DNA from: Neisseria leonii
GTDB taxonomy: Bacteria > Pseudomonadota > Gammaproteobacteria > Burkholderiales > Neisseriaceae
DNA: 64,000 nt
Direction of reading: 5' to 3'
NCBI RefSeq assembly: GCF_028776105.2
Contig: NZ_CP145606.1
Span: 930,001 to 994,000 of the forward strand
Every line of letters starts with the position of its first letter. The first letter of the stretch is position 1. Made by a program: the position numbers and the translations under genes. Below are positions 1 through 64,000 of this stretch, one piece after another. The notes under the pieces are model-generated. The model ran no database searches, was not told where the DNA came from, and worked only from the letters and a program-made list of their open reading frames with translations.

Positions 1-965
1 AGCGCGATAACGGGTTTGCCGAACCGCTTGGCGGTTTTGGCCACGCCCACCGGTGTTTTGCCGCGTATGCTCTGGCCGTCCATTCGGCCCTCGCCGGTAA
101 TGACCCAGTCGGCAGCAGCCACTTTCTCCGCCAGACCGACCGCTTCGGCAACAATCTCCACGCCCGGACGCAGGCGCACTTGCGGCAACAGCAGCAGGCC
201 GCCGCCCATACCGCCCGCCGCACCCGCACCGGCCACATCTGCCATATCGGTTCCGCAGTCGTGCCGCGCCACATCGGCAAAACGGCGCAGAGCCGCGTCC
301 AGCTGCGCCACCATCGCCGCATCCGCACCTTTCTGCGGCCCGAACACCGCCGATGCGCCGTTTGCGCCGCACAAGGGATTGTCCACATCACAGGCCGTCT
401 GAATGTCTACATCGTGCAGCCGCCGGTCCAGCCCCGACAAATCCAGCCGCGCCAGCCGGGCCAAAGCCGCACCGCCTGCCGCCAGCGGCCTGCCCGCCTC
501 ATCGGTCAGACGCGCGCCCAAGGCGCACAGCATCCCCGCCCCCGCATCGTTGGTGGCACTGCCGCCGATGCCGAGAATGATCCGTTTCACGCCCAAATCG
601 AGCGCGGCGCGTATCAATTCGCCCGTGCCGTAGCTGCTTGCCGTCAGCGGGTTGCGCTCGGACGGCGGCACCAGATGCAGGCCGCTGGCCGCCGCCATTT
701 CCAGTACGGCGGTTTCCCCGTCGCCGGAGACGGCAAACTGCGCTCGGTGCCGCCCACCCGTCGGCGAAGTTACCTCAACCGTTTCCAGACGGCCGCCCAA
801 AGCATCGCACAAAGACTCGACCGTCCCTTCACCGCCGTCGGCCATCGGTATCCGCACATAATCCGCATCAGGAAAGACTTTGCGCCACCCCCGCTCCACC
901 GCCCGCGCCACCTGATCCGCGCTCAGGCTTTCTTTAAACGAATCCGGTGCAATCACTACTTTCAT
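1..965 (-). CDS. glxK: glycerate 2-kinase, 3' end cut by window edge
   Basis: The product phosphorylates D-glycerate with ATP in the cytoplasm. About 321 residues are visible of a family usually near 380, because the C-terminus lies beyond the left edge. The N-terminus reads MKVVIAPDSFKESLSA, the hallmark of the GlxK/GarK family. The glycine-rich GGSATNDAGAG follows near residue 130, then acidic GEG-type motifs. The start codon is at 963-965. The gene lies 44 bp downstream of a GntP-type permease on the same strand, with a DUS in the gap, which suggests a glycerate uptake and use operon. The family call is secure; the choice of glycerate as substrate rests on the family and the neighbour. Confidence 0.9.
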   Translation of the reverse strand, partial: MKVVIAPDSFKESLSADQVARAVERGWRKVFPDADYVRIPMADGGEGTVESLCDALGGRLETVEVTSPTGGRHRAQFAVSGDGETAVLEMAAASGLHLVPPSERNPLTASSYGTGELIRAALDLGVKRIILGIGGSATNDAGAGMLCALGARLTDEAGRPLAAGGAALARLARLDLSGLDRRLHDVDIQTACDVDNPLCGANGASAVFGPQKGADAAMVAQLDAALRRFADVARHDCGTDMADVAGAGAAGGMGGGLLLLPQVRLRPGVEIVAEAVGLAEKVAAADWVITGEGRMDGQSIRGKTPVGVAKTAKRFGKPVIA

Positions 966-1009
966 CACATTTTCTCCACAGCCGTTCAGGCCGTCTGAAA
1001 ATCCGCCTG

Positions 1010-2275
1010 TTAAAACCAGCCGGACACACCGAACACCAGCGTGGACACCACCGCCATCACCAAGCCCACCGCACTTTCATACGGCATCAGTTTCAGCCGT
1101 TCGCGCACCGCCATACCCACACTGCCGCCTGTGGCATGGAAAAACGAACCGTGCGGCATATGGTCGAACACCGTCGCGCCCGCATGTATCATCGCCGCAC
1201 CGGCCAGCGCGGCCACCCCCAATTCGGCCAGCGTCCCGCCGAACGCCCCCGAAGCCACCACCGTACCGGCCGTGGTCGAAGCCGTCGCCAGAGACATCAG
1301 CGCACCCGACACCGGTGCCAGCACATAAGGCGGCAGACCCGATGCGGCCAGAGCATCAATCAGCAGCGTTTTCAGCCCCGAATTGGCGATCACACCCGCC
1401 AGCGCACCCGTCCCCAGCAGCATGACCGCCACCGGCATCATTTTGGCCAAACCGCCTGCCGCATATACTCCGCTGCGGCGGATTTTCCCCATCAGCAGCG
1501 CACCGGCCAAGCCGCCCGCAGGCAGCGCAACCAGCGGGTCGATACTGATGCCCGCCAACGGCCGCAAAGCCAGCAGTGCAACCGCCGTCAGCGGGCCGGC
1601 CGCAGCCGCCCAGAACGGGGGCATTTCATGCGCGGGTAAGCCCGCCGGTATCTCTGCCGCATCCACGCGGCTGCCTTTGGCCGCCAGCCGTTTGGCCAGA
1701 AAACAGGTGGCCGCCGCACCGAAAACGGCCGGCACGATGCCCGCGGCCATCAGCGAAGTCAGCGGCACACCGAACGCATCAGCCGCCGCAATCGCGTTCG
1801 GATTGGGCGACATCAGATTGCCCGCCTTGCCGCCGCCGATCATCGCCAGCAGCACCGCCGGTTTGGACAAACCGGTCTGCTGCGCCAGCACCAGCGCAAT
1901 CGGTGCGACCGTAATCACCGCCACATCAACAAATACGCCTGCCGCCGTCAGCACCAGCGTGGCCAGGCACAAGGCCGCCAAAGCACGGTGTCCGCCCAGC
2001 TTCGCCACCACGGTTTGCGCCACCACGGCCGCCGCACCCGACTCAATCAGCACACCCGCCAGCACACCCGCCGCCAAAATGCGCATCACGGCCGTGGTAA
2101 TTCCCTGCGCACCGCCGATCATCAGCGCCACCGTTTCGCCCAAACCCGCACCGCCGATGATGCCGCCGGCCAAAGCGCCCGCCATCATGCCGTAGGCAGG
2201 CGGCACTTTGCGCAAAATCAGTACCACCGCCACCGTCAACGCAACCAATGCGCCCAAAGTCGTTACCGCCGTCAT
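1010..2275 (-). CDS. gntP: GntP-family permease, probably glycerate/gluconate:H+ symporter
   Basis: This 421-residue inner-membrane transporter is almost entirely hydrophobic, with about a dozen membrane segments and the conserved NPNAIAA stretch of the GntP family. GntP proteins import gluconate and related sugar acids with protons. The next gene downstream is glycerate kinase, so glycerate is the likely substrate here. The reading frame stays open 33 codons further upstream. I chose the ATG at 2273-2275 because an AGGAGGAG ribosome-binding site sits just before it and the protein then starts with a membrane segment (MTAVTTLGALVAL). Family certain, substrate inferred. Confidence 0.87.
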   Translation of the reverse strand: MTAVTTLGALVALTVAVVLILRKVPPAYGMMAGALAGGIIGGAGLGETVALMIGGAQGITTAVMRILAAGVLAGVLIESGAAAVVAQTVVAKLGGHRALAALCLATLVLTAAGVFVDVAVITVAPIALVLAQQTGLSKPAVLLAMIGGGKAGNLMSPNPNAIAAADAFGVPLTSLMAAGIVPAVFGAAATCFLAKRLAAKGSRVDAAEIPAGLPAHEMPPFWAAAAGPLTAVALLALRPLAGISIDPLVALPAGGLAGALLMGKIRRSGVYAAGGLAKMMPVAVMLLGTGALAGVIANSGLKTLLIDALAASGLPPYVLAPVSGALMSLATASTTAGTVVASGAFGGTLAELGVAALAGAAMIHAGATVFDHMPHGSFFHATGGSVGMAVRERLKLMPYESAVGLVMAVVSTLVFGVSGWF

Positions 2276-2500
2276 CGCGCCTCCTCCTGAAAAAACTTGA
2301 ATGATTGAATCCCGACTTCCGTTTCCACACCTCAGCCGGGCCGCAGCGGCCGTCTGAAAATCCGCCATATTCAATCAGCCTCCAACCCGCCGCGCCGCCG
2401 TCCATGCTCATCAAAAATAAAACGGATACCGAACGGGTCTGAGGCCGTCTGAAAACAGACTTCCGCCGATACCGTTTTTCAGACGGCCCGATATATGACA

Positions 2501-2620
2501 GGCTCGAAGGAACGGAACAAAACTTCACCGTATCTTTGATCCACAGCCATGATGATTTGCACCGACCCGATCCGCGTTCCTTGATTTAACATCCGTCAAC
2601 ATCAAAGGAACCCGACTATG
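2501..2620. repeat. about 120-130 bp dispersed element, copy A
   Basis: This segment aligns without gaps to 62186-62305. It starts with CAGGCTCGAAGGA, shares AACAAAACTTCAC and TATCTTTGA, and ends at a CTATG-like end. Copy A holds an inverted repeat, GTTCCTTGAT (2576-2585) with ATCAAAGGAAC (2601-2611). Both copies lie just after a DUS remnant. It is not coding and I do not recognise the element. It fills most of the 420 bp gap between the permease and the RlmK-like gene. Confidence 0.7.
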
Positions 2621-2694
2621 TCTGACTTAATATCGGCCTGACTCCCGAATCCGGCACCGCCGTTTTTCAGGCCGCCGTTTTTTTCAGACGGCCT

Positions 2695-3639
2695 TCAAGC
2701 GTGCCGTATCTGCCAGCACTGATGAATCTTTTTATTGCGGAAATCTTCCGGTACCGAATGGCGGGAAATATCGCACACCCGATAACGCGCCGCCAACCCG
2801 GTATCCAGCGTAAACGAGCGCAGGTTGTTGGAAAAATACAGCACGCCGTCGGGCGACAGCAGGCGCATCGCACCGTCCACCAGCGTCTGCTGGTCGCGCT
2901 GTATGTCCAGAATATCGCGCATTTTTTTGCTGTTGGAAAAACTCGGCGGATCCATCACCACCAAATCAAACTGCCTGCCCGCCGCAGCCGCATCGCGCAG
3001 ATATTGGAAGACATCGGCGCGGACAATCCGGTGCCGTTCTCGGTCGATGCCGTTCAAATCGAAATTGCGCGCCGTCCAGTCCAGATAAGTATTCGACAAA
3101 TCCACGGTTTCGCTCTCCGCCGCCCCGCCCGTGGCGGCATACACGCTGAAACTGCCCGTATAGGCAAACAGATTGAGAAAACGCTTGCCCGCCGCAATTT
3201 CGCCCACTGCCTTGCGCGTGGGACGGTGGTCGAGAAACAGGCCGGTATCGAGATATTTGTCGAGATTCACCCAAAAACGGCGGCCGTGTTCGTGTACGAC
3301 AAAATCTTCGCCCGCCAAACCGGTTTTTTCATACTGTTCCCGTCCCTTCTGCCGCTCGCGCCGTTTCAGTCGGATGTGCGCGGGGGCAAAGCCGGTAACG
3401 AACGATACCGCCTCCACCGCGCCCGCCAGCCACGCTTCGTGTTCCGCAGGCGGCAGCAGCCAGCCGGTGTCGTATTCCTGCAAATGGATACGCTCTCCGT
3501 ACATATCCACAGCAAAAGGAAACTGCGGCACATCGCGGTCGTACAGCCGCCACGCTTCGATTTGGTTGCGGCGCGCCCATTTCATCAGGTGTTTGATGTT
3601 TTTGCCCAATCGGTTGGCAAAAGGAGAAAAATCGGTCAT
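2695..3639 (-). CDS. rlmK: RlmK-like 23S rRNA (guanine-N7) methyltransferase, stand-alone
   Basis: This 314-residue class I SAM-dependent methyltransferase matches the C-terminal half of E. coli RlmKL, which makes m7G2069 in 23S rRNA. Visible features are TGLFLDHRP (about 132-140), the SAM motif NLFAYTGSF (about 155-163) and the catalytic motif MDPPSFSNS (about 229-237). The RlmL-like half is a separate gene at 60887-62062. The start is the ATG at 3637-3639, which gives the expected N-terminus. It stands alone, diverging from the DEAD-box helicase. The target base is inferred from the family. Confidence 0.82.
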   Translation of the reverse strand: MTDFSPFANRLGKNIKHLMKWARRNQIEAWRLYDRDVPQFPFAVDMYGERIHLQEYDTGWLLPPAEHEAWLAGAVEAVSFVTGFAPAHIRLKRRERQKGREQYEKTGLAGEDFVVHEHGRRFWVNLDKYLDTGLFLDHRPTRKAVGEIAAGKRFLNLFAYTGSFSVYAATGGAAESETVDLSNTYLDWTARNFDLNGIDRERHRIVRADVFQYLRDAAAAGRQFDLVVMDPPSFSNSKKMRDILDIQRDQQTLVDGAMRLLSPDGVLYFSNNLRSFTLDTGLAARYRVCDISRHSVPEDFRNKKIHQCWQIRHA

Positions 3640-3705
3640 AGAGACAAGACGGAGGCCGTCTGAAAATCACAGGTTGGACACGGGGCTTATTTTACCCGAA
3701 TTTGC

Positions 3706-3734
3706 TTGACCGCCCGCAAGAAAATCCCCATAAT
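3706..3734 (+). promoter_or_regulatory. sigma70-type promoter candidate for the DEAD-box helicase
   Basis: TTGACC (3706-3711) and CATAAT (3729-3734) are separated by exactly 17 bp on the plus strand, in the divergent gap before the helicase gene. Transcription from here would give a leader of about 260 nt with no credible ORF of its own. Confidence 0.5.
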
Positions 3735-4000
3735 CCGCCGCTTGATTCTGTCAATGAAGCCATCGCCAGTCAGCCTAAATGCCGTTCTGCCCGATTTCAG
3801 ACGGCCTTTTCTCCGTAGTTTCCATTTGTTTGCCGCCAAACAAATCGCAAGTTGCAGGTTGCCGCCGATGTCAACCACAGGCTTTGCCTGCGGCAACCGT
3901 AATCCGGACGCAATAGCGGCTATTGCCCCTCGATTCCCCATGCTTCATGGCCGCCCGCCTGCCGGGCGGAACGCGTTGTCGTCCCCGAAGAAAAACACGC

Positions 4001-5350
4001 ATGAGCATTCATTTTTCCGACCTGATTTCCGATAAAAACATTCTGTCCGCCCTCAAAAACGAAGGCTATGACACGCCCACGCCGATTCAGGCGCAGGCAC
4101 TGCCCGCCGCACTGGCCGGACACGATATTATGGCCTCTGCGCAAACCGGTTCGGGCAAAACCGCCGCATTCCTGCTGCCCACGCTGCAAAAACTGACCCG
4201 CCGCAGCGAAAAAAGCGGCAAAGGGCCGCGCGCACTGGTGCTGACCCCCACCCGCGAACTGGCCGCACAAGTAGAGAAAAACGCACAGGCCTACGCCAAA
4301 AACATGAAATGGTTCCGCACCGTCAGCATCGTCGGCGGCGCATCGTTCGGCTTCCAGACCCGCGCGCTGTCCAAACCCGTCGATCTGGTGGTCGCCACGC
4401 CCGGCCGTCTGATGGACTTGATGCGCAGCGGCAAAGTCGATTTCAACCGCCTGGAAGTGCTGATTCTCGACGAAGCCGACCGTATGCTCGACATGGGCTT
4501 TATCGACGACATCGAAACCATCGTTGCCGCCACGCCCGCCGACCGCCAAACCCTGCTGTTTTCCGCCACATGGGACGGCGCAGTCGGCAAACTGGCCAAA
4601 AAACTCACCGACAATCCCGAAATCATCGAAATCGAACGGGTAGACGACCAAGGCAAAATCGAAGAACAGCTTTTATACTGCGACGATATGCGGCATAAAA
4701 ACCGCCTGCTCGACCATATCCTGCGCGATGCCAATATCGATCAGGCCGTGATTTTCACGTCCACCAAAGCCATGACCGAAGTCATCGCCGACGATCTGTA
4801 CGAAAAAGGCTTTGCCGCCAACTGCCTGCACGGCGACATGCCGCAGGGCTGGCGCAACCGCACGCTGACGGATCTGCGCAAAGGCCGCTGCAAAATCCTC
4901 GTCGCCACCGATGTGGCCGCGCGCGGCATCGACGTGCCGACCATCACCCACGTCATCAATTACGACCTGCCCAAACAGGCCGAAGACTATGTCCACCGCA
5001 TCGGCCGTACCGGCCGTGCCGGCCGCACCGGCATTGCGCTGACGTTCGCCGAAGTCAATGAATATGTCAAAGTCCACAAAATCGAGAAATTCATCGGCCG
5101 CAAAATTCCCGAAGTCAGCATCGAAGGACTGGAACCCACCCGCAAACGCAGCAAAAACGGCACAGCCGCCAAAGGCCGCCGCCAAAACGGCCATTGGGGC
5201 GGCAAAGGCGGTTTCGACAAAGACAAAAAACGGGGCGGCAGAAAAGATGCTGCCAAACGCGAAAACACGTTCGGCAGCAAAGACGGCTTCAAACCGCGCG
5301 GCAAAGGCTTTGCCAAAGACGGGGTGAAAAACAAAACGCGCAGCCGCTGA
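4001..5350 (+). CDS. DEAD-box ATP-dependent RNA helicase (RhlE/SrmB type)
   Basis: This 449-residue cytoplasmic RNA helicase probably acts in ribosome assembly or mRNA decay. Core motifs occur in order: Q motif TPTPIQ, Walker A AQTGSGKT (about 47-54), PTRELA (83-88), DEAD (157-160), SAT (191-193) and HRIGRTGRAG. A Lys/Arg/Gly-rich tail from about 375 is typical of RNA-binding extensions. The frame is open 26 codons upstream, but MSIHFSDL at 4001 matches the family N-terminus. An inverted-DUS terminator follows. A paralogue lies at 41234-42592. Which E. coli helicase it matches functionally is uncertain. Confidence 0.88.
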   Translation: MSIHFSDLISDKNILSALKNEGYDTPTPIQAQALPAALAGHDIMASAQTGSGKTAAFLLPTLQKLTRRSEKSGKGPRALVLTPTRELAAQVEKNAQAYAKNMKWFRTVSIVGGASFGFQTRALSKPVDLVVATPGRLMDLMRSGKVDFNRLEVLILDEADRMLDMGFIDDIETIVAATPADRQTLLFSATWDGAVGKLAKKLTDNPEIIEIERVDDQGKIEEQLLYCDDMRHKNRLLDHILRDANIDQAVIFTSTKAMTEVIADDLYEKGFAANCLHGDMPQGWRNRTLTDLRKGRCKILVATDVAARGIDVPTITHVINYDLPKQAEDYVHRIGRTGRAGRTGIALTFAEVNEYVKVHKIEKFIGRKIPEVSIEGLEPTRKRSKNGTAAKGRRQNGHWGGKGGFDKDKKRGGRKDAAKRENTFGSKDGFKPRGKGFAKDGVKNKTRSR

Positions 5351-5368
5351 ACGGCATCATGCAGCAAA

Positions 5369-5403
5369 AAGGCCGTCTGAAAATCGGCTTTTCAGACGGC
5401 CTT
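5369..5403. terminator. bidirectional inverted-DUS terminator
   Basis: Two uptake sequences in opposite orientation form a stem of about 15 bp with a 4-5 nt loop. It lies between the convergent helicase and apt genes and can serve both. Confidence 0.8.
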
Positions 5404-5468
5404 ATTATTACGGGCTTCATCCATTTTAATGAATCACCGTACAGGCTGCCCCTCATGCCGGTACGGTG

Positions 5469-6029
5469 TCAGACCGAGCCGGCATTCTGATACAGACTGA
5501 ACAGCGGTACGCCCGCTTCACGGATACGCTGCCCGCCCGGCAGGTCGGTAAATTCGAGAAACGCACAGGCTTCGACAATCTCGCCGCCCAGTTTGCGCAA
5601 CAACTCGACACCGGCCAGCATCGTACCGCCCGTGGCGACCAAATCGTCCACCAGCACCACTTTCGCCCCCTCGTGCACCGCATCGGTATGGATTTCCACC
5701 GTCGCCTCGCCGTATTCCAAAGCATAACTCTGCGACAGCGTATCGAACGGCAGCTTGCCCTTTTTCCGAATCGGCACAAAACCCACATTCAGCTGATAAG
5801 CCAGTGCCGCACCGATAATAAACCCGCGTGCGTCCAAGCCCGCCACCACATCGATTTTTCGGTTCATATAGCGGTACACCAGCAGATCCACCAGCAGGCG
5901 GAAATACTGCGGACTTTGCAGCACCGGCGTAATATCGTGAAACAGAATACCCTCTTTCGGCCAATGCGGAATCTTGCGCACCTTCTCCGCCAAATTCGCC
6001 ACACCCATCGCTTCGGGATGAATCAACAT
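5469..6029 (-). CDS. apt: adenine phosphoribosyltransferase
   Basis: The enzyme converts adenine and PRPP to AMP in purine salvage. It is 186 residues, close to the usual 180-190. The PRPP-binding motif [12 protein letters not shown] is at about 125-136, and the N-terminal LFHDITPVL is typical of Apt. The start is the ATG at 6027-6029, preceded by GGAAGG; a longer in-frame start 14 codons upstream lacks the family sequence. It diverges from gmk, another purine nucleotide gene. Confidence 0.95.
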
Positions 6030-6117
6030 ACTTTTTTCCTTCCGTAAACGGCAGCAAGGCCGTCTGAACATACAGTCAAAACCGTCGGTGCCGATTGTAA
6101 CAAAATTTACACCGTAA

Positions 6118-6147
6118 TTGTCGGCGGCGCGCGCGCTGCGTTATAAT
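6118..6147 (+). promoter_or_regulatory. promoter of gmk-rpoZ-spoT
   Basis: TTGTCG (6118-6123) and TATAAT (6142-6147) are separated by 18 bp, about 35 bp before the gmk start. It probably drives the gmk-rpoZ-spoT block. Confidence 0.6.
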
Positions 6148-6182
6148 CGGCACTTTGAACCGACAACACCACACCGCCCACC

Positions 6183-6791
6183 ATGCAGCCCGGAAACCTC
6201 TTCATCATCTCGGCCGCCTCCGGCACCGGCAAAACCACGCTCGTTTCCCGACTGCTGGCGGCACACCCCGAAATCCGCGTCTCCGTATCGCACACCACCC
6301 GCGCCCCGCGCAGCGGCGAAGAACACGGCAAACACTATTTCTTTACCGACACCGAAAACTTCAAACGCCTGATTGCCGAAAACGCCTTTCTCGAATACGC
6401 CGAAGTCTTCGGCAACTACTACGGCACAGGTACCGCAAACGTCGAACAGTTGCAGCGGCAGGGATATGACGTTATTCTCGAAATCGACGTACAGGGTGCC
6501 GAACAGGTGCGCCGCATCCTGCCCGAGGCCGCCAGCATCTTCATTCTGCCGCCCGACATGGATACACTGGCACAACGCCTGCGCGGGCGCGGCACCGACA
6601 GTGCAGAAGTCATCGAAAACCGCCTGAAACTCGCCCGGCACGAAATGGATCAGGCGCGCCATTTCGACTACATTGTCATCAACGACGACTTGGCACGCGC
6701 ACAGGCCGACCTCTGCCACATTATCCGCAGCCGCAGACTTGCCCGCCGCAATCAGACGGCCTTTCTCGACAGCCTGCTGCAAAACACATAA
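6183..6791 (+). CDS. gmk: guanylate kinase
   Basis: This 202-residue enzyme phosphorylates GMP to GDP with ATP. The P-loop SAASGTGKTTL is at about 10-20. The GMP-binding motif SHTTRAPRSGE follows near 38, and ALEYAEVFGNYYGT-type residues follow as in all Gmk proteins. It is first in the order gmk-rpoZ-spoT, which is also found in E. coli and couples guanine nucleotide supply to (p)ppGpp metabolism. Confidence 0.97.
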   Translation: MQPGNLFIISAASGTGKTTLVSRLLAAHPEIRVSVSHTTRAPRSGEEHGKHYFFTDTENFKRLIAENAFLEYAEVFGNYYGTGTANVEQLQRQGYDVILEIDVQGAEQVRRILPEAASIFILPPDMDTLAQRLRGRGTDSAEVIENRLKLARHEMDQARHFDYIVINDDLARAQADLCHIIRSRRLARRNQTAFLDSLLQNT

Positions 6792-6832
6792 CGCTTGACT
6801 TTCCCGTTTATCTTGACTGAAAAGGAACCCCC

Positions 6833-7039
6833 ATGGCACGCATCACCGTTGAAGACTGCATCAGCAAAATCCCCAACCACTTCGACCTGACCCTGACCGC
6901 CGCCCGCCGCGCGCGCCAGCTCGAAAACGGCACCCAGCCCCTGGTGGACGACATCCGCAACGACAAGCCCACCGTTACCGCCCTGCGCGAAATCGCCGCC
7001 GGCGAAATCACGGCCGACCTGCTCAACCGCAGCAAATAA
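6833..7039 (+). CDS. rpoZ: RNA polymerase omega subunit
   Basis: This is the 68-residue small subunit that helps assemble RNA polymerase and, in other proteobacteria, forms part of a (p)ppGpp site. The N-terminus [20 protein letters not shown] is the omega signature, and the [10 protein letters not shown] motif follows. AAGGAACCCCC precedes the ATG. It is shorter than the 91 residues of E. coli omega, as is common in betaproteobacteria. It lies between gmk and spoT. Confidence 0.96.
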
Positions 7040-7059
7040 CCCGAAAAGGCCGTCTGAAA

Positions 7060-9216
7060 ATGTCCGCCCCGCACGCTACCGCACCGTACGACCCGCTCAC
7101 GGCAGAAGCCCGCGCCCTGCTCTTCCGCACCGCCGCCTACCTGAGTGCGGAAGACAAAACGCGGTTGGAAAAAGCGTGCGCCTATGCTTTTCACGCCCAT
7201 GACGGCCAAACACGCAAAAGCGGCGAACCCTACATCACCCACCCGATAGCGGTAACCGCCGAACTGGCCAAATGGCGCATGGACATTCAAACCCTGAGCG
7301 CAGGTTTGATGCATGACGTACTGGAAGACACCGGCACCACCAAAACCGAACTGGCCGCCGAATTCGGCGACACCATCGCCGACATGGTGGACGGCCTCTC
7401 CAAACTGGAAAAACTCGAATACGGCAGCGCGGCAGAACATCAGGCCGAAAGTTTCCGCAAACTGATTCTGGCGATGACCAAAGACGTACGCGTCATTATC
7501 GTCAAACTGTCGGACCGCCTGCACAATATGCGCACCCTCGATGCCATGCGCGCCGAAAAACGCCGCCGCATCTCGCAGGAAACGCTGGAAATCTACGCAC
7601 CGATTGCCAACCGCATCGGCCTGAACCACGTTTTCCGCGAATTGCAGGACCTCGCTTTCCAGAATATCCACCCCAACCGCCACCGCACGCTGCACAAAGC
7701 CATGCAGGCTTTCCGCCGCAACCGGCGCGATGTCGTCGGCAAGGTGCTCAGCGCGTTCAGCCACCGTCTGGTCAGCGCCAACATCGAAGCCGTCATCAAA
7801 GGCCGCGAAAAAAACCTTTACAGCATCTACCAGAAGATGCAGGCCAAAAAACTGCACTTTGCCGATGTGATGGACATTTACGGCTTCCGCGTCATCGTCA
7901 ACAACATTCCGGCCTGTTATGCCGCGCTCGGCGCGCTGCACATGCTCTACCAGCCCAAACCCGGCAAATTCAAAGACTACATCGCCATTCCCAAATCCAA
8001 CGGCTACCAAAGCCTGCACACCACACTGACCGGCCCTTACGGCCTGCCGATCGAAGTGCAGATCCGCACCCGCGAAATGGATCATGTGGCCGAAGGCGGC
8101 GTCGCCAGCCACTGGGCCTACAAGTCGGGCGACGACAAACTCGACCAAGCCACACTCAATACTAACCAATGGCTGCAAAACATTCTCGATTTGCAGGCAC
8201 GCAGCACCAACGCGGTCGAATTTCTCGAACACATCAAAGTCGATCTCTTCCCCAGCGAAATTTATGTGTTCACCCCCAAAGGCAAAATCATGGTGCTGCC
8301 GAAAAACGCCACACCGATCGATTTTGCCTATACCGTGCACACCGACATCGGCAACCGTACCGTGGCCGCCAAAGTGAACAACACCATGATGCCGCTGCGT
8401 ACCCGCCTGAAAACGGGCGACACGGTCGAAATCATCACCTCGGAACGCGCCCGCCCCAACGCTGCCTGGCTCAGCTTTGCCGTTTCCAGCCGTGCGCGCA
8501 GCGCCATCCGCAGCTACATCAAGAACATGAACCGCCAAGATGCCATCGAGCTGGGCGAAAACCTGCTGCAAAAAGCCCTCTCCGGCCTGCTGCCGCCCAA
8601 TGTGCTGCTGTCGGAAGAATTGAAAGATGCCTATCTGGCTGATTTGAACCATAAACAGACCGACTTTGAAGAGGTGCTGTACAGTGTGGGCATGGGGCAT
8701 ACCCTGCCCGTATCGGTGGCCATGCAGCTGGCCGCACTGGCGGGCGAACATTTGGGCGGCGAAGTCAAACTCAGCCCGGTCAAAATCAGCGGCAACGAAA
8801 CCGGCCGCGTACATCTGGGTCAATGCTGCAACCCGATTCCCGGCGACAGCATACGCGCGGTGCTGATTAAAGACCAAGGCATGATTATCCACCGCGACAC
8901 CTGCGCCAACCTGCTCAAAGCCGACGACGACCAGCAGCTCGATGCCGATTGGGACGCCATCGGCGGCAACACATACCGTACCGGCCTTCTGGTCGCTTCG
9001 CAAGACGCACACGGCCTGCTGGCCGCCATGGCACAGGCCATGTCCGGCGAAGGTGCGGACATCGAAGCAGTGGAAACCCCGTCGCAAAACCAGTCGGGCA
9101 ACGACGGCTTTATCGAATTCAAATTCCGCATCAAAACCAAAAACCTGAGCCAGCTCCAACGCATCATCCACGCTCTGTACCACGTGCCGAACGTGCGCCG
9201 CGTAACCCGCCTCTAA
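7060..9216 (+). CDS. spoT: bifunctional (p)ppGpp synthetase/hydrolase SpoT
   Basis: This 718-residue enzyme makes and degrades the alarmone (p)ppGpp. The hydrolase domain keeps its HD pair (HDVLEDT, about 85-91). The synthetase domain contains YIAIPKSNGYQSLH near 306. A TGS domain (EIYVFTPKG) starts near 400 and an ACT domain near 640. The intact HD motif argues for hydrolase activity, unlike RelA. The ATG directly abuts a DUS, so the usual ribosome-binding site is replaced by uptake-sequence bases. A probable relA begins at the right edge. Confidence 0.95.
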   Translation: MSAPHATAPYDPLTAEARALLFRTAAYLSAEDKTRLEKACAYAFHAHDGQTRKSGEPYITHPIAVTAELAKWRMDIQTLSAGLMHDVLEDTGTTKTELAAEFGDTIADMVDGLSKLEKLEYGSAAEHQAESFRKLILAMTKDVRVIIVKLSDRLHNMRTLDAMRAEKRRRISQETLEIYAPIANRIGLNHVFRELQDLAFQNIHPNRHRTLHKAMQAFRRNRRDVVGKVLSAFSHRLVSANIEAVIKGREKNLYSIYQKMQAKKLHFADVMDIYGFRVIVNNIPACYAALGALHMLYQPKPGKFKDYIAIPKSNGYQSLHTTLTGPYGLPIEVQIRTREMDHVAEGGVASHWAYKSGDDKLDQATLNTNQWLQNILDLQARSTNAVEFLEHIKVDLFPSEIYVFTPKGKIMVLPKNATPIDFAYTVHTDIGNRTVAAKVNNTMMPLRTRLKTGDTVEIITSERARPNAAWLSFAVSSRARSAIRSYIKNMNRQDAIELGENLLQKALSGLLPPNVLLSEELKDAYLADLNHKQTDFEEVLYSVGMGHTLPVSVAMQLAALAGEHLGGEVKLSPVKISGNETGRVHLGQCCNPIPGDSIRAVLIKDQGMIIHRDTCANLLKADDDQQLDADWDAIGGNTYRTGLLVASQDAHGLLAAMAQAMSGEGADIEAVETPSQNQSGNDGFIEFKFRIKTKNLSQLQRIIHALYHVPNVRRVTRL

Positions 9217-9225
9217 ACGGCACAC

Positions 9226-9246
9226 AGGCCGTCTGAAAACGGCCTG
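9226..9246. terminator. short DUS-derived hairpin between spoT and the hydrolase
   Basis: AGGCCGT...ACGGCCT forms a 7-bp stem around part of a DUS, between two convergent genes. It is weaker than the full inverted-DUS terminators. Confidence 0.45.
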
Positions 9247-9262
9247 AAAACATCCCTGCCCT

Positions 9263-10048
9263 TCAAACAGCCGGCGGCGGTATCAGCCCGCGTGCCGCCA
9301 AATAGTCCGCCACCTCGCCCATCGCGGCCGACAGATGCGGCTCGTTGCGGAAACTGTGCGGCGCACCCGCAATTTTCACCAGCCGCATATCGGCATAAGC
9401 GGCCGCCACCCGATCGGAATAGCCCACAGCCACCAATTCATCGGCCGTGCCGTGCAGCAGCAGCGCCGGCTGACGGTATCCGGCCATTTTCTCCAAAACG
9501 GGCAGACCGATAATATCGGTAAAAAAACGCCGCCCCACTTCCAGCCAGCCCCGGTAATCATACCGCTCCGGCACTTCACCGGGCGATGCAAACAGCCGCC
9601 CCGCATCTTCCGGCAGAATCATGGCCGGATAAAACAGCACCAGCGCCGCCACCGCCGCACCGGGTTCCACTGCCGCCAAACCCGCCGCCAATGCCCCCAT
9701 ACTCGCGCCGATCAGACCGGTTTTCTCCGCATCAATCCCCGGCCAGCGGCGGACCTCCTCCAACACGGTCAATAAATCGTCCCGCTCGGTCAGCAGCGAC
9801 ATATCGGCAATCTCCCCCTCGCTGCGGCTTTTCAAACCGCCGCCGCGAAAATCGCACAACACCACCGCAAACCCGCGCGCCGCCAGATTTTCCGCATAGG
9901 CAATCCCCGTCCGGTGCGAAGCGCCGAATTCGTGGCCGAACACCAAAGCCGGCACGGCTGCCGTACTGCGCGGCAGATAGGCTTTCAGATAAATCCGCCC
10001 GCCCGCCGCACCGGCAAACGATTCCCGAATATCGTAACGGTAAACCAT
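9263..10048 (-). CDS. alpha/beta hydrolase (dienelactone hydrolase-like)
   Basis: This 261-residue cytoplasmic hydrolase has the expected triad in order: nucleophile Ser116 in GASMGA, Asp203 in LLHGTADELV, and His231 in GAPHSF. An HEFGAS stretch near 39-44 fits the oxyanion region. The start is the ATG at 10046-10048, directly after AGGAGGGAAG; the open frame upstream overlaps the ppx promoter region and is not needed. It stands alone, divergent from ppx. The substrate cannot be predicted. Confidence 0.8.
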   Translation of the reverse strand: MVYRYDIRESFAGAAGGRIYLKAYLPRSTAAVPALVFGHEFGASHRTGIAYAENLAARGFAVVLCDFRGGGLKSRSEGEIADMSLLTERDDLLTVLEEVRRWPGIDAEKTGLIGASMGALAAGLAAVEPGAAVAALVLFYPAMILPEDAGRLFASPGEVPERYDYRGWLEVGRRFFTDIIGLPVLEKMAGYRQPALLLHGTADELVAVGYSDRVAAAYADMRLVKIAGAPHSFRNEPHLSAAMGEVADYLAARGLIPPPAV

Positions 10049-10260
10049 CTTCCCTCCTGTTGTCCCCGGCCGGTGAGGCCGTCTGAAAACGGTACCTGCC
10101 GCACAGGCCTGCCAGCTTACCCGTACACCGTCCGCCTGCCAAGCGCAAAACAGAACCTGAAAGCTAAAAACGGCAGCGCAAATTGCAGCCGCGACATTGC
10201 AGCTTTCAGACGGCCTGTTTACAATGTCGCCTTCATGCAAACCTGTGTCCCGTACCTTTT

Positions 10261-11769
10261 ATGAACCAATCCGCCCTGCCGATGCTGGCCTCTGTCGATC
10301 TCGGCTCCAACAGCTTCCGCCTGCAAATCTGCCAGAACCTCAACGGCCAGCCGCAAGTGGTCGATTCCATTAAAGAAATGGTACGCCTGGCTGCCGGACT
10401 GGACGAGCAGAAAAATCTCGACGAAGCCTCCCAGCAGCGCGCATTGGCCTGCCTGTCGCAATTTGGCGAACGCCTGCGCGGCTTTTCTCCCGACCAAGTA
10501 CGCGCCGTCGCCACTAACACTTTCCGCGTCGCCCAAAACATCGGCAGCTTTCTGCCCAAAGCCGAAGCGGCACTGGGTTTCCCGATTGAAATTGTGGCCG
10601 GACGCGAAGAGGCGCGGCTGATTTACACCGGCGTGGTACACACACTGCCGCCCAACGGGCGCAATATGCTGGTCGTCGATATCGGCGGCGGCTCCACCGA
10701 ATTTATCATCGGTTCCCAGTTGCAGCCGCTGCATACCGAAAGCCTGCCCTTAGGCTGCGTAACGTACAGCCTGGCCTTTTTCCGCCACAATAAAATCCAG
10801 ACTCAGGATTTTCAGACGGCCATTACCGCCGCGCGCGCCGAAATCCAGCGCATCAGCAAAATGTACAAACGCACGGGCTGGGAATTTGCCGTCGGCACCT
10901 CGGGGTCGGCCAAAGCCATACGCGATGTACTGGCGGCCGAAGCGGGCAATCTGGAAGAATCCATCACCTACGCCGGCATGAAAAAGCTGGCCGGACGCAT
11001 CGCTGCGGCAGGCAGCACCAAAAAAGCCCGCCTCGAAGGGCTGAAAGCCGAGCGCACCGAAGTCTTTGCCGGCGGACTGGCGGTGATGATGGCCGTTTTT
11101 GAAGAACTGGAAGTCGAATCGATGATTATCACCGATGCCGCCCTGCGCGACGGTGTGTTTTACGACTTAATCGGCCGCCAGCTCAATGAAGACCTGCGCG
11201 AGCAGACCGTGGCGCAGTTTCAAAAACGCTACCATGTCTCGCTCAGTCAGGCACAGCGGGTGGGCGAAACCGCGCGGCTGTTTTTCGACAGCCTCAGCCG
11301 GAACGCAGATGCCCCGACCCGCCAATACTGGCACCACTATATCCGCTGGGCGGCGGCACTGCACGAAATCGGCACCGACATCGCCTATACCGCCTACCAC
11401 AAACACACCGCCTACATCCTGGAACAGGCCGATATGCCCGGTTTTTCGCGCAAAGACCAGCAGCTGCTCTCCATACTGACGCTCGGCCAGCGCGGCGACG
11501 TGCGCAAGCTGTTGGAGCCGGTCGGCGGCAACCGCCTGATGTGGCTGGCACTGTTCTCCCTGCGGCTGGCCGTTTTGTTCTGCCGTGCGCGCCTGCCGCT
11601 ATCTCTGCCCGCCGATACCCGCCTGCACTATGAGGCGAAAGATGCCAATCTGGTACTGCAAATCAGCGGCCGCTGGCTGGAAGAAAACCCCCTGACTGCC
11701 GGTGCTTTGGCACAGGAAATCGGTCTGTGGGACAAAATCGGCACTCGTTTCGTCATCTCCGCCCAATAA
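10261..11769 (+). CDS. ppx: exopolyphosphatase / Ppx-GppA family phosphatase
   Basis: This 502-residue enzyme removes terminal phosphate from polyphosphate and may hydrolyse pppGpp. The ASVDLGSNSFRLQ motif at about 11-23 and VVDIGGGSTEFI near 138-149 are the two ASKHA nucleotide-binding motifs. A C-terminal HD-like helical region follows, as in E. coli Ppx (513 residues). I start at MNQSALPML (10261), not at the open upstream codons. A thioesterase follows 11 bp later, so the two may be co-transcribed. Confidence 0.9.
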   Translation: MNQSALPMLASVDLGSNSFRLQICQNLNGQPQVVDSIKEMVRLAAGLDEQKNLDEASQQRALACLSQFGERLRGFSPDQVRAVATNTFRVAQNIGSFLPKAEAALGFPIEIVAGREEARLIYTGVVHTLPPNGRNMLVVDIGGGSTEFIIGSQLQPLHTESLPLGCVTYSLAFFRHNKIQTQDFQTAITAARAEIQRISKMYKRTGWEFAVGTSGSAKAIRDVLAAEAGNLEESITYAGMKKLAGRIAAAGSTKKARLEGLKAERTEVFAGGLAVMMAVFEELEVESMIITDAALRDGVFYDLIGRQLNEDLREQTVAQFQKRYHVSLSQAQRVGETARLFFDSLSRNADAPTRQYWHHYIRWAAALHEIGTDIAYTAYHKHTAYILEQADMPGFSRKDQQLLSILTLGQRGDVRKLLEPVGGNRLMWLALFSLRLAVLFCRARLPLSLPADTRLHYEAKDANLVLQISGRWLEENPLTAGALAQEIGLWDKIGTRFVISAQ

Positions 11770-11780
11770 CCTGCCGCCCC

Positions 11781-12266
11781 ATGAACACACGCACCGACCA
11801 ACTGCCGCAGCACGAGCTGCAAATGACGGTTTTAATGACCCCCGACATGGCCAACTTCAACGGCAATGTACACGGCGGCGACTTGCTCAAACTGCTAGAC
11901 CAAGTCGCCTATGCCTGCGCCAGCCGTTACAGCGGCCATTACTGCGTTACCCTGTCGGTCGATCAGGTAACGTTCAAAGAACCGATTTATGTCGGCGAGC
12001 TGGTTACTTTTCTGGCCAGCGTCAATCTGGTCGGCCGTACTTCGATGGAAATCGGCATCCGCGTGGAAGCGCACAATATCCGCGAGCGCACCGTGCGCCA
12101 CACCAATTCCTGCTATTTCACCATGGTGGCCGTGGAAAACGGCCGTCCCGCACCCGTGCCGCCGCTGCCCGCCGGCAACGAACTGCAACGCTGCCGCCGG
12201 CAGGCGGCCGAGCAGCGCAAAGCCCAACGCTTAAACCGGCAGCAGGCCGGCTGCACCGAATGTTGA
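11781..12266 (+). CDS. acyl-CoA thioesterase (hotdog fold, YciA-like)
   Basis: This 161-residue protein is predicted to hydrolyse acyl-CoA thioesters in the cytoplasm. The MTPDMANFNGNVHGGDLLKL region holds the conserved N-x-x-G-x-x-H-G-G-D/L catalytic pattern of hotdog acyl-CoA hydrolases. A basic, Gln-rich tail follows from about 135. It begins 11 bp after ppx with a poor ribosome-binding site, so it may depend on translational coupling. The physiological substrate is unknown. Confidence 0.85.
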   Translation: MNTRTDQLPQHELQMTVLMTPDMANFNGNVHGGDLLKLLDQVAYACASRYSGHYCVTLSVDQVTFKEPIYVGELVTFLASVNLVGRTSMEIGIRVEAHNIRERTVRHTNSCYFTMVAVENGRPAPVPPLPAGNELQRCRRQAAEQRKAQRLNRQQAGCTEC

Positions 12267-12331
12267 ACCCTTGTGCCGCACCGCGCCTCTGTTCAGACGG
12301 CCTGCCGCACCGTTATTTTTAGGAATCCGCC

Positions 12332-12952
12332 ATGTTTACCGGCATCGTACAGGGCACGGGCGAAATCACCGCCGTTACCGAAGAAACGAATTTCCGCACC
12401 CACACCGTGCGCCTGCCCGCCCATATGGCGGGCAACCTGCAAACCGGCGCATCGGTCGCCCACAACGGCTGCTGTCTGACCGTTACCGCCGTCCGGGGCT
12501 GCGAAGCCACATTCGACCTGATGCGCGAAACGCTGGAAAAAACCAACTTAGGCCGTCTGAAAACCGGCGATGCCGTCAATCTGGAACGCGCCGCCCGCTT
12601 CGGCGACGAAATCGGCGGCCACGTCATGAGCGGCCACATCATCGCCACCACCGCCATCACCCGCATCGAACAGTCCGGCCGCAACCGCACCGTCTGGTTT
12701 GCCCTGCCGCCCGGGCTGTCGCCCTATATCCTCACCAAAGGCTTTATCGGTCTGGACGGATGCAGCCTGACCGTAGGCGAAGTGGAAGCAAACGCATTCT
12801 GTGTCCACCTCATTCCCGAAACCCTGTCCGCCACCCTCTTCGGCCGCCGCCGGCCAGGCGACCTCATCAACGTCGAAATCGACGCGCAAACCCAAGCCGT
12901 TGTCGATACCGTTACCCGCATACTGGCACAATCAAACGGCCGCAACACCTGA
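12332..12952 (+). CDS. ribE: riboflavin synthase alpha subunit
   Basis: This 206-residue enzyme converts two 6,7-dimethyl-8-ribityllumazines to riboflavin. It has the two internal lumazine-binding repeats: MFTGIVQGTG with NGCCLTVTAV in the first, and MSGHI with DGCSLTVGEV in the second. AGGAATCCGCC precedes the ATG. ribB lies 35 bp downstream on the same strand. No FMN riboswitch is visible in the short upstream gap. Confidence 0.95.
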   Translation: MFTGIVQGTGEITAVTEETNFRTHTVRLPAHMAGNLQTGASVAHNGCCLTVTAVRGCEATFDLMRETLEKTNLGRLKTGDAVNLERAARFGDEIGGHVMSGHIIATTAITRIEQSGRNRTVWFALPPGLSPYILTKGFIGLDGCSLTVGEVEANAFCVHLIPETLSATLFGRRRPGDLINVEIDAQTQAVVDTVTRILAQSNGRNT

Positions 12953-12987
12953 TTCAGACGGCCTGAAACACCAACAAGGAACCCACC

Positions 12988-14076
12988 ATGCCCATCGCCC
13001 CCATTACCGACATCATCGCCGACATCAAAGCCGGCAAAATGGTCATCATCACCGATGCCGAAGACCGCGAAAACGAAGGCGACTTGGTGATGGCCGCCCA
13101 ATTCGTTACCCCGCAGGCCATCAACTTTATGATCAAACACGCCCGCGGCCTGGTTTGCCTGCCGATGAACGACGAATTGGTGGACCGGCTGCAACTGCCG
13201 CAGATGACGCAGAAAAACGGCGCGCAATACGGCACCAACTTCACCGTTTCCATCGAAGCGGCACACGGTATTTCCACCGGCATTTCCGCCGCCGACCGCG
13301 CGCTGACCATTCAGACGGCCGTCTCGCCCGCCGTGAAACCCGAAGACATCGTCCAGCCCGGCCATATCTTCCCCTTACGCGCACAAAAAGGCGGCGTACT
13401 CGTGCGCGCAGGGCACACCGAAGCCGCCGTTGATTTGGCGCAGATGGCCGGTTTGTCGGGCGCGGGCGTCATCTGCGAAATCCTCAACGACGACGGCACG
13501 ATGGCGCGTATGCCCGAATTGATGAAATTTGCCGAAGAACACGGCCTGAAAATCGGTACCATCGCCGACTTAATCGAATACCGCAGCCGCACCGAAAGCC
13601 TGCTCGAAGAAATGGGCGACACCGCCGTCCAAACGCCGTGGGGCGGATTCCGCCAACACGTTTATGTAGACAAACTGACCGGCGAAACCCACCTGGCCCT
13701 GGTCAAAGGCACCATTTCGCCCGATAAAGAAACCTTGGTGCGCGTACACGAACCGTTTTCCGTCATGGACTTTATTCAGGCCGACCCCAACCACTCATGG
13801 CCGCTGCCCGCCGCCCTTGCCCATATCCAACAGGCCGACAGCGGCGTGCTGATTCTGCTGCACCGCACCGAAGACGGCAGTGCGCTGCTCGAACGCACCC
13901 TGCCGAAAAACAGTTTCCAAGTGAAAAAATGGGACCGCAAAACCTACGGCATCGGCGCGCAGATTCTGGCCGGACTGGGCGTGCAGAAAATGCGCGTGAT
14001 GGGCAAACCCTCGGCCATGAACGGACTGACCGGCTTCGGCCTGGAAGTGGCGGGCTTCGACGAAGCTCCCGCCTGA
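12988..14076 (+). CDS. ribB: 3,4-dihydroxy-2-butanone-4-phosphate synthase with degenerate GTP cyclohydrolase II domain
   Basis: The N-terminal half (1 to about 205) makes dihydroxybutanone phosphate from ribulose 5-phosphate. It keeps DAEDRENEGDL near 25-35 and GHTEAAVDLA near 150. The C-terminal half (about 210-362) is the GTP cyclohydrolase II fold, but I cannot find the zinc-binding Cys-x10-Cys-x-Cys pattern or an R-C-D-C-G motif. Cyclohydrolase activity is therefore unlikely and the symbol ribB suits better than ribBA. AAGGAACCCACC precedes the start. It probably forms an operon with ribE. Confidence 0.92.
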   Translation: MPIAPITDIIADIKAGKMVIITDAEDRENEGDLVMAAQFVTPQAINFMIKHARGLVCLPMNDELVDRLQLPQMTQKNGAQYGTNFTVSIEAAHGISTGISAADRALTIQTAVSPAVKPEDIVQPGHIFPLRAQKGGVLVRAGHTEAAVDLAQMAGLSGAGVICEILNDDGTMARMPELMKFAEEHGLKIGTIADLIEYRSRTESLLEEMGDTAVQTPWGGFRQHVYVDKLTGETHLALVKGTISPDKETLVRVHEPFSVMDFIQADPNHSWPLPAALAHIQQADSGVLILLHRTEDGSALLERTLPKNSFQVKKWDRKTYGIGAQILAGLGVQKMRVMGKPSAMNGLTGFGLEVAGFDEAPA

Positions 14077-14171
14077 GTACTGCCCGAACCGGCCATACCG
14101 TCGCCACCCTGACAACTCGCGGACGGCTCCATCACCACCCACACCCGCCAAGCGGATACGGAAGACAAAAA

Positions 14172-14405
14172 ATGCGTTTGCACACAGGTTCCATCATTAT
14201 CTTAATCTGCGGTCTGGCCGCGCTGATTCCCGGCCTGATGACTCTGCTCGGCTTCGGCGAACAGATACATGCCCTGCTCGACGAACCCATTGCCGCCGTC
14301 GCCCTGCTGGCCATCGGCGTTTCCTGCCTGTCGGCCGCCCTCTTCCCGCTGGCCGCCACCTATCTGACCCGCAGGGAGCAAGGCAAAAAAACCTTCGACG
14401 ATTAA
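14172..14405 (+). CDS. small two-helix membrane protein
   Basis: This 77-residue protein has two hydrophobic segments (about 7-27 and 40-63) and a charged end (TRREQGKKTFDD). I do not recognise a family. The frame stays open far upstream, inside ribB, but that part is only ribB in another frame. The start at 14172 gives a compact membrane protein after a weak purine-rich site. An inverted-DUS terminator follows directly. Confidence 0.55.
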   Translation: MRLHTGSIIILICGLAALIPGLMTLLGFGEQIHALLDEPIAAVALLAIGVSCLSAALFPLAATYLTRREQGKKTFDD

Positions 14406-14420
14406 ATCCGCCCCTAACCT

Positions 14421-14458
14421 GGCCGTCTGAAACCGCAAAATGGTATTTCAGACGGCCT
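14421..14458 (+). terminator. inverted-DUS terminator
   Basis: GGCCGTCTGAAA pairs with TTTCAGACGGCC over 12 bp, 15 bp after the small membrane protein gene. The 190 bp that follow, up to 14652, hold nothing I recognise. Confidence 0.75.
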
Positions 14459-14651
14459 GTAAAACAGCACACCGTACCGGACGGCTCCGAACAGCTTGTC
14501 CTGTACGGTTGCTTAGTATTTGACTGAAGATAAAATCTGTTTGCGGCTTGACTTCTGCCAAACAGCCGACTGCCTTGAACAGGTAATACCGCCCTACTGT
14601 TTATCGGTACAGACGGTATTTTGCTTGTACCATATCAGCTTGTGTACCGGG

Positions 14652-15518
14652 TCAGCGTTTCATCACCGCTGCCACATCATCAAAGACTTTTTTTGCCTCT
14701 AGCGTAAAAGTCGCCGCCATAAAGACATGGAAGGCTTTTTCAAAAATGTGCAGCTTGTGCGGCGTGTTGGTCATGGAGAGCTTTTCGGCGAGTTTTTGCA
14801 CATCGGGATACAAAATATCATAAGTGCCTTGATAGATATGCAAAGGCGGCAAATCGTTCAAGTGGTCAAAAATCGGGCTGACGAACGGGTCGCTAACCGC
14901 TCGGCTGCCTGCCCAAGCTTGTCCGCACCAAGCCAGACCATCTTTGGCAAGCATCGGGTCGTGCGGAGCGACTTCGGAGATATTTGGATTATCGAGCGTC
15001 CAATTAAGGGCGGGGGAGAATAAGAAAACCGCTTTGGGCAAAGGCTTGTTTTGATTACGCAAAGCGATGGCAAGCACCAATGACAGGTTGCCACCTGCCG
15101 AGTCGCCAGCGACAAAGACCTCGTCAGTTTGCTGTGCGTACAAGTCCAGCAAAATCAGCAATTCGCTGTCAATCGTGGCATAAGGGGCGAGGCGGTAAAT
15201 CGGTACAACGACACGGCAGCCTGTGCGTTTGATGATGGCGTGGATAATATGCCAGTGTGCTGATACCAAGTCATGAACAAAAGCACCGCCGTGGATATAA
15301 ATCAGTGTCTGCGTTGGTTGGCTATTTTTTGGGCAGAGGGTAATGACTTGCCGCTCTTGGAAATATTCCACGCTAACATCACAGCTTTTCTTGATGCCGT
15401 CTGAAATGTCAGCACGGGGCGCGGCAAAGCGGATATCTTCTTGAATGGATTGTACCGATTCAAAGGCGTTGGGCTTTAAGGCGAGCAGTTTGCGTAGAGC
15501 GTCTTGGATTAAGGACAT
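14652..15518 (-). CDS. alpha/beta hydrolase, hormone-sensitive lipase (HSL) family esterase
   Basis: This 288-residue esterase or lipase has the HSL-family oxyanion motif HGGAF (76-80), nucleophile Ser140 in GDSAGGNL, Asp234 in YQGTYDILYPD and His264 in KAFHVF. No signal peptide is visible, so it is probably cytoplasmic. The gene is clearly more AT-rich than its neighbours and lacks internal DUS copies, which suggests acquisition from a lower-GC relative. It stands alone between a plus-strand housekeeping run and a plus-strand exported protein gene. The substrate is unknown. Confidence 0.82.
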   Translation of the reverse strand: MSLIQDALRKLLALKPNAFESVQSIQEDIRFAAPRADISDGIKKSCDVSVEYFQERQVITLCPKNSQPTQTLIYIHGGAFVHDLVSAHWHIIHAIIKRTGCRVVVPIYRLAPYATIDSELLILLDLYAQQTDEVFVAGDSAGGNLSLVLAIALRNQNKPLPKAVFLFSPALNWTLDNPNISEVAPHDPMLAKDGLAWCGQAWAGSRAVSDPFVSPIFDHLNDLPPLHIYQGTYDILYPDVQKLAEKLSMTNTPHKLHIFEKAFHVFMAATFTLEAKKVFDDVAAVMKR

Positions 15519-15819
15519 AATAACATCTTGTTTTATAAAATTAAATAAATTATAGCATAATTAAAGAAGAGGGTGGGCAAGCGGCAAAACGGCGGATTTG
15601 TCTCAGAGAATGTGAACCGTGCCGGATTGAATATTCTGTTCTCTTTTGCCGCTGCCAATCCATGAAAAAATACATACGGGCCTGAAAGCGGTATACCGCC
15701 TTCCGGCATGCACCAATCGGCAGAACCAACCACCTGTCATCCAATATTCACCGGAACGTTATTTTACCGTCATCATGTCCTGCTACGCTTTCTAGGTTTC
15801 CAACCGATACCATCAAACC
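15519..15819. other. intergenic gap, nothing recognised
   Basis: This 300 bp gap separates the divergent esterase and phytase-like genes. The part next to the esterase is AT-rich and probably holds its promoter. I see no ORF, RNA gene, REP or full DUS pair. Confidence 0.4.
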
Positions 15820-17010
15820 ATGAACAAACAACTGATCGGCTTCTTGGCCGTCCTGCCTGCCTTGGCCTCCGCCCAGGCCACCCTGACCGCTTTCGCCAAA
15901 CTGCCGGTCGAAACCTATGCCGCCGGGCCCGCCTCCGGTGCGGCCGTCAAAGGTGCCAACGGCATCCACCCGCCCTTCAAAGCCCAACCCGTACAGGGCT
16001 TTTCCGGCGCACTGAAAAACCGAGACGGCAGCTACACCGTCTTGGCCGACAACGGCTTCGGCGCGCAGGACAACTCGGCCGATTTCCTGCTGCGCCTCTA
16101 CCGCATCCGTCCAGAATGGCGCACCGCCGCAGGCGGCAGCGGCACGGTCGGCATACTCGGTTTCACCGCCCTGCGCGACCCCGGCAAACTGATCGGCTTT
16201 AACATCGTCAATCAGCATACGCCCGACCGCCTGCTGACCGGTGCCGATTTCGACCCCGAATCCGTCCAGCGTGCGCCCGACGGCAGCTACTGGATAGGAG
16301 AAGAATTCGGCCCGTTCCTGCTCCATTTCAGTTCGGACGGCATTTTGCTCGACGCCCCTTTCCCCCTGCCTGATCCCGCCGCACCCGGCCGTATGCTGCA
16401 TTCGCCGCAAAACCGCACGGCCGGTACGGCAGGCCCGGCCAAAGTACAGCAAAGCGGCGGTTTCGAGGGGATGGCGATTTCGCCCGACGGCCGCTATCTC
16501 TACCCCATGCTGGAAAAACCGCTGGCCGGTGCTGCGGCAAGGCAGCTGCTGATTTTCCAGTTCGACTTGAAGAAAAAAGCCTATACCGGCCGCCATTTCC
16601 TGTTCGACCTCGACCCCGAAGCCACCGCCATCGGCGACTTCCAAATGCTCACTGCGCAAACCGGCCTGCTGATCGAGCGCGACGACCGGCAGAACCGCCC
16701 CGATGCACACAAGAAACTGGTGCGCATCACCCTAGGCGAAAGCGGCCAAACCGTCAAACGCGAAACCGTGGCCGATTTGATGAATATCCGCAATCCGCAT
16801 CTGCTCTACGGCAAGCCGCGCAGCGGCGACACCGGTACCGGCAAAACATTCAGTTTCCCGTTTTTCACCATCGAAAATATTGTTGTCGAAAGCTCTGATA
16901 CCGTTACCGTACTCAATGACAACAACTTTCCTTTCTCCAACGGCCGCAATGCCAAATTGGCCGACGACAACGAAATCATCCGCCTGAGACTGCCCAAACG
17001 GCTGTACTGA
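15820..17010 (+). CDS. exported esterase-like/phytase-like beta-propeller protein
   Basis: This 396-residue protein has a signal peptide (MNKQLIGFLAVLPALASA, cleavage near 18) and the phytase-like domain. Supporting motifs are QGFSGAL and LADNGFGAQDNSADF near 70-90, FDPESVQ and GEEFGPF near 150-170, and EGMAISPDGRYLYP near 215. The family is a secreted or periplasmic propeller often linked to phosphoester hydrolysis, but its reaction is poorly defined. A strong hairpin terminator follows. Confidence 0.8.
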   Translation: MNKQLIGFLAVLPALASAQATLTAFAKLPVETYAAGPASGAAVKGANGIHPPFKAQPVQGFSGALKNRDGSYTVLADNGFGAQDNSADFLLRLYRIRPEWRTAAGGSGTVGILGFTALRDPGKLIGFNIVNQHTPDRLLTGADFDPESVQRAPDGSYWIGEEFGPFLLHFSSDGILLDAPFPLPDPAAPGRMLHSPQNRTAGTAGPAKVQQSGGFEGMAISPDGRYLYPMLEKPLAGAAARQLLIFQFDLKKKAYTGRHFLFDLDPEATAIGDFQMLTAQTGLLIERDDRQNRPDAHKKLVRITLGESGQTVKRETVADLMNIRNPHLLYGKPRSGDTGTGKTFSFPFFTIENIVVESSDTVTVLNDNNFPFSNGRNAKLADDNEIIRLRLPKRLY

Positions 17011-17026
17011 AACCGCTGAAACAGGC

Positions 17027-17070
17027 AACAGTCCCGTATATCGGCCGATATACGGGACTGTTTTCTTTCT
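17027..17070 (+). terminator. perfect-stem intrinsic terminator
   Basis: AACAGTCCCGTATATCGG is followed by its exact complement and then TTTTCTTTCT. The stem is about 17 bp. It ends the phytase-like gene and is not DUS-based. Confidence 0.9.
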
Positions 17071-17134
17071 GTTTGACGGCCCGCAGGCAAGACCCTCATT
17101 CCGCAGAGGAGTCATCCCAACCGTCCGGCAAAAC

Positions 17135-17887
17135 CTATTCTGCCGGACTGCCGCCCAAAGCCTGCTGTTCTGCCAACAGCAAGGCACGGGCGGCCTGCGC
17201 ATATTCCCTGCGTCCTCCGGCAGGCGGAACCGGCGGCAGAAAATGTAGCTCGGCCCTCATACCGTGCCGGCTACAAATGGTTTTAATGGACTGCCAAAGA
17301 CTGGTATCGCCGCAATAGGCGGCGGCAGGATTGGGACTGCCGTCGGGATTCGGATAACGGCAGAGGACAGGCACCACAGGCGTACCGCTGTCGAGTGCCG
17401 CCTGAAAAAAACTGCTTTTAAACGGCAGAATCGTCCGCCCTTCGGAACTGGTCCCCTCGGGAAACAGGGTAACCGTTGCCCCGCCTGCCAGCGCATCGGT
17501 TACGGCCCGGACTTTGGCACTGTTGCCGCTGTCTTTGCTGCGGGCGACATAAACGGTTTGCGCCTGAGTCGCCAGATAACCGATCAGCGGCCAGCGCGCC
17601 ACATCGTCTTTGGCCACAAAACGGTTGGGCAGTACGGCATTGACGGCCATAATGTCGAGCCAGGAAATATGGTTGCAGACCAGCAGCTGCCCGCGCAGTT
17701 CAGGAACGCGGCCATAGACATTCAGTGTGATGCCGCAGGCGGCCAGTACGCGGCGCGACCAGATTTGAATCGCACGCAGCTTGCGCGGCGGCGTGTAGAA
17801 CGGAAACAGGAAAAACATTTCGGCCGTGCCGTAAATCAGGCAGGCGGCAATGCGCAACAGACGGAAAAACAGGCGTAATCGGGTCAT
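17135..17887 (-). CDS. 1-acyl-glycerol-3-phosphate / lyso-ornithine lipid acyltransferase
   Basis: This 250-residue membrane-associated acyltransferase has the PlsC motif NHISWLD (His73, Asp78) and FPEGTS (142-147). An N-terminal hydrophobic segment lies near 12-32. The gene just upstream is OlsB-like, so the pair resembles olsBA, where this enzyme would add the second fatty acid to lyso-ornithine. A phosphatidic acid role is the alternative. The start at 17885-17887 gives the family-length protein; the longer open frame runs through a DUS hairpin. Confidence 0.82.
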   Translation of the reverse strand: MTRLRLFFRLLRIAACLIYGTAEMFFLFPFYTPPRKLRAIQIWSRRVLAACGITLNVYGRVPELRGQLLVCNHISWLDIMAVNAVLPNRFVAKDDVARWPLIGYLATQAQTVYVARSKDSGNSAKVRAVTDALAGGATVTLFPEGTSSEGRTILPFKSSFFQAALDSGTPVVPVLCRYPNPDGSPNPAAAYCGDTSLWQSIKTICSRHGMRAELHFLPPVPPAGGRREYAQAARALLLAEQQALGGSPAE

Positions 17888-17901
17888 AAATTCAACAAGG
17901 C

Positions 17902-17943
17902 AGGCCGTCTGAAAACCGGCAGAATCCGTTTTCAGACGGCCTT
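17902..17943 (-). terminator. inverted-DUS hairpin inside the acyltransferase pair
   Basis: Two opposed DUS copies lie in the 80 bp between the GNAT gene and the PlsC-like gene, which are on the same strand. The hairpin could stop part of the transcription entering the second gene. Confidence 0.6.
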
Positions 17944-17967
17944 CACGGTAACATTCGGCAAAGATGG

Positions 17968-18720
17968 TCAGACATCGGGGGCGAAACGCTGCAAATAGCG
18001 GTCGCTCAGGCGGGAAATATCCATCATAATCAGAATATCGGCACAATTGAACGCTTCGTCCACACAAGGCTCGCCGCAAAACCACGCTCCCGCTTTGAGA
18101 TAACCTTTAATCAGCGCGGGACACTCGGGCTTTTCCACCGGCACGAGCGACTTCCAATTCATCGGATTGAGCGGTTTGACATGCCATTGCGGCGGCGCAA
18201 GGTATTTCTGTTTCAAAACATGATACAGCCCTGCCGCCTCATGGCCGCCGTCGGCAGTACTGATGCTGCCGCAGCCGATCATAAAGCGCAGCCCGTTCTG
18301 TTTCATAAACTTCATCAAACCCGTCCACAACAGCATAATCAGACCGCCGTTGCGGTAATCGGGGTGGATACAGGCACGGCCGAGCTCCACCGTATCGGGC
18401 AGAATGGCAGCCAGCGGCGAGAGGTCGAACTCGCTTTCGCTGTACCACGAACCGACCGCCCGCGCCCCTGCCGCCGTCAGCAGACGGTAGCAGCCGACCA
18501 CCCTGCCCGTGGCCTCGTCAAAAGCCAGCAGATGATCGCAATATTCATCGTAGCGGTCAATATCGCGCCCGTCACTGCCCTGAATATCGGCACCGAGTTC
18601 CTGGGCAAAAACGCGGTAGCGCAACTGCTGCGCGGCAGCCACCTCCTCGGGCGTTTCGGCCAGCCGCACCTTAAAACCGATCTGCGGCTGCGCGGTATTG
18701 AAATGCACAGGTTCGCTCAT
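17968..18720 (-). CDS. OlsB-like GNAT acyltransferase (ornithine N-acyltransferase family)
   Basis: This 250-residue protein belongs to the OlsB/hemolysin-like acyltransferase group, which moves a hydroxy-fatty acid from acyl carrier protein to ornithine. Diagnostic stretches are RYRVFAQELGAD near 34-45, EYCDHLLAFD near 59-68 and ELGRACIHPDYR at 112-123. Two adjacent ATGs (18723 and 18720) are possible; GGGAG is better spaced for the second. The partner acyltransferase follows on the same strand. The ornithine lipid role is inferred from family and pairing. Confidence 0.8.
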   Translation of the reverse strand: MSEPVHFNTAQPQIGFKVRLAETPEEVAAAQQLRYRVFAQELGADIQGSDGRDIDRYDEYCDHLLAFDEATGRVVGCYRLLTAAGARAVGSWYSESEFDLSPLAAILPDTVELGRACIHPDYRNGGLIMLLWTGLMKFMKQNGLRFMIGCGSISTADGGHEAAGLYHVLKQKYLAPPQWHVKPLNPMNWKSLVPVEKPECPALIKGYLKAGAWFCGEPCVDEAFNCADILIMMDISRLSDRYLQRFAPDV

Positions 18721-18823
18721 CATGTCGCTCCCATCAGGCAGACAGCCTTTCGGCAACAGGCCGTCTGAAATCATCACACATTCCGCCGACACGGCGGAAC
18801 AGCACAACTGCGTTAACGATATA

Positions 18824-19228
18824 TCAACTTAATGTGTCAAACCGATGACACCCGCCGCCCCTTCCCAGCGCAAAAAACCCCGGCATCTTAGCACAACCGT
18901 TTTTCTTCAACGTTTTTTTACGTTGGCCGGAACCGGCCTTGACACGCTCGGCCTCGCCCGCATCGATCAGCTTTTTATCGTCAAAGTTGCGCACAGTCGC
19001 CAGAGCCTTTTTGGCTGCCGCCGCGTCTTCAATCCCCTCGAACGCTTTCAGACGGCTTTCCGCCGCATCCTTGGCTTCCCGGTGCCGCTTCGCTTCCGCG
19101 TTCAGGCTGCCGATTTTCTCCATCGCCGCTGCCGCATCAAACGGCACTTCCTTGCCGTCTTCATGCACATACACGGGCTTGCCGTCATGCAGCACCGCAT
19201 AACCGTTTTCGTCCAATTTCAGTTTCAT
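18824..19228 (-). pseudogene. phage scaffold-like protein (DUF6651-like), truncated
   Basis: The first 90 or so residues form a coiled, Ala/Lys/Glu-rich phage protein: MKLKLDENGYAVLHDGKPVY, then GSLNAEAKRHREAKDAAESR, then NFDDKKLIDAGEAERVKA. Such proteins precede the major capsid gene in Mu-like phages. After ERVKA the sequence turns into basic, unrelated residues, as expected for a deletion junction. CGGAG precedes the start at 19226-19228. This is the left end of the prophage remnant. Confidence 0.6.
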
Positions 19229-19321
19229 TCCGATACTCCGTAAAAAAAGCGGCTTCCGCCGCAACACGCCGCCGCTTTTCCAAACGGCAGGCAGAAAATA
19301 GACCGTCTGATTTCAAACGGC

Positions 19322-19438
19322 TTATTTATAAAACTGCGCCACAGCAGCCAATAAAGCAGCAAGCCCCGTCAATGTGGCAAAAATGACGGCCGCATTGGCA
19401 AGCCGCTTGCCGACAATTCCTGCATCTGTTGCATTCAT
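19322..19438 (-). CDS. 38-residue membrane peptide in prophage remnant
   Basis: A short frame encodes a start MNATDAGIVGKRL, one hydrophobic segment (AAVIFATLTGLAALLAAVA) and the end QFYK. The next gene upstream on the same strand (19555-19683) is similar in kind. I do not recognise either. The membrane design and phage context suggest a small phage membrane protein. It is short, so it may not be expressed. Confidence 0.4.
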   Translation of the reverse strand: MNATDAGIVGKRLANAAVIFATLTGLAALLAAVAQFYK

Positions 19439-19516
19439 TTTTCCATCTACCTTTACTTGATGTTTTGGGTTATACTTCAACTATGATTTTCCTTACGTAA
19501 CTAAGGTTAAATACAG

Positions 19517-19547
19517 AAACCCTGCAAGGTTGCAGCCTTGCAGGGTT
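19517..19547. terminator. perfect hairpin in prophage remnant
   Basis: AAACCCTGCAAGG and CCTTGCAGGGTTT form a 13-bp stem with a 5-nt loop between the two small membrane-protein genes. It is probably a phage terminator. The flanking T-run is weak. Confidence 0.5.
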
Positions 19548-19554
19548 TCGCTTT

Positions 19555-19683
19555 TCAGGCGGCCTGTTTCAGTACAGTCAAAATTTCAGGCAGGCGCCAA
19601 ATGAAAACAGCCGCCAAAACAGCAGCTGTCAGAAAATAAAGAAAATGCCGCACATTTGAAGATTTGTCTATCAACTCAAACAT
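19555..19683 (-). CDS. 42-residue membrane peptide in prophage remnant
   Basis: The frame reads MFELIDKSSNVRHFLYF, then a hydrophobic segment (LTAAVLAAVFIWRL), then EILTVLKQAA. The stop falls in a mutated DUS (AGGCCGCCTGAAAA). I do not recognise the family. Position in a phage head module and one membrane helix are all that can be said. Confidence 0.4.
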   Translation of the reverse strand: MFELIDKSSNVRHFLYFLTAAVLAAVFIWRLPEILTVLKQAA

Positions 19684-19807
19684 TTTACGCAGTTCCCTGT
19701 TTCAGACGGCCTGAAAATTATCTATAATTCAATATTGGAAGTAGGCGAAACACGGTGAATCTGCCTGCCGTAGCCATACAAATAAGTGCGCGTGATAGGG
19801 TTGCAGT

Positions 19808-20044
19808 CTATCCGCCTGCTTCCTTCTCAAACAAAACCGCACCCGATTTTCGCGTCCGCTGCATCTCTTTTTCGTTTGCGCCAAACAACGACACCAAATA
19901 CAACTCATCTTTATTTTGGGTTGCCTTGACCACCGCTTTCAAAAAATCATTTTCTTTGCGGATAAAAGTCGGCGTAGGTCGGATTCTCGAATCCGACTGT
20001 TCAGACAGCCTGTGAGATTGGCGGACGGATAATGTCGGATACAA
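19808..20044 (-). pseudogene. orphan C-terminal fragment, possible displaced MuF toxin tip
   Basis: The first 27 or so codons are only a translated REP element. The real residue run is FIRKENDFLKAVVKA through LYLVSLFGANEKEMQ to FEKEAGG, about 53 residues. It has no start of its own and lies downstream of the putative immunity gene. The pattern (charged start, LYLVSL strand, basic helix end) resembles the tail nuclease domains attached to MuF-type phage proteins. The family link is a guess. Confidence 0.35.
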
Positions 20045-20058
20045 GTATCCGACCTACA
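19974..20058. repeat. pair of REP palindromes flanking the orphan fragment
   Basis: GTAGGTCGGAT with core TCTCGA lies at 19974-19997. An inverted copy ending CCGACCTAC lies at 20034-20058. They sit head to head, 36 bp apart, like a BIME (bacterial interspersed mosaic element). Confidence 0.85.
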
Positions 20059-20078
20059 AGACTGTTTCAGACGGCCTG

Positions 20079-20375
20079 TCAAAGAAACAGCCGTTTGCGC
20101 TTCAAGTTTTCAAAACATTTCTGCCATTGCGCCTCTGTCCAGTCATCATCAGCCCAAGACAGCGTTTCAGCCAAGTCTTCCCATTGCTCATTCCCGGCAA
20201 ACTGCTCAAGTATCCAATCTTCCAATGACCAAGCAAACGCGGTTCGGAAATGGTTCAGGTTGCCGAAACGGCGTTCAAACTCTGTATCGGGAGGCAGCAA
20301 GGCGGCTACGCTTTCATCTTTGCCTTGTGTTTCGATGAAAACTGCCAAGATCTGTATTAATCTATCTTTTTCCAT
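20079..20375 (-). CDS. putative immunity protein for the MuF-linked toxin
   Basis: This 98-residue acidic, Trp-rich protein (SLEDWILEQF, EQWEDLAETL, ADDDWTEAQW) has no signal peptide. Its start lies inside the 3' end of the MuF-toxin gene (overlap 20357-20375), so translation is coupled. Small acidic genes overlapping the toxin end are typical immunity genes in polymorphic toxin systems. I do not recognise the family; the role is inferred from position and composition. Confidence 0.55.
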   Translation of the reverse strand: MEKDRLIQILAVFIETQGKDESVAALLPPDTEFERRFGNLNHFRTAFAWSLEDWILEQFAGNEQWEDLAETLSWADDDWTEAQWQKCFENLKRKRLFL

Positions 20376-21484
20376 TCCGCCTTAACCGTTTTCTTTCTCA
20401 TTAACGTTACAAATACGCCGTCTTCAGCCTGTATCAATGTCATATTCATTTTATCAGAAATCCAAATTAACCTACCGTCATCCTGTATAAAGTTCGGCTT
20501 ATTGCTCAATATAAAATGCTTTATCTCATCTGCTGTTAATACCGGCTTTGATTTTACGCTCCGCTCAAGAATACGGCTGATGACATGGTCGTCCAGTTCA
20601 ATGCCGTCAGTTTGAAAATCAAAGTAGAGCTGCTTGGCTTTGGCCTTAAATTCAGGCGTCCAGCGTTTACGTTCAATCGCTCGAACCGTTGCCGGGACAG
20701 CATACTTATCTTGTAGTTCCTGCAACGTCATCGGCACCAGCCCGCCCGATTTGACCGCATCGGAAAGGCTGATTTCGCCGTCATACAGCATCTGCCCCAC
20801 GCCTTTGCCGAACTGTTCCTGTAATTGCTTCAGGCTGCGCCGTTTGACCCATTCTCCGCCGTCCATGCCGTCAAACGGCTTGTCGGGGTCGAAGACGTAT
20901 ATCAGGCGCGAACGGCAGTTGATGTGCAGCGGGGGCTTGGCAAAGTTTAAATCATGGCCTAAGGGGTTGCCCTGCTTGTCCCAGGTCTTGCCGTGGCGGT
21001 TGAGGCAGACGCTGCCGGTTTTGCCGTCCAGTATGGCGATATGCCGCCAGCCTTTGACCCGCGGATTGGCTTGGCCCGCCGCATAATGGATTTGGTTGGC
21101 CAGACTGCCTATCCATGTCTGCGAAAACGCCGCCAGATCGTGCGCCTTGCGCCGGAAGGTGTCGGAAACGGCTTCAAGTATCTGCTCTGTATCGGCAGGC
21201 AATACGGCGGCGGTGCACACGGCATGTTTCAGGCGGGTTTTCAGGCCCTGTGCCTGTGCGGCCAAGGCCTCGCCCACGGTCAGGCCGCCCACGGTCAGCC
21301 GTTGTACCGCCTGCACCGCTGCGGCCGCCTGTCTGTTGGGCAGTGCGGTGCCGTCGGGGCTGTCCGATACGGCATACCATCCCGCTGCCGCCAGCCAAGA
21401 ATGTAGGTCGGATTCTTGAATCCGACGTCCTTTCCAACGCAGCCCCCGACCAAAGTCGCGGATTATCAAATCCAACCTGCTCAA
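20357..21484 (-). CDS. MuF-type phage head protein with C-terminal toxin-like domain, 5' end disrupted
   Basis: The 375-codon frame contains the head morphogenesis core (about 140-198): LDGKTGSVCLNRHGKTW followed by PPLHINCRSRLIYVF, the hallmark of the Mu gpF / SPP1 gp7 family. A separate domain occupies about 275-375, with DHVISRILERS, then LTADEIKHFI, then VFVTLMRKK. That layout suits a BECR-fold (barnase/EndoU/RelE-like) nuclease tip. The first 28 codons are a translated REP (21403-21426) plus flank, so the original N-terminus is lost. A small gene overlaps the 3' end and may encode immunity. Confidence 0.65.
   Translation of the reverse strand: MSRLDLIIRDFGRGLRWKGRRIQESDLHSWLAAAGWYAVSDSPDGTALPNRQAAAAVQAVQRLTVGGLTVGEALAAQAQGLKTRLKHAVCTAAVLPADTEQILEAVSDTFRRKAHDLAAFSQTWIGSLANQIHYAAGQANPRVKGWRHIAILDGKTGSVCLNRHGKTWDKQGNPLGHDLNFAKPPLHINCRSRLIYVFDPDKPFDGMDGGEWVKRRSLKQLQEQFGKGVGQMLYDGEISLSDAVKSGGLVPMTLQELQDKYAVPATVRAIERKRWTPEFKAKAKQLYFDFQTDGIELDDHVISRILERSVKSKPVLTADEIKHFILSNKPNFIQDDGRLIWISDKMNMTLIQAEDGVFVTLMRKKTVKAEWKKID
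21403..21426. repeat. REP palindrome inserted at the broken MuF start
   Basis: GTAGGTCGGATTCTTGAATC continues to CCGAC. It marks the right end of the prophage remnant. Confidence 0.85.
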
Positions 21485-21592
21485 TTTTCAGACGGCCTCA
21501 TTGACCAAACCGCCCATCTTTTTTCAGACGGCCTGCCGTACTTTTTGGGGTACAATAACGCGCATCATTTACCAACCCGCAGGATTGCCGTT

Positions 21593-23266
21593 ATGAGCCA
21601 ATACGTCTATTCCATGCTGCGCGTGAGCAAGGTTGTTCCGCCGCAGAAAACCATCATTAAAGATATTTCGTTGTCGTTTTTCCCCGGCGCCAAAATCGGC
21701 CTGCTGGGCTTGAACGGCGCGGGCAAATCCACCGTGTTGCGCATTATGGCGGGCGTGGACAAGGAATTTGAAGGCGAAGCCGTGCCGATGGGCGGCATCA
21801 AAATCGGCTACCTGCCACAGGAGCCGGAGCTTGATCCCGAAAAAACCGTGCGCGAAGAAGTGGAAAGCGGTTTGGGCGAAGTGGCCGCCGCACAAAAACG
21901 TTTGGAAGAAGTTTACGCGGCGTATGCCGACCCCGATGCCGACTTTGACGCGCTGGCCGAAGAGCAAGGCCGTCTGGAAGCGATTATCGCCGCAGGTTCC
22001 AGCACGGGCGGCGGTGCGGAACACGAACTCGAAATCGCTGCCGATGCTCTGCGTCTGCCGGATTGGGACACCAAAATCGGTGTCTTGTCGGGCGGCGAAA
22101 AACGCCGCGTGGCTTTGTGCAAACTGCTGCTCTCCAAGCCCGATATGCTGCTGTTGGACGAGCCGACCAATCACTTGGACGCGGAAAGTGTCGAATGGTT
22201 GGAGCAGTTTTTGGTGCGCTTCCCCGGCACAGTGGTGGCCGTGACCCACGACCGCTATTTCTTGGACAACGCCGCCGAATGGATTTTGGAACTCGACCGC
22301 GGCCACGGTATTCCGTGGAAAGGCAATTATTCTTCATGGCTGGAACAAAAAGAACAGCGTCTTGCCAACGAAGCCAAATCCGAAGCCGCGCGTATCAAAG
22401 CGATGAAGCAGGAGCTAGAATGGGTGCGCCAGAATGCCAAAGGGCGGCAGGCCAAATCCAAAGCGCGTTTGGCGCGTTTTGAAGAAATGTCCAATTACGA
22501 ATACCAAAAACGCAACGAAACGCAGGAAATTTTCATTCCCGTGGCCGAGCGTTTGGGTAACGAAGTGATTGAATTCGTGAACGTTTCCAAATCGTTTGGC
22601 GACAAAGTGCTGATTGACGATTTGAGTTTCAAAGTGCCGGCGGGCGCGATTGTCGGCATCATCGGCCCCAACGGCGCGGGTAAATCCACCCTGTTCAAAC
22701 TGATTTCCGGCAAAGAGCAGCCCGACAGCGGCGAAGTGAAAATCGGCCAAACCGTGAAAATGTCGCTCATCGACCAAAGCCGCGACGGCCTGCAAAACGA
22801 CAAAACCGTATTCGACAACATCGCCGAAGGCCGCGATATCCTGCAAGTCGGCCAGTTTGAAATCCCCGCTCGCCAATATTTGGGCCGCTTCAATTTCAAA
22901 GGCAGCGATCAGAGCAAAATCGCGGGCAATTTGTCGGGCGGCGAACGCGGCCGCCTGCACTTGGCCAAAACCTTATTGGCCGGCGGCAATGTGCTGCTCT
23001 TGGACGAGCCCTCCAACGACCTCGACGTAGAAACTCTGCGTGCGCTGGAAGATGCGCTGCTGGAATTTGCCGGCAGCGTGATGGTGATTTCGCACGACCG
23101 TTGGTTCCTCGACCGCATCGCTACACATATTCTGGCTTGCGAAGGCGATTCGAAATGGGTGTTCTTCGACGGCAACTATCAGGAATACGAAGCCGACAAG
23201 AAACGCCGTTTGGGCGAAGAAGGCGCGAAACCGAAACGGATTAAATACAAACCGGTTACGCGTTAA
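21593..23266 (+). CDS. ettA: energy-dependent translational throttle protein EttA
   Basis: This 557-residue soluble ABC-F protein binds the ribosomal E site and gates entry into elongation by the ATP/ADP ratio. It has two nucleotide-binding domains: GLNGAGKST (39-47) with LSGGEKRR, and GPNGAGKST near 357 with LSGGERGR. The charged linker after the first domain is rich in KQELEWVRQNAKGRQAKSKARL-type residues, as in EttA. There are no membrane segments. AGGATTGCCGTT precedes the start; the open frame upstream crosses the prophage edge and DUS repeats and is not used. Confidence 0.95.
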   Translation: MSQYVYSMLRVSKVVPPQKTIIKDISLSFFPGAKIGLLGLNGAGKSTVLRIMAGVDKEFEGEAVPMGGIKIGYLPQEPELDPEKTVREEVESGLGEVAAAQKRLEEVYAAYADPDADFDALAEEQGRLEAIIAAGSSTGGGAEHELEIAADALRLPDWDTKIGVLSGGEKRRVALCKLLLSKPDMLLLDEPTNHLDAESVEWLEQFLVRFPGTVVAVTHDRYFLDNAAEWILELDRGHGIPWKGNYSSWLEQKEQRLANEAKSEAARIKAMKQELEWVRQNAKGRQAKSKARLARFEEMSNYEYQKRNETQEIFIPVAERLGNEVIEFVNVSKSFGDKVLIDDLSFKVPAGAIVGIIGPNGAGKSTLFKLISGKEQPDSGEVKIGQTVKMSLIDQSRDGLQNDKTVFDNIAEGRDILQVGQFEIPARQYLGRFNFKGSDQSKIAGNLSGGERGRLHLAKTLLAGGNVLLLDEPSNDLDVETLRALEDALLEFAGSVMVISHDRWFLDRIATHILACEGDSKWVFFDGNYQEYEADKKRRLGEEGAKPKRIKYKPVTR

Positions 23267-23279
23267 ACCTGATGATGGA

Positions 23280-23321
23280 AAGGCCGTCTGAAAGCCCGGT
23301 ATGCGGTTTTCAGACGGCCTT
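23280..23321 (+). terminator. inverted-DUS terminator after ettA
   Basis: AAGGCCGTCTGAAA pairs with its complement TTTCAGACGGCCTT around a 14-16 nt loop, 14 bp after the ettA stop. Confidence 0.8.
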
Positions 23322-23423
23322 ATCACGATTAGATTCTCTCAGAATAAAGCAAGGAACAAAACCCACACTTGAAAACAGCCCGGTGACCGTTTGTTTAAAG
23401 CCAAACCCATGCAAAACCGGCGG

Positions 23424-24935
23424 CTACTTAAACAGCAGCAGTAACAGCAGTACCGCCGCCACCGCCGCCAGATACCAACTCTGCCGCTGCTGGATTTTAA
23501 TCAGGCGGATATAGGCATCGCGCATTTCCTGCTGGCGCGTTTCGTCCACCAGCGCATTGAGTTTGCGCGGCAGGGCGGGCAGAATCTGCGCCCAGTCGGG
23601 GGCTTCGTTTTTCAGATTGCGCAACAGCGCGCGCGGCCCCAACTGCTCGTTCATCCATTTGGTCAGGAACGGTTTGGCCGTATCCCACAAATCCAAATCG
23701 GGATCGAGCTGGCGGCCGAGTCCTTCGATATTGAGCAGGGTTTTCTGCAACAGCACCAGCTGCGGCTGGATTTCGACATGGAAACGGCGGCTGACTTCAA
23801 ACAGGCGCATCAGTACCAGGCCGAACGAAATCTGCGCAATCGGCTTGTTGAATATCGGTTCGCACACGGTACGCACGGCCGCTTCCAATTCTTCGGCACG
23901 CGTTTCGGGCGGCACCCAGCCCGATTCGATGTGGGCGGTGGCGACACGGTGGTAATCGCGGTTGAAAAAGGCAAGGAAATTGATGGCCAGATAGCGTTTG
24001 TCGTAATCCGTGAGACTGCCGACGATGCCGAAATCGAGTGCGATGTAGCGGTTGTCGGGGGCGACCAGAATATTGCCCGGATGCATATCGGCATGAAAAA
24101 AACCGTGGCGGAATACTTGGGTGAAGAAAATTTCCACGCCGTAGCGCGACAGCTTTTTCAAATCGATACCCGCCTCGCGCAGACGGCCGATCTGCCCGAC
24201 AGGAATACCGTCCATCCATTCCAGCGTCAACACATTGCGGCTGCAATAATCGTAATACACTTTGGGCACAATCAGCATACTGCTGTTGTGGAAATTGCGC
24301 CCGAGCTGGCCGCAGTTGGCCGCTTCGCGCATCAAATCGAGTTCATCGTGCAGATATTTGTCGAATTCGGCCACCACGGCACGCGGTTTGAGCCGTTTGC
24401 CGTCGGCGAACAGGCGTTCCACCCAGCCTGCGGCAAACCGCAGCAGGGCCAAATCCTGCTCGATCAGCGGCGCGATGTCCGGCCGCAGCACTTTTACCGC
24501 CACAGCTTCGCCGCCAAACAGGCGGGCGCGGTGTACCTGCGCCACCGATGCGCTGGCCACGGGGTTTAAGTCGAATTCGGCATAAATTTCATGGAGCGGC
24601 CGCCCCAACCCGGCCTCAATCTGTGCCTGTGCCAAACGGCCGTCAAACGGCGGGACTTTGTCCTGCAATTTCGCCAGCTCCAACGCATAGGCGGCGGGAA
24701 TCAGGTCGGGACGGGTGGACAGCATCTGGCCGAATTTGACAAACACCGGCCCCAAACTTTCCAAAGCCGAGCGCAGACGTACCGGCAAAGGCTCGTTCTG
24801 TGCAGACGGCGACTGCGGCAGCCTGCCCAGCAGCGCGCCCAAACGGCGCGACCGCACATACGGGCGGAGAATGTCGGCCAGACCGTAGCGGTAAACGGTG
24901 CGCACAATCACCGTGAAGCGTTTAAACCATTTCAT
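23424..24935 (-). CDS. ubiB: ubiquinone biosynthesis kinase-like protein UbiB
   Basis: This protein of about 503 residues is in the ABC1/ADCK atypical kinase family required for ubiquinone synthesis. Visible motifs are [10 protein letters not shown] (nucleotide binding), HADMHPGN (catalytic loop) and LDFGIVG (metal binding). A C-terminal membrane anchor ([15 protein letters not shown]) ends the protein. Starts at 24953 (TTG) and 24950 (ATG) are also open; [10 protein letters not shown] at 24935 resembles the usual N-terminus and gives the usual length. Confidence 0.92.
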
Positions 24936-25026
24936 GAGGCGGTTCCACATCAAAACCGCGCCATTATAACGCAGAAACCGCCCTATTCAGGCGGTTTCCC
25001 CGTTTTCAGACGGCCTTGGCCGGCCT

Positions 25027-25923
25027 TTATTGCAGGCTGCGGTTTTCGCGTACGGCGGCGGCCACATCGGCACCGAAAAGCGCATGGACATCGGTTTCGT
25101 CAAACACGTATTTTTCGCCGCAGAAATCGCAGTCTATGGCCACACTGCCCTCTTCGGCCACAATGCCGCCGACTTCTTCGCCGCCCAGCAACAGCAGCAT
25201 ATCGCCCACTTTGCCGCGCGAACAAGTACAGGCAAATTCGACCGCATCGGGCGTGAACATGCGCGGCGGGGTTTCGTGGAACAGGCGGTAGAGCAGATGC
25301 TGCGCGTCCAAATCCAACAGCTCCTGCGGGGAAACGGTATCGGCCAATGCGCCCACATGCACCCATGCGTTATCGTCCGCCCCGGCTTCGGGCAGCCGCT
25401 GCAACAGCAGGCCGGCGGCGGTTTCGTCATCGGCCGCCAGCACGATGCGCGTATCCGTCTGCTCGGAACGCTTCATATACGCCGTCAGCATTTGCGCGAT
25501 GCTGCCGCCTTCCAAAGGCACCACACCCTGCCACTGTTCGCCCTCGTGCGGTTGCAGCGTCAGCACGAATACGCCGTTTTCACCCAGCAGATCGGCCAGC
25601 GTTTCATCATCGCCGATTTCGGCGGTTTCGTCCCAACGCGCAGTGGCACGGCAGGTTTGGCCGGAAGTGGCTTCCACCACCAGCATTTTCAGACGGCCCT
25701 GTCCCTGAACCTGCACAATCAGCGTGCCGTCCGATTTCAAATTAGCCGCCAGCAGCGTACCGGCGGCCAGCAGCTCGCCCAAAGCGCGGCGCACCGCTGC
25801 CGGATAATGTTTGCGGCCCAGAATGTGCCGCCACACTTCCCGCAGGCGCACATGCAGGCCGCGCACGGGCATGTCGTCGAAAATAAAGCGGTTGCGCCAG
25901 TCGGCGTGGCGGTTTTGCGTCAT
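25027..25923 (-). CDS. hslO: redox-regulated chaperone Hsp33
   Basis: This 298-residue cytoplasmic holdase is activated by oxidation. The zinc-binding cysteines are present as Cys232-x-Cys234 and Cys265-x2-Cys268. GGSIAQMLTAYMKRSEQT near 139-156 is the conserved core. GGAAAGA precedes the start. It stands alone between ubiB and a divergent amidotransferase. Catalase, WrbA and DsbC-like genes elsewhere in the window also serve redox stress, but they are not linked to it. Confidence 0.95.
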   Translation of the reverse strand: MTQNRHADWRNRFIFDDMPVRGLHVRLREVWRHILGRKHYPAAVRRALGELLAAGTLLAANLKSDGTLIVQVQGQGRLKMLVVEATSGQTCRATARWDETAEIGDDETLADLLGENGVFVLTLQPHEGEQWQGVVPLEGGSIAQMLTAYMKRSEQTDTRIVLAADDETAAGLLLQRLPEAGADDNAWVHVGALADTVSPQELLDLDAQHLLYRLFHETPPRMFTPDAVEFACTCSRGKVGDMLLLLGGEEVGGIVAEEGSVAIDCDFCGEKYVFDETDVHALFGADVAAAVRENRSLQ

Positions 25924-26049
25924 CGTCGTCTTTCCGTTGTTCAGTCAGGCCGCCGATATGATGGCAGGCCGTCTGAAATCAAGCCCTACCCTTCGCACAC
26001 GTCGGCTTTATGCTAAAATTCCCGCCTGTTTTGTTACGGATATGCCGCC

Positions 26050-26892
26050 ATGTGCCAACTGCTGGGAATGAACTGCAACACGCCCACCGACATCGTTTTC
26101 TCGTTTGAAGGCTTCCGTCGGCGCGGCGGGCTGACCGATCATCACGTGGACGGCTTCGGTATCGGCTTTTTCGAGCAGAAAGGCATCCGCCTGTTCCACG
26201 ACGACAAACCCAGCGCCGATTCGCCCGTGGCCGACCTGATTAAGGCCTACCAGATCAAATCGGAAAACGTCATCGCCCATATCCGCAAAGCCACCAGCGG
26301 CCAAACCTCGCTGGCCAACACCCACCCGTTTGTACGCGAAATGTGGGGCGAATACTGGCTGTTTGCCCACAACGGCCACCTCTCCGGTTTCCAGCCCGCC
26401 CAAGGCCGCTTCTACCGGCCGGTCGGCAGCACCGACTCCGAGCGCGCATTCTGCTTTATTCTCGAATCGCTGCGCAGCCGCTTCGACAACCGCCCCGACA
26501 CCGAAATCCTGTTTGCCGAAGTGGCCGCACTGGTGCGCCAAGTGCGCGCCCACGGCCTGTTCAACTTTATCCTGTCCAACGGCGACATGATGTTTGCCCA
26601 CGCCAGCACGCTGCTGCACTACATCGTGCGCCAAGCGCCGTTCGGCGAAGCGCATCTGCTTGATGACGACATTGCCGTGGACTTCGCCGCCGTAACCACG
26701 CCCAACGACCGCGTAGCCGTCATTGCCACCCTGCCACTGACCGCCAACGAAACCTGGCACCAGCTCGCCTGCGACGAATTGGTACTGTTTCGGGACGGCA
26801 CTATTCTGCTGCGCGACACCCCCGATTCGCCGCGCTATCTCAGTCAGGAAGAAGGTTTGGCGATTGCCCGCGCCGTCGGCGCATCGCACTGA
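26050..26892 (+). CDS. class II glutamine amidotransferase (YafJ-like)
   Basis: This 280-residue protein starts MCQLLGMNC, so Cys2 becomes the N-terminal nucleophile after Met removal. DGFGIGFF, HIRKATSGQTSLANTHPF and FAHNGHLSGF are the Ntn-hydrolase amidotransferase motifs. It is a single domain without a synthase part, as in YafJ, whose partner reaction is not clear. An extended -10 (TGCTAAAAT) lies about 40 bp upstream. Confidence 0.88.
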   Translation: MCQLLGMNCNTPTDIVFSFEGFRRRGGLTDHHVDGFGIGFFEQKGIRLFHDDKPSADSPVADLIKAYQIKSENVIAHIRKATSGQTSLANTHPFVREMWGEYWLFAHNGHLSGFQPAQGRFYRPVGSTDSERAFCFILESLRSRFDNRPDTEILFAEVAALVRQVRAHGLFNFILSNGDMMFAHASTLLHYIVRQAPFGEAHLLDDDIAVDFAAVTTPNDRVAVIATLPLTANETWHQLACDELVLFRDGTILLRDTPDSPRYLSQEEGLAIARAVGASH

Positions 26893-26974
26893 CTGCTCTT
26901 TACACAAATAAACCCGGCTTGTTGCTATACTGCCTGCCGCACTTTTCAACCCGTTTTAAGAATGTGAAATCCAG

Positions 26975-27535
26975 ATGAAACCGACACGCTTTGCCGCAGC
27001 CGCCCTGACCCTGTCCGCCCTGGCCGCCTGCGGTTCTCAGGAAAACCAAACTGCCGCACCGCCGCCTGCCGCTGCTTCTGAAACAGCAGCCGCACCCGCC
27101 GTGCAGACCCTGACCAGCCGCGACAACACCGTCAGCATCACCGTCGGCAGCCGGAACTTTACCGACCAGTCCGCCAACCCCCAGCTGCTGCCCGAAGGTA
27201 TTCCCGCCGAAAACATTACCCTGTTGCAGGAAGCCGATGACGGCACCCTGCTGTACGTCGCCGACTTGGGCGGACCGAAAAGCCCTGCCGATCAGTACTT
27301 CGCGCAGCTGAAAGCCGGTTTGGAAAAAATGACCGGTATCGACCGGCTGTCCGTCGGCGCGGCCACCGAAAACCGCATGGCCTATTCCTATCAGGGCAAA
27401 ACGGAAGATGTATTGAACGAATCCTGCCTGGCCGTTTATGCCGACCGCATCTATTCGGTCTGTGCCGCCGGTACGGCCGATCCCGCACAGCTGTCCGACC
27501 TGCTCAAAGAAGTCAAGCTGACTACCGCACCCTGA
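26975..27535 (+). CDS. lipoprotein of unknown function
   Basis: This 186-residue protein has a lipoprotein signal with lipobox LAAC (Cys19). A Pro/Ala-rich linker (about 25-45) leads to a domain with INVENT-like spacing: SITVGSRNFTDQSAN, LLYVADLGGP and NRMAYSYQGKTEDVL. This fits a small periplasmic or outer-membrane-attached protein seen in Neisseria, but I cannot name a family. TATACT at 26926-26931 is a plausible -10. ribD starts 57 bp downstream, so read-through is possible. Confidence 0.72.
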   Translation: MKPTRFAAAALTLSALAACGSQENQTAAPPPAAASETAAAPAVQTLTSRDNTVSITVGSRNFTDQSANPQLLPEGIPAENITLLQEADDGTLLYVADLGGPKSPADQYFAQLKAGLEKMTGIDRLSVGAATENRMAYSYQGKTEDVLNESCLAVYADRIYSVCAAGTADPAQLSDLLKEVKLTTAP

Positions 27536-27591
27536 CCGTCACCAAGCCGGGCTTCTGCCCGGCTTTCCGCCACCATCCTACCCTGCCCGCC

Positions 27592-28713
27592 ATGTTTTCC
27601 CCGACCGATACCCGAATGATGCAGACCGCGCTTGAACTGGCGCGCGAAGGCCTTTTTTCGACCAGCCCCAACCCGCGTGTCGGCTGCGTCATCGCACAGG
27701 ACAGCCGGATTGTCGGCCAAGGCTTCCATCTGCGCGCGGGCGAACCGCATGCCGAAGTCCATGCCCTGCGTCAGGCCGCCGCTGCCGCGCGCGGTGCCAC
27801 GGCCTATGTTACGCTCGAACCGTGCAGCCACTACGGCCGCACCCCGCCCTGCGCCGAAGCCCTGATTGCGGCGGGCGTTGCCAGAGTCATCGCCGCCATA
27901 ACCGACCCGAACCCATTGGTGGCCGGTAAAGGGTTGGCCATGCTGGAAGCAGCGGGCATCGAAACCGCCTGCGGCCTGCTCGCCGGTCAGGCGCGCGAAC
28001 TGAACCGCGGCTTTTTATCGCGTATCGAACGAGGCCGCCCGTTTGTCCGCCTCAAATGCGCCGCCTCGCTCGACGGCAGAACTGCCCTTTCAGACGGCCG
28101 CAGCCAATGGATTACCTCGGCGGCCGCGCGCGAAGATGTACAGCGGCTGCGTGCGGAAAGCTGTGCGGTCATCACCGGCATCGGCACGGTGGCGGCCGAC
28201 AATCCACAGTTAAACGTGCGCGCCTTTCCCACGCTGCGCCAGCCCGTCCGCGTGGTACTCGACAGCCGTCTGCGCATCAGCGAACAGAGCCGCCTGGTGC
28301 AGGACGGCGGCTCGCCCACTTGGATTGCCACCTTGCAGGCAGACAGCGAAAAAGCACGCCGTTTGGCCGCCTATCCGCATATCCGCCTGTTGAGGCCGTC
28401 TGAAAAACAGGGAAAAATCGATTTGGCCGACCTGCTGCGCCTGCTGGCGGCGGACGGCTGCGGCGAAGTGATGGTGGAAGCCGGTGCGGCATTGTCGGCG
28501 GCCTTTGCGGCCGAAAATCTGGCAGACGAAATCGTGCTCTATCAGGCACCGAAAATTCTGGGGCAGACCGCCCGCCCGCTGTTTGCCCTGCCCGAACCGG
28601 CCAACGCACTGGATGATGCACTCTGGCAGACCCACAGCGTCGAAATACTGGCTCCCGACATCAAATGGATTTTGCGCCGAACAGCTGATCTGCCCGCACC
28701 GGAGGCCGTCTGA
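27592..28713 (+). CDS. ribD: bifunctional riboflavin deaminase/reductase RibD
   Basis: This 373-residue enzyme performs the second and third steps of riboflavin synthesis. The N-terminal deaminase has zinc motifs GEPHAEVHAL and PCSHYGRTPPC. The C-terminal reductase (about 150-365) contains LKCAASLDGRTAL, VITGIGTVAADNP and VEAGAALSAAF. The last codons and the stop come from a DUS (E-A-V-stop). It lies 13.5 kb from ribB, so riboflavin genes are split between sites. Confidence 0.95.
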   Translation: MFSPTDTRMMQTALELAREGLFSTSPNPRVGCVIAQDSRIVGQGFHLRAGEPHAEVHALRQAAAAARGATAYVTLEPCSHYGRTPPCAEALIAAGVARVIAAITDPNPLVAGKGLAMLEAAGIETACGLLAGQARELNRGFLSRIERGRPFVRLKCAASLDGRTALSDGRSQWITSAAAREDVQRLRAESCAVITGIGTVAADNPQLNVRAFPTLRQPVRVVLDSRLRISEQSRLVQDGGSPTWIATLQADSEKARRLAAYPHIRLLRPSEKQGKIDLADLLRLLAADGCGEVMVEAGAALSAAFAAENLADEIVLYQAPKILGQTARPLFALPEPANALDDALWQTHSVEILAPDIKWILRRTADLPAPEAV

Positions 28714-28888
28714 AAACCGGCCGAAACGGTGTTTCCGAGTCGACAAAAACCCACAAATCCTCAAAAATACACAGTCAGATTACTACACGGTCAGATTCCC
28801 ATTTTCCTGACACAAATACCGCAGATTCAAATATTTAATCCGAATATGCCATTCAGCCTTTCAGAACGAACCACACAACGCAAACACC

Positions 28889-29626
28889 ATGAACGACCAC
28901 CAATTACTGCGTTACAGCCGCCACATCTTATTGGACGAAATCGGCATTGAAAATCAGGAAAAACTGTTACAGTCATCCGTATTCGTACTGGGCTGCGGCG
29001 GTTTGGGCGCGGCGGCCGTACCGTATCTGGCAGCGGCGGGCGTGGGCAGAATCATCATCGCCGACGCGGATACCGTCGATGAAACCAATCTGCAACGCCA
29101 AATCTGCTACCGCGAACGCGACATCGGCCGTCTGAAAAGCGAAGCGATGGCCGATTTTATCCGCGAACGGCATCCGCACACCGACATCATTGCGCTGACC
29201 GGATACCTGAACGCCGACACGCTGCCCGAGTGGGTCGGACAAGCCGATGCGGTACTCGATTGCAGCGACAATTTCGCCACCCGCCAAGCCATCAACGCCG
29301 CTTGTGCCGCCGCGCGCAAGCCTTTGGTATCGGGCGCGGCGGTACGCTTTGACGGCCAGATTGCCGTTTACCGCCACGACACGGGCGGCGCGTGCTACCG
29401 CTGTGTATTCGATATGGATCAGGCCGACGACGGCGCGTGTGCCCTCTTCGGCGTATTCGCCCCGCTGGTGGGCATCATCGGCACCATGCAGGCGGCAGAC
29501 GCGCTGAAAATCCTGATGAACCTGCCCGCCGATGCCGACACTCTGCGCTGCTACAACGCGCTGACGGGGGAGTGGCAGCAGTTCCGCTACCGCAAAAACC
29601 CGCAATGCCCCGTCTGCGCACAGTAA
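28889..29626 (+). CDS. moeB: HesA/MoeB/ThiF-family adenylyltransferase
   Basis: This 245-residue E1-like enzyme would adenylate the C-terminus of a MoaD- or ThiS-type sulfur carrier. It has the nucleotide loop GCGGLGAAAVPYL (about 34-46), RQICYRERDIG, CSDNFATRQ near 128 and one C-terminal zinc pair CPVC. No moaD or thiS gene is visible nearby, so MoeB and ThiF cannot be told apart. Confidence 0.82.
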   Translation: MNDHQLLRYSRHILLDEIGIENQEKLLQSSVFVLGCGGLGAAAVPYLAAAGVGRIIIADADTVDETNLQRQICYRERDIGRLKSEAMADFIRERHPHTDIIALTGYLNADTLPEWVGQADAVLDCSDNFATRQAINAACAAARKPLVSGAAVRFDGQIAVYRHDTGGACYRCVFDMDQADDGACALFGVFAPLVGIIGTMQAADALKILMNLPADADTLRCYNALTGEWQQFRYRKNPQCPVCAQ

Positions 29627-29673
29627 ACCGGATACGCCGCATCCGACACGCCACAACCGCATACAAACATTTT

Positions 29674-29818
29674 GTCGGATTCCAGAATCCGACCTACCAA
29701 ATGGCAGCATTTCCGCCACCGCAAAAATCCACAATACCCGTCTGCACAGTAAGCCGGATACCCTGTATCCGACATGCCACGACTGACACATTTTGTCGGA
29801 TTCGAAAACCCGACCTGC
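29674..29818. repeat. REP cluster (one good, two decayed copies)
   Basis: 29674-29697 is a good palindrome, 29753-29773 a half, and 29795-29818 a decayed copy ending CCCGACCTGC. They fill the gap between the convergent MoeB-like and YccS-like genes. Confidence 0.75.
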
Positions 29819-29827
29819 ATAAATAAT

Positions 29828-32002
29828 CTACAGCTCTGCCTGCAATTTGACATCCGGCCGCAGATGCGCCGCACCGTGCAATGCCTGATAAGCCGGCCCG
29901 GCAACCCGCGCAATCAGCGAAAGCTGTTGCCAGAGCAGATGATTCTGCCCGTCTTCGTATTCCGGCAACTGCCGCAAAGCCGCCAAATCGGCCAAAAGGC
30001 TGTCATGGTCTTGCTGCCAGCGCGTACGGTCCTCTTCTTCCATATTTTCCAGCAGGCCGCACAACACGCCGCCTGCGGCAAAATAGTGCCGCACAAACTC
30101 CGAATCCGCCAAGCCGTGCCGGTTCTGGCTGCGGCAGGCACCGAGTGAAGCAATATAGCCCAGCAGCGAATAATTGATTTTCAGCAGCGTAAACCCGTCG
30201 TTGATGCGGCCGCCGTACTTTTCCGGCTCGCCCGACATATCCGATACCGTGCTGGACAAGGCCGCCGCTTTTTCGTGTGCCCGACGGCGGGCGGTACGGT
30301 AGGCCATATCGTCAGCCGCCCCCTGCTGCAACTGTTTCAGGATATTACGCAGATATTCCGCGCTGCCCGCCACTGCCTGAGCACCGGTTCGGTTCAACTG
30401 CAAATAGTGCCAGTCCGGCCACAAATACGATACCGCCGCCCACGCCAATGCCGCGCCGATCACGGTATCAATCAGGCGCAGCGGCAGCGCGCCGTTCAAA
30501 TCGTAGCCCGCAATCGAAAAACTGGCGAGTGCCTGAATGGTGATAAAAAAGGTGGAGTAACTGTATTTGTGGCTGCGGAAAAAGAAGAACAGCGTGGTGG
30601 AAGCCACCACAATCATCAGTTCCGCTTCCAACGAGGGCGTGAAATACGGCAGCAGCGATCCGACCAGCACACCGGCCAATGTGCCGACAATACGCTGTTT
30701 GAGGCGGGTTTGGGTGGCCGAATAATTGGGCTGGCAGACAAATACCGCCGTCAGCATAATCCAATAGCCCTGATGAATGGCCAGCAGTTCCACCACCACC
30801 CCGCATACCGACACCAGCAGCGCCATACGCACCGCATGACGGAATGTGGCCGATTGCAGCGTCATGCCGTTTTTCAGCGACTGCCACACTTCGCGCCCGC
30901 TGCCGCCGTCACTGTGGGCAATGCCGTCTGAAACAGCAGACGGCATATCGTCTGCCGCCCGTTCCAAACTTTCCAGCTGGTCGCTGACGGCACACAAATT
31001 CTCTATCAGCCGTGCCAGCGTATGCCGCTCTTCCGCCGCCGCGCTGTTTTCCTCATAGTACTTCAAAGACTGGCGCAAACCGCGCCCCGCCCGAGCCAAA
31101 CGTTCGTCGTAACGGTACGGCCGGTTGGCACGCAATGCGTCGGCCACCGCGCGGCAGGCATCGGCCTGCAATTCCAACAGCCGCCGGCAGCGGAACACCA
31201 AATCGCTGTTTTTCAGCCGCGCCACCACTTCCTGATGGCGGATAAAGCTCGAACCTGCGCGCTCGTGTATGTCCTGTGCGGCAAAATAATAATGCAGCAT
31301 CCGGCCGGTACGCGGGTGGCGGTGCTGGCCGCGCATACGGTAAAACAGCGTACTGCGGCATTGATTGAAGGCGGCGGTCAGCCGCTGGTTTTTCATCGCC
31401 AAATCGATTTGCCGCCGTTCCAGGCAGCCGACTTCGTCGGGATCGAAAAACCCGGCCTTGCTGTCAAGAAACGCCGCCAGCGCGGCATACGCGCCCGCCA
31501 CGTTTTCCTGAACCGGCCGGTGCGGAAACAGCGCGTGCACCAACAGCGCGGCCGCATGGTAAAGCAGTGCGCCGCCGCAGATCATCAGCGGCACGGCATA
31601 CCAGACGGCCTCCGCCCGATAAGTCAGCGTCGTGTAAACCGCCACCGCCAAGGTACCGAACGCGATGGTACGGTAGCGCACACCCGCCACGCCGATCAGG
31701 GTGAACACAAACGCCAGCAGCGTCATGGTCGGCACAAACCACAGCGGCCGGCCGAAAGTCAGCTGCACCGCCAGCGACGATAAGGCAAATGCCGACAGCG
31801 AAATCAGCATATTTTTCAGACGGCCGCTGAAACGGTTGTCCAAGTCCACCAACCCGCCCGCCACAACACCCAGCACCAGCGGCACGGCCAAAGCCGACAA
31901 AGCCCAATATCTCACCGCCCAAGCCGCCGCGCATACGCTGACCAATACCGGCACGGCGGCCATCACTTTGGCATTGACCGGTGGGGTTTTGATGCTCAAC
32001 AT
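29828..32002 (-). CDS. yccS: YccS/FUSC-family inner-membrane protein
   Basis: This protein of about 724 residues has two blocks of membrane helices (about 15-180 and 400-530) and soluble regions between and after, the plan of YccS and aromatic-acid efflux (AaeB-like) proteins. The motif VNPNYSATQTRLKQRIVGTL-like stretch (QPNYSATQTRLKQRI) is typical. Three tandem ATGs (32008, 32005, 32002) are possible; CGGA spacing favours the last. The substrate is unknown. Confidence 0.83.
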   Translation of the reverse strand: MLSIKTPPVNAKVMAAVPVLVSVCAAAWAVRYWALSALAVPLVLGVVAGGLVDLDNRFSGRLKNMLISLSAFALSSLAVQLTFGRPLWFVPTMTLLAFVFTLIGVAGVRYRTIAFGTLAVAVYTTLTYRAEAVWYAVPLMICGGALLYHAAALLVHALFPHRPVQENVAGAYAALAAFLDSKAGFFDPDEVGCLERRQIDLAMKNQRLTAAFNQCRSTLFYRMRGQHRHPRTGRMLHYYFAAQDIHERAGSSFIRHQEVVARLKNSDLVFRCRRLLELQADACRAVADALRANRPYRYDERLARAGRGLRQSLKYYEENSAAAEERHTLARLIENLCAVSDQLESLERAADDMPSAVSDGIAHSDGGSGREVWQSLKNGMTLQSATFRHAVRMALLVSVCGVVVELLAIHQGYWIMLTAVFVCQPNYSATQTRLKQRIVGTLAGVLVGSLLPYFTPSLEAELMIVVASTTLFFFFRSHKYSYSTFFITIQALASFSIAGYDLNGALPLRLIDTVIGAALAWAAVSYLWPDWHYLQLNRTGAQAVAGSAEYLRNILKQLQQGAADDMAYRTARRRAHEKAAALSSTVSDMSGEPEKYGGRINDGFTLLKINYSLLGYIASLGACRSQNRHGLADSEFVRHYFAAGGVLCGLLENMEEEDRTRWQQDHDSLLADLAALRQLPEYEDGQNHLLWQQLSLIARVAGPAYQALHGAAHLRPDVKLQAEL

Positions 32003-32108
32003 CATCATCGTCCGCAAAGAAAACGGCTTATTGTACACCGCCGCCGCGCCGATACCGCAACAGGCCGTCTGAAAACGGTATGGGGCGGTTTTCACTTCGC
32101 GGCCAAAA

Positions 32109-32289
32109 GTCGGATACAAGTATCCGACCTACCTCTTTGCCCGTTTTCAGACGGCCTGCTTAACGTAGGTCGGATTCTTGAATCCGACATTTCCCAAAAC
32201 GCATTTCAAACACAAGACCATCAAATTTTTACAACACAAAATCCTCCCATTTTTAATATAAAAAAGTCGGATACGAGTATCCGACCTAC
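32109..32289. repeat. three REP palindromes upstream of the YccS-like gene
   Basis: Copies lie at 32109-32132 (inverted), 32165-32188 (direct) and 32266-32289 (inverted), with a DUS between the first two. They fill the gap to the catalase 3' end. Confidence 0.85.
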
Positions 32290-32315
32290 GGCTTTTTATC
32301 AAAGCATGGCTGACA

Positions 32316-33830
32316 TCACGGCTTTAATAATCCTGCCTGCCCCTTAGCTGGATCGGTGTCATACGCCGCCAGTGCATCGGCAACGGTCAGCCCCAATGCT
32401 TTGGCAACGCCCTCGCCGTATGCGGCATCGCATTTGTTGCAGTTTCTGATATGGCGGTATTTGATGAAATCAGGGGCATCGCCCATCGCTGCGGCGGTAT
32501 TGTCAAACAGTGCCTGTTTTTGGCTGTCGTTCATGAGGTTAAACAACGCTCGCGGCTGGCTGAAATAATCGTCATCATCGGCACGAAAATCCCAATGGGC
32601 AGCGTCGCCGCTGATTTTCAAAGGCGGCTCGGCGTATTCAGGCTGCTGTTGCCACACGCCGAAGCTGTTCGGCTCGTAGTGCTTGAAGCCGCCGTAATTG
32701 CCGTCCACACGCCCCTGTCCGTCTCGGTGATTGCTTGCAACAGGGCAACGCGGAGCATTGACAGGGATTTGGTTGCGGTTTACGCCTAGGCGGTAACGCT
32801 GGGCATCGGCATAGTTGAACAGGCGTGCCTGCAACATCTTATCAGGCGATACGCCAATCCCCGGTACGAGATTGCTCGGTGCAAATGCCGCCTGCTCAAC
32901 ATCGGCAAAGAAGTTTTCAGGGTTTTTGTTCAGCTCAAACTCGCCCACTTCAATCAGCGGATAATCGCCTTTTGGCCAGACTTTGGTCAAATCAAAGGGG
33001 TGGTACGGCACTTTTTCGGCATCTGTCTCAGGCATGATTTGCACATACATCGTCCACTTGGGGAAATTGCCCTGCTCGATGGCTTCATACAAATCTTTTT
33101 GGTGGCTTTCACGGTCTTTGCCAATCACCGCTTCGGCTTCGGCATCAGTCAAATTCTCAATACCCTGCTGGCTGCGGAAGTGAAATTTCACCCAAAACCG
33201 CTCGCCGTCTTTATTCCAAAAGCTGTAAGTATGGCTGCCAAATCCGTGCATATGGCGGTAGGATTTGGGAATACCGCGGTCGCTCATGACGATGGTAACT
33301 TGGTGGAATGCCTCAGGCAACAGCGTCCAAAAATCCCAGTTATTGGTCGGCGAACGCATATTGGTACGAGGGTCGCGTTTGACCGCTTTGTTTAAATCAG
33401 GGAATTTGCGTGGGTCCCGCAAGAAAAATACCGGCGTATTGTTGCCGACCATATCCCAGTTGCCCTCTTCGGTGTAGAACTTCAAGGCAAAACCACGAAT
33501 ATCGCGTTCGGCATCGGCAGCACCCCGCTCGCCTGCCACGGTGGTAAAACGGGCGAACATCTCGGTTTTTTTACCGACTTCGCTAAAAATGGCGGCACGG
33601 GTGTATTTGGTAATATCATGGGTTACGGTAAAAGTACCGAACGCTCCCGAGCCTTTGGCGTGCATACGCCGCTCTGGAATGACCTCACGGGCAAAATCGG
33701 CAAGTTTTTCATTCAGCCACAAATCTTGGGCAAGCAGCGGCCCACGAGGACCAGCAGTCAGGCTGTTTTGGTTGTCGGCAACAGGCGCACCGTTACTCAT
33801 GGTGAGGTGGTTTACAGGACATTTGGACAT
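32316..33830 (-). CDS. katA: haem catalase
   Basis: This 504-residue clade 3-type catalase breaks down hydrogen peroxide. [14 protein letters not shown] carries the catalytic His, [13 protein letters not shown] the distal Asn, and [16 protein letters not shown] the haem-ligand Tyr. The start [20 protein letters not shown] is characteristic of Neisseria Kat. AAGGAATACTGCC precedes it. The gene is less GC-rich than its neighbours, which fits horizontal acquisition, as proposed for neisserial catalase. No OxyR site could be assigned by eye. Confidence 0.96.
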
Positions 33831-34002
33831 GGCAGTATTCCTTTTTATATGGTTCGGATCGGGTTATCCTGTCGGATAACTGCACTACCATAACAGCTTT
33901 CCCCGCCGCACAAGCCCGCCATACATCAGATTTTCATTCCTTTGCACGCCATTTACCGTTTCTGCACCCGACACTGCCGCCTGCGCATCGGCGAGCCGAC
34001 GC

Positions 34003-34051
34003 AAAAAGGCCGTCTGAAAACCATTCCCGCTGTTTTCAGACGGCCTTTTTG
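34003..34051. terminator. inverted-DUS terminator after the DUF3360 gene
   Basis: AAAAAGGCCGTCTGAAAA pairs with its complement and is flanked by T-runs. It lies 13 bp after the DUF3360 stop. Confidence 0.8.
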
Positions 34052-34063
34052 CCGGTATGGGAT

Positions 34064-35533
34064 TTAAAGGCGGAACTGCGGCAGCAGCGCGGGAATGCCG
34101 GGCAGCATACCCACTGCCGCCATCGCCGCACACAACACCGCAAAACACAATACCGGCACCACCACCCGGCCGCCCAAACCCAAATCGGCGCTGCGCTGCT
34201 TGTCGCCGATCAGCCCCAGATTATCCAGCATCATGGTCAGCGACCAGCCGAACACCGGGTTTACCAGTGCGGAAGAGAACACCACAATCGCCGCCGACTG
34301 CGTGGTTTTACCTTTGCGCGTCATTTCCATGCCCGCCTCCAACAGCGGCACATACACGCCCACCACCAGCGCGACACTCAACACCGGCTGCCAGATGGCC
34401 AAATCCATCGGATACCCCCACACCCCGGCCACAATGCAAAACAGCGCGGTCAGCACCGCACCGGCCGGAATCGGCCGCTTGGCAATCGATGCGGGAACAA
34501 TATACGTCCCCCACGACGAAGTAAAATTCGCCCCGCCCAACACCGACCCGGCCAACTGGCGTGCCGAACAGCCGATCATCGTATCATCAATATCCATACG
34601 CACTTTTTCCGTACGGTCGGGATAGCTGAGCTTCTGAAACACCTGATGGCCGAGAAAATCGGGCGACCACATCGCCACCGCCAATACCGCAAACGGAAAC
34701 ACCACCAGAAAACTTTCCACAGTCGGCAGCCCCAGCATCCAGCCCGTATTTTCGCCCCACCAGTAGGCCGGACTGAGCGGCGGCAGGCCGGGCGCGGTTT
34801 TAAAGGCAAACGGCGCACCCAGCACATAAGACGCCACACCGGCCAGCAGGCAGCCCAGGGGCACGGCCAGCCAGCGTTTCTGCCAGTGTTCCAGCAGCGC
34901 GTACAGCACAATCGTCCCCAGAATCACCACAAATGCGATATGCGGCAAACCGAAACCGCCCGCCCATTCAAACAGTTTTTTCACCTGCCCCGTCGTACCG
35001 ATAAAACCCAGATAGAGCAACAGGCCGCCGCATACGCCGTTGCTGGTGAGCTTCGCCATCAGACTGCCCCCACGGCTGATGCCCAGCAGGAAACCGAACA
35101 GCGCAATCAGCAGGCCGAACGCCAGCGGGTGGCCGTTGGCCGCCACCACCAGCGGAATCAGCGGAATCAGCGGCCCGTGGGTGCCGGGCAGGTTGGCCGT
35201 GGGCAGAAACAGGCCGCACAGCAAAATAATGAATACAGAAACAATCAGCAGCTCGTAACGCACATTTTCCAGTATGAATGATTCCGGCAGCCCCAGCGGT
35301 GCGGCAAATGCGGCAGCCACCGCCCCCACCATCACCACCTTGCCTATGGTACCGGCCATAGCGGGAATCAGGTCTTCCCATTCGAAGCGGTAGTCGCGAA
35401 ACGGCAGATTCAGCCGCCAACGCTTGGGCTGCATGATTTGCAGTTCGTGGTTGAGATAATCGTCTCGGCTGTCGAATGCCGCCGCTGGCCGGTGCAGATG
35501 CGTGTACCCGCGTTGGGAATGCCTATCACCCAT
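34064..35533 (-). CDS. DUF3360-type multi-pass permease
   Basis: This 489-residue protein has about 12 hydrophobic segments after a soluble N-terminus of some 55 residues. The stretches PTANLPGTHGPLIPLIPLV and ANFTSSWGTYIVPASIAKR resemble sulfate/xanthine-permease-like cores, and I assign it to DUF3360 from memory. Its substrate is unknown. AAGGAG lies 8 nt before the ATG at 35531-35533. It is isolated from its neighbours by terminators. Confidence 0.72.
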   Translation of the reverse strand: MGDRHSQRGYTHLHRPAAAFDSRDDYLNHELQIMQPKRWRLNLPFRDYRFEWEDLIPAMAGTIGKVVMVGAVAAAFAAPLGLPESFILENVRYELLIVSVFIILLCGLFLPTANLPGTHGPLIPLIPLVVAANGHPLAFGLLIALFGFLLGISRGGSLMAKLTSNGVCGGLLLYLGFIGTTGQVKKLFEWAGGFGLPHIAFVVILGTIVLYALLEHWQKRWLAVPLGCLLAGVASYVLGAPFAFKTAPGLPPLSPAYWWGENTGWMLGLPTVESFLVVFPFAVLAVAMWSPDFLGHQVFQKLSYPDRTEKVRMDIDDTMIGCSARQLAGSVLGGANFTSSWGTYIVPASIAKRPIPAGAVLTALFCIVAGVWGYPMDLAIWQPVLSVALVVGVYVPLLEAGMEMTRKGKTTQSAAIVVFSSALVNPVFGWSLTMMLDNLGLIGDKQRSADLGLGGRVVVPVLCFAVLCAAMAAVGMLPGIPALLPQFRL

Positions 35534-35645
35534 TTCAGGTTCTCCTTGTGGTAGTCGGTTTATTTTTCATGTTAATAATAATACTAAAACCGTAAGGGTT
35601 TGTTAATACCTTTCATCAGAAACGGCACCATTTCCGATACACATA

Positions 35646-35691
35646 AAAAGGCCGTCTGAAAACGGGCAACAATCGTTTTCAGACGGCCTTC
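35646..35691. terminator. inverted-DUS terminator after wrbA
   Basis: AAAAAGGCCGTCTGAAAACG pairs with CGTTTTCAGACGGCCTT. It lies just beyond the wrbA stop, in the gap to the DUF3360 gene. Confidence 0.8.
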
Positions 35692-35711
35692 TCCTCCGGC
35701 AGGCACCCCGG

Positions 35712-37591
<1,880 letters not shown>

Positions 37592-37618
37592 CGGCAGTCG
37601 CACAGCATCAATGATAGT

Positions 37619-38128
37619 GTCGGATTCAAGAATCCGACCTACATCAACCGCCGCATAACGGCAGCCCTAACAAAGCAGAGGCCGTCTGAAACCCCGTGGT
37701 TTGGAATGGATAATATTGAATACGTAAGCCTGTGATAAAGCCGTCTGAAAACCGCAGATACGGTTTTCAGACGGCATTTTTGTGTGGAAAGGTTTTTTTA
37801 AGGTAGGTCGGATTCTTGAATCCGACAAAAAGTGGTGGGTGGTGCAGTTGATATAGACAGGGTGTCGGATATAAATATCCGACCTACGGTTTGGCTGATA
37901 CAGGCAGGATACTGAATCCGACATCGTTTGATACCGTTCGACATGGCCGGATAGGCTGCCGAATCCGATGGGACAGGTCATGGTTGCGCCATGACGGGCG
38001 GATACGGGCAGAATGGAATTTCTTTCGAGCAGTCATGGCTGAGGCCGTCTGAAAACGGGGCGGATATTCATATCCAACACCCTGTCTATATCAACTGCAC
38101 CGCTGTCGGATTCCGGAATCCGGCCGAC
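37619..38128. repeat. REP and DUS cluster between yihY-like gene and tyrA
   Basis: The 570 bp gap holds REP copies at 37619-37642, 37803-37826 and 37864-37887, and decayed ones near 37907 and 38104. An inverted-DUS hairpin at 37736-37780 and single DUS copies are also present. I see no gene in it. Confidence 0.8.
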
Positions 38129-38167
38129 ATCCAGCCATATTTCAACTTTCAACCACCCCGAAAAGCG

Positions 38168-39055
38168 TCAAACCTGCGCGTCCAGCCAATCGTCCCGCGC
38201 GGTTTTGGCACGCTCGAAATAGCGGTACAGCGCGGCCGAATCGGCCGTTTCCAGCAGCGTGCGCACAGATTCCAGTTCGCGGATATGCCCGGCCAGCAAC
38301 GCCGAAACGTCCTGCCGGTTGGCCAGACAAATATCGCGCCAGATAGCGGGGTGGCTCGAAGCGATGCGGGTAAAATCGCGGAAACCCGAGGCGGCAAAAT
38401 CAAGGAAACGCGCACCGTCGGCATGTCCGGCAATCTGATTGACATAGGCAAACGCCAGCACATGCGGCAGATGCGACACGGCGGCAAACACCGCATCATG
38501 CTCGGCGGCCGCCATTTCGTACACCTCTGCCCCCACCGCCCGCCACAATCCGGCCACCGTGGCCAATGCACCCTCGTCCTGCGTTTCGTGCGGGCAGAGA
38601 ATCAGCTTTTTATCCTGATACAGGCCGAACTGTGCAGCCAATGCGCCGTGCCGGTCGGAACCGGCAATCGGGTGGGCGGCCACACACCAGGGCAGATGCT
38701 GCGGCAGGCCGTCTGAAAATGCCGCCAGCACCGACTGTTTCGTACTGCCCACATCGCTTACCGGCACGCCCGGCCGCAGCAGTGGTGCCAGACTGCGGCA
38801 CACGGCGGGCAACGCGGCCACCGGCGTGGCAATCAACACCATATCGGATTGCGCTACCGATTCGGCACAAATCTCTCCGTATGCCCCGTCAATCACGCGC
38901 CGCTCCAAAGCGCGCGCCAGATTGGCCGCATCGCAGTCCACCCCGACCACCTGCCGCACCCGTCCCTGCCGTTTCAAATCCAGCACAAACGAACCGCCGA
39001 TCAGGCCGACCCCGATCAGCGTGATGCGGCCGATGCCCGCCGTTTCCTTCGCCAT
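38168..39055 (-). CDS. tyrA: prephenate dehydrogenase
   Basis: This 295-residue enzyme oxidatively decarboxylates prephenate in tyrosine synthesis. The NAD loop GVGLIGGSF is near 15-23, and DVGSTKQSV and AAHPIAGSDRHG are the family's catalytic motifs, including the His in HPIAG. It is monofunctional, without a chorismate mutase part. A GTG one codon earlier is possible. It starts 8 bp after the exonuclease gene, so the two are probably co-transcribed. Confidence 0.93.
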   Translation of the reverse strand: MAKETAGIGRITLIGVGLIGGSFVLDLKRQGRVRQVVGVDCDAANLARALERRVIDGAYGEICAESVAQSDMVLIATPVAALPAVCRSLAPLLRPGVPVSDVGSTKQSVLAAFSDGLPQHLPWCVAAHPIAGSDRHGALAAQFGLYQDKKLILCPHETQDEGALATVAGLWRAVGAEVYEMAAAEHDAVFAAVSHLPHVLAFAYVNQIAGHADGARFLDFAASGFRDFTRIASSHPAIWRDICLANRQDVSALLAGHIRELESVRTLLETADSAALYRYFERAKTARDDWLDAQV

Positions 39056-39062
39056 CACCGTT

Positions 39063-39848
39063 TTACTTCCATGCTGCGGTAAATTCCTGCCAATGCGCCC
39101 CGTCCTGCGCTTTGAGATAATTTTTCAGACGGCGTATTTCCTGCTCGTATTCGTCGGCATCGAGCGCGCCGTTCATCAGGCGGAAACGCAGATACATCAG
39201 ATAAGTATTGGCCGCGTCGGTTTCGCAGTAATCGCGGATTTCTTTCAGACGGCCTTCATGATAAGCCTGCCACACCCGGCTGCCGTCCATGCCCAATTTG
39301 CCGGGGAAGCCGCACAGCTTGGCCATATCGTCCAGCGGCACGGCGGCACGCGGCTGATAAAGCGCGAGCAGGTCCATCAAATCGCAGTGGCGGTGGTGGT
39401 AGCGGCTGATGTAGTTGTTCCACTTGAAATCGCGGCTGTCGCCGAAATCGCCCTCGCCCATATCCCAATAGCGCGCGGCCGCAATACCGTGAATCAGCGC
39501 GCGGTAGTGCAGAACCGGCAAATCGAAACCGCCGCCGTTCCAGCTCACCAGCTGCGGCGTGTGCGTTTCCACCAGCTCGAAAAATTTGGCAATCACGGTT
39601 TCTTCGCTATCGTCCGTACTGCCTATGGTGCCGACATGGATTTTTTCCGCCCCCCAGCGCATACAGCACGAAACCGCCACCACCTTGTGCAGATGCAGCG
39701 GCATAAAATCGCTGCCGTTTTGCGCGCGGCGTTTCTGCTGCGCAAACAGCACCGCTTCACCGTCGTCCACCGTTTGGGGCAGGTTGTAAAGGGTTCGGAT
39801 ACCCGCCGCGTCGGGTACGGTTTCAATATCGAAAGCAAGAATCGGCAT
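39063..39848 (-). CDS. 3'-5' exonuclease, DnaQ/PolB-like fold
   Basis: This 261-residue protein starts MPILAFDIETVPD, the DIE metal motif of DEDD exonucleases. SWNGGGFDLPVL supplies the second acidic motif and RDYCETDAANTYLMY the third. It matches the predicted PolB-like exonuclease family, whose role in repair or RNA processing is unknown. Two adjacent ATGs (39851, 39848) exist. A very long open frame upstream is the shadow of the DsbC-like gene on the other strand. Confidence 0.85.
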   Translation of the reverse strand: MPILAFDIETVPDAAGIRTLYNLPQTVDDGEAVLFAQQKRRAQNGSDFMPLHLHKVVAVSCCMRWGAEKIHVGTIGSTDDSEETVIAKFFELVETHTPQLVSWNGGGFDLPVLHYRALIHGIAAARYWDMGEGDFGDSRDFKWNNYISRYHHRHCDLMDLLALYQPRAAVPLDDMAKLCGFPGKLGMDGSRVWQAYHEGRLKEIRDYCETDAANTYLMYLRFRLMNGALDADEYEQEIRRLKNYLKAQDGAHWQEFTAAWK

Positions 39849-40004
39849 CATGGCATATCGTCCGCAAACAGATGCCGCATTGTGCATCAAGCGGGCGGCT
39901 TTGTCATGCATATACCGCACACCGCAGCCGGAAAACCCTGCCGCAAACTTGGTCGGCGGCACGCTTTGGGGCATAATGCCGCCGTTATCGCAACAGGAAC
40001 CGTT

Positions 40005-40739
40005 ATGAAACCCACCCCCCTCCTGCTGGCCGCACTCTGTCTGCCGCTGGCCGCCTGCGGCAAACCCGCCGCCGACACCAACGCCGAGCGAACCATACGC
40101 GCCAAACTCGAAAAAGCCTATGCCGGCCAAAACCTGAGCGTATCCTCGGTACAGAAAACCCCTGCCGCCGGCCTGTACGAAGTCGTGCTCGGCGGCAGAC
40201 AAATCGTCTATACCGATGCCAAAGCCGATTACCTGCTGGTCGGCGAAATGATCGACATCGCCAACAAAACCAACCTCACCGAAGCGCGCAGCGAAGAACT
40301 GAACAAAATCGACTTTGCCGCCCTGCCGCTGGACAAAGCCATCAAAGAAGTACGCGGCAAAGGAGAACTGAAAGTCGCCGTCTTCTCTGATCCCGACTGC
40401 CCGTTCTGCCGCAAACTGGAAGCCGAGTTCGCCAAAACCGACAACCTCACCATCTACACCTTCCTGATGCCCATCAGCAGCCTGCACCCGCAGGCCGCCG
40501 CCAAATCCGTCCGGATATGGTGCCAGCCCGACCACACCGCCGCCTGGCTCAAATGGATGCGCGAAGGGCAAATGCCGCCCGCTGTGGCCGAATGCCCCAA
40601 CCCCGTGGCCGACACCACCGCCTTGGGTGAACAGCTCGGCTTCAACGGCACGCCCACCCTCATCTTCCCCAACGGCCGCACCCAGGCAGGCTTTATGCCG
40701 CTGCCGCAGCTGATGGAAACCATCAGGGAAAACCAATAA
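40005..40739 (+). CDS. dsbC: DsbC-like thiol:disulfide isomerase, lipoprotein form
   Basis: This 244-residue protein has an N-terminal dimerisation domain (about 25-100) and a thioredoxin domain with active site CPFC (132-135) and the cis-Pro loop GTPTL. The signal ends LPLAAC, a lipobox with Cys18, so it may be lipid-anchored instead of free in the periplasm. AGGAACCGTT precedes the ATG. It would repair wrongly paired disulfides in exported proteins. Confidence 0.9.
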   Translation: MKPTPLLLAALCLPLAACGKPAADTNAERTIRAKLEKAYAGQNLSVSSVQKTPAAGLYEVVLGGRQIVYTDAKADYLLVGEMIDIANKTNLTEARSEELNKIDFAALPLDKAIKEVRGKGELKVAVFSDPDCPFCRKLEAEFAKTDNLTIYTFLMPISSLHPQAAAKSVRIWCQPDHTAAWLKWMREGQMPPAVAECPNPVADTTALGEQLGFNGTPTLIFPNGRTQAGFMPLPQLMETIRENQ

Positions 40740-40843
40740 ACCGCCCCATTTGTCTGCACAACGGCTTTTCAGACGGCCTGACCGCCATACCCGCAGGAGA
40801 AACCGTACCGGATATTCCCGCCCGGCAATCCCGAAAACCGCAG

Positions 40844-41059
40844 GTCGGATATTCCTATCCGACACCCTGCTGCACTGCTGCGCCGCTTCTGTCGGATTCA
40901 AGAATCCGACCTACATCAAGCTGCCGTTTTCAGACGGCCTGACCATGTCGCGGGCAAAATCTACCCGACATTCCACCTGAAACCGTAGGTCGGATATTTA
41001 TATCCGACACCCTGCTGCACCGCTGCGCCGCTTCTGTCGGATTCAAGAATCCGACCTAC
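40844..41059. repeat. REP array with an 83-bp duplicated block
   Basis: REP copies lie at 40844-40862, 40891-40914, 40985-41008 and 41036-41059. The block from CCGACACCCTGCTGCA to the following DUS (about 40858-40942) recurs almost unchanged at about 41003-41087. The rest of the 490 bp gap holds DUS copies and the rhlE promoter area. Confidence 0.85.
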
Positions 41060-41233
41060 ATCAAGCTGCCGTTTTCAGACGGCCTGCCGATACTCCGCCC
41101 GCCCCGCCGCCGGCCTTTTATGGCATAATACCGCCTCCGGCCGGTCCCCGTCCGTACCGCCCTTTCCCAATATTCGCCAACCGCCTGCCCATAATAAACG
41201 ATTCCAAGCGCGCGGTTTGACAGGAGTTATCCC

Positions 41234-42592
41234 ATGAACCCATTTTCCGCCCTCGGCCTCGGCAGCGAAATCGTCTCCGCCCTCACCGAACAAGGCTATG
41301 AAACCCCCACCCCCATTCAGGCCGCCGCCATTCCCAAAGCACTGGCCGGACACGACCTTCTGGCCGCCGCCCAAACCGGCACCGGCAAAACCGCCGCCTT
41401 TATGCTGCCCGCCCTCGAACGCCTCAAACGCTTCGCCAACACCTCCGCCTCCCCCGCCATGCACCCCGTGCGTATGCTCGTACTGACCCCCACGCGCGAG
41501 CTGGCCGACCAAATCGATCAAAACGTGCAGGCCTACATCAAAAACCTGCCCCTGCGCCACACCGTCCTCTTCGGCGGCGTGAACATGGACAAACAGACGG
41601 CCGATTTGCGCGCCGGCTGCGAAATCGTCGTCGCCACCGTCGGCCGCCTGCTCGACCACGTCAAACAGAAAAACATCCACTTCTCCAAAGTCGAAATCGT
41701 TGTCTTGGACGAAGCCGACCGTATGCTCGACATGGGCTTTATCGACGACATCCGCCGCATCATGCAGATGCTGCCCAAACAGCGCCAAACCCTGCTCTTC
41801 TCCGCCACCTTTGCCCCGCCGATCCGCAAACTGGCACAAGACTTTATGCACCGGCCCGAACAAATCGAAGTCGCCGCGCAGAACACCGCAAACGCCAATG
41901 TCGAACAGCACATGATCGCGGTGGACACCTTCAAAAAACGCCACCTGCTCGAAAGACTGATCGTCGATTTGAATATGAATCAGGTCATCGTGTTCTGCAA
42001 AACCAAGCAAAGCGTCGACCAAGTAACCCGCGACCTCCAACGCCGCGGACTCTCCGCCCAGGCCATACACGGCGACAAAACCCAGCAAAACCGCCTCGAA
42101 ACACTGGCCGCCTTCAAAGAGGGCAGCCTGCGCGTCTTAGTGGCTACCGACGTGGCCGCCCGCGGTCTCGATATTTCCGGCCTGCCCTTCGTCATCAACT
42201 ACGAACTGCCCACCCAGCCCGAAGACTACGTCCACCGCATCGGCCGCACCGGCCGCGCCGGTGCCGACGGCGTCGCCATCTCCCTGATGGACGAAACCGA
42301 GCAGAAGATGTTTGAAGCCATCAAAGAACTGACCGGCAGCGACATCCCCATCGACCGCATCGAAGGCTTCGAACCGCGCTGGTGGCACCAAAACGGCACA
42401 GAAAACCGCACCCCGCCCGCCGAAAACGGCGGACGCGCCAACGGCAGCCGCCGCGAACGCCACACCGAAGCGCGCGACAGCAGAAAAGACGCACCGCCCG
42501 CCGAATTTGCCCGCATTCCCGGCCGCAGCCGCCACCGCCGCGGCACCCGCACCAAATGCGCATTGGTCCAACCCAACTTCGGCGTACGCTGA
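41234..42592 (+). CDS. rhlE: DEAD-box ATP-dependent RNA helicase RhlE
   Basis: This 452-residue RNA helicase has Q motif TPTPIQ, Walker A AQTGTGKT (46-53), PTRELA, DEAD near 162, SAT and HRIGRTGRAG in order. A basic tail from about 390 (Arg-rich) likely binds rRNA. AGGAGTTATCCC precedes the start. It closely resembles the helicase at 4001-5350 and is probably an ancient paralogue. RhlE acts in ribosome maturation and RNA decay in other proteobacteria. Confidence 0.9.
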   Translation: MNPFSALGLGSEIVSALTEQGYETPTPIQAAAIPKALAGHDLLAAAQTGTGKTAAFMLPALERLKRFANTSASPAMHPVRMLVLTPTRELADQIDQNVQAYIKNLPLRHTVLFGGVNMDKQTADLRAGCEIVVATVGRLLDHVKQKNIHFSKVEIVVLDEADRMLDMGFIDDIRRIMQMLPKQRQTLLFSATFAPPIRKLAQDFMHRPEQIEVAAQNTANANVEQHMIAVDTFKKRHLLERLIVDLNMNQVIVFCKTKQSVDQVTRDLQRRGLSAQAIHGDKTQQNRLETLAAFKEGSLRVLVATDVAARGLDISGLPFVINYELPTQPEDYVHRIGRTGRAGADGVAISLMDETEQKMFEAIKELTGSDIPIDRIEGFEPRWWHQNGTENRTPPAENGGRANGSRRERHTEARDSRKDAPPAEFARIPGRSRHRRGTRTKCALVQPNFGVR

Positions 42593-42598
42593 CCCATA

Positions 42599-42655
42599 AA
42601 AAAGGCCGTCTGAAACGGACAGCAGGCTTCTGCCACGTTTCAGACGGCCTTTTTT
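42599..42655 (+). terminator. inverted-DUS terminator after rhlE
   Basis: AAAAAAGGCCGTCTGAAACG pairs with CGTTTCAGACGGCCTTTTTT. It lies a few bases after the rhlE stop and ends in a T-run. Confidence 0.88.
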
Positions 42656-42716
42656 ACCGCATATACATTCCGCCCGCACCTTAATTATCCGAAAAATTAT
42701 CCGCTTCCTTCCCCCC

Positions 42717-43104
42717 GTAGGCAGGATACTCGTATCCGAGACCGCCACTCCCGTAGGTCGGAGACTTATATCCGACAACACCACCCGCCAGCCCGAACAG
42801 ACAGCCACTCCCGTAGGTCGGATACTCGTATCCGACACTACTGCACCCGCCAACCCGCCACACCTGAACAGACAGTCGGATACAAGTATCCGGCCTACCG
42901 TTGGCACACCCGCCTCGAACCGCCCCGATGCCGTCTGAAAACCGCGCGGTGCGCCGCTTCTGCGAAGCTAAAACAAACGAAATACGTTTCTGTGAAGCCC
43001 AAACAGGAAAAGCGGATTTCCGCACAACCAAACCGGCAGAGCAGATTGCACAACTAAGAACACCCCCAAAAAAAACGTAGGTCGGATACTTGTATCCGAC
43101 CTAC
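42717..43104. repeat. REP cluster upstream of the surface-protein locus
   Basis: Copies lie at 42717-42740, 42753-42776, 42813-42836, 42875-42898 and 43077-43104. The last is a full palindrome with GTAG at one end and CTAC at the other. Spacing and orientation vary, and no gene is visible. Confidence 0.88.
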
Positions 43105-43189
43105 GCCGCCCGCTCCGCCGTTCAGGTCAAAATACCCGCTTCCGATCCGCATAACACGGTTCCGCCCGTCCAACCCGCCGCGTTATTTC

Positions 43190-43551
43190 CTTTCAATAAT
43201 CATGTAATTTAACTAAAAAAAATCATAATAAATAATCCAAAAAATATTTCGTAAAATTTAAGTAAAAACTCTAAATTTTTTTGCCGAAATACTATGTCTC
43301 TAAACCGCAACAACATCAATATTTATAAAAATATTAAAAAACATATACTTATAGTTATATAGGGGGGGGGGGTAACACAGTCCAACTTTTTATCAATAAT
43401 TGTTAATCCGAGAAAGATAACTCAACTTTATCGCTATAATCGCGCTGCATAAGTACGATTCCATCATTCCGATGGCGTTTTTTGTGCGAAACCAAGGAGA
43501 GTAAGAAGCATGCTTCCCTGCTCTGTATTAACTCAATAAGAAAGTGTCAAT
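43190..43551 (+). promoter_or_regulatory. AT-rich regulatory region with an 11-G tract
   Basis: About 190 bp of very AT-rich DNA precede a run of 11 G at 43362-43372. TATAAT at 43435-43440 is a good -10 for the lipoprotein gene, but I see no clear -35. The G run lies 62 bp upstream of that -10 and 179 bp upstream of the ATG. Its position suits a length-variable tract that tunes promoter strength, as known for several Neisseria surface genes. No ORF spans it. Confidence 0.65.
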
Positions 43552-44454
43552 ATGAATACTCAGCTGAAAATTTTGAGCGCAGGTATTCTGTCCGTTGCTT
43601 TGGCCGGCTGCGCAACAGGCGCCAAAGAACAATGGCAGAACTTCACCACCCGACCCGTCGTTTCCCAAGTAGCGGAAAACGATGCCGCACTGGTGTTCTA
43701 CCGTGATAACACAGGCAGCGACAAAACCGCCGTCAATATCATCATCAACGGCGAATACATGACTTCACTGCAGCAAAACGGTTTCTCCCAAATCACCACC
43801 TGCGCCCTGCCGCAGCGTATCGGCGCTTTCGTAACCGGTACCGACAACCAGTACCTGCGCAAAGCCGGTCAAGGCAGCTTCTTTAATCCTGCCGCCGGTC
43901 AGGCTTCCTACTTCCGCGTCAGCGTCGGCGCAGACGGCCAAGCCGTCCTGACAGCCGTCGATGCCGATACCGCACGCGCCCAAATCGATACCGCCAAGTT
44001 CCAAAGCAATACCCTCCAACGTGTCGATAAGGCCTCAACCTGTGTAGACCGCAGACAGCCCCGTACCTACACCCTCGATGCCTCCGCACTGTTCCAGTTC
44101 GACCAGTCCGCTCCCGCCAATATCCTCCCCGACGGCCGTGAGGAAATCGCCGCCATCGCACGCGATATCCGCGAGTATCCCGTAACCATCCGTGCCATCG
44201 AAGTCGTCGGCCATACCGACCCGCAGGGCGATGCCGCATATAACCAGCGCCTCTCCGCCGCACGTGCGCAAACCGTCGGCAATCTGCTGGTACAGGCCGG
44301 TGCACCCGCCTCTCTCATCCATGCCCGCGGTGTGGGTGAAACCCAGCCCGTTGTCGCCGATTGCGCCCTGCGCCATAAAGGCAACCGCGAGGCCGTCAAT
44401 GCCTGCAACCAACCCAACCGCCGTGTCGAAGTCAAGCTGCACGCGCAACAGTAA
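43552..44454 (+). CDS. OmpA-domain outer-membrane lipoprotein
   Basis: This 300-residue protein has a lipoprotein signal with lipobox LAGC (Cys20). A central domain of about 45-150 has no known name to me. The C-terminal OmpA-like peptidoglycan-binding domain (about 190-297) includes VVGHTDPQGDAAYNQRLSAA, then GVGE, then NRRVEV. The giant adhesin starts 23 bp later, so the two are probably one operon. It may anchor or help export the adhesin; this is inference. Part of the gene has been copied in inverted orientation at 53584-53713. Confidence 0.85.
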   Translation: MNTQLKILSAGILSVALAGCATGAKEQWQNFTTRPVVSQVAENDAALVFYRDNTGSDKTAVNIIINGEYMTSLQQNGFSQITTCALPQRIGAFVTGTDNQYLRKAGQGSFFNPAAGQASYFRVSVGADGQAVLTAVDADTARAQIDTAKFQSNTLQRVDKASTCVDRRQPRTYTLDASALFQFDQSAPANILPDGREEIAAIARDIREYPVTIRAIEVVGHTDPQGDAAYNQRLSAARAQTVGNLLVQAGAPASLIHARGVGETQPVVADCALRHKGNREAVNACNQPNRRVEVKLHAQQ

Positions 44455-44477
44455 TTTTTTGAACGGAGTATGATTGA

Positions 44478-47400
44478 ATGTCTAAAAACATTACTTTGAA
44501 AGTAAACAGCGCCAAGGAAACTTTGGACACCCTGCAGTTCAATACTGCCGGCAATCAGGCCGTACGTGTCAAAGCCCAGCCCAATGTCAATTACGAGCTG
44601 ACCGACGAAGCCACCGGCTTCGGCCCGGAAAACATTATGACCCAGCGTTCCGGCAATGATCTGCATATCGCTTTCGAAGGCAGCGATATTGCCCAGCCGG
44701 ATCTGATTATCGAGGGTTATTACGATCAGGATAATACCAATCTGCTGATCGGCCGGCATGAAAACGGCAATTTCTATCCCTATGTCCCCGAAAGCGGTCA
44801 AACTGCCGATGCGGTCAGCATGTTGGCCGACCATGTCGCCGCCGGTCAGGCTTTGGGCGGCAATCCGGTAACCTCTCCCCTGTGGGTGTTTAATCCGTTG
44901 TGGCTGCTGGCCCTGCTGCCCATCGCCGGTGCCATTGCCGCCATTTCAGGCGGCAGCGGCGATAAAGCCGCCCCGAAAACCGCCGCTCCGACTGTAACGG
45001 TAACCAACACCGATACCGACGGCGACGGCACACCGGACAAAACCACCATCAGCGGCAAAACCGAGCCGGATGCGGATGTAACCGTCAAATTACCGGACGG
45101 CTCAACCGTTACCACCAAAGCGGACAAAAACGGCAACTACACCGTAGATACTCCGAATCCGCTGAAAGACGGCGATAAAGTGACCGTCGTGGCCAAAGCC
45201 CCGGGCAAAGATGCCTCTGACCCGACCGAAGGTACCGTACCTGCTCAGCCGGACACCACTGCTGACACCCCTGATGTGGTTGCCAACGATGACGGCTCTG
45301 TAACCGTGACGCCAGGCGATGACAATGTAACCAACAAAGTGGATTACACTGACGAAGACGGCAACAACCAAACCATCACCGCCAAAAAAGGTGATGACAA
45401 CACTTGGACGGCAACCGACAAAGACGGCAACCCAATCCCAACCGCACCGGATGCCAACAACCCAAGCAAACCTTGGATTGACCCGAACACCGGCAAAATC
45501 ACCCTGCCACCAGAAGCAGTGAAAGACGGCAGTGATGTTACTGCCACCGCGACTGATAAAGCAGGTAATGAGGCGAAAGACCAAGACACCGCTAAAAACG
45601 ACCCGAAAAATGCCAAAGTCGTTTTTGAAGACAAAGACGGTGACGGCAACAACGACAACATCGTAACCGAAACCCCGAAAAGCGAAGGCGAAACCTTAAA
45701 AACCACCATCAAGCTGGACAACAACAACGGTGTGGACAACTTGGTTATCGGCATCAACGGTCAGGTAGACGGTGATGATTTTGATTTGACCGGCGTAACC
45801 TTCACCAACGGCGTAACCTCAAATGGCGACGGTACGGTCAATGTGCCTGCCGGCGTAACTGAGTTTGATGTGATTGTTCCGGTGAAAGCCGACCAAACCA
45901 CCGAAGGCAATGAAACCGGTAAAGTGGCAGTAGGCAACCCGGGCGACGGCTCTGTCGTGGAAGGTAATGAATTTACCATCACAGACAGCTCAACCACCCC
46001 AGCCCAACCGCAGCCGAAAGCCGAACAGCCTTCTGTTACGCCGTCTGATAACGACGGTTCGGTAACGGTAACCCCGGGCAACGGCAATAACGGCGGTACC
46101 ATCAGCTACACCGGCGAAGACGATAGCGACAACACCATCACCACCAAAAAAGGTGATAACGGTCAATGGACGGCTACCGACCAAGACGGTAACGACCTGC
46201 CGACACAAGCAGATCCGAACAATCCGAACAAACCTTGGATTGACCCGACTACCGGCGTGGTAACCATTCCGCAAGATGCAGTTAAAGACGGCTCTGATGT
46301 AACAGCCAAAGGTAAAGAAGACGGCAAAACCGATTCTGACCCTAAAACAGGCACAGCAGGCGAAGACAGCAAAGATGCCAAAGTCATCTTTGAAGACAAA
46401 GACAACGACGGTCAAAACGACAACATCGTAACCACCACCCCGAAAAACGAAGGCGAGAACTTGGTAACGACCATCAAGCTCACCAACGACAACGGTGTGG
46501 ACAACTTGGCAGTCGGCATCACAGCCGCTTCACAAGTGGACGGCGATGACTTTGACACCGATAATGTTACCTACACCGCTTACGACAAAGACGGCAACGA
46601 AGTACCAAACGGCATCACCAAAAATGCAGATGGCACAGTCAATGTTGCCAAAGGCGTTGCCAGCTTCACCGTCAGCGTCCCTGTAACCGAGGACAACGAA
46701 ACCGAAGGCAACGAGACTGGTAAAGTAGCTGTTGGCAACCCAGACGGCACAGTGGCAGAAGGCAATGAGTTTACTATCAATGACACTTCAACCACCCCAG
46801 CCCAACCGCAACCGAAAGCCGAACAGCCAACGGTTGACCCTGTGCCAAATACAGGCTCTGTAACCGTTACTCCAGGCAACGGCAACGACACCGTGGAAAT
46901 CACTTTCACTGGTGAAGATGAGCAGCCGAAGACAGTTACAGTAACCAAAGGCAGCAATGGTGAATGGACAGTTACTGATCCAAACAATACCGGTGCAACG
47001 GTTGATCCAACCACTGGTAAAGTAACCATCCCACAAGATAGCATCAAAGACAACTCTGATGTTTCTGCCAAAGGTAAAGAAGACGGCAAAACCGATTCTG
47101 ACCCTAAAACAGGCACAGCAGGCGAAGACAGCAAAGATGCCAAAGTCATCTTTGAAGACAAAGACAACGACGGTCAAAACGACAACATCGTAACCACCAC
47201 CCCGAAAAACGAAGGCGAGAACTTGGTAACGACCATCAAGCTCACCAACAACAACGGTGTGGACAACTTGGCAGTCGGCATCACAGCCGCTTCACAAGTG
47301 GACGGTGATGACTTTGACACCGACAATGTTACTTACACCGCTTACGACAAAGACGGCAACGAAGTACCAAACGGCATCACCAAAAATGCAGATGGCACAG

Positions 47401-50378
47401 TCAATGTTGCCAAAGGCGTTGCCAGCTTCACCGTCAGCGTCCCTGTAACCGAGGACAACGAAACCGAAGGCAACGAAACCGGTAAAGTAGCTGTTGGCAA
47501 CCCAGACGGCACAGTGGCAGAAGGCAATGAGTTTACTATCAATGATACTTCAACCACCCCAGCCCAACCGCAGCCGAAAGCCGAACAGCCAACGGTTGAC
47601 CCTGTGCCAAATACAGGCTCTGTAACCGTGACTCCAGGCAACGGCAACGACACCGTGGAAATCACTTTCACTGGTGAAGACGAGCAGCCGAAGACAGTTA
47701 CAGTAACCAAAGGTAGCAATGGTGAATGGACAGTTACTGATCCAAACAATACTGGTGCAACGGTTGATCCAACCACTGGTAAAGTAACCATCCCACAAGA
47801 TAGCATCAAAGATAACTCTGATGTTTCTGCCAAAGGTAAAGAAGACGGCAAAACCGACTCTGACCCTAAAACAGGCACCGCAGGCGAAGACAGCAAAGAT
47901 GCCAAAGTCATCTTTGAAGACAAAGACAACGACGGCAACAACGACAACATCGTAACCACCACCCCGAAAAACGAAGGCGAGAACTTGGTAACGACCATCA
48001 AGCTCACCAACAACAACGGTGTGGACAACTTGGCAGTCGGCATCACAGCCGCTTCACAAGTGGACGGTGATGACTTTGACACCGACAATGTTACTTACAC
48101 CGCTTACGACAAAGACGGCAACGAAGTACCAAACGGCATCACCAAAAATGCAGATGGCACAGTCAATGTTGCCAAAGGCGTTGCCAGCTTCACCGTCAGC
48201 GTCCCTGTAACCGAGGACAACGAAACCGAAGGCAACGAAACCGGTAAAGTAGCTGTTGGCAACCCAGACGGCACAGTGGTAGAAGGCAATGAGTTTACCA
48301 TCAACGACACCTCAACCGCCCCTGCAGATCCGGCAACCAGCTTCACCTTGGGCTTGACCGACAACTTAACCGATGAAAACGACCCGAACCGCTTCCCAAT
48401 CAACGGCAGAACCGAAGCCTATGCCTACTATGAAGGCGGCAATACCAACAAATATATCGGTGAGATTGCCAACGCCAGCGGCGATACGGCATTAAGCCGC
48501 GACACAGGCTTGACCAACGATCCGAACATCACCTTGATTGTGAACTTGGACAAACCGTTGGCAGCAGGTCAAGAGTTGGTGGTTACCCGCTACACAATGG
48601 TGAACGGTCAGCGTACCAACCCGGAAGATGTCAGCAGCAAATTGAGCGCTGTCGCCAACACCCCGGGGCAATACTCAATGCGTGATGACCTGACCAAAAC
48701 CTACGGCACGGATTATCAATATGAAGTCGTGCTGAAAACCAACGGCGTGGCAGGCACACCAAAAACCTACGACTTCCGCCTGGATACCGAAGTGGAAGCA
48801 ATGGAAGTTACCAAAGCCAACTTCGCCAACGGCAATGCCGAAATCGAGCTGACCGCCCGCGGCAACTCGGAAAAAGGTGCGACCATCTACGGTATGTGGG
48901 AATCAGGCGGCAGCCAGCAGTATGTCCAGTTCACCGAAACCAACGGTGTCTACACGGCAAACCTGCAAGGCTTCAACTACAAAGATGCCAAAGGCCTGCA
49001 AATCATCACCGTGGATGCGGCGGGTAATATCCTGACCCAAAAAACCAACTTTATCCGCAACCTGTTCAGCGAGTACAACGACCAATTAGGTCCGGATACC
49101 ACGCAGAGCAACCTAATCAACAACGGTGGCTATGACGATGCAAACCGCATTGCAGGTCGTCAAGGCGTGGCAGGCTCGCCAAACGGCGTAGTAACCACAG
49201 ACGGCAACGATGCCTTGATTATCGGCTTGGATCAGTTCGGCAATATGGGCTTCCTAAACGGCTCATTGGCTGATGAAGGCGGTGTGGCAAACCCACGCGT
49301 CAACAACATCAACACCGGTGCAGGCGACGACTTTATCCTAGTCCGTGGTGCATACCAAGGCTTTGAAAGAGATGCCGAAATCAATATGGGCGAAGGTAAC
49401 GACAAATTCCAAGTCAACCACGCCGTATTAGGCTCAATGGCAAATCCGAAACTCCGCCTGAATATGGGTGAAGGCAACAATGTTATGGTCTTCAAAGAGT
49501 ACATCGGTGCGACAATGAACACCATCATCACCGCAGGCAACGGCAACGACACAATGCTGGTCGGCACTAACTGGGACGGTCCGAAAACCGCCAACTTCGG
49601 CCACGGCGACAATGTTGTCAATGTCGGCGGCTATATCGTGGGTAACGGTACTCTCGACTTCGGCAACGGCAACGACCAGCTGATCACCGGCGGACACATC
49701 GACGACCGCGACTTCACGGTTAATATGGGCGACGGCGACAACTTCCTTCAAGTCGGCGGCAGCTTGGTCGGCGGTAAAGTCATTATGGGCTCAGGCGACG
49801 ATGTTGCTGTGTTAACGGGTATGGGTGCAACCCACAAACTCACCAGCGACACCGCCGACACCCAATTGATGATGGGTGCAGGTAACGACAGCGTAACCCT
49901 CACCGGCGGCTCAGTGCGTGGCTTGGTAGACCTGGGCGACGGCGACGACACATTAAGTGTTGCCACCATCACCAACTCACCAAACGCCAACGAACTCCGC
50001 TTCGACGGCGGTGCAGGCAACGACACCATCACCCTCACCGGTGGCGACGAAACCTACACAATGGCACTTATCAAGAACTTTGAAGTAATTGATATGAAAG
50101 CCACCGCCACCAAGCAGACCCTGAATGTACGCATCGAAGACATTCTCGCCAACGACAATGTTACCGAGCTGTACATCAAAGGTGGCAACGAAGATGTGGT
50201 GAACTTGGGTGGTAACAACGGCGATGCCAACCTGAACGACCGCTTAAACGGCAACAATGTGGTGTGGACGAAGATGGACGCAGCCCAAAAAACCGTGGAC
50301 GGCATCACCTACGACGCCTACACCGTATCCAGCTCAACCGAGTGGGTATACATCCAACAAGGCGTACAAGTCGTTTAA
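44478..50378 (+). CDS. giant BapA-like repetitive adhesin, type I secretion type
   Basis: The 1966-residue protein has no Sec signal. Residues 1 to about 130 form a BapA-prefix-like domain, followed by a hydrophobic stretch (about 133-160) and an Ig-like domain (about 165-255). Four modules of about 254 residues follow (255-1278). Each has an Ig-like half (VTVTPG...WT.TD) and a Calx-beta-like half with Asp-rich calcium loops such as DKDNDGQND. The last three are nearly identical. The C-terminal third has about ten RTX-like rows (GEGNDKF, GNGNDTM, GDGDDTL; about 1630-1845) and ends in a VYIQQGV strand, as in type I secreted adhesins. No secretion genes lie in the window. CGGAG precedes the start. 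Confidence 0.88.
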   Translation: MSKNITLKVNSAKETLDTLQFNTAGNQAVRVKAQPNVNYELTDEATGFGPENIMTQRSGNDLHIAFEGSDIAQPDLIIEGYYDQDNTNLLIGRHENGNFYPYVPESGQTADAVSMLADHVAAGQALGGNPVTSPLWVFNPLWLLALLPIAGAIAAISGGSGDKAAPKTAAPTVTVTNTDTDGDGTPDKTTISGKTEPDADVTVKLPDGSTVTTKADKNGNYTVDTPNPLKDGDKVTVVAKAPGKDASDPTEGTVPAQPDTTADTPDVVANDDGSVTVTPGDDNVTNKVDYTDEDGNNQTITAKKGDDNTWTATDKDGNPIPTAPDANNPSKPWIDPNTGKITLPPEAVKDGSDVTATATDKAGNEAKDQDTAKNDPKNAKVVFEDKDGDGNNDNIVTETPKSEGETLKTTIKLDNNNGVDNLVIGINGQVDGDDFDLTGVTFTNGVTSNGDGTVNVPAGVTEFDVIVPVKADQTTEGNETGKVAVGNPGDGSVVEGNEFTITDSSTTPAQPQPKAEQPSVTPSDNDGSVTVTPGNGNNGGTISYTGEDDSDNTITTKKGDNGQWTATDQDGNDLPTQADPNNPNKPWIDPTTGVVTIPQDAVKDGSDVTAKGKEDGKTDSDPKTGTAGEDSKDAKVIFEDKDNDGQNDNIVTTTPKNEGENLVTTIKLTNDNGVDNLAVGITAASQVDGDDFDTDNVTYTAYDKDGNEVPNGITKNADGTVNVAKGVASFTVSVPVTEDNETEGNETGKVAVGNPDGTVAEGNEFTINDTSTTPAQPQPKAEQPTVDPVPNTGSVTVTPGNGNDTVEITFTGEDEQPKTVTVTKGSNGEWTVTDPNNTGATVDPTTGKVTIPQDSIKDNSDVSAKGKEDGKTDSDPKTGTAGEDSKDAKVIFEDKDNDGQNDNIVTTTPKNEGENLVTTIKLTNNNGVDNLAVGITAASQVDGDDFDTDNVTYTAYDKDGNEVPNGITKNADGTVNVAKGVASFTVSVPVTEDNETEGNETGKVAVGNPDGTVAEGNEFTINDTSTTPAQPQPKAEQPTVDPVPNTGSVTVTPGNGNDTVEITFTGEDEQPKTVTVTKGSNGEWTVTDPNNTGATVDPTTGKVTIPQDSIKDNSDVSAKGKEDGKTDSDPKTGTAGEDSKDAKVIFEDKDNDGNNDNIVTTTPKNEGENLVTTIKLTNNNGVDNLAVGITAASQVDGDDFDTDNVTYTAYDKDGNEVPNGITKNADGTVNVAKGVASFTVSVPVTEDNETEGNETGKVAVGNPDGTVVEGNEFTINDTSTAPADPATSFTLGLTDNLTDENDPNRFPINGRTEAYAYYEGGNTNKYIGEIANASGDTALSRDTGLTNDPNITLIVNLDKPLAAGQELVVTRYTMVNGQRTNPEDVSSKLSAVANTPGQYSMRDDLTKTYGTDYQYEVVLKTNGVAGTPKTYDFRLDTEVEAMEVTKANFANGNAEIELTARGNSEKGATIYGMWESGGSQQYVQFTETNGVYTANLQGFNYKDAKGLQIITVDAAGNILTQKTNFIRNLFSEYNDQLGPDTTQSNLINNGGYDDANRIAGRQGVAGSPNGVVTTDGNDALIIGLDQFGNMGFLNGSLADEGGVANPRVNNINTGAGDDFILVRGAYQGFERDAEINMGEGNDKFQVNHAVLGSMANPKLRLNMGEGNNVMVFKEYIGATMNTIITAGNGNDTMLVGTNWDGPKTANFGHGDNVVNVGGYIVGNGTLDFGNGNDQLITGGHIDDRDFTVNMGDGDNFLQVGGSLVGGKVIMGSGDDVAVLTGMGATHKLTSDTADTQLMMGAGNDSVTLTGGSVRGLVDLGDGDDTLSVATITNSPNANELRFDGGAGNDTITLTGGDETYTMALIKNFEVIDMKATATKQTLNVRIEDILANDNVTELYIKGGNEDVVNLGGNNGDANLNDRLNGNNVVWTKMDAAQKTVDGITYDAYTVSSSTEWVYIQQGVQVV
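45241..48314 (+). repeat. coding repeat array of four units of about 762 bp
   Basis: Units start at about 45241, 46003, 46790 and 47552. Unit 1 is divergent, unit 2 is about 787 bp and differs mainly in its Ig half, and units 3 and 4 are exactly 762 bp and almost identical. The second halves of units 2, 3 and 4 are also nearly identical. This points to recent duplication and conversion. Confidence 0.9.
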
Positions 50379-50379
50379 T

Positions 50380-50965
50380 GTAGGTCGGATACTTGTATCC
50401 GACTGGATGCGGTATCCGACTGGTTGCGGTATCCGACTGGATGCGGTATCCGATAACCTCGGTGTCGGATTGAAAAACCCGACCTACCGCAACTCGGATA
50501 TCCGTATCCGACATTAACGGAACACCATAAACCAAACACCCCCGAAGTTCGGGGGTGTTTTTTTGTAGGTCGGATACTTGTATCCGACATTTACGCTGTA
50601 TCCGACATTTCCATTTGCCTGCCATCGGTTTTTGATTATGTCTTGTATCCGACATTCACGCCGTATCCCACATTTTCCCGCACGGCAATGTCGGATTTAA
50701 AAATCCGACCTACCTATCGTGCGAATTTATCAAACCGTAGGTCGGATACTTGTATCCGACATTATGCAAATTCACATCCAACATAAAAAATGGCAAACCG
50801 TTGATAAAAATGTCGGATTTAAAAATCCGACCTACAAATCACCGTGCAAATTCATTATGATATATACATAAAAAAACCGTAGGTCGGATACTTGTATCCG
50901 ACATTGCATATTTATCATCGGCATTATTATGTCGGATAAAAAAATGTCGGATTTAAAAATCCAAC
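50380..50965. repeat. REP cluster between adhesin and RAYT gene
   Basis: Copies lie at 50380-50403 (one base after the adhesin stop), 50464-50487, 50565-50588, 50690-50713, 50737-50760, 50812-50835, 50879-50902 and 50946-50965. Two loop types alternate, ATACTTGTAT and ATTTAAAAAT, usually in opposite orientation. A 17-bp unit (GGATGCGGTATCCGACT) is repeated three times at 50405-50455. Confidence 0.9.
50535..50564 (+). terminator. intrinsic terminator of the adhesin operon
   Basis: AACACCCCCGA and TCGGGGGTGTT form an 11-bp stem with a 3-nt loop, followed by seven T. It lies 157 bp after the adhesin stop. Confidence 0.9.
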
Positions 50966-50999
50966 CGACCGACAACCATTCAAAACAAAGGAGACTTCA

Positions 51000-51491
51000 A
51001 TGCACTACCGACGGCTCTACCACCAAGGCGGCACTTACTTTTTTACCGTGGTAACGCACAAACGCCAACCGATTTTAACCACCGACACCGTCCGCACCGC
51101 TCTGCGACAGGCTGTGATGACTGTCCGTGAACAATACCCCTTTGAAAATGTGGCGTGGGTACTCCTGCCCGACCATATGCACATCATTTGGCGGCTGCCT
51201 GACGGCGACGGCAATTTCTCCGAACGCTGGCGGCAAATCAAACGCCGCACCCAATTTCAACTCGGCTCATCGGTCAAACTGTGGCAAAACCGCTTTTGGG
51301 AACATCTGATCCGTGATGAAAAAGACTTTGAACACCATTTTGATTACCTGCATTTCAACCCCGTCAAACACGGTTACGCCCAAACCGTTGCCGATTGGCA
51401 ATTTTCCACCTTTCATCGTTATGTCAAACAAGGGATTTATCCGCACGATTGGGGCGGCGGCACACAGATGGATTGGGAATTTGGCGAATAA
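51000..51491 (+). CDS. REP-associated tyrosine transposase (RAYT)
   Basis: This 163-residue Y1-transposase-like protein starts MHYRRLYHQGGTYFFTVVT, a RAYT signature. The HUH metal pair is His59 and His61 in PDHMHIIW. The catalytic Tyr116 lies in HFDYLHFNPVKHGY. RAYTs cut and join single-stranded REP DNA and are thought to spread REPs. AAAGGAG precedes the start. REP palindromes with the GTAG end flank the gene on both sides. It is a single-copy domesticated transposase gene, not an insertion sequence with inverted ends. Confidence 0.93.
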   Translation: MHYRRLYHQGGTYFFTVVTHKRQPILTTDTVRTALRQAVMTVREQYPFENVAWVLLPDHMHIIWRLPDGDGNFSERWRQIKRRTQFQLGSSVKLWQNRFWEHLIRDEKDFEHHFDYLHFNPVKHGYAQTVADWQFSTFHRYVKQGIYPHDWGGGTQMDWEFGE

Positions 51492-51588
51492 ATTGCCGAT
51501 GGGAGATGATGTTACACGCCGTGCAAATGTTGATAAAAAAATGTCGGATTAAAACACCGCCCAAATCGTGCAAATATCGAAAAAAAAT

Positions 51589-51682
51589 GTCGGATTTAAA
51601 AATCCGACCTACAAATCACCGTAGGTCGGATACTTGTATCCGACATTTTCCCCACGGATATTGTTGGATTGAAAAACCCGAC
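51589..51682. repeat. REP cluster downstream of the RAYT gene
   Basis: Copies lie at 51589-51612 (ATTTAAAAAT loop), 51621-51644 (ATACTTGTAT loop) and a decayed one near 51662. They lie head to head, like the copies upstream of the gene. Confidence 0.85.
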
Positions 51683-51702
51683 CAACATTACCGATATTCT
51701 AC

Positions 51703-51731
51703 TTGGCTTTTTATAACTTATTGGTTATAAT
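51703..51731 (+). promoter_or_regulatory. higBA promoter with overlapping operator
   Basis: TTGGCT (51703-51708) and TATAAT (51726-51731) are 17 bp apart. The inverted repeat TTATAAC (51711-51717) / GTTATAA (51724-51730) lies over the spacer and -10, a fitting site for autorepression by HigA. Confidence 0.7.
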
Positions 51732-51761
51732 TACCCCAAAAAAGAAATCGCAGGCGGAACA

Positions 51762-52112
51762 ATGTTTACGGTTATTTATGCCCCACAATTTGCCGATTGG
51801 CTATCAACACTTGATGATGAAGCATTGGAAGATGTTGAGGCGATGATAGAATTGCTCAAAACATACGGCTACAACTTGGCACGCCCCTACGCCGATACCA
51901 TCAAAGGCAGTAAATTTAATAACCTTAAAGAATTACGCATACAGCACGATGGCAGACCTTTGCGGGCATTTTTTATCTTCGACCCACTGCGGCAGGCGAT
52001 TGTCCTGTGCGGTGGCGACAAAACAGGCGATAAACGCTTTTATCAAAAAATGATTCCGCTTGCCGAAAGCATCTATCAATACTATCTTACCCAGTTGGAG
52101 CAACCGCAATGA
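51762..52112 (+). CDS. higB: HigB-like toxin (RelE/ParE superfamily)
   Basis: This 116-residue protein matches the Gp49/HigB group of ribosome-dependent mRNA nucleases. The stretches FNNLKELRIQHDGRPLRAFF and VLCGGDKTGDKRFYQKMIP contain the conserved basic residues and the final Lys/Arg helix. Its stop overlaps the antitoxin start (ATGA at 52109-52112), toxin first, which is the HigBA order. GC content is lower than in the housekeeping genes. Confidence 0.9.
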   Translation: MFTVIYAPQFADWLSTLDDEALEDVEAMIELLKTYGYNLARPYADTIKGSKFNNLKELRIQHDGRPLRAFFIFDPLRQAIVLCGGDKTGDKRFYQKMIPLAESIYQYYLTQLEQPQ

Positions 52113-52408
52113 AATTTATCAGCCACGATGACTACATCGCCCGCCTGCCAGCCGACCAGCAGGAGCGTATCCACGCCAAAGCCCAAAAGCTCAAACAGGC
52201 ATACGAACTGGCACAGCTGCGGCAAAATGCCGAGCTGTCGCAACAGGCACTTGCCGCCAAAATGGGCGTATCGCAAGCCAATATCAGCAAAATTGAAAAC
52301 GGCGGCGATGTGCAGCTATCCACCCTGCAAAAATATGTCGCAGCCTTGGGCGGCAAACTCGCCATCACCGCCACAATGGCAGACGGCAAAGTGATTGCGA
52401 TTGTGTAA
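52109..52408 (+). CDS. higA: HigA-like antitoxin (XRE helix-turn-helix)
   Basis: This 99-residue DNA-binding antitoxin has an XRE domain at about 40-92: LSQQALAAKMGVSQANISKI is the helix-turn-helix. It neutralises HigB and represses the operon. The first part of this gene (52130-52275) has been copied to 53404-53549. A hairpin terminator follows. Confidence 0.9.
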   Translation: MKFISHDDYIARLPADQQERIHAKAQKLKQAYELAQLRQNAELSQQALAAKMGVSQANISKIENGGDVQLSTLQKYVAALGGKLAITATMADGKVIAIV

Positions 52409-52423
52409 GTTGGGCTTGCCAAT

Positions 52424-52454
52424 AAACACCGCCTGATTTTGGCGGTGTTTTTTT
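52424..52454 (+). terminator. intrinsic terminator of higBA
   Basis: AAACACCGCC and GGCGGTGTTT form a 10-bp stem with a 7-nt loop, followed by a run of T. Confidence 0.9.
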
Positions 52455-52514
52455 GCATTGATGCCAAACCGTGGTGAATGTTGGATAAAAAAACATTGCC
52501 CAAACCGTGTAAAT

Positions 52515-52538
52515 GTCGGATTTAAAAATCCGACCTAC
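52515..52538. repeat. REP palindrome between the two toxin-antitoxin operons
   Basis: GTCGGATTTAAAAATCCGAC is followed by CTAC. It is the same loop type as the copies next to the RAYT gene. Confidence 0.88.
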
Positions 52539-52653
52539 ATTGCCAACACCCTTAAAATTACCCGCAACAAGCGGCACATCAAAACCGCATTCTCCAATCT
52601 CCAAAGCCCTTTTTCAGACGGCAACACCAATTTCTTTTCTGTTGCTGTTTTGC

Positions 52654-52682
52654 TATAATTAAGACCATAAAAAAGGTCTTAA
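52654..52682 (+). promoter_or_regulatory. -10 element and operator of the phd-vapC operon
   Basis: TATAAT at 52654-52659 is followed by the perfect inverted repeat TTAAGACC (52659-52666) / GGTCTTAA (52675-52682). It lies directly before AAAAGGAG and the antitoxin start. The -35 is weak (TTTCTT at 52631-52636). The repeat fits antitoxin autoregulation. Confidence 0.65.
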
Positions 52683-52693
52683 AAGGAGTATTT

Positions 52694-52936
52694 ATGCCAA
52701 GCATCAGCATTTCCGAATTGAAGAAAAATCCATCGGCAGCGATTTTTGAGGCACAAAATGAGGCAGTAACAGTACTCAACCACAACAAGCCTGCTGCTTA
52801 TCTGCTGTCGGTTGCCGAATATGAAACCCTGACCGGCAGAGTCCGGCTGGGCAGCCGTATCCGTCAGCGTTTTCAAGAGATTGCCGATGACGGCTTTTTA
52901 CTGCCCGATCGGGCGGATCTGCCCAGAGGTTATTAA
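52694..52936 (+). CDS. Phd/YefM-type antitoxin
   Basis: This 80-residue protein starts MPSISISELKKNPSAAIFEA, the Phd/YefM DNA-binding fold, with HNKPAAYLLSVAEYE after it. The C-terminal part (about 50-80) should bind and block the toxin. AAAAGGAG precedes it. The stop overlaps the PIN toxin start (TAATG), so translation is coupled. Confidence 0.9.
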   Translation: MPSISISELKKNPSAAIFEAQNEAVTVLNHNKPAAYLLSVAEYETLTGRVRLGSRIRQRFQEIADDGFLLPDRADLPRGY

Positions 52937-53349
52937 TGTATCTAATTGATACCAATGTGATTTCCGAGCTGATGCGTCCTGTGCCGAATGCTGGCGTTTT
53001 GGCGTGGCTGGACAGCCATCATCCGCTGTACATCAGCAGCATAACCCAAGCCGAGCTACTGTTTGGGGTATACCGCATGGCGGAGAGCAAACGCAAAACC
53101 GCCTATCTTGCCGCCTTGCAGGAAATGTTTGAACAGGATTTCATCGGTCGGATTATCGGTTTTGATACGGCTTGTACCACTGCCTATGCCGAAATCTGCT
53201 GCCGTCGTTTTGCCGTGGGCAAACCCATTCATACCGCCGATGCCCAAATCGCCGCCATTGCTTTGACATACGGTATGTGCCTGACAACACGCAACACCAA
53301 GGATTTTACCGATATTGACGGTTTGACGCTGATCAATCCTTTTGTTTGA
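52936..53349 (+). CDS. vapC: VapC/FitB-like PIN-domain toxin ribonuclease
   Basis: This 137-residue PIN nuclease has the acidic residues in order: Asp5 in YLIDTNVISE, Glu near 37 in ITQAELLFG, Asp near 99 in HTADAQIAA, and the last Asp/Asn in TRNTKDFTDI. The family cleaves tRNA or other RNAs. It is coupled to the Phd-type antitoxin. The 50 bp after its stop show no terminator and run into a recombination scar. Confidence 0.92.
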   Translation: MYLIDTNVISELMRPVPNAGVLAWLDSHHPLYISSITQAELLFGVYRMAESKRKTAYLAALQEMFEQDFIGRIIGFDTACTTAYAEICCRRFAVGKPIHTADAQIAAIALTYGMCLTTRNTKDFTDIDGLTLINPFV

Positions 53350-53403
53350 ATAAGAGATAGACCCAATCGACTGTGCTCCCCAAACAATCCGCCCGCTCTT
53401 AAC

Positions 53404-53713
53404 AACTACATCGCCCGTCTACCAGCCGACCAGCAGGAGCGTATCCACGCCAAAGCCCAAAAGCTCAAACAGGCGTATGAACTGGCACAGCTACGGCAAA
53501 ATGCCGAGCTGTCGCAACAGGCACTTGCCGCCAAAATGGGCGTATCGCACAATTTCAAATCAGCTCATCGGTCAAACTGTGGCCAAGTCTGCACTCCACA
53601 CAGGTTGAGGCTTTATCGACACGTTGGAGGGGATTGCATTGGAACTTGCCGGTATGGATTTGGGCACGTGCGCTATCAGCATCGACAGCTGTCAGGACGG
53701 CCTGGCCGTCTGC
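53404..53713. pseudogene. chimeric scar of higA, RAYT and OmpA-lipoprotein gene fragments
   Basis: Three pieces are joined without gaps. 53404-53549 copies higA 52130-52275 with only about four or five changes. 53550-53583 copies RAYT gene 51252-51285 with two changes. 53584-53713 copies lipoprotein gene 43929-44050 in inverted orientation with roughly 85-90% identity. No piece has an intact start and stop, so none is likely functional. The parents lie up to 9.8 kb upstream, in the same accessory block. Confidence 0.85.
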
Positions 53714-53751
53714 TCTGGGCATAAAAAAGCCCCCGTATGACGGTGGCGGTT

Positions 53752-54183
53752 TCAGACGGCCTGTGATGGCGGCGGATAAACACCGATCTGCCACAGCAGC
53801 GACAAATGGTCGAACTGGGCAAACTCGCGCACAATCCTGCCGTTTTTCAAACGGTAGAGATTCATAGCCGAAACTTTTACCGCCCGATGGCTGGGCGCAT
53901 AACCTTCAAATTCGCCCTGATGCGTCCCCACCACCGAAAAACGTGCCACCAGCACATTGCCCTCGCCCACCACTTCCTCCAAATGCCAAACCGCATCGGG
54001 AAATCCGCTGCGCAGCCGTTGGAGAATCGCCACATAACCCTCGGGGCCGGTATATTCGTGTCCGCTGACCGGCGCCCTGAACACCGCTTCAGGCGCAATC
54101 AATTCTTCGGCCAACGGCAGGGAAGCCGTATTCAAAAACATCACAAAACGCTGCATAAACGCCTGATTTCCGATTTGGCTCAT
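53752..54183 (-). CDS. SnoaL-like / NTF2-fold protein
   Basis: This 143-residue protein has the SnoaL-like cone fold pattern: an N-terminal helix (MQRFVMFLNTA), then GPEGYVAILQRLRSGFPD and NVLVARFSVVGTHQGEF, then AMNLYRLKNGRIVREFAQFD. Members are polyketide-cyclase-like or ester-cyclase-like proteins of varied or unknown role. AAGGACAAGAGC precedes the start at 54181-54183. The last codons and stop (Q-A-V-stop) come from a DUS. Confidence 0.8.
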   Translation of the reverse strand: MSQIGNQAFMQRFVMFLNTASLPLAEELIAPEAVFRAPVSGHEYTGPEGYVAILQRLRSGFPDAVWHLEEVVGEGNVLVARFSVVGTHQGEFEGYAPSHRAVKVSAMNLYRLKNGRIVREFAQFDHLSLLWQIGVYPPPSQAV

Positions 54184-54425
54184 GGCTCTTGTCCTTTTAC
54201 TTGCCCGCAAACAGTGAAATGCATCATACGCCAAGAACGGATTTTTTTGTAGTCGCATGTAATTTCCGGCCATGCCGCCGGCCTGCGGGCAGCTATGCCG
54301 CCTCCGGGCTGTTTTTCCCCACCGACCGCCAGCCCCCGCTAACCGGAATTTACCCGACTGCCCCTTTATTTTCTGCGGTACGGCCGTCATGATGCGGTTT
54401 TCCACTAACCGAGCAAGGCACACTC

Positions 54426-55052
54426 ATGAACCTCCAAAGCATTCTCAACCAAGTCCTCAACAGCGTACAGAACAACACACCGGTCGGCGGCCGCAGCCCG
54501 TCGCCGTTAAACGGTCTGGGCGGCGGTATGCTGACAGCCGGCATTCTGTCGATGCTGATGAAAAAGAAAAGCACCAAATCGCTGGCCAAGGCGGGATCGG
54601 TGGCGGCTCTGGGTATGCTGGCCTATCAGGCCTATCAGAGTTGGCAGCAAAACAGCCGTCCGCAGGCCGCCGCACCCGCAGCCGACCAGTTTGCCCACAA
54701 TCAGGCCGACGGCGAAGCACACAGCCGTGTGATTCTGAAAACCATGATTGCCGCTGCCGCTTCAGACGGCCTGATCGATGCACAGGAGCGTGCGATGATC
54801 GAGCAGGAAGCCGTGCAGTATCCGCAGGAACAGCAATGGCTGGCACAAGAGTTCAACCGTCCGGCTTCCGCAGCGGAGGTCGCCGCAGCCGTCGGCGGCC
54901 GCCCTGCCTTGGCGGCCGAAGCCTATCTGGCCGCGCGTATGGTCTGCGACGAATTATCGCGCAAAGAAATCGTGTTCCTGTCGCAACTGTCGCAGGCATT
55001 GAATCTGGACGACCAATTGGTTGATGCGCTGGAAAAACAGGCCGGTTTTTAA
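54426..55052 (+). CDS. yebE: YebE-like protein (DUF533, TerB-like fold)
   Basis: This 208-residue protein has a Gly-rich N-terminus with a hydrophobic stretch (GGGMLTAGILSMLM, about 33-46) and a helical TerB-like domain from about 100 on (HSRVILKTMIAAAASDG, DAQERAMIEQEA, AARMVCDELSRKE). The family is membrane-linked and stress-induced in enterobacteria, with unknown biochemistry. It is convergent with dapE across a DUS terminator. Confidence 0.85.
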   Translation: MNLQSILNQVLNSVQNNTPVGGRSPSPLNGLGGGMLTAGILSMLMKKKSTKSLAKAGSVAALGMLAYQAYQSWQQNSRPQAAAPAADQFAHNQADGEAHSRVILKTMIAAAASDGLIDAQERAMIEQEAVQYPQEQQWLAQEFNRPASAAEVAAAVGGRPALAAEAYLAARMVCDELSRKEIVFLSQLSQALNLDDQLVDALEKQAGF

Positions 55053-55088
55053 GCCTGCCGCTTATCCGCTTTCCCCAAAAAAACGGAC

Positions 55089-55129
55089 AGGCCGTCTGAA
55101 AAACACGAAACGGTTTTTCAGACGGCCTC
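55089..55129. terminator. bidirectional inverted-DUS terminator
   Basis: AGGCCGTCTGAAAAA pairs with TTTTTCAGACGGCCT, between the convergent yebE-like and dapE genes. Confidence 0.8.
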
Positions 55130-55167
55130 AGTATATCTCCCGTATGCCGCCGTGCAGCCGGAAATGC

Positions 55168-56391
<1,224 letters not shown>

Positions 56392-56394
<3 letters not shown>

Positions 56395-56760
56395 AAACGG
56401 CTTGAAGCGCGCCAGATGGTAAACCGCAACCAGACACAGCATGGCGGCGGCGTAAAACAGTCCGGCGCGGCGGCTGCGCGGTGCGGCTTTCAAGGCTTTC
56501 AGGCCGCTGAAAATATAGGCCAGCACCAGCAGCAGTTTCACGCCCAGCCAGTGGGCATTACCGAACGGTGTCCAATGTGCCAGCGACATCAGCCACAGGC
56601 CGGTAAACAGCAGCAGCGTGTCGTTCAGGTGCGGCAGCACGTTCAGCAGCCCCGGCAGCGGTTTTGCGGGTTTGGCCGCCCGCAGCCAGAAACGCAGGTT
56701 GAACAGCACGGCGGTTACCGCGACAAAGAACATATGGCTGTGTTTGACCGTCAAATACAT
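56392..56760 (-). CDS. SirB2-family membrane protein
   Basis: This 122-residue protein has four hydrophobic segments and starts MYLTVKHSHMFFVAVTAVLF, the SirB2 N-terminus. PHLNDTLLLFTGLWLM is the conserved centre. The function is unknown despite the old name for invasion gene regulation. AAGGAAACCAACC precedes the start; a longer frame upstream is not supported. Confidence 0.85.
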
Positions 56761-56795
56761 GGTTGGTTTCCTTTTCTGTTTCCGCCGTATTCCGC

Positions 56796-57356
56796 TCAAC
56801 GTTTGGCTACGGCCAGCAGATACGGCGGATGATTGCGCTGGTTGGCAAACTGATAGCGCAGAACCTGAAACACGCTTTGCGGCAGATTTTGCGCCCACTG
56901 TTCAATCACAGCGGCTTCCGCCCGCCCCGCCTCATGCCCGCTGTACACCACGGCCAGCAAAAGGCCGCCCGCATCCAGCCTGTCCGCAGCGGCCGACAAG
57001 GCAGCCACGCTGGTTTCGCCTGTTGTGGTGATGCTTTTGTCGCCGCCGGGCAGGTAGCCGAAATTGAAAACGGCCAAACGCAGCGGCTGAGCCACCCATG
57101 CGGCGAGATTCTGATGGCCGTCGTGTATCAGCGACACCCGCGCGGCCAAACCGCGTTCGGCCAAACGCGCCGCCGTCGCTTCCAGAGCCTGCGTCTGTAT
57201 GTCAAACGCCCATACCTGCCCGCTTGGGCCGACCAATTCGGCCAGCAGGCAGGTATCGTGGCCGTTACCCACCGTACCGTCCAAAACGCAGTCGCCCGCG
57301 CGTACCTGCTCACGGATTAGGTTATGGGCAAAATGCAGGGCTGACGGTAAAAGCAT
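56796..57356 (-). CDS. MnmM/YtqB-like SAM methyltransferase
   Basis: This 187-residue class I methyltransferase has the SAM motif LDGTVGNGHDTCLLAE near 24-39, AFDIQTQALEAT, and NFGYLPGGDKSITT, the conserved N-F-G-Y-L-P-G-G motif of the YtqB/MnmM group, which methylates the tRNA wobble uridine side chain. The ATG at 57354-57356 lacks a clear ribosome-binding site. It lies between sirB2-like and era on the same strand. The tRNA role is inferred from the family. Confidence 0.8.
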   Translation of the reverse strand: MLLPSALHFAHNLIREQVRAGDCVLDGTVGNGHDTCLLAELVGPSGQVWAFDIQTQALEATAARLAERGLAARVSLIHDGHQNLAAWVAQPLRLAVFNFGYLPGGDKSITTTGETSVAALSAAADRLDAGGLLLAVVYSGHEAGRAEAAVIEQWAQNLPQSVFQVLRYQFANQRNHPPYLLAVAKR

Positions 57357-57415
57357 ATGCGTAAAAAAGATTTGATATGGCTTAAAAAGGCCGTCTGAAA
57401 ACGGCATACGGCCGC

Positions 57416-58339
57416 TTACAGCCCCAATTCGTTCAAAAAGCGGATATCGTCGGCCCAGCCCGATTTCACCTTCACCCACACTTTCAAAAACACTTTGCAG
57501 CCGAACAGTTTCTCCATATCCAGCCGCGCTTCGGTGGAAATTTTCTTCAGCTTTTCGCCGCCTTTGCCGATGACAATCGGCTTCTGGTTTTCCTTGTCCA
57601 CCAGCACGGCGATATAGATGTGGTACATGCCGCCGTCTTCTTTAAACTGTTCGACTTCCACATTCATGGCATACGGCAGCTCTTCGCCCAAATAGCGGAA
57701 CAGCTTTTCGCGCACAATCTCCATCGCCAGAAAACGGCTGGATTTGTCGGTAACCATATCCTCGGGATACAGCGCGATGCCCTCGGGCAGCAGCGGTTTG
57801 AGTGCGGCCGCCAGATTCGCAATCCGCAGGCCGTGTTTGGCACTGACCACTTCGTGACCGACAAAGTCGAACTCCGCGCGCACCGCATCGATAAAAGCCG
57901 CCAACGCATATTTGTCTTTGGCTTTCTCTTTATCGATTTTGTTCACCACCAAAAACACCGGCGTATGCTTGGGCAACTGTTTCACCACCACTCGGTCGGC
58001 ATCGGTCAGCCGCATCGCCTCCACCACCAAGACCACCAAATCCACGCCGCTCATCGCCTCGGTGACATTCAGATTCAGGCGGTCGTTCAGTGCGTTGCGG
58101 TGGTCGGTTTGGAAACCGGGCGTATCGACAAACACCAGCTGCGCGGTTTCATCGGTATAGATACCGGTTACCTTGTGCCGCGTGGTTTGCGCTTTTTTAC
58201 TGGTAATACTGATTTTCTGGCCGATTAGGTGGTTCATCAGCGTCGACTTGCCCACATTCGGGCGGCCGACAATCGCCACAAAGCCCGAACGGTAACCCTC
58301 GGCCGCAGGCTGTGCGGCAAAATATTGTTCTGTATCCAT
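57416..58339 (-). CDS. era: GTPase Era
   Basis: This 307-residue essential GTPase matures the 30S subunit by binding 16S rRNA. The G1 motif GRPNVGKST is at 25-33, G3 DTPGFQ near 72, and G4 NKID near 133. A C-terminal KH domain (about 205-290) includes VIGKGGEKLKKI. GGGAGAC precedes the ATG at 58337-58339. It lies downstream of rnc, the usual rnc-era order, but a REP cluster separates them here. Confidence 0.97.
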   Translation of the reverse strand: MDTEQYFAAQPAAEGYRSGFVAIVGRPNVGKSTLMNHLIGQKISITSKKAQTTRHKVTGIYTDETAQLVFVDTPGFQTDHRNALNDRLNLNVTEAMSGVDLVVLVVEAMRLTDADRVVVKQLPKHTPVFLVVNKIDKEKAKDKYALAAFIDAVRAEFDFVGHEVVSAKHGLRIANLAAALKPLLPEGIALYPEDMVTDKSSRFLAMEIVREKLFRYLGEELPYAMNVEVEQFKEDGGMYHIYIAVLVDKENQKPIVIGKGGEKLKKISTEARLDMEKLFGCKVFLKVWVKVKSGWADDIRFLNELGL

Positions 58340-58463
58340 CAAATTGTCTCCCTGCCCTTTCAGACGGCCCCCAACGGAAGATCAGGCCGTCTGAAAACCG
58401 GTCAAACCACATCAAAATCGAAATCCGGCGTATCGGAATATCCGTCCACATTCAGACGGCTCA

Positions 58464-58628
58464 GTAGGTCGGATACTTGTATCCGACAACCCCAACCAAT
58501 GCCGCCACACAAGTCGGATTCGAGAATCCGACCTACATTCAAGCTCCCCCGGTAGATCGGATACTCGGTATCCGATACCCCAGCAGCCGATACCACCGCA
58601 CAAAGTCGGATTCGGGAATCCGGCCTAC
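58464..58628. repeat. REP cluster between rnc and era
   Basis: Four copies lie at 58464-58487, 58513-58536, 58552-58576 and 58605-58628, alternating in orientation. The rnc stop codon TAG is the TAG of the last copy's GTAG end. Confidence 0.88.
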
Positions 58629-59335
58629 TTTGTTTTTAACGGCTTGGCGGCAATCAGCCAGTCGAAGGCTTCTTTGGCGGCCGTCTGTTCGGCAGCACGG
58701 CGGCTGCCGGCCCGGGCATAAGTGATTTTGCCCAATTCGCCCAAATCGCAGGAAACAGTAAACTCGGCTTCGTTGCCCTCGCCCGTCTGCTGCTCGATGC
58801 GGTATTTCGGCAACGGCAGACGGCGGGCCTGCAATGCTTCCTGCAACAGCGTTTTGGCATCTTTGCCCTGATGCTTGAAATCGGCCTGTGCCACACGCTG
58901 CCCGAACAGGCGGCGTACAACGGCTTCGGCTGCGGCAAAACCGGCATCGAAGCTGACGGCGGCAAACAGGGCTTCCAATGCGTCGGCCAAAATCGACGGA
59001 CGGTCGAAACCGCCGCTTTTCAACTCGCCGCCGCCCAGATACAGCGCATTGCCGACGTTCAGACTGCGCGCGATTTCGGCCAGCACGTCCTGATTGACCA
59101 AATTGGCGCGCAACCGCGAAAGCTGGCCTTCCGGCACATCGGGAAACGCATCGAACAGCATTCTGGCTACCGTGTAATTCAAAACGGCATCGCCGACAAA
59201 TTCAAACCGTTCGTTATGCTGCGAAGAATAGCTGCGGTGGGTCAGCGCACGTTTCAATAAGGCTTCATCACGGAAAGTATGACCCAAAGCCCGCTGAATC
59301 TGTTGCAGGGCGGCCGTTTTCAGTTTCGGATTCAT
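58625..59335 (-). CDS. rnc: ribonuclease III
   Basis: This 236-residue double-strand-specific RNase has the catalytic signature NERFEFVGDAVL (about 41-52) and the second acidic motif ILADALEALFAAV. A C-terminal dsRNA-binding domain covers about 160-230. It processes rRNA precursors. A GTG four codons upstream is an alternative start; ATG at 59333-59335 fits the usual N-terminus. Its stop lies in a REP. Confidence 0.95.
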   Translation of the reverse strand: MNPKLKTAALQQIQRALGHTFRDEALLKRALTHRSYSSQHNERFEFVGDAVLNYTVARMLFDAFPDVPEGQLSRLRANLVNQDVLAEIARSLNVGNALYLGGGELKSGGFDRPSILADALEALFAAVSFDAGFAAAEAVVRRLFGQRVAQADFKHQGKDAKTLLQEALQARRLPLPKYRIEQQTGEGNEAEFTVSCDLGELGKITYARAGSRRAAEQTAAKEAFDWLIAAKPLKTK

Positions 59336-59360
59336 CAAATATTCCACTTCTCGGCTGCGG

Positions 59361-60095
59361 TTAAAACCGCTCGTTTTTATCCAGATAACGCCACTGCCCG
59401 GGCGGCAGCCTGCCCAGTTTCACCCGGCCGATGCGGATGCGTTTCAGCCCCACCACTTTCAGCCCCACCAGTTCGCACATCCGGCGGATTTGGCGTTTTT
59501 TGCCCTGTTTGAGCACAAAGCGCAGCTGGTCTTCATTCTGCCATTCCACCTGTGCCGGACGCAGTTTTTCGCCGTCCAGACTCAGTCCGTGGTTGAGCAG
59601 TTTCAAACCCTCTTCCGACAAACGCCCCTGCACGCGCACCAGATATTCTTTTTCCGCTCCGCTGTCGCCGCCGATAAGCTGTTTGGCGATGCGTCCGTCC
59701 TGCGTCAGCACCAGCAGGCCCACCGAGTCGATGTCCAGCCGTCCGGCCGGTGCCAAACCCTTTTTATGGCTGTCGCGGTATTCGACACGGCTTGTGTCGC
59801 CCGACCAGCGGTTTTGCGGTGTAATCAACTCCAATGCGGCGCGATAATCTTTTTCCGGCTGGCCGCTGACATAGCCCACCGGCTTGTTGAGCAGCACCGT
59901 TACCCGCTGCGCCTGCGATTCGTGCGCCTGTTTGTTCAGATCAATGCGGTCGGACGGCAGCACTTTCTGCCCCAATACCGCCACCCGGCCGTTTACCTTG
60001 ACCCACCCCTGCTCTATATAACTGTCGGCTTCGCGCCGGCTGCACAAGCCCAATTCGGCCATACGTTTGGACAGGCGGACTGCTTCCTGATTCAT
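59361..60095 (-). CDS. rluF: RluF-type pseudouridine synthase
   Basis: This 244-residue enzyme has an S4 RNA-binding domain (1 to about 60: [23 protein letters not shown] start) and the RsuA/RluB/E/F catalytic motif [17 protein letters not shown] with the key Asp. [14 protein letters not shown] is the C-terminal hallmark. It isomerises uridine in 23S rRNA. The exact site, and RluF against RluB, rest on overall resemblance. It lies just upstream of rnc on the same strand. Confidence 0.85.
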
Positions 60096-60158
60096 GACTG
60101 TCTTTCCCTACTTTTCATTTCAGACGGCCGGCACCGGCCGCAAACCGCACCGCCCTGT

Positions 60159-60779
60159 TCAGCGTACCAATCCCAAACGCACGCCCAAACCGATAAACAC
60201 CATACCGCTGATGCGGTTCATCCAGCGCGCCAAAAACGGAAAACGGCGCAGCAGACGACCGGCCGGTGCGCCGGACACCGCGAGAAGCAGGCACCACAGC
60301 AGACTGGTGGCCAAAAAAGTCAGCCCCAGCACCAGGAAGGGCACCGCCGAGGCAGCGGCAGAAGGTACAACAAACTGAGGCAGCAGTGCGAGAAAAAACA
60401 GCACGATTTTCGGGTTGAGCAGATTGGTCAGCAGACCCTGCACAAACAGACGGCGGCCTGCCGGCATATCGGCGGCATCATCCCATTCCGCCGGCGGCGT
60501 ACGCCACATTTTCACGCCCAAATACAGCAGATACAGCGCGCCGCCGTATTGCAGCAGAGAAAACAGCAGCGGCGAATGCGCCACCACCTGCGCCAGACCG
60601 AACGACACCAGCAGTACATGCACCAAAATACCCGTACATATGCCCGCTGCCGACCACACACCCGCTTTGCGCCCCTGTGCAATACTGCGCATCAGAATAT
60701 AGACCGTATCGGCACCGGGCGTGAGATTCAAAATCACAGCCGCCGCAAGAAAACCCCAATAATTTTCGACCCCGTCCAC
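60159..60779 (-). CDS. LysE/RhtB-family amino acid exporter
   Basis: This 206-residue protein has about six membrane helices. The N-terminal LTPGADTVYILMRSIAQGRK motif and GAALYLLYLGVKMWR-type stretch define the RhtB/LysE family. The start is GTG at 60777-60779: a strong AGGAGGGAG lies 4 nt before it, and no ATG is nearer. The exported amino acid cannot be predicted. Confidence 0.87.
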   Translation of the reverse strand: MDGVENYWGFLAAAVILNLTPGADTVYILMRSIAQGRKAGVWSAAGICTGILVHVLLVSFGLAQVVAHSPLLFSLLQYGGALYLLYLGVKMWRTPPAEWDDAADMPAGRRLFVQGLLTNLLNPKIVLFFLALLPQFVVPSAAASAVPFLVLGLTFLATSLLWCLLLAVSGAPAGRLLRRFPFLARWMNRISGMVFIGLGVRLGLVR

Positions 60780-60886
60780 TTTACTCCCTCCTGAACCGAA
60801 CTGTGCGGCAATACGCCGTAACCGATACAGGCCGTCTGCAATCCGGACAAGGCGCGGAAAAGGACAAAAACGCGCCCGGACGGGTT

Positions 60887-62062
60887 TCAGACGGCCTGTG
60901 TACTCTGTCCCGCTGTTTTGGCACGGTTGCTGCCCGCCACCATGTCCAGCACAAACAGGCGGCAGTCGAGATTGCCGTTATACAGCGGGATTTTCCGTTT
61001 GGGCGACAGGCGCATCAGTTTGGGCATTTCGCGGTCGCCGGTAAACATGCCGACCGTCCAACCCGCATAATGCTGTTTGAGCCAGCTGCCCAATTGTGGA
61101 TACAGCGCGTGCAGCGCGGCCGTTTCGGCCAGACGCACGCCGTAGGGCGGGTTGGACAGCATCAGACCGCCCGCACCGTTCGGGCGCGCGTCCTGTGCAT
61201 CACAGGTCTCGAAACGGATCAGGCCGTCCACTTCGGCCGCACGGGCATTTTCTTCTGCCGCACGGACCATACGGCGGTCGTTGTCGGAAGCGGCAACCGG
61301 TGCGGTCATTTCAGCGGCCACAGCGGTTTTGGCCGCCTGTTTTTCTTTCACCCACAAGGCTTTGTCGAAATTTTTCAGCCGCTCGAAACCGAAGCGGCGC
61401 ATCAGGCCCGGCGCGCGGTTTTGCGCTATCCATGCCGCTTCAATGGCCAGCGTGCCGCTGCCGCAGAACGGATCCTGAAACGGCTGTGTACCGTCGTAAC
61501 CGGCCAAAAGCAGCAGTCCGGCCGCCAGATTTTCGCGCAGGGGCGCATCGCCCGTATCCTGACGGTAACCGCGTTTGAACAGGCCTTCGCCCGAAGTGTC
61601 GATAAAAATCTGCACGGTTTTATCGTCGAGAAAAACATGGACGCGCACATCGGGGCGCATTTTATCCACACTCGGACGCGCACCGCAGACATCGCGGAAC
61701 GCATCGCATAAAGCGTCTTTGACCGTCAGCGCGGCAAAATCGAGGCTCTTCACCTGCGCCCGCCGGCCTTCCGCTTTCACTTTGAACGTTTGTCCGGCAT
61801 CAAACCAGTTTTCCCAGCGGATACCGCGCGCCAGTCTGTAAATATCGCGCTCGCTGCGGTACGCACCCTGCGTCAGGCGCAGCAAAATACGGCTGGCCGT
61901 GCGCGAATGCAGATTGATGCGGTACACCGCCGCCAAACCGCCTCTGCATGCCACGCCGCCGTCGGTAGCGGCCGTCGCGCTGCAACCCTGCGCCGCCAAT
62001 TCGGCCGCCAAAACACTTTCCAGACCGCGCGGGCAGGTGGCAAATAAAGAATAAACCGTCAT
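60887..62062 (-). CDS. rlmL: RlmL-like 23S rRNA (guanine-N2) methyltransferase, stand-alone
   Basis: This 391-residue protein has a THUMP RNA-binding domain (about 45-155) and a SAM methyltransferase domain with [16 protein letters not shown] and the NPPYG catalytic motif. It matches the N-terminal half of E. coli RlmKL, which makes m2G2445; the RlmK half is the gene at 2695-3639. The final codons and stop (Q-A-V-stop) come from a DUS. Confidence 0.9.
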
Positions 62063-62185
62063 AAATATCCAAACAGAAAAGGCGGAACCGCCGCCGTGCC
62101 GATAACTGCACGGATTGTAGCAGATGCCGCCCGCCCCCGCCTGCTTTTCAGACGGCCTTATATATTACAGGCTTAATATATTACA

Positions 62186-62310
62186 GGCTCGAAGGAGCTT
62201 AACAAAACTTCACAGTATCTTTGAGCCACAGTCATCATTACTTGCGTAAGCCTGGTTCGAGTTCCTTTATTTACAATCCGTTAAATTCGAAGAAACCCAA
62301 CTATGCCTCT
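62186..62310. repeat. about 120-130 bp dispersed element, copy B
   Basis: This segment aligns without gaps to 2501-2620. Just before it, ATATATTACAGGCT is present twice in tandem (from 62160 and 62176), the second copy running into the element. It lies between the divergent rlmL-like and mutY genes and probably carries part of their promoters. TACAAT at 62315-62320 lies just after it. Confidence 0.7.
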
Positions 62311-62347
62311 CTGCTACAATAGCGGCTTTTTTCCGCCCGCCCCGCTT

Positions 62348-63382
62348 ATGCCCGATGATTTTGCCCGCCGCCTGATTGACTGGCAGCACCGGCACGGCCG
62401 CCACAACCTGCCTTGGCACAGCCGCGACCCTTACCGTGTCTGGCTGTCGGAAATCATGCTCCAACAAACCCAAGTCGCCACCGTGCGCGAATATTTCCCG
62501 CGCTTTGTTGCCGAGTTCCCCGATGTCGCCGCGCTGGCCGCTGCCGCTCAGGACGACGTACTGCGCCTGTGGGCGGGTTTGGGCTATTACAGCCGCGCAC
62601 GCAATCTGCACCAAGCGGCCAAACAGATTATGACGCAGTTTGACGGCCGTTTTCCGCAATCGCGCGGCGAATGGGAAACCCTGTGCGGTGTCGGCCGCAG
62701 CACCGCCGCCGCCATCTGCGCGTTCACGCTGAACCGGCGCGAGGCCATTCTCGACGGCAATGTCAAACGCGTCTTATGCCGCGTATTCGCCCGAGACGGC
62801 GACCCGGCGGACAAAACGTTCGAAAAACGCCTGTGGGCATTGGCCGAAAGCCTGCTGCCGCCCGATGCCGCCGATATGCCCGCCTACACGCAGGGACTGA
62901 TGGACTTGGGCGCCACCGTCTGCAAACGCGGCAGACCCGACTGTGCCGCCTGCCCGATGCAGGCGCGCTGCCTGGCTTATGCGCAAAACCGCACGGCCGA
63001 ACTGCCGCGCCGCAAAAAAGCCGCCGCCCCCGTACACCTGCCCCTGTTCTGGCTGCAACTGCGCACGCCCGACGGCCGCCTGCTGCTGGAAAAACGCCCG
63101 CAAAGCGGCATTTGGGCGGGTATGTACTGCCTGCCCTGCTTTGAGAACTTGTCCGAGCTGTACCGTTTCGCCGCCGCATACGGCCTGACACCCGACGATT
63201 TGACCGAACACCCCGCCATCGCACACCGCCTGACCCACCGCCTGCTCGATATTACCCCGTTTTCCGCCGTACTGCCCCAAGCACCCGCCACAGACTCAGG
63301 CTGGCAAAACGCACAGCAAATCCGCCAAAGCGCGCTGCCCAAACCGTTAAGCAGCTGGCTGGCACAGCAAAATCTGCTTTGA
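62348..63382 (+). CDS. mutY: adenine DNA glycosylase MutY
   Basis: This 344-residue glycosylase removes adenine mispaired with 8-oxoguanine. It has the catalytic Glu35 in LSEIMLQQTQ, the helix-hairpin-helix LCGVGRSTAAAI, Asp136 in ILDGNVKRV and the iron-sulfur cysteines 192, 199, 202 and 208. A NUDIX-like 8-oxoG recognition domain follows (about 225-340). An upstream in-frame ATG at 62303 is rejected because a -10 (TACAAT, 62315-62320) lies between it and the chosen start. Confidence 0.95.
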   Translation: MPDDFARRLIDWQHRHGRHNLPWHSRDPYRVWLSEIMLQQTQVATVREYFPRFVAEFPDVAALAAAAQDDVLRLWAGLGYYSRARNLHQAAKQIMTQFDGRFPQSRGEWETLCGVGRSTAAAICAFTLNRREAILDGNVKRVLCRVFARDGDPADKTFEKRLWALAESLLPPDAADMPAYTQGLMDLGATVCKRGRPDCAACPMQARCLAYAQNRTAELPRRKKAAAPVHLPLFWLQLRTPDGRLLLEKRPQSGIWAGMYCLPCFENLSELYRFAAAYGLTPDDLTEHPAIAHRLTHRLLDITPFSAVLPQAPATDSGWQNAQQIRQSALPKPLSSWLAQQNLL

Positions 63383-63419
63383 AGGCCGTCTGAAACCCGC
63401 TTTGTCCGTTTGCGCACAC

Positions 63420-63695
63420 GTAAGTCGGATTCTTGAATCCGACAGGCGTGGTCAGCCGGATATTGATTTCGCCCCTACCCGTTCACGGCAGCTGCCGGTC
63501 GGACTGTTCAATCCGCATAAAAGCGGCAATCGGATACCGGCATCCGGCCTATCCGTTCTCCCAAAAACGCCCCCGTTTTCACTTCACCACTCTGACAGTA
63601 GGTCGGATATTCATATCCGACACCTGCCGTGAACAGGCAGTTGTCAATCACACTCTGAAATCCGCAACCGACAACAGTCGGATACCCGATTCCAA
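63420..63695. repeat. REP copies between mutY and relA
   Basis: Copies lie at 63420-63443 and 63598-63621, with a decayed one near 63676. The 415 bp gap also holds single DUS copies and, near 63757, TACAAT, a likely -10 for the next gene. Confidence 0.8.
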
Positions 63696-63798
63696 TATTC
63701 TGCCGGCCGGCCGCATTTTCAGACGGCCTGCCGTTTCAAGCCGCCCGCTTTTTCGCTACAATCCCTTCCATACTGCTTATTCTGCCGGAAAGAACGTT

Positions 63799-64000
63799 AT
63801 GCGCGAACCCGCCCCCGCTTTACCGGATTTGTCCGCCCTGCGCCAATGGCTCAACGATTACCGGAACAGTCAGTCCCCCGACGACGCAAAGCTGCTGGAA
63901 ACCGCACTCGCTCTGGCCGAAAATCATTATCCGCCCGATGCGCGCACCGAGGCGGGCGAGCCGCTGTTCAGCCACCTGCTGCATGCCGCACAAATCGTTG
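63799..64000 (+). CDS. relA: probable GTP pyrophosphokinase RelA, 5' end only
   Basis: Only the first 67 codons are inside the window. The start MREPAPALPDLSALRQWLND and the later FSHLLHAAQIV stretch resemble the N-terminus of neisserial RelA, ahead of its inactive hydrolase domain. GGAAAG precedes the ATG and TACAAT at 63757-63762 is a likely -10. The call rests on a short piece; another HD-family protein is possible. Confidence 0.55.
   Translation, partial: MREPAPALPDLSALRQWLNDYRNSQSPDDAKLLETALALAENHYPPDARTEAGEPLFSHLLHAAQIV

What the first reader, a model, noticed from the sequence alone, without database searches (positions are those of the whole stretch)
53404..53725. Three-gene mosaic scar stitched from higA, RAYT and OmpA-lipoprotein fragments
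In 310 bp, pieces of three genes from 1.1 to 9.8 kb upstream are joined end to end, one inverted. The junctions are abrupt and the lipoprotein piece is more diverged (about 85-90%) than the higA piece (about 97%). The pieces thus differ in age or came from other alleles. The presence of a RAYT fragment hints that single-strand transposase activity or DNA uptake recombination built it. It shows that the adhesin-RAYT-TA region has been rearranged or once existed as more copies.
Basis: seen in the sequence. Interest (0 to 1): 0.72.

Follow-up and report, generated by a model that had tools for sequence, protein, structure and literature searches.

The report
Three-piece mosaic pseudogene scar
A 309-base stretch beside a toxin-antitoxin operon, probably in the rabbit bacterium Neisseria leonii, is a real patchwork of three neighbouring genes, most likely the leftover of messy DNA copying or repair in more than one step rather than a working element.

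Summary
Window 53405-53713 is covered, piece against piece, by copies of an antitoxin gene (higA-like, 140/145), a RAYT gene (34/37) and, inverted, an OmpA-family lipoprotein gene (114/127). The three source genes are intact ORFs about 1.1-9.7 kb upstream; no better donor appeared in the own genome, and the mosaic was not found in 45 congeners, plasmids or phages (capped searches).

So the higA piece probably came from a diverged but working allele and joined late, or was refreshed; the RAYT-lipoprotein part looks older and decayed. The signal rests on 21 differences and weakens to p 0.014 when junction-near bases are dropped.

RAYT-driven transposition is not supported: no REP core in the scar, none nearer than about 240-250 bases to a source breakpoint. 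Best reading: an inert scar of at least two illegitimate joining steps. Mechanism and order are inferred; strain genomes that could date the junctions were out of reach. Real, but ordinary in kind.

The parts
53405..53549 (+). Piece 1: copy of the antitoxin (higA-like) gene, bases 52131-52275, codons 8 to 56
   Evidence: 140/145 identical; all 5 differences synonymous
53550..53586 (+). Piece 2: copy of the RAYT gene, bases 51252-51288
   Evidence: 34/37 identical, E 3.8e-8 in the genome; 3 differences, all nonsynonymous; stricter scoring ends it at 53583
53587..53713 (-). Piece 3: inverted copy of the OmpA-family lipoprotein gene, bases 43930-44056
   Evidence: 114/127 identical, no gaps; 6 synonymous and 7 nonsynonymous differences
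52109..52408 (+). Source of piece 1: intact HTH antitoxin ORF of a toxin-antitoxin pair (HigBA-like is a recalled label)
   Evidence: ORF; Pfam HTH_3, partner Gp49 at 51762-52112
51000..51491 (+). Source of piece 2: intact RAYT ORF
   Evidence: NCBIfam NF047646, 175.8 bits, cut-off 80; only genome match at E 0.001
43552..44454 (+). Source of piece 3: intact OmpA-family ORF (lipoprotein by its signal, recalled) next to a long adhesin-like ORF at 44478-50378
   Evidence: Pfam OmpA; 71% identical homologue next to an adhesin homologue in congener G001
52694..53349 (+). VapBC-like operon immediately upstream of the scar
   Evidence: Pfam PhdYeFM_antitox and PIN; the NCBIfam VapC models match below their cut-offs
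53350..53404 (.). Left flank of unknown origin between the vapC stop and the scar
   Evidence: no match listed in the genome or genus searches
53714..53751 (.). Right flank of unknown origin, followed by an uptake-sequence core at 53751
   Evidence: congener matches here centre on the uptake sequence; motif position

Best explanation
The stretch is an inert rearrangement scar built in at least two steps. Step 1 (inferred): an illegitimate joining event, most simply a replication template switch onto the opposite strand, placed about 37 bases of RAYT next to an inverted 127-base patch of the lipoprotein gene; this pair then decayed as non-coding DNA. Step 2 (inferred): 145 bases of a higA gene, from an allele that was still working and differs from the present one only at silent sites, joined it later or were refreshed there by gene conversion, possibly on DNA taken up from another strain. 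Shown: the three pieces, their adjacency, their intact local sources and their different substitution patterns. Inferred: the order, the enzymes and the lack of function.
For: Adjacency of copies of three neighbouring genes whose ORFs are intact. higA: 5 of 5 differences silent (7e-4 if neutral; 5e-3 counting transitions only). RAYT plus lipoprotein: 10 of 16 nonsynonymous; changed codons 0 of 48 against 10 of 54, p 0.001; silent against not, p 0.035. Part of the divergence lies on the side of the present genes: 4 of 13 lipoprotein differences equal G001 in the scar, and at 1 of 3 RAYT differences the scar base equals 8 of 12 aligned congener copies. The homologue on a second contig named N. 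leonii (P0001) has glycine where the scar codes glycine and the local copy alanine. Candidate microhomology CGCA at junction 1. In starving E. coli, complex junctions with inverted duplications and microhomology are interpreted as repeated template switching, with 22 of 90 sequenced junctions at REP (PMC3161906, passages and section 13 read).
Against: At 7 of 13 lipoprotein differences the local gene, not the scar, agrees with G001, 2 agree with neither, and overall the local piece is slightly closer to G001 (89 against 86 of 127); at the other 2 RAYT differences all 12 congener copies agree with the local gene. Junction 2 has no clear microhomology, and CGCA at junction 1 needs a two-base offset. 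No source breakpoint is at a REP hairpin. The lipoprotein piece has somewhat more silent changes than neutral decay predicts (6 of 13, p 0.07), so some divergence may predate the scar. The tests are several, uncorrected, rest on 21 differences, and weaken to p 0.014 when bases next to junction 2 are dropped. No strain with or without the scar could be compared.
Confidence: 0.6

Rival explanations
1. One complex event: repeated local template switching at a stalled or broken fork copied all three pieces at once from the present genes, and the differences arose during error-prone copying or afterwards.
For: All sources lie within 10 kb and are met in decreasing coordinate order. 3 of 13 lipoprotein differences lie within 11 bases of junction 2 and 1 of 3 RAYT differences is 3 bases from it, as error-prone switching could leave.
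Against: Substitution patterns differ between pieces (p 0.004; p 0.014 without the bases next to junction 2); 10 of 13 lipoprotein differences are spread over the rest of the piece.
Confidence: 0.22
2. Remnant of a second, rearranged copy of the lipoprotein-adhesin-RAYT-antitoxin neighbourhood, eroded by deletions to three fragments.
For: All pieces belong to one neighbourhood and their divergence fits old duplicates or other alleles. In G001 and G038 the lipoprotein-adhesin pair was found without the other 13 proteins of this section that were searched, apart from one weak Era match in G038.
Against: No further fragment of such a copy was found beside the scar and no REP core lies in 53300-53800; it needs an inversion and several deletions that leave the pieces adjacent.
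Confidence: 0.11
3. The RAYT transposase cut and moved the pieces as single strands.
For: One piece comes from the RAYT gene, and REP hairpins surround that gene.
Against: No REP core and no GTAG in 53300-53800; CTAC occurs three times, once at the left border, where the source gene has it too.
Confidence: 0.03
4. Functional element: RNA reading through from vapBC carries an antisense patch to the lipoprotein mRNA, or the opposite strand an antisense patch to the antitoxin mRNA.
For: No + strand terminator-like site in 52600-54400. Strong duplexes are predicted, but that follows from the shared sequence.
Against: No promoter-like site at the scar, no Rfam match in it, mosaic not found in 45 congeners, decayed pattern in two of three pieces.
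Confidence: 0.03

Closest known systems
Complex junctions of template switching / MMBIR in bacteria (starving E. coli, PMC3161906, passages and section 13 read)
   Same: Several novel joints, inverted segments, short or no homology, REP-rich neighbourhood.
   Different: There rearrangements are observed directly, mostly kilobases long and tied to amplification; here a 309-base relic whose pieces have different substitution patterns.
Illegitimate recombination with short or foreign DNA during natural transformation, as studied in Acinetobacter baylyi (mechanism recalled; only passages and reference titles seen)
   Same: Short ectopic or foreign segments inserted without long homology in a competent bacterium.
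   Different: Not demonstrated here; three consecutive pieces; no donor strain identified.
Ordinary partial pseudogenes in intergenic regions (recalled)
   Same: Truncated copies of nearby intact genes.
   Different: Three genes joined with no or almost no spacer, one inverted, in different states of decay.

Membership tests
Template-switch (MMBIR-type) scar | Segments copied from nearby loci, source genes intact | tested here: met
   Three adjacent copies, source ORFs intact and within 10 kb
Template-switch (MMBIR-type) scar | Microhomology of a few bases at junctions | tested here: inconclusive
   Candidate CGCA at junction 1, none clear at junction 2
Template-switch (MMBIR-type) scar | All segments formed in one event | tested here: inconclusive
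   Different substitution patterns speak for more than one step; no strain series at hand
REP/RAYT mobile element | REP hairpin with GTAG tag at or in the moved piece | tested here: not met
   No GTCGGAT, ATCCGAC or GTAG in 53300-53800
Single decayed gene | One intact homologue covers the whole stretch | tested here: not met
   None in own genome, 45 congeners, plasmids, phages (genome searches scored 40 and 14 candidates per genome at most)
Import by natural transformation | A donor allele matches the pieces better than the local genes | not testable with these tools

The most novel reading that the evidence does not exclude
A stepwise-grown patch downstream of vapBC that captures fragments of neighbouring genes and, through read-through RNA, acts as an antisense regulator linking the toxin-antitoxin locus to the lipoprotein-adhesin operon or to the neighbouring antitoxin.
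Probability: 0.03. Interest if true: 0.75.

Novelty: new member of a known kind. Interest (0 to 1): 0.27.

Why it matters
It is a clear natural example of short, multi-source, partly inverted joining in a bacterium whose window is full of uptake sequences. The different substitution patterns of the pieces let a history be read from 309 bases, and the other sequenced strains of the species could test it. As a working element it is most likely without importance.

Tried and rejected
Better donor: own genome (40 of 572 candidates scored), 45 congeners (at most 14 candidates scored per genome), plasmids and phages at E 1e-5; none. Those collections may leave out records very near the window's genome. 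Empty site in relatives: the SnoaL-like protein has a close relative in 1 of 45 congeners (G013, 63%) and 4 weak matches; the 54426-55052 protein is found in 32 of 45, but in the two stretches fetched around it (G013, G007) none of the other 14 proteins of this section that I searched matched, so the locus could not be aligned. The scan of named genomes with the lipoprotein gave 11 distant loci, none of Neisseria. A protein search with the reverse-strand frame of the scar found only a 55-residue protein of the own contig, in a cluster of two member sequences; the second could not be read. HigA search: 55 proteins, no second N. leonii copy among them as far as names and contig lengths show. Coding role: a frame in phase with vapC is open over 53350-53721 (124 codons, then TAA), without ATG, GTG or TTG before 53536 and without an NCBIfam match. 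Rfam: two weak matches in 50300-54400, both below gathering score, neither in the scar. Promoter- and terminator-like sites were not above shuffled sequence. Literature, held library only: the phrase short-patch double illegitimate recombination is in 0 papers; listings (20 of 43 papers shown; 20 of 24; 7 of 7; 12 of 75; 10 of 10; 5 of 5) showed no title on such a mosaic in Neisseria. Entry 2 of my notebook gave the lipoprotein differences as 5 silent and 8 not; the codon count corrects this to 6 and 7. On re-checking I also found that exact borders depend on scoring and that 3 of 13 lipoprotein differences lie near junction 2; I ran for that and lowered the best explanation from 0.66 to 0.60 and raised the single-event rival from 0.17 to 0.22 (and the remnant rival from 0.10 to 0.11).

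Full report
What is there. The window is G000:C1:930001-994000 of a single-contig genome of 2,206,085 bases. The strain is probably Neisseria leonii 3986T: the closest lipoprotein found, 97% identical, is named N. leonii and lies on a contig of 2,229,938 bases, and the species description gives 2.21, 2.32 and 2.23 Mbp for strains 3986T, 51.81 and JF 2415 (PMC11316581, passages read). This is an inference from size and similarity. The neighbourhood reads: OmpA-family protein (43552-44454), a 1966-residue adhesin-like protein (44478-50378; Pfam Big_6), a RAYT (51000-51491) among REP hairpins, a Gp49/HTH toxin-antitoxin pair (51762-52408; HigBA-like is my label), a Phd/PIN pair (52694-53349; VapBC-like), the scar, and a SnoaL-like gene on the other strand.

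The observation. With default blastn scoring three matches tile 53405-53713 without gap or overlap: antitoxin gene 140/145, RAYT gene 34/37, lipoprotein gene 114/127 inverted. Other scoring shifts the borders: an 8-base overlap at junction 1 (first table) or 3 unassigned bases at junction 2. The genome search returns no better donor (40 of 572 candidates scored) and a family search one RAYT. Of 45 congeners 9 had a match to the 441-base query at E 0.001; 8 of these 9 match only the right flank with its uptake sequence, and G001 alone touches the scar, through its own lipoprotein gene at 74%. Plasmid and phage collections gave no match at E 1e-5. In a 410-kb self-comparison 7 abutting low-copy pairs were listed, 2 of them this scar. 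That is 410 of 2206 kb, so rarity elsewhere in the genome is not known.

Different histories. If all pieces had been copied at once from the present genes and the scar then drifted, silent and other sites should be hit alike in all pieces. They are not. higA: 5 differences, all silent. RAYT: 3, none silent. Lipoprotein: 6 silent, 7 not. The chance of 5 of 5 silent under neutrality is 7e-4, or 5e-3 counting transitions only. Changed codons are 0 of 48 in higA against 10 of 54 in the other two (p 0.001), and silent against nonsynonymous counts give p 0.035. First- and second-position differences are 0 of 97 against 9 of 110 (p 0.004). Without the last 3 RAYT bases this is 8 of 108 (p 0.007), and without the 11 lipoprotein bases next to junction 2 as well 7 of 101 (p 0.014). 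The plainest reading is that the higA piece and the present higA diverged while both were working genes, so the piece comes from another allele and has been in the scar only briefly, or was refreshed by gene conversion. RAYT and lipoprotein pieces have similar divergence (3/37 and 13/127, p 1.0) and look decayed.

Polarity is mixed. Of 13 lipoprotein differences G001 agrees with the local gene at 7, with the scar at 4, with neither at 2; the local piece is slightly closer to G001 (89 against 86 of 127). At one RAYT difference (53559) 8 of 12 aligned congener copies agree with the scar, 1 with the local gene, 3 with neither; at the other two all 12 agree with the local gene (29 loci given to the script, 12 aligned over the piece). 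So both sides changed after the split. These tests are several, uncorrected, and rest on 21 differences.

How it may have formed. All donors lie within 10 kb and one is inverted, which fits switching between templates at a stalled or broken fork. The E. coli study describes insertion of nearby sequence at junctions for human non-recurrent events, reports similar complexity and microhomology for E. coli amplification, and found 22 of 90 sequenced junctions at REP (PMC3161906, passages and section 13 read). Here REP hairpins are frequent (30 in the window by one exact-arm pattern, so variants are missed), but no source breakpoint is nearer than about 240-250 bases to one, so a REP role is only circumstantial. 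Junction 1 has a candidate CGCA microhomology with a two-base offset, junction 2 none clear. RAYTs are reported to recognise single-stranded REP DNA and cleave its GTAG motif (PMC3733652, passages read); 53300-53800 has no REP core and no GTAG, only three CTAC, one at the left border and shared with the source gene. DNA uptake is possible in a window with 77 uptake cores but is not shown.

Function. No promoter-like site lies at the scar and no + strand terminator-like site in 52600-54400, with counts at chance level; no Rfam match lies in the scar; the mosaic was not found in congeners. The frame running on from the vapC stop is open over 53350-53721 but has no ATG, GTG or TTG before 53536. 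Antisense pairing with the lipoprotein or antitoxin mRNA is possible because the sequence is shared, but nothing shows that it is used.

Verdict. Observation confirmed; interpretation partly supported: different ages or alleles yes, RAYT activity not supported, DNA uptake and former extra copies undecided. An ordinary kind of rearrangement scar with an unusually readable, probably stepwise history.

Noticed in passing
window 50384-52534, 42757-43100, 40844-41055: Clusters of GTAGGTCGGAT-type REP hairpins (30 in the window by one pattern) around the only RAYT found in the genome and before the lipoprotein gene; the look of a REPtron.
   Followed up: partly
window 46260-48322: Adhesin-like gene with 762-base tandem repeats, 97.2% identical over 1301 bases in register shift.
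   Followed up: no
window 40835-41091: Direct duplication of a REP-containing unit of 107-112 bases, 95-96% identical, spacing 145 bases.
   Followed up: no
L114 17945-18242 and 19586-19909: Two collinear repeat blocks (132 bases at 95%, 88 at 89%) around a GTPase-like ORF (CysN-like, recalled) in the 410-kb sample.
   Followed up: partly
window 53350-53721: The frame of vapC stays open for 124 codons after its TGA, through the whole scar, without an ATG, GTG or TTG before 53536.
   Followed up: partly
P0121: The reverse-strand scar frame is in the protein database as a 55-residue protein whose cluster has two member sequences; the second may be another strain's version of the scar.
   Followed up: no
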